From positions 3,607 through 25,542 of IMG/VR virus record IMGVR_UViG_3300030060_004410: a stretch of DNA of 21,936 bases. One strand, given 5' to 3'. Made by a program: the position numbers and the translations under genes. Origin of the DNA: a virus. The notes below the pieces were generated by a model. The model did not search any database, was not told where the DNA came from, and saw nothing but the letters and a program-made list of their open reading frames with translations. Positions 1 to 21,936 of the stretch are shown here, piece by piece. How positions within the stretch are numbered: the first letter of the stretch is position 1; every line of letters begins with the position of its first letter.

Positions 1-1682
1 ACAGCTTTTGTTGATGCTGTGCCTAGACCAGAAATTTTTGTATTAGCAATAGTACCTATACCTAAAGTAATATTGCCAGAAGTTGTTATTGGTGATCCTG
101 AAATAGTAAATTCTGATCCTGCTTGTGCAATACCAACTTGTGTTACAGTACCACCTGACGATGGAGTAACCTGAGTAAAGGTTATTGCAGCAACTCCAAT
201 TGTTCCTGAATCAGTAGTACAAAGATGAAAAGAGTCTGCGTTTACACTTCCTTCTTTTACAATAATCATCTGACCTGCAAGTTCGTCAACTGTATCAAAG
301 TCTGGATCACGACTTGCTGTGCCACTTGCTACAACTTTATAAATACCATTTTGTGTATTATCTGATTGGCTCTTAATTAAAACTTTATCATCTGTTGCTA
401 AAGTTACTCCGTCTAAAGTATCACCATTTTGTAAATCAGAAGATAAAGAAATATTACCTGTTGATGCAGCTCTTACTATAATTCTTGTTTTTAATCCTGT
501 TACAAGATTATCAACATAACTTTTAATTGCTACATCACTATTATTACTTGGTGATCCAAGACCTGTTATTGATCCACCAGTAATTGCAACATTACTAGAT
601 GCCTGTGTTGATATTGTGCCAAGACCTAAGTTTGTTCTTGATGTACCTGCGTTTGCAACATCACTTAAATTATCTGATGCAGTAAGTTTTGTGTCAATCT
701 GTGTTTGTGCATTGGAAGATAAAGTATTTATAAATTGAAATTCAGAATTTGTTACACTTCCATCTGCAATCTTTGTAGCATCTATTCCTGTTGCTAATTG
801 AGAATTCGATATTGTTCCTGTTAATGATGATGTTGGATAGTTTGTTGCATCGGATAAATTAAATGCAGGAGTAGTGTCTGAGCCACCAAGAGCTAGACTT
901 ACACCACCATAATTTACTGTTGAGTTTACGAGTTCGGCATTTTCAACTCCGCCATTTTTAATTGTTACTGCACCAGAAGATACAGAAAAATTATCAGAGC
1001 TAAAACTAGCGATACCTTTATTACTTGTAGTAGCATCTTCACCTGCTATTGTTAAAGTTTGACCTGAAGCTGTGGTATCTATACCTTCACCACCTGCTAT
1101 CGTAAAAGTTTGTGAGTCTAAATCTACTGCACTTGTTCCTGTATCACCTGAGAAATCAAGGTCTTGTCCAGTTACTAAATTTTCAACAAAATTTTTTACG
1201 GAGCTTTGCGATGGAGGTAATACTGTGCTTGTACCTAAACTGTTGTCATCAATTACTGGTATTGCAGGATTAGTAAATGGAGAGCCAACAAAGACATCAA
1301 CATTTGTATCTGATGCGCTTATTGTACCACTATCAAAAGTAAAATTAATAGTTGTGTTTGTAGAAAAAGAAGAAGAAGCAATCTTACCATAAATTGTTCC
1401 AGTATTACTTCCAACAATTTTTATTCGTCTGTCTGCATGATAATCGGCTGTAACATTTGTCGATGCAACAGTAACCGAAGTTGCTGAAGCTCTTGCAAAA
1501 GTACACGCACCATCACGATCACCAACAATAAACCATTCTTTGTCATTTAAAAAAGAACGAATATCACTTAATTGGTTACGCATTGCATTGTTGACATTAG
1601 ATGGTGGCATCCCTTCTGCAATGCTAATGCTATTAATTGTTGTATTGTTAGCTGCTGTTGTTGAATAATTGCTTACTGTCAT
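1..1682 (-). CDS. Tail fibre / receptor-binding protein, N-terminal part (3' end outside window)
   Basis: This frame stays open from an ATG at 1682 to the left edge and gives about 560 residues with no stop, so the C-terminus is missing. The start overlaps the upstream stop as ATGA and has an AGAGGA ribosome site. The protein is rich in Thr, Ser, Gly and Asn. It carries stretches typical of phage tail fibres: FVENLVTGQDLDFSGD near residue 165, a TSRTNLGLGTISTQ segment near 350 followed by NVAITGGSITGL, YVDNLVTGLKTR near 390, and around 420-500 the collar-like domain with DGVTLATDDKVLIKSQ, NGIYKV and a late TFTQV strand. These are beta-rich trimer-forming repeats in known fibres. Its place at the distal end of the structural operon fits an adhesin that contacts the host surface. 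The receptor cannot be read from the sequence; specificity would lie in the missing C-terminus. Confidence 0.82.
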   Translation of the reverse strand, partial: MTVSNYSTTAANNTTINSISIAEGMPPSNVNNAMRNQLSDIRSFLNDKEWFIVGDRDGACTFARASATSVTVASTNVTADYHADRRIKIVGSNTGTIYGKIASSSFSTNTTINFTFDSGTISASDTNVDVFVGSPFTNPAIPVIDDNSLGTSTVLPPSQSSVKNFVENLVTGQDLDFSGDTGTSAVDLDSQTFTIAGGEGIDTTASGQTLTIAGEDATTSNKGIASFSSDNFSVSSGAVTIKNGGVENAELVNSTVNYGGVSLALGGSDTTPAFNLSDATNYPTSSLTGTISNSQLATGIDATKIADGSVTNSEFQFINTLSSNAQTQIDTKLTASDNLSDVANAGTSRTNLGLGTISTQASSNVAITGGSITGLGSPSNNSDVAIKSYVDNLVTGLKTRIIVRAASTGNISLSSDLQNGDTLDGVTLATDDKVLIKSQSDNTQNGIYKVVASGTASRDPDFDTVDELAGQMIIVKEGSVNADSFHLCTTDSGTIGVAAITFTQVTPSSGGTVTQVGIAQAGSEFTISGSPITTSGNITLGIGTIANTKISGLGTASTKA

Positions 1683-3223
1683 TGTAATAATCCTCTATTT
1701 TCTAATGCTTGATTTTGATTTTGTAATAATCCAAATGGTCTTGCGATTCTTCCTGCGGTTGCTACTCTTGGAATATTTCTTCCTATTAAATTTGATGCTT
1801 GACCAAGTTTAAATGCTGTTTCACCAACAACTCTTGGAGATTGTGCAGCTAGTAATGGAATGCTTGTAAATGGATCAATAACTCCTGTTGCTACTCCACC
1901 TATTGTACCTGTGCCACCAAGTTTTCCTAAACCTTGCGGAGTAAATTGACCAAGACTTTGACCTGCAAGTGCAGGTATAATATTTTTATCCAATCCTGCT
2001 TCATCTAATTTTTTTACAAAATCAAATCGTTGTCCAAAATTTGTGTTAACATTATCACGCATTACTGATTGTAATTTTTTTAATGTCGTACCAGCAGCTC
2101 TTTTATTTCCTAGACTTAATTCTTTAATTAATTTTTGTTCAAGACTTACAGCTTCCTCGTATGCTTTCATTACATTTTTATAATCAGGTACAGCTTTTAC
2201 GATTGCATCTTTAACAACATTTCGTATTTGGGTTACAATTACTCCTGCATCACCAACTTTTAATCCAGTTGGATATTCGGCATCAATTTTCTTTTTAAGC
2301 ATATCAATACCTTTTGCATTGTGTAATGATTTATTTGCTTTCCATCTTTCAACAATTTTTTTAATTGCTTTTACTTTGTTGATTGCGTTTTCTGATAGTG
2401 TAAATTCACCTTTATATTTTTTTGTATCTATTAAATCATCAATCGCTTTTTCTACATTTGCAAAATCTATTGCTTCATCTCCAAGTTTTAATTCATCAAT
2501 ACCTTTAAGATAATCTTTTTTAGATTTTTGCTGTAATGCTTTCATACTTGCAAAAGCATCACCGATAACTGTGTCAGAAGGAACTTTACCTCTCATGTTA
2601 TCTAAAAATGTATCAGCTCTTGCGCCACCTTCTGCTCCTGATTGGAATGCTTCTGATACTGCACGACCACCTGCACCAGTTGTCATTCCTAATACTTGTG
2701 AAACAGGTTTTGATACAATAGGTGAAGCTGCGGCTACACCTTTAGCTGCAACATTTATTGGATCGACAACCTTGCCAACTGTTGATGCAACTTTGCCAAC
2801 TGTACCTGCTGCTGCTGGTAACTTAGCTGCTAGTGTACCACCACCAGTTAAAACAACTGATAGATCACTTAATAAACCAACTGGATCAGTAGCAAGAGTT
2901 TGTTTTATATTTTCTAAACTTCCGTATCGTTGTTTATAAAAATCTCCAACAGCTCTTGCCAATGCTTCGTTTTCTTGTTCACCTTCTGTAAATAATTGTA
3001 CTGTACCAGAAACAAGCTGACCAATAGTCTTTGCTGTTTTGATTGGACTTAAAAAAGGAGTAATAATATCACTTGCAAATTGTTTTGCACTTGAAGGTAT
3101 GTTTGTTAATGCCTGAACAAATGTATTTCTGTCAGGATTAAATTCATTCAAATATTTTTGTGCAGATTGCGATTGGTTATCTGCTGCCAATAAATCATCT
3201 ACTGATATACTTCTAGTTGCCAT
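1679..3223 (-). CDS. Putative internal virion / DNA ejection protein (514 aa)
   Basis: I do not recognise a named family with certainty. The 514-residue protein starts at an ATG preceded by AGGAAG and overlaps the stop of the upstream gene by 11 bases. Residues about 105-195 and 415-500 are rich in Ala, Gly and Val and could form amphipathic or membrane-inserting helices. The middle (about 220-400) is charged and helical, with many Lys, Asp and Glu, suggesting coiled coils. No enzyme motif is visible. This layout and its position between two similar long proteins and the tail fibre resemble the internal core or ejection proteins of short-tailed phages, which enter the host envelope with the DNA. 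A large unnamed tail protein is the main alternative. Confidence 0.5.
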   Translation of the reverse strand: MATRSISVDDLLAADNQSQSAQKYLNEFNPDRNTFVQALTNIPSSAKQFASDIITPFLSPIKTAKTIGQLVSGTVQLFTEGEQENEALARAVGDFYKQRYGSLENIKQTLATDPVGLLSDLSVVLTGGGTLAAKLPAAAGTVGKVASTVGKVVDPINVAAKGVAAASPIVSKPVSQVLGMTTGAGGRAVSEAFQSGAEGGARADTFLDNMRGKVPSDTVIGDAFASMKALQQKSKKDYLKGIDELKLGDEAIDFANVEKAIDDLIDTKKYKGEFTLSENAINKVKAIKKIVERWKANKSLHNAKGIDMLKKKIDAEYPTGLKVGDAGVIVTQIRNVVKDAIVKAVPDYKNVMKAYEEAVSLEQKLIKELSLGNKRAAGTTLKKLQSVMRDNVNTNFGQRFDFVKKLDEAGLDKNIIPALAGQSLGQFTPQGLGKLGGTGTIGGVATGVIDPFTSIPLLAAQSPRVVGETAFKLGQASNLIGRNIPRVATAGRIARPFGLLQNQNQALENRGLLQ

Positions 3224-4883
3224 CTTTACTTCCTAAATCTAAACCGATTGCTTCGGCATTATTAATGATAAATAATTTTTCTTCTTTTGGAGCTGACGCA
3301 AAGTAACTTACTAAAGCATCATCATCTAAACTTTCATAATCAGAAACATCATAAATGTCATTGAGTACACTTTGTGATGCGTTATTTTTTTCTTCTGGTG
3401 AAGCATTTGCTTTATCAAAACCAAAAGATGTTTGACCAGTAAAACCTTCCATGTTGCCATCGTTTGCGTAAAAATAATCAGCAGCATTTTGTTTTGCTTG
3501 TGCCATATTTAATAATTTTTCTTTAAGTCTTTGTAATCTTTTAATGTTCACACTTTCATCAAGTTTATTGTTAAAAGATGCTTCTACTAATTTACGACCT
3601 TCGTTTTCTGTAAATTGCGCACCCAATGTTGCTCGTAAAGATTGAAAGACAATACTATTAATATCATCTTGAACTCCAACAGCTTCAGGATTAATAAATA
3701 CTGATAATAACGGAGGAATATTTCCAACAACACTCCCTGTAATATTATCTTGTTCTTCTAAAATTTTTATTACATCGTCTAATTTATCAACATTTTCTTT
3801 CACTTGTGCAAAACCACCAGATATTGTCCACTCATTTACTGTTTTTGCAGCAGCTTGATTTAATGCAGTAAATCCTTTAGATTGATTACCTGCCATGTTA
3901 AAGACATTACCACTTGCAGATATAATTGGTTTTATTTCACCAGTAACAGTATTTCTGTTTGCAGGAACTTTTCTTGTTCCACCTTTTCCATCTGGTACTT
4001 CAATCATTACTTGTTCAAATTTACCAACCTGACTTTCAGCAAGTTTTAATTTATCTTTTGCTAATTGATTTGCTAAATCTTGTTGAACTGCTTTATTGCT
4101 TTCCTCAAAAGCTAATCCAAGTGCTTGACCAAATCCAACAGGAGTTGTTGAATATCCACTTGCTTTTAACAAGCCAGTTATAAATCCTTGACCTGCTGGT
4201 GATTGTGAAAAATCTATTAAACCTTTTCCAATTTGACTTGCTTTATCTTTTATTGTTTTTGTTTCTTGTGGTGTTTGTTGTCCGACTTGATTTATTAATC
4301 CTGAAGCTTTTAAATATTCTTCTTCTGTATTAAGTGATGGAATATTAGATGTTTTAGTTTTTTGACCTTGTTGATTCATCATGCCTGAAGCTTTTAAGTA
4401 TTCTTCTTCTGTATTAAATTGAGGTATCTTTGATGTATCTACTGGTGGATTTTGAGTTTCCAATTCTTCAGGATAATCAAATACTACCTGACCATTTACA
4501 ATTTTTGCATACTGTCTTAAATTTTCAGGTATTTTTTCTAATGCAATATTTGGATCGGTTAAGTTATTTCTTAAGTAGGGGTTGTTAATGTTTTGATCAA
4601 CAAACGCACCACTTGATCTAGTTGGTGTATTTCTATTTAATAAACCTTGATTCATTGCGTTATTAAAGGCAACTACACTAGGAGGATTTGCTGCAACTCT
4701 TTTATCTGTGCTTAAACCATAAACATTATCAAGTAATGATCTTCCACCAATAGGAACACTTGCATTTTTTGGTAATGGTATTCTTTGATTTGTAAAACCC
4801 ATAAACGGAGCTGTAAAAGTACCTTTACTTGGATTAATAGAATATCCTGCGAAGCCACTTGGATTTTGAATAATTTGTACCAT
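3213..4883 (-). CDS. Putative internal virion / ejection protein with internal 28-residue duplication
   Basis: This is a 556-residue Gln/Asn-rich protein without a family I can name. Its ATG overlaps the preceding stop as TAATG and has a strong GGAGGA ribosome site. The N-terminal third is rich in Pro, Asn and Gln and likely unstructured. It contains two copies of IP.(F/L)NTEEEYLKASG, with a 28-residue period, around residues 165-210. The C-terminal half has helical stretches (for example VDKLDDVIKILEE and NIKRLQRLKEKLLNMAQAKQNAADYF) and an acidic end. The LKEKLLNMAQAKQNAADYF type of helix is common in phage ejection proteins that coat or sheathe the DNA channel. The role is inferred from position between two other candidate ejection proteins; no catalytic motif is seen. 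Confidence 0.5.
   Translation of the reverse strand: MVQIIQNPSGFAGYSINPSKGTFTAPFMGFTNQRIPLPKNASVPIGGRSLLDNVYGLSTDKRVAANPPSVVAFNNAMNQGLLNRNTPTRSSGAFVDQNINNPYLRNNLTDPNIALEKIPENLRQYAKIVNGQVVFDYPEELETQNPPVDTSKIPQFNTEEEYLKASGMMNQQGQKTKTSNIPSLNTEEEYLKASGLINQVGQQTPQETKTIKDKASQIGKGLIDFSQSPAGQGFITGLLKASGYSTTPVGFGQALGLAFEESNKAVQQDLANQLAKDKLKLAESQVGKFEQVMIEVPDGKGGTRKVPANRNTVTGEIKPIISASGNVFNMAGNQSKGFTALNQAAAKTVNEWTISGGFAQVKENVDKLDDVIKILEEQDNITGSVVGNIPPLLSVFINPEAVGVQDDINSIVFQSLRATLGAQFTENEGRKLVEASFNNKLDESVNIKRLQRLKEKLLNMAQAKQNAADYFYANDGNMEGFTGQTSFGFDKANASPEEKNNASQSVLNDIYDVSDYESLDDDALVSYFASAPKEEKLFIINNAEAIGLDLGSKDGN
4301..4424 (-). repeat. In-frame tandem duplication, 84-base period
   Basis: The stretch starting ctgaagcttttaaatattct at 4301 recurs as ctgaagcttttaagtattct at 4385. 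The spacing is 84 bases, exactly 28 codons. Both copies encode NTEEEYLKASG followed (reading leftward) by M/L, M/I, N and Q. The copies differ at synonymous and a few non-synonymous sites, so the duplication is not brand new and appears to be kept as protein. Confidence 0.85.
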
Positions 4884-5701
4884 TAGAAAAATCCTCCAAG
4901 TAATCCACCACCGATAGCACCAGCCATCGGACTAAAACCAGATATTTGACCACCAAGATTTGCACCTGCTAATGCGCCACCAAGTAATCCTGCACCTGTG
5001 TTTCTAAATACAGGTTGTGTTGATACAGTTGTTGTTGGAACATTTGCACCAAGAGTACCAAGATATTCTCTTAATTTTAAGAATGGTCTTTGTTGTTCAA
5101 AATCAAATCTAGCAATAGCATCTTGAAGTTTAGCCATTTCTAGTCCTTCTCTTGCTTGTCCAATTTGTCCAAGTTGTGCTATGTCTGAATAATCCTCTCT
5201 TGCAAGTTGTGGAGCAAGTTGTGTAGCATCAAACTGTCTTTGTCTTTCTGCTGCAAAGTTATCAGCAAATAATCTATTCTGTGAATCTGCTAATTGTTTT
5301 GCAAGTATTTCTTGATTAGCTCCTGATCCTAAACGACCAGCTCTTGAAAACTGTGATTGCACTTGGCTTGTAACATTATCTGCTACTTGCTGTGCAACAT
5401 TTTGTAAAAATGGATTGGAAGTAGGGGATAGATAATCGCCTTGTAATATTTTATTTACTTCACCTTGTGCCGAGCCAAGAAGGGGGTTTCCTTGTAATGC
5501 TCGTGCTTGTCCTAATTGTAATGCTGCTTCTGTTTGCGGAGCAAAACCTGTGTAAGTTGCTTCAGGAAAATATTGTGGAGTTTGCGACTCAAATAAATCC
5601 TGACCATAATCTATTGCTTGTTGATAATATGGTCTTATAAATTCACTTGGCTCTGCCGAAGTTGTTGTTGTTACATTTGTTGGGTTACTACCTTTACTCA
5701 T
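4883..5701 (-). CDS. Putative ejection / internal virion protein (272 aa)
   Basis: The protein matches, from memory, a widespread podovirus protein whose members share PEATYTGFAPQTEAAL-like, GNPLLGSAQ and GRLGSGANQEILAKQL segments, followed by FADNFAAERQRQ and a FDFEQQRPFLKLREYLGTLG helix. These are often annotated as internal virion or DNA transfer proteins. The body (about 60-225) is Gln/Ala-rich and helical, with a regular spacing that suggests long coiled coils. The last 45 residues are Gly-rich and hydrophobic (GAGLLGGALAG, GAIGGGLLGGFF) and could insert into a membrane, fitting a protein that enters the host envelope. The start is the ATG of an ATGA overlap with the upstream gene. The exact virion role is inferred. 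Confidence 0.6.
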   Translation of the reverse strand: MSKGSNPTNVTTTTSAEPSEFIRPYYQQAIDYGQDLFESQTPQYFPEATYTGFAPQTEAALQLGQARALQGNPLLGSAQGEVNKILQGDYLSPTSNPFLQNVAQQVADNVTSQVQSQFSRAGRLGSGANQEILAKQLADSQNRLFADNFAAERQRQFDATQLAPQLAREDYSDIAQLGQIGQAREGLEMAKLQDAIARFDFEQQRPFLKLREYLGTLGANVPTTTVSTQPVFRNTGAGLLGGALAGANLGGQISGFSPMAGAIGGGLLGGFF

Positions 5702-6087
5702 AAATCTTTCCTAATAATAAAAACTGGTTGATTATAACCATGTAGTTTTCTGATCCATCCTTTGCGACCTGCCACTTCAATAGCATCACAGCCATTGCGT
5801 TTTGCAAAATCTTCTATTTTCGTTTGTATGTCGGTCAACCAATGACCTAGATTTTTTCCTCCTGCGAGAAAGTATCGTAATATTTTTTTTTGTGGATACT
5901 CAGCCATTTCTGTAATGACCGCACATTCCACACCGCCTTGCCAACTTATCCAAAGTTGAAAGAAATCTTTTTGTATTCCTTTGTATATATCATCAAGATT
6001 GTAAGTATCATCCAAAGCTTTTTCTAAAAATGGTTTACAATCTTTCCAAACAAAATCTATGTCTTGCTTTGGTACTTTAACAATCAT
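5698..6087 (-). CDS. GNAT-like conserved phage protein (129 aa)
   Basis: A compact 129-residue protein with the features of a conserved phage family found beside tail and internal virion genes: an N-terminal VPKQDIDFVW segment, QLWISWQ, AVITEMAEYPQKK, a YFLAGG turn and C-terminal GRKGWIRKLHGY (about residues 107-118). The strand-helix-strand order and the closing GW.R.L.GY segment resemble a small GNAT acyltransferase fold. A classical Q/RxxGxG/A acetyl-CoA loop is not evident, so activity is doubtful. In T7 a protein of similar size and fold sits at the comparable place (internal virion protein gp13), which is a possible analogue. It is joined to both neighbours by ATGA overlaps. Confidence 0.55.
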   Translation of the reverse strand: MIVKVPKQDIDFVWKDCKPFLEKALDDTYNLDDIYKGIQKDFFQLWISWQGGVECAVITEMAEYPQKKILRYFLAGGKNLGHWLTDIQTKIEDFAKRNGCDAIEVAGRKGWIRKLHGYNQPVFIIRKDL

Positions 6088-6410
6088 CCAATAATAATGT
6101 ACGCAAAGTTTTGATCATTATTACTTGAACTTGCGTGTGTTAATGTAGCTGATCCACTTGCTCTTGCAGAAACAAATAAATCATTTTCTGCTGTCTTGCC
6201 ATTTGCTGTGATTGGCATAAAGACAATAACACTATCACCACCAATCCTTGCATCTGTTAAGGTTGTTGATGTTGCACTAGCAGTTAGTGTAATTGTTCCT
6301 GTACTGTTTAGTTTGCCATCCATTACATTATTTAATGTTGAACTGACTAATCGTAAATGCTGCGAGTTGTCTGGCATTGACAATGGCACATTTAAAAACT
6401 GATTGGACAT
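6084..6410 (-). CDS. Small beta-rich virion protein (108 aa)
   Basis: The 108-residue protein is dominated by Thr, Ser, Ala and Val in an alternating pattern (ITLTASATSTTLTDARIG, SVIVFMPITANG, LFVSARASGSATLTH, FAYIIIG). This predicts a beta-sandwich or beta-helix-like fold. Similar short proteins with DARIG, VI.FMP.TA and a final aromatic-Y..(L/I)G strand occur in the tail modules of many short-tailed phages; I know no settled function. A minor structural or decoration protein is the likeliest reading. The start codon overlaps the upstream stop as TAATG, and the stop overlaps the next start as ATGA, placing it firmly in the virion operon. Confidence 0.55.
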   Translation of the reverse strand: MSNQFLNVPLSMPDNSQHLRLVSSTLNNVMDGKLNSTGTITLTASATSTTLTDARIGGDSVIVFMPITANGKTAENDLFVSARASGSATLTHASSSNNDQNFAYIIIG

Positions 6411-7897
6411 TATCTTTTACCTTCAGGTCTAGCTTCTATGTCAACTCCGAGCATATTCGTAAAATTACCATTCACACTTACACGAAGTCTGTGGTAACGA
6501 TCTGTTGTTCGCAATGGACAATTACCAGAATCATTTTGTGTAATTGCTGTTCCTGTACTAACAGCATTTGCTTGTGATGGTCGATGGATTGGAGTTACAG
6601 TTATTGTTGTATCTTCTCCATTTGCATCAACTATTGGTATTGCATTTATTAATGTACTTCTTCTTCCGTCAACACCTTCAAATTCTGTTGTATCAACTGT
6701 TGCTGATAAAGAAGCTCCTAAAAATTTACCAAATTTTTTTTCTGAATTAAAACCTGCAAGACCAATAACTCCTTCATCATAAAAGAATGAGTCTAATGAT
6801 CGTGGTAATCCGTCTAATGTTCCAAGAACATCTAAACTTTCTAATGTGTTAAATGCTTCTTGTGATGCACTTTGCACAAATGTTAAATCCTGACCTGATC
6901 CTGTTGACCATCTATCAGTAGAATAATTATAAATTAATAACTTATTATTAATAAAATCTGTTCCAGTTGCACCATCACCACGATATGACCAAACAACAAT
7001 ACTATTGTTCGGATCAATCGCACTTGTAATTCCTTCAAGATTAGAAGTAATGTCGTTGAAAAAAAATTCGTCAACTTTACCATTACCAATCGGTGTAAGC
7101 TGCTGACCTCCTGTTAGTTTATAAAATCCATCTTGTGCTAAAAAGAATATTTGATTACCAAAAGATGAAACAGATCGTGGAGCAAAAGCACCAATGTTAT
7201 CTGCAATCTTATTGAAAGTAAAAATTAATGGTGTACCAACATAGTCAGCTCTATAAATAGCTCTTTCCATGAAGATAATACCAAAACTTTCTCCACCAAC
7301 CATTGCTTGAACTGATCCATGCGTTCCAACAATATCTTGAAAACCAGATTGTGTTGCTTGGCTAGGAGTCCAAGTTGAACTATCATTAAGTCCAGACCAC
7401 TTTACTCTTTGATTGTAAACTGTGCTTGATTCAGTTGTGTAACCTGCAAAAACAAAATCTCTTATTACCGCAAGATACTTTGCTTTAATTGTAACACGAT
7501 CTGAAAAAGCTGTATCTGTTCCTTCTTCAAACTTTTGAATATTGTCTGCACCATTTGTTGCAATAATGTTTGCACCAAATTGTGTAAAGCTCCAAAAATC
7601 TCTACTACCAGCAGTTATTGATCCGTTATATCCACCTGCTTTACTTTTATCTTGAAAGACTAAGTTACTATCCATTTGATATAATTTACCATTATCACCT
7701 GCATAGTTTGTTGTGCCTGAAGCAGAAAAACTTGTAAATAATCCAACTGGTGTTCCAGTTAATCCTGTTCCACTTAGAGCAGTAAAACTTGGAATGCTTT
7801 TGTACCCTTTTGCTAAAGGAATAACATTATCAACTTTTGTTGCGCCACCATTTTTTAATGTTGGTAAATCTGCCAACAGTTGTCCAAACTCAATCAT
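6410..7897 (-). CDS. P22 gp10-like tail hub / packaged-DNA stabilisation protein
   Basis: The length (495 residues) is close to P22 gp10 (about 470). The sequence reads as repeated beta blades: GKLYQM, DFWSFTQFGANIIATNG, DFVFAGY, YNQRVKWSGLNDSSTWTP, SVQAMVGGESFGIIFMERAIYRADY, FFLAQDGFYKLTGGQQLTPIG and NNSIVVWSYRG. The W-S-L-D/S-TW pattern and the 'LAQDGFYK' blade are typical of the beta-propeller hub that follows the gp4 adaptor in P22-like tails. It plugs the portal after packaging and binds the next tail part. The gene lies directly after the adaptor gene with an ATGA overlap, which supports the assignment. A different beta-propeller tail protein of the same module is the alternative. Confidence 0.65.
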   Translation of the reverse strand: MIEFGQLLADLPTLKNGGATKVDNVIPLAKGYKSIPSFTALSGTGLTGTPVGLFTSFSASGTTNYAGDNGKLYQMDSNLVFQDKSKAGGYNGSITAGSRDFWSFTQFGANIIATNGADNIQKFEEGTDTAFSDRVTIKAKYLAVIRDFVFAGYTTESSTVYNQRVKWSGLNDSSTWTPSQATQSGFQDIVGTHGSVQAMVGGESFGIIFMERAIYRADYVGTPLIFTFNKIADNIGAFAPRSVSSFGNQIFFLAQDGFYKLTGGQQLTPIGNGKVDEFFFNDITSNLEGITSAIDPNNSIVVWSYRGDGATGTDFINNKLLIYNYSTDRWSTGSGQDLTFVQSASQEAFNTLESLDVLGTLDGLPRSLDSFFYDEGVIGLAGFNSEKKFGKFLGASLSATVDTTEFEGVDGRRSTLINAIPIVDANGEDTTITVTPIHRPSQANAVSTGTAITQNDSGNCPLRTTDRYHRLRVSVNGNFTNMLGVDIEARPEGKR

Positions 7898-8523
7898 ACA
7901 ACCCTTCTAGCTGACATTTGCAACGGAGCTGCCGATACACGACCTCTCTGTGCTGATTCGTTTGCTGTTCTTACTCCTTCTTTATAAAGCGATGACCACA
8001 CAGCCAATCTTTCATCTTGCATAAGAAATGGCGATGTTTCTGCTAATGATCCATATAAATATAGATCAGGAAACTCTGTTAAGAGATCATTAGTTGTGTT
8101 TGAATCTGACAAAGCAGTTGGTCTTTTAAAAAAACCAAGTTCTAAAACATTTGCGCTATCTGGCTCATGTCCTAAATAAATTTTTTTACCAACAATCGTA
8201 TAGTAAACTGGCATCCCACTTCCTTCACCTGCATTATACACACGAAAAAAATCAGCAGGACTCATGTATTGCAACATTGTGTATGGTGATGTTTGTAACA
8301 TAGCATATCGAAGTTCTAAATATCCTGTTGGTAAATCATAAGATTGTGTACCTGCAACAGTTGTAATAGAAGTATCAACAGTTTCCATTTCTCTTATGCG
8401 TAAATCTCTTGCGTGTCTTGTTTCTGCTAGATCAATAAAAGTATCAATCTGTGCAGTTAAATCATCACGATTTAAGAAACTTGCAATCTCTGTTTTTAAA
8501 TTTGCGTATGTATCTAGTGCCAT
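7894..8523 (-). CDS. Head-tail adaptor (connector) protein, P22 gp4-like
   Basis: The 209-residue protein begins with a helical segment (TYANLKTEIASFLNRDDLTAQIDTFIDLAETR), continues with SYDLPTGYLELRYAML, MSPADFFRVY and YYTIVGKKIYLGHEPD, and ends in a helix-rich part with FPDLYLYGSLAETSPF and DERLAVWSSLYKEGV. This matches the phage adaptor family that sits under the portal in P22-like and related short-tailed phages, where a dodecamer extends the portal channel. Length and order (helices, beta middle, 'P.LYLYG.L' helix) fit the family. It stands immediately upstream of the hub gene and overlaps both neighbours (TAATG upstream, ATGA downstream). Confidence 0.75.
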   Translation of the reverse strand: MALDTYANLKTEIASFLNRDDLTAQIDTFIDLAETRHARDLRIREMETVDTSITTVAGTQSYDLPTGYLELRYAMLQTSPYTMLQYMSPADFFRVYNAGEGSGMPVYYTIVGKKIYLGHEPDSANVLELGFFKRPTALSDSNTTNDLLTEFPDLYLYGSLAETSPFLMQDERLAVWSSLYKEGVRTANESAQRGRVSAAPLQMSARRVV

Positions 8524-8864
8524 TATACTTTCTTCGGATAAATTTTAAACTTTTCATTATCAGGATCATTCAGCCATTTAAAAAATCTTTCACGATCTTG
8601 TAACTGACCACTCATTGTCATAATCCCTTGTTTTGCTAATTGCTGAACAACTATTAAAGGCAATGATGCAACTTTATACATCTTTGCATCTTGCATACCT
8701 TTTACTTTGTATGCACCTGCGTTTCTTTCAATTTTATTTCTTTCTAAAATTCGTGAAACATCTTGATAGTTTTCGATATGATATTTTCCTTCACTACTAT
8801 CAATGTGCATTTTTGTTTTTACTGGTGATTCTTCATTACCAGTAAAATCTATTTTTTTGGTCAT
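8523..8864 (-). CDS. Conserved head-tail module protein of unknown role (113 aa)
   Basis: This 113-residue hydrophilic protein has segments I recall from a conserved small protein in podovirus head-tail modules: a short N-terminal charged stretch, YHIENYQDVSRILERNK, MYKVASLPLIVVQQLAKQG, and a C-terminal RFFKWLNDPDNEKFKIYPKKV. The 'WLNDPDN..F...P' ending is the best family mark. There is no signal peptide, membrane segment or enzyme motif. It overlaps the upstream 78-residue gene by ATGA and the adaptor gene by TAATG. A virion or assembly role is inferred from the location only. Confidence 0.55.
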   Translation of the reverse strand: MTKKIDFTGNEESPVKTKMHIDSSEGKYHIENYQDVSRILERNKIERNAGAYKVKGMQDAKMYKVASLPLIVVQQLAKQGIMTMSGQLQDRERFFKWLNDPDNEKFKIYPKKV

Positions 8865-9097
8865 ACACCTTTAACTGCTGCTGCAATCATTTTATCAACA
8901 CTATCTTGCATTGATAGTCCTTGATTTTCTGTTCTTCTGTAACCAATCTTAAACATACGATCACCACCAGAAGTAGTCTTACTTTGAACTTTACCACTAC
9001 CTCGTGATATATTCATATTGTTCTGACCTCTGTTGTGCATACTTAAAGTTTTTGGCATAGAATATTTTTTAATTCCTTCTTTAAAAACTTCTGACAT
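8861..9097 (-). CDS. Small basic protein of unknown function (78 aa)
   Basis: The 78-residue product is Lys/Arg/Ser/Gly-rich, with no motif I recognise. It starts at an ATG with a clear GAGAGGA ribosome site, and is the first gene after the hairpin terminator behind the capsid gene, so its transcript level should drop relative to capsid. Its stop overlaps the next start as ATGA. A central SGGDRMFKIGYRR segment and a C-terminal helix (MQDSVDKMIAAAVKG) are the only visible structure. Its reality is supported by the ribosome site and the coupled overlap rather than by homology. Confidence 0.6.
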   Translation of the reverse strand: MSEVFKEGIKKYSMPKTLSMHNRGQNNMNISRGSGKVQSKTTSGGDRMFKIGYRRTENQGLSMQDSVDKMIAAAVKGV

Positions 9098-9119
9098 TTG
9101 TTCCTCTCTTAAAGTTAAA

Positions 9120-9143
9120 AGGAGCAGGTAAAGACCTGCTCCT
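9120..9143 (-). terminator. Hairpin terminator behind the major capsid gene
   Basis: A perfect 10-base-pair stem (AGGAGCAGGT / ACCTGCTCCT) encloses a 4-base loop. On the minus strand it begins 10 bases after the capsid stop and is followed by TTTAACTTT, a short, interrupted U tract. This is G+C-rich against the A/T-rich surroundings. It probably ends or attenuates part of the capsid transcript, or protects its 3' end, while the rest reads on into the connector genes. Confidence 0.8.
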
Positions 9144-9153
9144 AAGTAAATAC

Positions 9154-10137
9154 TTACGCAGTATTTAAGTTAAAGATACCATAGTTGGCATTTGGTGAAC
9201 GACATACAAGAGTCCACTCAGCTAATAACAATCTCTTATCGTTATCACCTGTTTTTGATAGTTCTTGTGTTTCGAATGGTCTTAGGAATGCAACTTCCCA
9301 AGTGTCCATTTGAAGAATATCAACTCTAGTGTTTATTGAATGTCTATCAGGGATAAAGCTTACTTCACCGAAGTCTGATACATATACATCTACCGCACCG
9401 ATAACTGTCATATCGTCTGCGTTTTTGTATTGTGTAGCAACTCCGTTAAAAGCAGATGCTAATACTTTATTCGCTGGACTCATTAATACTGTGTCAGGGT
9501 TTCCACCTAGCTCGTATGATTTTTGTAAACCAGCTTTAAGTAAAGCTTCTGTGTAAGTTCTATTTGTACCACCAGATATTGCCGTAGCACCATTACCTGT
9601 TGGAGTAGCAGAAGGAGAGCCGTTCTTAGAAAAGTTATTGGCTGCGGTTGCACCGCCAGTACCAGTAATATTTCCTCCGTACCAAGTTCCAACGGATGCA
9701 GATTTTCTTGCAGCCGAACTTGATCCTGTTGCTTTTGCTTGTTCAACTCCGACCATGCCGACTTCCATATCTCTTTTTAGAGCTTTGCCGACTTTTGCCA
9801 ATTGATAAGCAAGTTCATCACCTCTACCTGCATTGTCAACTGATCTATCTGTGCCAGATACGATAATTGCTTCTGCTGATATTTGTGTTCTATTGTTAAG
9901 ACGATCCGTAGGACTAATTGCAGTTCCTCCGTAATCATCACCTTCTATTTGAAAGTTGTTAGCTGCTGCTCTCAATCCATCAGTTTGCCACTCATGGAGA
10001 GTATTAGTAGCTGTACCTTTTGCTGCGTTAGTCATAAAAGGAGTTTCAGTTGGACTAATGTTATAAATTACATCCGCTAAATCTTCTCTTATACCAACAG
10101 CATCATAGGTATCAAATGTGTTGCTCGGTTGAGCCAT
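9154..10137 (-). CDS. Major capsid protein
   Basis: The 327-residue protein has the marks of a DUF5309 / SU10-type major capsid protein with HK97 fold: N-terminal NTFDTYDAVGIREDLADVIY, SPTETPFMTNA, HEWQTDGLRAA, then IVSGTDRSVDNAGRGDELAYQLAKVGKALKRDMEVGM, RKSASVGTWYGG, and a C-terminal DILQMDTWEVAFLRPF...LAEWTLVCR. These correspond to the N-arm, spine helix and P-domain strands. It directly follows the scaffold gene, as usual. Expression looks high: the ATG has a full GGAGG ribosome site at 5-base spacing, the strongest in the window, and a terminator hairpin follows the stop. Codon use seems somewhat less A/T-extreme than in the small genes. The coat role is well supported by sequence and context. 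Confidence 0.88.
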   Translation of the reverse strand: MAQPSNTFDTYDAVGIREDLADVIYNISPTETPFMTNAAKGTATNTLHEWQTDGLRAAANNFQIEGDDYGGTAISPTDRLNNRTQISAEAIIVSGTDRSVDNAGRGDELAYQLAKVGKALKRDMEVGMVGVEQAKATGSSSAARKSASVGTWYGGNITGTGGATAANNFSKNGSPSATPTGNGATAISGGTNRTYTEALLKAGLQKSYELGGNPDTVLMSPANKVLASAFNGVATQYKNADDMTVIGAVDVYVSDFGEVSFIPDRHSINTRVDILQMDTWEVAFLRPFETQELSKTGDNDKRLLLAEWTLVCRSPNANYGIFNLNTA

Positions 10138-10142
10138 CGTAA

Positions 10143-10147
10143 CCTCC
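10143..10147 (-). promoter_or_regulatory. Strong ribosome binding site of the capsid gene
   Basis: GGAGG lies five bases (TTACG) before the capsid ATG, in the 12-base gap after the scaffold stop. Most other genes here have partial or no such sites, so this one marks the capsid for high translation. Confidence 0.8.
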
Positions 10148-10149
10148 GA

Positions 10150-11157
10150 TTAATTATTAGATAACATTGCAGACAACACCTTTTGTGCATCTTTCATATT
10201 ACCTGATTTTTTTAATTGCTTCATGCGATCATTTACACGCAACTGCTTATCGGTAGATCGAGTGTTGTTTTTACCTTCTGATGATAAAACACGATTTGTG
10301 GGTTTAACTTTTTTACCTTGTAAGTTTTTCTTTTCTAGCAACTGATTATACTTCATTGCATCATGTAGTGTTTTAACTGCACGATGATCAACAACCATGT
10401 TGACTTCTTGCTCTGTATAACCTTGCTTCATAGCAAACTCACCAATATCTTTCATAATCTTAGGAGCTTTTTTTTCATCACCAAATATCGGCATCACTTC
10501 AATCAGCTTCCCTCGTTCATTTTCGATATGATTTTGATAAATCCGTTCCTGCTCTTTTCTTTGTTCCTGTGCTAACTTCTGTTTTTCTTGCTGTACTTGT
10601 AATTGCAATTCTTTTTTGCGATCATATTCAGCTTTCTTTACAGCATAGTCTGTTGGATCAGTTTGAGCTAGTGTAACCCAATCTATGTTATCGTCAGTTT
10701 GTAAATTTTGCTCTACAACCTGAAGTTTTTGTGCGTATTCATCACGCATTTGTTTTACTGCTTGTTTGTCTTTGGAAATCGCATCTATTTCAGAATCTAA
10801 TGATCTTCTTTGGCTGCTAAGTTCCATCGTCTTTTTGGTATAGTCCGATCCTTTAGAGTAACCTTCCTTCAACTCATCCAAGCTGACTCTTTGAGATTTA
10901 CCATTCACAGTAATATCAAATAGTTCTTGTTCGTTTTCCGTAGTGGTTTCTTCGTTATCAACTAAATCTTCATCCGAAATATCATCTACTGACAATTCAT
11001 TATCTTGTTCAAGAGTGTCTTGTGCAGCTTCTTTTACTTCTTCTTTTGGCTGTTCTTCGCTTCTTGCAGTATTAATAAGATTAGCGAATGCCTGTTGTGT
11101 TTCCTGTATCGAATTGGTTGGTTTTGATACAGATTCCGCTTGGGGATTATCTGACAT
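10150..11157 (-). CDS. Capsid scaffolding protein
   Basis: The 335-residue product has no enzyme motif but has the classical scaffold composition: an acidic N-terminal third (residues about 35-80, many Asp/Glu), a long Gln/Lys/Glu-rich coiled-coil centre (about 110-225, with KKELQLQVQQEKQKLAQEQ) and a basic C-terminal tail (RVNDRMKQLKKSGNMKDAQKV) that would bind the inner face of the coat. A VNGKSQRVSLDELKEGYSKGSDYTKKTMELS segment (about 85-115) is common in scaffold proteins of marine podoviruses. It lies immediately upstream of the capsid gene. The ATG follows an AGGAG site. It should direct procapsid assembly and leave before or during DNA packaging. Confidence 0.82.
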   Translation of the reverse strand: MSDNPQAESVSKPTNSIQETQQAFANLINTARSEEQPKEEVKEAAQDTLEQDNELSVDDISDEDLVDNEETTTENEQELFDITVNGKSQRVSLDELKEGYSKGSDYTKKTMELSSQRRSLDSEIDAISKDKQAVKQMRDEYAQKLQVVEQNLQTDDNIDWVTLAQTDPTDYAVKKAEYDRKKELQLQVQQEKQKLAQEQRKEQERIYQNHIENERGKLIEVMPIFGDEKKAPKIMKDIGEFAMKQGYTEQEVNMVVDHRAVKTLHDAMKYNQLLEKKNLQGKKVKPTNRVLSSEGKNNTRSTDKQLRVNDRMKQLKKSGNMKDAQKVLSAMLSNN

Positions 11158-11164
11158 AAAACTC

Positions 11165-11401
11165 CTATTGTTTTTTGTTTAGTTTGCCTGTTTCCATCAC
11201 AGACTTGATGTTCACTAAAAGTAGATCAAACATTTTACCCATGAGATAAATTTTTTCTCTACCTTCGGAATCTCGTGCAGGTGAATTTAAAAACTCACCA
11301 TATAATTCTTGTTTTATTTGTTTAATTGCATCCTGAAATACAGGATTTTCTAAAATATTTTTTGCTAATTCAGTTCGTTGTTTTTCTTGTTCAGGTGTCA
11401 T
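11165..11401 (-). CDS. Small conserved protein between portal and scaffold genes (78 aa)
   Basis: This 78-residue, mostly helical protein contains ILENPVFQDAIKQIKQELY, NSPARDSEGREKIYLMGKMFDLLL and a METGKLNK tail. I recall this pattern (ENP.F..A...I, SPARDxEGRE, ETGKL) in short phage proteins that lie just before the scaffold in many podoviruses; no function is established that I know of. The ATG overlaps the upstream stop as ATGA and has a good GGAGGA site. It probably takes part in head assembly. Confidence 0.6.
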   Translation of the reverse strand: MTPEQEKQRTELAKNILENPVFQDAIKQIKQELYGEFLNSPARDSEGREKIYLMGKMFDLLLVNIKSVMETGKLNKKQ

Positions 11402-12360
11402 CTTCCTCCGTAAAAACCACCAAGAGTTTTACTGAATTTTGTTTGACCTTGATTTGCAACATTTCTTGCAATATTTTTAGCAACGGCAGATTGATATGCT
11501 GTATCATCTCTGCGTCTTACACCATCGTCAGTAATAACTAATGAACTTCCTCTTACATCAACTGGCTCTGTACCTTTTTGACCAGTATTAACTTGTTGTG
11601 TTGGAGTGCTGTAAACTTGTTTACCTTGATCATCAACTATGTTTACACCTTGTGCTGCGTTACCAATACTACCTAACATATCACCAACCGTACCTTTTGT
11701 AAGACCATCATCAAGCATTACACCTCTTACTTGGTTTAGATAATTTTGAGGATTATACATTGTAAAGATATCTCCATTTCTAAAACCAAATGCTAATGGA
11801 TTAAAATTTTGACCATAAAAATTTGGATTACTTGTCTGTGCTAAAACTGTGTTAACAGCCGTATTAAATTTATTTCTTCTTCTTGCATTACCACCTGTAA
11901 AAGCATCAAAAATACCTCCTAATGTTGGAGTAAATGTTTTATCTTCAAATTCATAAATTGGATTACCAAACTCATCAACACCTGCTTCGTATTTATCTAA
12001 AAATCTTGTTGCACCAAACATATTGTCTTGACTTCTTGCCATATCATCCAATATTTTTTCGCTTTCAGTTCTTGTATCTATATTTTCATCATCATCACTT
12101 CCGCCACCTAAATTAGTATAATTACCATCAAATTGATCTATTGGCTGACAAACTCCATCAATTAATTGATACCCTGCTGGACAAGGATCAACAACTGGAT
12201 CAGTTTGTACTGGCGGATTTAAAGGCGGAAACTGTTGACCTTCTTCTCGTAAATCAAATATCGGATTTATTGCAGGAGGTTTTTCATACGGCTTGTTAAT
12301 ATAATTATTTATTATATCTTGTGCCGTTGCAGATTGCATAAAAGGACTAAAAGTTACCAT
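11398..12360 (-). CDS. Unknown virion-region protein with CPAGY-DGVC motif (320 aa)
   Basis: I do not recognise the function. The N-terminal 130 residues are Pro/Asn/Asp-rich and look disordered; they hold a short paired-cysteine motif, DPCPAGYQLIDGVCQPID (about residues 58-75). This resembles metal-binding or disulphide mini-motifs found in marine phage structural proteins. An acidic patch (GGSDDDENID) follows. The middle has DKYEAGVDEFGNPIYEFEDK and a FTPTLGGIFDAFTGG stretch. The C-terminus is Lys/Arg/Gly-rich (ARNVANQGQTKFSKTLGGFYGGR). No signal peptide is seen. It overlaps portal upstream (TAATG) and the 78-residue gene downstream (ATGA). Its position hints at a head or packaging accessory. 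Confidence 0.5.
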   Translation of the reverse strand: MVTFSPFMQSATAQDIINNYINKPYEKPPAINPIFDLREEGQQFPPLNPPVQTDPVVDPCPAGYQLIDGVCQPIDQFDGNYTNLGGGSDDDENIDTRTESEKILDDMARSQDNMFGATRFLDKYEAGVDEFGNPIYEFEDKTFTPTLGGIFDAFTGGNARRRNKFNTAVNTVLAQTSNPNFYGQNFNPLAFGFRNGDIFTMYNPQNYLNQVRGVMLDDGLTKGTVGDMLGSIGNAAQGVNIVDDQGKQVYSTPTQQVNTGQKGTEPVDVRGSSLVITDDGVRRRDDTAYQSAVAKNIARNVANQGQTKFSKTLGGFYGGR

Positions 12361-14369
12361 TAGTTTAATCCTTGCTGCACAATTTTACTTGCGAGTTTTT
12401 CTTTTTCCATATCTAAATTATCTGTGTCTTTCACAACTTGTGTTGCGAGTTTTTGTTCTTCTAAATCTAGTTTCTTTGCTTTTATTGTTGAATCAACTTG
12501 TAATTTTTTATTTGCTAATTCTAATTCAGCAGCAGCTTTCTGTTGTCTTAATTGAATATCCTGTTGTGCCACCTGCAATGCTGGATCAACTCTTGGTTGT
12601 CTTTGTTGCGGTTGAGGTGGAACAGTAGCAGGATTATTGAAAAATGGTGATGCATCTTTATAACCTGAGTTTTGTAAATATTGTTCAAGAGTATTGTATA
12701 TATTTTGCGGACTCACCATGTTCAAACCACCTTGTGCAATCATCTTTTCTTGCACAGCAAGAACTCGTGCTAAAACATTTAATCGCTGATCTTGATTTCC
12801 AGTTCCAAGTCCAACTTGTACTGTTACATCATAACGATTAAACCATTCACGAGGATTCATTGGCACAAAATCATTATTAATTCTAATTAATCTTTCCGCA
12901 TCCTGATATTCACAAACAATCGCAAAGATTGTTTTAAAAATATCTTTTACTCCTTCTGCAAAGTTTCTTGCAATGAGTTCTATTCGTTGTGTTTGCGCCA
13001 TCATCATTTGATTTGTTGATGTAGCAGTTGTGTGTGATTTATTTATGGTGTCAGCATTTAAACCCATCTGCTGCTTGGCAACACCTGTTCTTGATTCTTT
13101 TATTTCATCAATCTTTTTCATCATTGCCAAACCTTCATTTAAAAAGTTTGGTGTTTGCATCGGTGTTACAGCATTTGGTGATTTAACTCTTACGACTCCA
13201 CCAGCTCTGCTCGTTAATAAATCATCTAAATTTGCTTGACCATCCACAACAAGAGTTCTTGCGTGGTTTTGGAAATACATATTATCGAGTGTATTTCGTA
13301 AAATGGTTGATGATACAGCTTGTATATCAGCAATCAGGTCATAAAAACTTAAACCAAAAAAACGATACGGCATAGGAATAGCTCGTACCATCGTTAAAGG
13401 TATAAAAGGTATTTCTTCGTTCTCTAGAAGCTTGTAATTATTATATCCGTTGCCACCAACAGTAACTTTTCTTAGTTCAGCAATACCATCACCATCCATA
13501 TCAACTTTGATATAACATTCTGTTACATTCACTACCGCTTGTGATGGATCGAGAGTGCTTACATTCAAATCTGTTGACGCATCATCGTAACTTCTTCGTG
13601 TAACAGCTTCCGTATTAAACACTTCTTCGTCTGATACAGGTAAATCATTTACGATTTTTGGATCGTAACCCATATCAATAAGCTCTGATCTCGTTTTATA
13701 GACTCTGTGAGCTATAAAATTACAATCTTTCATTGAAGTTGCTCTTTTACTTACCAAAATATCTTCTGGCGGCACACTTTCAATTTTTACTCTGCCTAAA
13801 TCTTTGTTTCTAATTACTTCAACATCGTATTTGGCAGAAAAAAGAGCATCGTCAGATGGTTTCTCATCGACTTTTGTTATCTCAACCTCTGTATCAAGGA
13901 GTAGTGAATTGTATTCAATTTCTGTGAGGTCTTGATATTGCTCTTTCTTCTGTTCTTGTGATGTACTCCAATAGATTTTGCAAAAACCATTCTTTTGAAG
14001 CAATGCCGTTTTAAACAAATCGTATAAAATATTAAAACCATCGTTATCTTTATTAAAAATATGATTACAATAGTTTGATATACTCTCTGCAAACCTGCTA
14101 TCTTCTGGTTGCGTTGGCTCAAATCTTACCATGCGATCACTTTGTGTAAACATTCGCATTAAACTTGGTAAAACTGACTCTACTGTTTCCAATAATTCTT
14201 GTGTAACAACAGCACTTCTGCCTTCAACCTCGTTGCCGTATGGCTCACCGAGATAATATTTTAGTGATTGCTGTCGTTGTTCCGATAAATCGGAGGTGTA
14301 ATACCCTAAAGAGTTTTGCACCTCTTGTGATATTACTTGTAATAATTCTGAATCTGTTTTTTTTGCCAT
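12360..14369 (-). CDS. Portal protein
   Basis: The 669-residue length and sequence fit the large portal of P22-like short-tailed phages. Signature parts include the N-terminal DLSEQRQQSLKYYLGEPYGNEVEGRSAVVTQELLETVESVLPSLMRMF, YCNHIFNKDNDGFNILYDLFKTALLQKNGFCKIYW, ESVPPEDILVSKRA, CYIKVDMDGDGIAELRKVTV, PMPYRFFGLSFYDLIADIQ and RNTLDNMY. The final about 90 residues are Gln/Lys/Ala-rich coiled coil, like a barrel or helical extension. A dodecamer at one head vertex would form the channel for DNA entry and exit and dock the terminase. It follows the terminase, with a methyltransferase gene between. The ribosome site is weak (GGA far upstream of the ATG), unusual among its neighbours. Confidence 0.9.
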   Translation of the reverse strand: MAKKTDSELLQVISQEVQNSLGYYTSDLSEQRQQSLKYYLGEPYGNEVEGRSAVVTQELLETVESVLPSLMRMFTQSDRMVRFEPTQPEDSRFAESISNYCNHIFNKDNDGFNILYDLFKTALLQKNGFCKIYWSTSQEQKKEQYQDLTEIEYNSLLLDTEVEITKVDEKPSDDALFSAKYDVEVIRNKDLGRVKIESVPPEDILVSKRATSMKDCNFIAHRVYKTRSELIDMGYDPKIVNDLPVSDEEVFNTEAVTRRSYDDASTDLNVSTLDPSQAVVNVTECYIKVDMDGDGIAELRKVTVGGNGYNNYKLLENEEIPFIPLTMVRAIPMPYRFFGLSFYDLIADIQAVSSTILRNTLDNMYFQNHARTLVVDGQANLDDLLTSRAGGVVRVKSPNAVTPMQTPNFLNEGLAMMKKIDEIKESRTGVAKQQMGLNADTINKSHTTATSTNQMMMAQTQRIELIARNFAEGVKDIFKTIFAIVCEYQDAERLIRINNDFVPMNPREWFNRYDVTVQVGLGTGNQDQRLNVLARVLAVQEKMIAQGGLNMVSPQNIYNTLEQYLQNSGYKDASPFFNNPATVPPQPQQRQPRVDPALQVAQQDIQLRQQKAAAELELANKKLQVDSTIKAKKLDLEEQKLATQVVKDTDNLDMEKEKLASKIVQQGLN

Positions 14370-14373
14370 TTAA

Positions 14374-14916
14374 TTAAATCCAATCAATAGTTGGTAGTCC
14401 ATTGTAATTAACATCGTAAATAAACCATGCAAAAGCCATTAGACCACCTTTACTGTCATTCTTTTTAAAACCTAATCTTCTTGAAAATATTAAAACTTTT
14501 TTTAATTTTTTTTGGTTAAACAAAACTTGTGATCTTTTTTTGCCTTCTAAAAAAGATAACTTACACAATAGAGCAAGTTTATTATTTACATTTTTTAAAC
14601 CATGTAATGTAAATTCAGTTGCTAAATTAAAAGGTGGATTTGTAATAATATTATCAACTTTTTTATGTGTAAGTAAGAAATCTTTTACTTCTCCATATCC
14701 TCTGTCAATTAAATCTGAACTGTAAACTGTATAACCTGCTTCTTTTAATGGTTTAGATATTGCTCCATTTCCACAACTACATTCCCAAATATCACCATTA
14801 AATTTTTCATATTTTATTAAATCTTGAATTGCATCGTTTGGAGTTTCATAAAAATCATTATCAAATCTATCATCATTTTTATTATGTCCGATATAAGATA
14901 AGGTGGTTGATTTCAT
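14374..14916 (-). CDS. DNA adenine-type methyltransferase inserted between terminase and portal
   Basis: The 180-residue protein has the core of a class I SAM-dependent methyltransferase: a DFYETPNDAIQDLI lead-in, motif I as WECSCGNGAISKPL (about residues 44-57, EPxCGxG-like), an acidic SSDL at about 66-69 and the catalytic NPPF at about 93-96, typical of N6-adenine or N4-cytosine enzymes. LSFLEGKKRSQVLF and a late AWFIYD also match a phage methyltransferase family I recall. There is no separate target-recognition domain, so specificity is not evident. No restriction partner is nearby, so it is an orphan enzyme, perhaps protecting phage DNA. I chose the ATG at 14916, which overlaps the terminase stop as TGATG; a GTG three bases upstream is equally spaced from the AGGA site. 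It is visibly more A/T-rich than its neighbours, suggesting separate origin. Confidence 0.78.
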   Translation of the reverse strand: MKSTTLSYIGHNKNDDRFDNDFYETPNDAIQDLIKYEKFNGDIWECSCGNGAISKPLKEAGYTVYSSDLIDRGYGEVKDFLLTHKKVDNIITNPPFNLATEFTLHGLKNVNNKLALLCKLSFLEGKKRSQVLFNQKKLKKVLIFSRRLGFKKNDSKGGLMAFAWFIYDVNYNGLPTIDWI

Positions 14917-16169
14917 CACATTATTCCTAAATTCGGATATTTAATTTCTGTACTCCAATTTGTTGATGTATTTAATCCAACAGCCAAATATCTGAAAGCA
15001 TCCGCACTATGCGAAGTCCAATCATGTACTGGTCTATTCTTAACTTCTCCTCGATCAGTTGTACTCCACCGATATTGACGAAGCGCATCTAATCCTAATT
15101 TTGTTTTTTCGTGATCAAACCAACATCGTGATAAAATCATTCGTACTGCATTAATGCCATCATCTATTGGTAGCTTCGGAACGATACTTGTTACCAGACC
15201 TAAACTCTGTGCTGTTTCTATTCTTGATACTCCAGTTCCAATTTCTCGAACACTTGCATCGTGAGGAAAGTAATGTGTGTCATACACATAACCTTTATCT
15301 TGCAGCATCCCTGCATAGTATTCTAAACCTTCACCGCTATCTTCTTCATAATCAATCAAATGCAAAGCACTTCCTACTTGCTGCACAAACCAAATCGAAG
15401 TTTTATCTGCCATTCCTAAATCCCAAAAAGTATTAACTTTATGCTTGGAGTCATAGGGAACTTTGGTAACTCTGTTTTGTTCGTCAGCCAGATTTAAGCT
15501 TTTGCCGTAGATTGAGCCGATACCTGCGCTATCAAACGAGCATTCAAACTCTGCTTCATAGATTTCAGGTGGCATTAACTTCTTAGCTTCGCTTAATTCT
15601 TCTTCGTTGACTATTCCTGTTTCACTTGCCTTAAAAGATTTTGCATACCATTGTTCATGGTGTTGTCCGTAATCAAACAGCTCCCAAAAACTATTTCTTC
15701 CAGCAGGTGTTCCAATACTAATCATCCAACCTTCACGATCTACTAATGCAGGTCGTACAATTTCTGTCCATAGATTGCTTGGCATCTGACTTGTTTCATC
15801 GAGAACGCATCCATCCATGTATAATCCTCTAAGAGTATTTGGTCTTTCGCAACCCAAGAGCTGAATACGACCACCATTCGGTAAATCACATCGCAGCTCT
15901 GTTTCATGGTATTGCACATCTGGGAGGACATCTGTGTAATATTTTAAATAATCCCAACAGTTTCTTTTTGAAATCGAATATGTTGGCGAAATGTAGTAGT
16001 ATCGTGGATTAGGTAATTCGTTTTGCAAACACTTCTTAATCATTTCATTGATGCAAAGAACTGTTTTACCAAATCTACGATGACAAACTAATACATTAAA
16101 TCTCTTTAATGACTCGTGTATTTCTTTTTGCAGTTGTCTTGGTTTATAAGGAATAGTAATTTTTTTCAT
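14916..16169 (-). CDS. terL: Terminase large subunit (packaging ATPase/nuclease)
   Basis: The 417-residue protein carries both terminase domains. The ATPase has a Walker A-like CHRRFGKT (29-36), Walker B with catalytic glutamate VLDE (122-125), and a coupling motif SIGTPAG (151-157). The RNase H-like nuclease has the first Asp in FWDLG (250), a mid Asp in HDAS (about 304), and the terminal HDWTSHSADAFRY segment with Asp at 383 and 390. It drives DNA into the procapsid through the portal and cuts the concatemer. An AGGAGAG site precedes the ATG, which overlaps the upstream 67-residue gene as ATGA. The length is compact but complete. Its small subunit lies about 1 kb upstream rather than next to it. 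Confidence 0.93.
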   Translation of the reverse strand: MKKITIPYKPRQLQKEIHESLKRFNVLVCHRRFGKTVLCINEMIKKCLQNELPNPRYYYISPTYSISKRNCWDYLKYYTDVLPDVQYHETELRCDLPNGGRIQLLGCERPNTLRGLYMDGCVLDETSQMPSNLWTEIVRPALVDREGWMISIGTPAGRNSFWELFDYGQHHEQWYAKSFKASETGIVNEEELSEAKKLMPPEIYEAEFECSFDSAGIGSIYGKSLNLADEQNRVTKVPYDSKHKVNTFWDLGMADKTSIWFVQQVGSALHLIDYEEDSGEGLEYYAGMLQDKGYVYDTHYFPHDASVREIGTGVSRIETAQSLGLVTSIVPKLPIDDGINAVRMILSRCWFDHEKTKLGLDALRQYRWSTTDRGEVKNRPVHDWTSHSADAFRYLAVGLNTSTNWSTEIKYPNLGIM

Positions 16170-16369
16170 GTATTACTCTCCTGTTGTTCTATGCACTCAA
16201 TACTAAATCTAAAGTAAACATTTAGTTCATGCTTTTTCCATTTGGCAGCCAAGTCCAAGCATTCTTCTTTTGCCATTGGTTGCTGTAAAGCCATCTGGTT
16301 TCCTACATAAACCCATTCTGTTCCGTTATATCCCCATAGACTTATGACCAGTATAAATACCTTAATCAC
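16166..16369 (-). CDS. Small protein with N-terminal hydrophobic segment (67 aa)
   Basis: A 67-residue product starting at GTG: this GTG overlaps the stop of the 53-residue upstream gene as GTGA, which settles the start. It opens with a short basic-hydrophobic stretch (MIKVFILVISLWGY) that may be a signal peptide or membrane anchor, followed by NGTEWVYVGNQMALQQPMAKEECLDLAAKW and a final Cys. The two cysteines (one in EECLDL, one in IECIEQ) would form a disulphide if exported. I recall similar tiny exported proteins in marine phages, without a known role. Its stop overlaps the terL start. Envelope-related function, for example superinfection exclusion, is only a guess. Confidence 0.6.
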   Translation of the reverse strand: MIKVFILVISLWGYNGTEWVYVGNQMALQQPMAKEECLDLAAKWKKHELNVYFRFSIECIEQQESNT

Positions 16370-16527
16370 TTCTGTTTAAGGAAATCATTCATGCGAGAAA
16401 CATCTTTGCCTTTAACAACTCCTTTTCCTGAGTTATCGGAAAAGTTTGATTTGTTGTTTAAAGCTTGTACTAAGTCCGTGAAGGAAATTACCTTCGGCTT
16501 ATTTTGTTTTGGTTTCTTTTTTGTCAT
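16366..16527 (-). CDS. Short basic protein, unknown (53 aa)
   Basis: An ATG at 16527 opens a 53-codon frame that begins MTKKKPKQNKPKVISFTDLV and ends RMNDFLKQK. The stop overlaps the GTG start of the next gene as GTGA, the same coupling style as elsewhere in this operon; that and its position behind a good -10 box (TATAAT at 16570-16575) are the main evidence that it is real. The N-terminus is strongly basic, then an amphipathic segment (FTDLVQALNN) and a Gly/Lys loop follow. No family is recognised; nucleic-acid binding is plausible from charge only. The ribosome site is weak (CGGAC). Confidence 0.5.
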   Translation of the reverse strand: MTKKKPKQNKPKVISFTDLVQALNNKSNFSDNSGKGVVKGKDVSRMNDFLKQK

Positions 16528-16569
16528 AAAGTCCGTAAGCAAATTTGTTTTGTGTTGAAATAACTCCCA

Positions 16570-16575
16570 ATTATA
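16570..16575 (-). promoter_or_regulatory. Candidate -10 box for the terL-leading transcript
   Basis: The minus strand reads TATAAT, a perfect -10 hexamer, with the predicted start about 36 bases before the ATG at 16527. A matching -35 box at the usual distance is poor (CAACCC), so an activator or another promoter could be involved. Confidence 0.4.
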
Positions 16576-16610
16576 ATGACACGATGGCTTGGGGGTTGCT
16601 TAAATTTTTT

Positions 16611-16770
16611 GGCGGATTTCCGCCATTTTACATGACAATCACATGACAAGTAAAAAAAATGGCTGTTTTCTGCGGTTATTTGCGGTTGTCATAACCGATA
16701 ACTACAAAAATACTGCAAAAAAATAATATTTTCTGTGGTAAAATATATAATTTTTGGCGGTTTTCTGCCA
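16611..16770. repeat. Three copies of a GGCGGNTTTCNGCCA-like dyad
   Basis: Copies start at 16611 (ggcggatttccgcca), 16661 (ggctgttttctgcgg) and 16756 (ggcggttttctgcca). Copies 1 and 3 are inverted repeats able to form short hairpins and share the following ATTTT; copy 2 is degenerate. Copies are 50 and 95 bases apart. They may be protein-binding sites; as terminators they are unconvincing because the T tracts lie on the strand without genes. Confidence 0.55.
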
Positions 16771-16858
16771 TTTTTGAAAATTTTTTAAGGTTTTTTGTGT
16801 CAAAAAGTTTTTTCCGACCGAATTAACACGCAATTATCCTTATATTTCAACAATAAAA

Positions 16859-17089
16859 CTATTTATCCTTTTTATTTGCAGTAGTGCCTTTTAGTTTCTT
16901 TTTAACCCTAAACCCATCCATATCGTTACCAATACGAAACTCTCCTGATAACACATCAACAATGCGTAATAGTTCTATTTCGTTATCACTAATGGATTGT
17001 CGGTAATCTGGTAATACTTCTTTCAGTTTCAAATTGTTTAACAAACTCTTTAATCTCTCCTGCACTCTCAAAGCTTGTAAAGTGTGCAA
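16859..17089 (-). CDS. Small unknown ORF overlapping its upstream neighbour (up to 76 aa)
   Basis: This frame runs from a TTG at 17089 to a TAG at 16859 and has no ATG except one 20 codons before its end. The part after the upstream gene ends reads like real protein (VLPDYRQSISDNEIELLRIVDVLSGEFRIGND), followed by a Lys-rich tail. It overlaps the 61-residue gene by about 100 bases in the +1 frame. Possible starts are TTG codons at 17089 or 17032, none with a clear ribosome site. Either it is a separate gene with an unusual start, or the two frames were or are joined by a frameshift. Function unknown. Confidence 0.4.
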   Translation of the reverse strand: MHTLQALRVQERLKSLLNNLKLKEVLPDYRQSISDNEIELLRIVDVLSGEFRIGNDMDGFRVKKKLKGTTANKKDK

Positions 17090-17174
17090 TAAGTTCTGGC
17101 TTATGAGTAATGCTATTTGTTATTAAATAAAATGTAACAAATGGATCGTTGTCATTTAATATTTCTTCATCCAT
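16989..17174 (-). CDS. Small unknown protein after terS (61 aa)
   Basis: The ATG at 17174 follows the terS stop with no gap (TAAATG) and has a GGAG site inside the end of terS. The 61 residues begin acidic (MDEEILNDNDPF), continue with a strand-like VTFYLITNSITHKPELIAHF and a helix FESAGEIKEFVKQFE. No family is recognised. The last 12 residues look less protein-like, and the frame shifted by +1 continues with convincing sequence; see the neighbouring entry. Confidence 0.5.
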   Translation of the reverse strand: MDEEILNDNDPFVTFYLITNSITHKPELIAHFTSFESAGEIKEFVKQFETERSITRLPTIH

Positions 17175-17606
17175 TTATTTACTCCATTCGATTGAAAACT
17201 TCTCACCCTTGTTATTCGTCAATGATAGTTGTTGCTTGTCAGTACCAAATGTTTTTGGACTTAACTTGGAAGCTAGGAATTGTTTATGCCTAACTAAAAT
17301 ATCTAATGCTTTGATGCTGTTGAGATTAGCTGTTTTATTATTTGCATCTTTAATCATATCTTTACATTGATCTTCAACGGCATCTAAAGTGTAATGTATG
17401 CCATCACTCTTTGCTTGTTCGTAAGCTGTTCGTAGATCAGGTTTTTCATTCATCCATTTACGAAATGTATTCCATGATAGATTTTCTTTCGCTATTGCTT
17501 TTCTAATACTATCACCAGTTGCAAGTGCTTCTAATATTCTTTTAATCGCATTGCGTGATTGGTTATACTTTGGCGGTCTGCCATTAACTTTTGTAATTTT
17601 ATTCAT
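17175..17606 (-). CDS. terS: Terminase small subunit, Sf6 gp1-like
   Basis: At 143 residues it matches the length of Sf6 gp1 (about 140). It has the same plan: a basic N-terminus (NGRPPKYNQ), an N-terminal helix-turn-helix DNA-binding domain (about residues 20-55, with ILEALATGDSIRKAIAKENLSWNTFRKWM), then the EKPDLRTAYEQAKSDG helix and a long oligomerisation helix region (LDAVEDQCKDMIKDA, LNSIKALDILVRHKQFLASKLSPKTFG). The protein would recognise the packaging site and load the large subunit. The ATG has no Shine-Dalgarno site (CTCC-like bases precede it), odd for a structural-arm gene. A promoter with perfect TTGACA boxes lies just upstream. About 1 kb separates it from terL. Confidence 0.82.
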   Translation of the reverse strand: MNKITKVNGRPPKYNQSRNAIKRILEALATGDSIRKAIAKENLSWNTFRKWMNEKPDLRTAYEQAKSDGIHYTLDAVEDQCKDMIKDANNKTANLNSIKALDILVRHKQFLASKLSPKTFGTDKQQLSLTNNKGEKFSIEWSK

Positions 17607-17638
17607 AATGTTTGGAGAAAAAAGAAACTTCTTCGAGC

Positions 17639-17676
17639 TTAATAATAAAATAGATTAAAATTGTCAAAACTGTCAA
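17639..17676 (-). promoter_or_regulatory. Promoter with two tandem TTGACA boxes before terS
   Basis: On the minus strand TTGACA occurs twice, at 17676-17671 and 17667-17662, nine bases apart. The second is 17 bases from TATTAA (17644-17639); the first is 18 bases from TATTTT (17652-17647). Either pair gives a sigma70-type promoter with a perfect -35 and a moderate -10, starting some 20-35 bases before the terS ATG. The tandem boxes could also let two overlapping promoters compete or serve as a regulator site. Confidence 0.6.
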
Positions 17677-17698
17677 TAAAAAAAAATATTTTTTTATT
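17675..17698. terminator. A/T-only perfect inverted repeat overlapping the DUF6362 gene stop
   Basis: AATAAAAAAA and TTTTTTTATT form a 10-base-pair perfect dyad with a 4-base loop, covering the end of the upstream gene and touching the -35 box. As RNA it gives an A/U stem ending in a U-rich arm, so it might act as a weak terminator that separates early from late transcription, or it may simply be a bent A-tract element that boosts the promoter. Confidence 0.35.
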
Positions 17699-18116
17699 CA
17701 TACTTTGGAGCAATGAGTCGGTACACTTTTTGTTTTTCTTGTAACTTAAAATTTAATTTTATTTTTAAAATAATTGTCATTAATATTTCGCTATATTTAT
17801 TTTTTACTTTTCGTCTATCAAGTGCAATCATTCTTCCAATCTTACTCCATGATAGTCTTTTACCTCTTAACCAAACAAGTTTACGATCATCTTCATTATT
17901 AACTAACTGTATGAGCTGTAAAGCTAATTCCCACCTTGATATACTTCTTGGAGTAATGCTTATTTTTGGCTCACTATCGCCATAATTCAGCCAATCAACT
18001 CTATTCATTTCCATCCAAAAAGTTAATTTTTGCTTACGAATTGCATTAGGTAATCTTTCGTCAGTACGAAAAGCATCATAATATAATTGGTCTAAATCAT
18101 GTTCCGTTATCCGCAT
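17694..18116 (-). CDS. DUF6362-like DNA-binding protein (140 aa)
   Basis: The middle of the protein matches my memory of DUF6362, a family of phage and alphaproteobacterial proteins: ISRWELALQLIQLVNNEDDRKLVWLRGKRLSWSKIGRMIALDRRKVKNKYSEILMTI (about residues 59-115), where the RLSWSKIGRMIALDRRKVKNKYSE part is a sigma-factor-like helix-turn-helix. The N-terminus (LDQLYYDAFRTDERLP) and the C-terminal Lys-rich tail are less conserved. The family is probably a transcription regulator; here it sits right before the tandem-TTGACA promoter of the structural genes, so late-gene control is an attractive inference. The ATG overlaps the preceding gene by 10 bases, with only a weak AGAAG site. Confidence 0.55.
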   Translation of the reverse strand: MRITEHDLDQLYYDAFRTDERLPNAIRKQKLTFWMEMNRVDWLNYGDSEPKISITPRSISRWELALQLIQLVNNEDDRKLVWLRGKRLSWSKIGRMIALDRRKVKNKYSEILMTIILKIKLNFKLQEKQKVYRLIAPKYE

Positions 18117-18676
18117 AAAAACTTTGCTTCTGAGAGTGCTGCTTGTTTCGTTTCTTTGTTATCTAATAATTCTAGCCATTGAGAGTATTGATCACGAGAT
18201 AATCTTTTAGCCATCAACCTTGTATATTTGTTCTCCATGTTTTGATGATAACTAAGACCATTGTTAATTGTGGCTTTGTAGTAAGGATTAGAATTCTTTG
18301 CTAACTTCTTAATTGTTTTATTTATATCTATATTAATAGTAGGTTTAGTAGGAGGTGAAGGTTTGTTCATAGTAAATGTATTTGATACGAAAGATTCTTC
18401 ATAGTTTTGGAAAGAGTCAGTTGATAACTTGTAGTGATTTTTGCCTTTTATTAACAACTTAATAACAAGTTTGTGCTTATGTAATTTTGCTGTGGAGAGT
18501 TGTACTTGTCGTAGTGATAATCCTGTTAGATGTACCAACCGCCTGTTTGTTGGGTATATTTGCTTTGTTTTTTCGTTTCTGTGGTCTAATAACCAATAAG
18601 CGACCTTGACATCGGAAATACTAAAAGTTTTGCTGTTACCTAGTATTTTGCCAATAAGTTTCCACTTTTCAAGCAT
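18107..18676 (-). CDS. Winged-helix protein, replication-initiator or regulator type (189 aa)
   Basis: I place the start at the ATG at 18676 because GGAG lies five bases upstream; an earlier in-frame TTG at 18700 has none. Residues about 22-84 form a winged helix of the HTH_36 kind: VKVAYWLLDHRNEKTKQIYPTNRRLVHLTGLSLRQVQLSTAKLHKHKLVIKL, then a K-rich wing. The middle (NKPSPPTKPTINIDINKT) is a flexible linker, and the C-terminal 70 residues are helical and basic. Such domains occur in plasmid and phage replication initiators and in host-function regulators. Lacking a second recognisable domain, it may be either. Its early position in the leftward arm favours a regulator. Confidence 0.6.
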   Translation of the reverse strand: MLEKWKLIGKILGNSKTFSISDVKVAYWLLDHRNEKTKQIYPTNRRLVHLTGLSLRQVQLSTAKLHKHKLVIKLLIKGKNHYKLSTDSFQNYEESFVSNTFTMNKPSPPTKPTINIDINKTIKKLAKNSNPYYKATINNGLSYHQNMENKYTRLMAKRLSRDQYSQWLELLDNKETKQAALSEAKFLCG

Positions 18677-18834
18677 TCTTGCTCCGCAGCTAGGAAACAA
18701 TCTTTGTAATAGCTTGACCAGTAATTCTGTGTTTCCTCAACAATTTTTGCGTAATGTTCGCCTTTATTTTTAAGGAACTGTTGTGCTAGTTCTTTTTGTT
18801 TCTTTTTATTATCTAATAGTTGTGCTTGTTTCAA
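18640..18834 (-). CDS. Small helical protein, TTG start (64 aa)
   Basis: The TTG at 18834 is chosen because AGGGAG stands six bases before it; no ATG exists in this frame and the next TTG upstream at 18855 has no site. The 64 residues are nearly all helix and highly charged (KQAQLLDNKKKQKELAQQFLKNKGEHYAKIVEETQNYW), with two cysteines near the C-terminus (DCFLAAEQECLKSG). It overlaps both neighbours. No family is recognised. The spacing of hydrophobic residues suggests a coiled coil or small helical bundle, perhaps a partner of the winged-helix protein it overlaps. Confidence 0.5.
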   Translation of the reverse strand: MKQAQLLDNKKKQKELAQQFLKNKGEHYAKIVEETQNYWSSYYKDCFLAAEQECLKSGNLLAKY

Positions 18835-19123
18835 AATATTCTCCCTGATCTGCAATCACACATGGAAAACGAACAATGATGCAACCCTTCGGAATATATA
18901 TCTCTGTTCCTTTTTCTTTTATTTCTGGGTTAAAATCTTTGCTGCAATAAAGAACATAATCATCTTTATCGTTTGGGTTTTCTTCCATCCAACCAACATT
19001 TATGTTGATAGATGACTTACCATCCCAATCTTCTTTCCAAATGCCATCACCTTCTGTTGGATCTTTCCATATTACAAAATAACAATTTTTTGCTAGTTCT
19101 CTTGATGTTTGAAGATAATCCAT
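18809..19123 (-). CDS. First gene of leftward arm, unknown function (104 aa)
   Basis: The 104-residue protein is the first product of the leftward promoter. It has helix then strands: DYLQTSRELAKNCYFVIWKD, GIWKEDWDGKSSININVGW, ENPNDKDDYVLYCSKDFNP, and a final IIVRFPCVIADQGEYFETSTTI. It is acidic and rich in Trp and Tyr, features often seen in small host-interacting phage proteins, but I recognise no family. The ATG has no ribosome site; the predicted transcription start falls at or one base before the ATG, so the message may be leaderless. As the first leftward gene under the putative operator it should be made early and be repressed with the rest of the arm. Confidence 0.55.
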   Translation of the reverse strand: MDYLQTSRELAKNCYFVIWKDPTEGDGIWKEDWDGKSSININVGWMEENPNDKDDYVLYCSKDFNPEIKEKGTEIYIPKGCIIVRFPCVIADQGEYFETSTTIR

Positions 19124-19126
19124 GCG

Positions 19127-19155
19127 AATAATTCTACACCATAGGTAGAATAATT
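19127..19155. promoter_or_regulatory. Operator-like inverted repeat ATTCTAC-N7-GTAGAAT
   Basis: Seven base pairs are perfect (ATTCTAC 19131-19137, GTAGAAT 19145-19151). After one mismatch three more pairs extend each arm (AAT / ATT), giving a 29-base dyad between the divergent genes. Its size and place are those of a helix-turn-helix dimer site. Confidence 0.6.
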
Positions 19156-19159
19156 ACAA
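19131..19159 (-). promoter_or_regulatory. Leftward promoter overlapping an operator dyad
   Basis: On the minus strand TTGTAA (19159-19154, 4/6 to consensus) is separated by exactly 17 bases from TAGAAT (19136-19131, 5/6). Predicted start is at about 19124, next to the ATG at 19123. The dyad at 19131-19151 covers the -10 and most of the spacer, so a bound repressor would block RNA polymerase. Confidence 0.65.
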
Positions 19160-19193
19160 AGTGTAAGTTTTATGCAATTAATATGTACTTTAT

Positions 19194-19853
19194 ATGTCTA
19201 TTGTGTATAAATATTTAATGTCTATGAAATCACCATATAAATTTACAGGAAACGGAATGCACAATTTAGCTGAGATTTTTAAGCGAGAGAAGGTTAATGG
19301 CAAATCACAAAAAGATGCTGCCGAGTATTTAGGTATAGATCATCGATCTGTAAGCCGACACATGAAACAAAAGAATATTGGTTTAGATGTTTTGATGAAG
19401 TATGCAGAATATTTAGAATGCAATGTTGAAGATTTTGTTTCACAAAAAGTTAACAGACAAGTTAATGGTTATTTCAAAGATAATAAAATAAATTTTTACG
19501 GAGATGACGAGGAAAGACCTGTTATATATGGATTATTTGCAGCTTCTTGGTGGTGGTCTGAAAAGAAAACTATTTTAATTATTGATCACAATGATCCTAA
19601 AAATGTTTATTATAATAATTTAACTTTTTACACCGAATGGCAATCAGCAGTTCGTGTTAAAGATGGAGCATTAGGTATATTTCAAGATAAAGATGCTTTA
19701 GAACACAAATCAGGAACTATTCATAGAAAATCAGACGATCAATTTTTTTGTAAAGGTTTTTACGATAGTCATGTACAATTATGCTCATTAAAAAGGTTTG
19801 CTAGATATATTTGTTCGTACAACTTAGACGATCTTCCTTTATTCTTGGAATAA
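19194..19853 (+). CDS. Helix-turn-helix regulator, candidate phage repressor (219 aa)
   Basis: Residues about 38-82 are an Xre/CI-type helix-turn-helix: KSQKDAAEYLGIDHRSVSRHMKQ, then LDVLMKYAEYLECNVEDFV, the usual fifth helix. The C-terminal 130 residues (starting INFYGDDEERPVIYGLFAASWWW) look like a beta-rich domain with DGALGIFQDKDALEHKSGTIHRKSDDQFFCKGF. It occupies the place of a LexA/CI C-terminal domain, but I see no convincing cleavage site or Ser/Lys dyad, so DNA-damage self-cleavage is doubtful. It lies between two ATTCTAC dyads and divergent from the leftward arm, as a repressor would. The start is uncertain: ATGs at 19194, 19218 and 19224 lack ribosome sites, and a TATAAA at 19206 would put a leaderless start at 19218. 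Confidence 0.7.
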   Translation: MSIVYKYLMSMKSPYKFTGNGMHNLAEIFKREKVNGKSQKDAAEYLGIDHRSVSRHMKQKNIGLDVLMKYAEYLECNVEDFVSQKVNRQVNGYFKDNKINFYGDDEERPVIYGLFAASWWWSEKKTILIIDHNDPKNVYYNNLTFYTEWQSAVRVKDGALGIFQDKDALEHKSGTIHRKSDDQFFCKGFYDSHVQLCSLKRFARYICSYNLDDLPLFLE

Positions 19854-19962
19854 TTACTCACAAATTACTAGAAATTCTTACACATAATTTACATAAAACT
19901 TTCGTTTTTTCTGCGAATCAGGTAGATTTTTCGCTTTATTAAATAATTTTTACATATTAATT

Positions 19963-19979
19963 CTACTCAAAATGAGTAG
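19963..19979. promoter_or_regulatory. Perfect dyad CTACTCA-AAA-TGAGTAG over the exonuclease start codon
   Basis: Seven-base arms match exactly around a 3-base centre; the ATG at 19972 lies inside. The left flank reads ATTCTAC, as in the dyad at 19131, but the GTAG half is 9 instead of 7 bases away. A repressor here could stop transcription or elongation of the recombination operon; as RNA, a hairpin could hide the start codon, which has no ribosome site. Confidence 0.55.
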
Positions 19980-20817
19980 TGATGACAAAAATGTAACAAT
20001 TCCACAATCTGCATCTATTATACCCTCATATTTTTTAGATAGGGGAATTGATCACTTTTCACCAACACAAGCTTCAACTCCATTGGATGTTTGGGTTTAC
20101 AAATATTTACATTGCAACCAAGAAAAAAGAAGGAAGATGAAAAACAGCTCTAAGATGCGCTGTGGTGTTTTGGCAGGAGATAGTGTTGCAGCCATAATGT
20201 CAGATAGAGTAAAGCCGTTATACTTCTATGACGATTACAAAAACTGGGATGATAAAAAAGATGAAGCTCAATGGAATAATGATAAAAAATTTATAGATCA
20301 AACAATAGATAAAATATTTGAAGCACTCAAAGAATTAAATGTAAAAAAAGAAAAAGCTATATTTGAATATTATGTAAGTCTTGATGATCCACGATTAGAT
20401 GTGCCAATTATTGGTCGTACTGATATTCAAACACCAAATTTATTAATAGAATTAAAAACAAAATGGAGCATAAAAGCAGGTAAACAAAAAAAAGATGGAA
20501 CTTTTAGTTATTATTTTCCAAAGCTTAACAAAGACTTTCCTGACGATGTACATTTACAACAAGCAGCTTTTTATTATTTAGCAACAAAAATACCTACTGT
20601 TATTGTTCAGGCAACACCAAATGAATATGTCATACATGAAGTTGAAAAACATGATTATAAAAAAGCATTTAACGATCTCGTAATAAATTTAACAAAGAAA
20701 CAAGAGATTGCAAAATTAGATCATCCTGAAAAATTAGTACAACCAGATTTTAGCCACTACACATGGAACATAGGTGATTCATTTTTAAAAGAAGCAAAGG
20801 AGTTATATGGCTACTGA
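19972..20817 (+). CDS. PD-(D/E)XK exonuclease of a recombination pair
   Basis: The 281-residue protein carries the nuclease motifs in order: an N-terminal HFSPTQASTPLDVWVYKYL helix, GRTDIQTPNLLIELKTKW with Asp151 and Glu160-Leu-Lys162 as the metal-binding D...ExK, and HLQQAAFYYLA (about 195-205), the QxxxY motif of RecB, AddB and Cas4-like nucleases. It probably resects double-strand ends to give single-stranded DNA for the annealing protein encoded next. Its stop overlaps that gene's start by 11 bases, as for lambda Exo/Beta-like pairs. The length suits a single-domain nuclease with no helicase. It has no Shine-Dalgarno site and its start is inside a dyad. Cas4 of CRISPR is unlikely: no Fe-S cysteine set and no array. 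Confidence 0.75.
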   Translation: MSSDDKNVTIPQSASIIPSYFLDRGIDHFSPTQASTPLDVWVYKYLHCNQEKRRKMKNSSKMRCGVLAGDSVAAIMSDRVKPLYFYDDYKNWDDKKDEAQWNNDKKFIDQTIDKIFEALKELNVKKEKAIFEYYVSLDDPRLDVPIIGRTDIQTPNLLIELKTKWSIKAGKQKKDGTFSYYFPKLNKDFPDDVHLQQAAFYYLATKIPTVIVQATPNEYVIHEVEKHDYKKAFNDLVINLTKKQEIAKLDHPEKLVQPDFSHYTWNIGDSFLKEAKELYGY

Positions 20818-21535
20818 AAATGCCGACAATATTAAATTAAAAGAAGCGATTGTTGAAGTAAGTAAACTTTCACCAAAAGATAAAGTAAGAATTCACAATA
20901 AGTATTATGCAACAGTAAATACAAGAAATCATATTTTTAGAAAATACTTTGGTACTGACGCAAGTTATGTTTCACGAGTAGAGTTTCGTGATCCGATTTT
21001 TCACAATGATAAAATGATTTTTGCAGGATCAGTAGTAGCAACAACAGAATTATGGATTAAAAAAAATATGATTGCTGTTGGTATTGCTGAGGAGATAAGA
21101 AATTCATCACCAGTAAATAAAACAAGTGCAACAGAAAATGCAATGACATCTTCTCTTGGAATTTGTTTGGCACGAGCTGGGTTAGATGGAGGAGAATTTG
21201 CGTCTGCTGATGAGATGCAAATTGCAACTCGTAATGGATTAGCCGTTGACGAGTTAAACAATAGTAGTGCAAAAGATACTTCGGAGAAGGATGATAAACA
21301 TATACTTCCTCCTGAAGATAAAAGTAATATTGATTCTTCTCATGAAGTATCTGAAAGTGAGTTCGTAAGAATAAGCGCAGCTCTTGATGGTACAAAACAT
21401 CTTGGTCAATTAAAAAGTGTTTACACTAATGATCAAATACCGATTGATGGTAACGAGCAACTAAATAAAATTTACGGAAACAAATTAGCACTATTCACTA
21501 GGAATAAACCTAATGACGATGGATGGGATATATAA
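20807..21535 (+). CDS. Erf/Rad52-like single-strand annealing protein
   Basis: The 242-residue protein shows the pattern of phage single-strand annealing proteins: a beta-rich N-terminal domain (about 34-95, with YYATVNTRNHIFRKYFG and FAGSVVATTELWI), then the ATENAMTSSLGICLARAGLDGGEFASADEM segment (108-137), resembling the AETSAxGRALxxxG...IASA(E/D)E signature of Erf and Sak-type proteins. The rest is a hydrophilic linker rich in Asp, Ser and Lys and a second short structured piece, ending in acidic DDGWDI, similar in kind to SSB-type tails that recruit partners. AAGGAG five bases before the ATG is the best ribosome site of the right arm. Paired with the upstream nuclease, it would join homologous ends, repairing or recombining the phage genome. 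Confidence 0.72.
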   Translation: MATENADNIKLKEAIVEVSKLSPKDKVRIHNKYYATVNTRNHIFRKYFGTDASYVSRVEFRDPIFHNDKMIFAGSVVATTELWIKKNMIAVGIAEEIRNSSPVNKTSATENAMTSSLGICLARAGLDGGEFASADEMQIATRNGLAVDELNNSSAKDTSEKDDKHILPPEDKSNIDSSHEVSESEFVRISAALDGTKHLGQLKSVYTNDQIPIDGNEQLNKIYGNKLALFTRNKPNDDGWDI

Positions 21536-21744
21536 TGGATAAATTTGAATTAAAAGAAGGTAAAGGAAATATAATGCCAAACAAAGATGCTGACGCAAAG
21601 CATCATTACTACGGATCAATAAGAGTTTCACGAGATGTAAAGCAAGGTGAGACAATAAAATTACAAGGTTATAAAAATGAAAGTCAAAGTGGAAACAAAT
21701 ACATTGGCTTACAAATGTTGGATAAACGAGAGCAAGATTTATAG
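21535..21744 (+). CDS. DUF736-like small phage protein (69 aa)
   Basis: I place the start at the ATG at 21535, which forms a TAATG overlap with the annealing gene; an earlier ATG at 21523 is possible. The sequence (DKFELKEGKGNIMPNKDADAKHHYYGSIRV, then GETIKLQGYKNESQSGNKYIGLQML) follows the plan of the small DUF736-like proteins of phages and alphaproteobacteria: KG.L..N......HP.Y.G.I.V, a strand, then W/Y..E...G.KY.SL. These are thought to bind single-stranded DNA or aid replication, but this is not settled. Its place after the annealing protein supports a DNA role. The stop overlaps the next GTG by one base. Confidence 0.6.
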   Translation: MDKFELKEGKGNIMPNKDADAKHHYYGSIRVSRDVKQGETIKLQGYKNESQSGNKYIGLQMLDKREQDL

Positions 21745-21936
21745 TGGAAGATATTTATAATAAAGTAACGGATGTTCTTGAAGAAGCTGACTCTATTGTA
21801 GGTGGTGAAAGAAAAATTGCTTATGGTCATTTTGATAAAAACCATGAGGACATTGCTAAAATTTGGAGTGTCATTTTAAAAACTCCAATACGAGCAGATC
21901 AAGTAACTTTGTGTATGGCAGGAGTTAAGATCGCAA
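21744..21936 (+). CDS. DUF6378-like protein, N-terminal part (runs off right edge)
   Basis: A GTG at 21744, overlapping the previous stop (TAGTG), opens a frame that continues to the window end (64 codons). It reads EDIYNKVTDVLEEADSIV, GGERKIAYGHFDKNHEDIAKIWSVIL and PIRADQVTLCMAGVKIA. This is the DUF6378 pattern: a helix with EEA, a G(D/E)R..YG....NH..IA..W turn, and a final P..V.L.M...KIA helix. This domain is common in phages and alphaproteobacteria. I know no assigned reaction; some relatives resemble MazG-like all-alpha nucleotide pyrophosphatases, which would fit a replication operon. The C-terminus is not visible. Confidence 0.65.
   Translation, partial: MEDIYNKVTDVLEEADSIVGGERKIAYGHFDKNHEDIAKIWSVILKTPIRADQVTLCMAGVKIA

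Follow-up and report, generated by a model that had tools for sequence, protein, structure and literature searches.

A candidate immunity switch in a probably temperate phage from the sea, with a putative CI-type repressor gene between two single predicted operators

The CI repressor of phage 186 has FL and FR as flanking sites around its switch, and they accompany CI control of pR (PMC7708051). For two types of temperate phage from the sea, the available portions of the accounts deal with integration: CRP-810-type phages have an integrase and a tRNA-linked attachment, and CRP-810 is reported to carry its own tRNA-Thr next to the attachment sequence (PMC11288001); an integrase and a tRNA-linked attachment are also described for pelagiphages of the HTVC019P type that are temperate (PMC12753301). 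Here we describe a locus in which a regulator gene stands between two sites of the form TCTAC-N7-GTAGA, which we call O1 and O2. We believe, with a probability of roughly 0.8, that this marine phage is temperate and that the locus serves as its immunity switch, with a CI-type repressor and one operator for each of two divergent operons. The reading is based on the identity and conservation of the sites, their dependence on the regulator, a joint change of site and recognition helix, an integrase and the predicted fold of the regulator. Binding, repression (and not activation), any looping between O1 and O2, and lysogeny are what we infer.

The window that we analyzed is a stretch of 21,936 nt with a G+C content of 34%; it covers positions 3607-25542 of the virus record IMGVR_UViG_3300030060_004410 (G000 below), which has 34,139 bases in full. 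No relative of the window at the DNA level was found among phage records. The closest terminases are those of HTVC010P-type pelagiphages (47–49%) and the closest portal is that of HTVC106P (42%); portal and capsid also match the SU10 families, and the OM43 phage Venkman is about as close to the window phage as the pelagiphages are. We scanned viral contigs with the regulator and with the genes on either side of it (the 104-aa leftward one and the nuclease) and recovered more than 30 contigs with a whole or partial regulator neighborhood, which are referred to by L numbers. The features of the locus are listed in Table 1. The leftward operon begins with genes without assigned function, continues with a replication-initiator-like gene and then runs into the terminase and structural genes. 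The nuclease-like protein at the head of the rightward operon had no Pfam match and no PDB match. Farther to the right, a 71-aa protein that consists solely of a LexA DNA-binding domain (PF01726) is encoded at L008 7795-8010 (G000 25794-26009). Small LexA-type helix-turn-helix proteins also occur in L002, L005 and L067, and it is possible that the 71-aa protein is a second regulator.

Table 1. Features of the predicted switch and its surroundings (window positions unless G000 is named).
Feature	Position	Strand	Remarks
Leftward operon gene 1	18809-19123	-	104 aa, no assigned function; start codon 9 nt from O1
O1, operator-like dyad TCTAC-ACCATAG-GTAGA	19133-19149		Between leftward gene start and regulator; extended dyad 19127-19155
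Possible weaker third site TGTAC-TTTATAT-GTCTA	19184-19200		Regulator promoter region, 7-nt spacing; TGTCTATTG nearly invariant among relatives
Regulator gene	19218-19853	+	211 aa; N-terminal Cro/C1-type helix-turn-helix, predicted C-terminal beta domain like phage 186 CI / LexA
O2, operator-like dyad TCTGC-GAATCAG-GTAGA	19910-19926		Upstream of nuclease gene; 1 mismatch from consensus
ATTCTAC half-site	19960-19966	+	5 nt before nuclease ATG; left arm of dyad 2; kept in many close relatives
Dyad 2, perfect palindrome CTACTCAAAATGAGTAG	19963-19979		Right arm is coding sequence and variable; judged not to be the operator partner
Rightward operon gene 1, nuclease-like	19972-20817	+	281 aa; distant match to a pelagiphage 'putative nuclease'
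Tyrosine integrase	G000 27741-28895, outside window		PF00589, E 1.7e-15

O1 is the core of a 29-base interrupted dyad that had been picked out from the sequence alone, and we found this dyad to be as described: its arms (19127-19137 and 19145-19155) are complementary at 10 of 11 positions with 7 nt between them, and nearly all regulator-bearing relatives keep the core TCTAC-N7-GTAGA in the corresponding position. Judged by its sequence, O2 is the true partner of this dyad, and it had been overlooked. At the O2 position the relatives have TCTAC-N7-GTAGA, and the window has TCTGC in place of TCTAC. The center of O2 is ~54 nt upstream of the nuclease ATG, and there is no clear overlap between this site and a core promoter. 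The group of L014, L017, L018 and L074 has a degraded O1, with a perfect O2 in the last three.

When one mismatch or less was allowed, TCTAC-N7-GTAGA occurred at exactly two places in the 34-kb record, O1 and O2, on either side of the regulator; the expected number is about 0.4 per 22 kb (first-order Markov resampled sequence). There are also exactly two sites, both flanking the regulator, in each of L002, L004, L005, L013, L019, L020, L035, L041, L054 and L056, and L010 has two regulator-flanking sites and two elsewhere. Pairwise identity across 17 aligned sequences, whose contigs are related and are not independent events, was 0.89 in the arms of both sites, against 0.44 and 0.32 in the spacers and 0.46–0.58 in the 20-nt flanks; the contrast of arms with spacers is made within the same sequences and is thus unaffected by that kinship. 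Where both sites are present, they are 761–808 bp apart. The original prediction had proposed a repressor gene between its own operators and suggested looking in related phages for the dyads beside homologous regulators. We ran this search, and the conservation of the O1/O2 motif on both sides of the regulator supports the proposal well, with the difference that the second candidate operator is O2.

A leftward promoter had also been drawn across the first dyad. The hexamers are in the sequence as claimed (TTGTAA-N17-TAGAAT, 19159-19131), but a promoter scan did no better than shuffles (9 hits vs 7.6 +/- 2.8, i.e. no excess), and of the two hexamers just the one beside the ATG, where it overlaps the operator arm, is approximately conserved in relatives. 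By inspection, most relatives have a TAGAWW-like hexamer, formed by the O1 arm, that ends 5–7 nt ahead of the start codon of the leftward gene. Such an arrangement would be compatible with a leaderless leftward transcript and a -10 element inside the operator.

The gene between the dyads was confirmed as a helix-turn-helix gene, with HTH_26 and HTH_3 domains that scored above the cut-off and were matched in all 15 of 15 family members. We take ATG 19218 as its start because L001-L004 have a stop after the upstream ATG; that ATG, at 19194, was rejected for the stop between the two. No relative of the regulator was found in any phage record with tblastn, and its sequence relatives in the PDB did not extend beyond the helix-turn-helix domain. 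We modeled the protein with AlphaFold2 using 15 family members (pLDDT 82). In a Foldseek comparison with the PDB, the top ranks went to a lambda-186 hybrid repressor and to the CI of phage 186 (7jvt, 2fjr; E 1.6e-6 to 4.8e-5). The TM scores of the full-length model against the top PDB matches were low (0.32–0.36), which may reflect domain orientation. When the C-terminal domain was modeled alone (pLDDT 88), it again matched 186 CI and LexA, with prob 0.93–1.0, TM about 0.5 and E 0.03–0.2. We have moderate confidence, at the level of fold only, that this domain has the oligomerization fold of the LexA/186 CI type. No Ser or Lys is invariant in the alignment of the C-terminal domain, and there is no conserved Ser/Lys dyad, so self-cleavage of the RecA type is unlikely. 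The switch is best described as CI-type and, in the predicted fold of its regulator, nearest 186, with an operator layout simpler than that of lambda.

The original prediction saw no integrase in the window and supposed that the switch may serve timing or immunity instead; it also advised looking elsewhere in the genome. There is in fact a tyrosine integrase outside the window, 263 nt from a tRNA-Ser(TGA), and with an integrase beside a tRNA gene lysogeny is the natural reading, not timing alone. The integrase has matches in many relatives. The tRNA-Ser(TGA) is found in L002, L012, L017, L018, L034, L036 and L056, and it is beside the integrase in most of the relatives checked.

The interval between the integrase and the tRNA (L008 10897-11159, G000 28896-29158) has an attP-like architecture, and so does the equivalent interval in L002, L017, L018 and L034. 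By inspection, it contains paired direct repeats (GTCATGTAA in the window phage, GTCGTGTAA in L017, L018 and L034), and the segment between the repeats resembles tRNA-Ser: in L017, L018 and L034 it is the anticodon-arm-like GGTCTTGAAAACCG, and in the window phage it is CGGTTGAAAGCACCG on the other strand, which we take to be D-arm-like. The interval resembles attP, and the phage tRNA perhaps replaces the one that is interrupted. In L002 the tRNA 3' end is duplicated as a 17-nt copy at 9848, and the full tRNA is preceded by an insert of ~360 bp that contains a 93-aa ORF. In a collection of genomes from 84,980 species we found no integrated copy, that is, no relative of the regulator or the integrase; since that search reaches limited divergence, the absence of a prophage is weak evidence. 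An identical 14-nt element, TATTGTGTATAAAT, is present upstream of the regulator (19199-19212) and in the integrase-tRNA interval (L008 about 11063-11076). It contains the DnaA-box-like TTATACACA on the minus strand, and TTGTGTATAA is found also in L079, which has no regulator. By a rough estimate, the genome's count of DnaA-box-like sequences looks near chance.

In the mechanism that we propose, a dimer of the regulator would bind TCTAC-N7-GTAGA, with the half-sites about one helical turn apart. O1 overlaps the start of the leftward operon and covers the stretch that immediately precedes its ATG; O2 is ~50 nt ahead of the nuclease operon on the right. With the regulator on both sites, lytic transcription would be shut off leftward and rightward, and a prophage, inserted by the integrase encoded beside the tRNA-Ser, would then persist. 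For O2 the sequence allows direct repression, looping with O1 or activation alike.

It is also conceivable, although we think it rather unlikely, that the regulator binds O1 and O2 as an early/late timing regulator or an activator and not as a lysogeny repressor. The position of O2 before the nuclease start could also suit activation, and the integrase occurs in relatives without the regulator: L065, L067 and L079 have the integrase, with neither regulator nor dyads in the stretch that separates their leftward gene from the nuclease, so integrase and regulator are separable. However, the integrase and attP-like sequence in the genome argue against such a role, as does a fold that is nearest a CI repressor. 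A further point against it comes from L039 and L040, which lack 539 bp relative to L019. The deletion is clean and takes all regulator codons except the first few and the last ~25, and both dyads are kept. Loss of the regulator with retention of the predicted operators is easier to reconcile with a repressor that the phage can do without than with an activator that it needs. L039 and L040 are 99.4% identical over 2.7 kb. This natural repressor-deletion variant (L039 343-657, L040 1607-1921) comes from two metagenomes, and a partial integrase is kept in L039.

The immunity switch as we read it has O2 as its right-hand operator. The original prediction had put a perfect palindrome over the nuclease start (dyad 2) in that place, and there is only a slim chance that this palindrome and the first dyad are the two operators. 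The palindrome is real, ATTCTAC is in both dyads, and in relatives the left half alone is often kept, 50 nt to the right of O2. But its CTAC and GTAG halves are separated by 9 nt and not by 7 as in O1 and O2, and its right arm belongs to the beginning of the nuclease ORF and differs in L002 (GGGGAG) and others; O2, unlike the palindrome, has the right spacing and has its arms in relatives. We therefore rejected dyad 2 as an operator, since its half-sites are wrongly spaced and its right arm lacks conservation. ATTCTAC alone showed no enrichment (4 occurrences vs 3.3 expected). Its copy before the nuclease ATG may be one half of an operator or may belong to a -10 element, and the site at 19184-19200 is, by its sequence, a possible weaker third operator.

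The relatives also provide natural controls for O1 and O2. Both sites are absent from 7 or 8 relatives that have the same neighbors and no regulator; the contigs with neither regulator nor dyads, in which the leftward gene adjoins the nuclease, are L037, L061/L038, L063, L064, L065, L067, L079 and L080. They also bear on whether a protein other than the regulator binds the dyads, either the LexA-type protein described above or a host factor. The phage does have this second helix-turn-helix protein (LexA_DNA_bind), but L067 keeps its LexA-type gene (6206-6427) and has no dyads, so the LexA-type protein does not explain them. In addition, the dyad motif co-varies with the recognition helix of the regulator, and we consider binding by another protein very improbable.

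This co-variation is seen in L042 and L034, which carry a 36–37% identical regulator with the recognition helix DPNSVSRH, against DHRSVSRH, DHRTVSRH or DYRSVSRH in the others. There is no TCTAC dyad at the locus in these two contigs, and the sites there are T(A/T)TAC-N7-GTATA-like. Within one mismatch, TATAC-N7-GTATA gives four sites per contig, all in or next to the regulator flanks, and O2 of L042 is one mismatch from it. The predicted operator motif changes together with the recognition helix (HR to PN; H42P and R43N), and the change in L042 and L034 counts as one evolutionary event. That the dyads are RNA hairpins (attenuators or terminators) is barely credible: they are inverted repeats near gene starts, but their conserved stems comprise five or six base pairs around loops of 7 nt, a scan of 18900-20100 turned up no terminator-like site, and the presence of the dyads tracks the regulator gene.

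Between L005 and the window, the nuclease is 94%, the integrase 98% and the replication gene 99% identical (the last on L025, same contig), and the regulator is only 56%. L074 has L017-like neighbors and a regulator that is closest to that of L035 (65%). Sequence comparisons of L005 and L074 suggest that the regulator is exchanged as a cassette at constant operator specificity. It may be, although we regard this as doubtful, that we are looking at a family-wide immunity module of uncultured pelagiphage-like phages: operator specificity would stay nearly fixed, and the rest of the repressor would be swapped between lineages. If true, the repressor-deleted L039 and L040, with both operators, would circulate as virulent derivatives that are still under lysogen immunity. 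On our main reading, the group carries a complete temperate module, built on a regulator that was found in no phage record, with a predicted repressor operator that is readable from sequence alone. Metagenomes and reporter strains could thus be used directly to test how uncultured marine phages group by immunity, lose lysogeny and exchange repressors.

Compared with described phages, the window phage shares its two-arm gene layout with HTVC010P-type pelagiphages and HTVC106P, its nearest cultured relatives by terminase and portal, respectively. HTVC106P has no TCTAC-N7-GTAGA site, and the annotations of HTVC106P and HTVC100P include no integrase. With temperate phages of the CRP-810 and HTVC019P types it has in common a marine origin, an integrase and, as a putative feature here, a tRNA-linked attachment; the families differ; the comparison with the available portions of these accounts is on integration and not on a repressor with operators. 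In lambda, as proposed here, the repressor gene lies between operator regions for leftward and rightward transcription, and this part of the OL/OR-like geometry that had been predicted stands. The number of sites differs: lambda has three operators per side, whereas here there is one clear site per side, with a half-site and a possible weak third. Also unlike in lambda, no Cro-like gene was found beside the repressor, the leftward operon includes structural genes, and the self-cleavage residues (Ser/Lys dyad) are not conserved. The lack of a conserved Ser/Lys dyad in this regulator family counts as a likeness to 186 CI, the CI of P2-like phages, which shares with the regulator a helix-turn-helix and a LexA-like C-terminal domain and is its top fold match, although the fold alignment has a sequence identity of only ~13%. 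Unlike in 186, we identified no gene resembling CII or Tum here. Both switches would have a repressor with flanking binding sites, and what would set this one apart from 186 is the position of the repressor gene, with a single operator to each side of it, one for each of the divergent operons.
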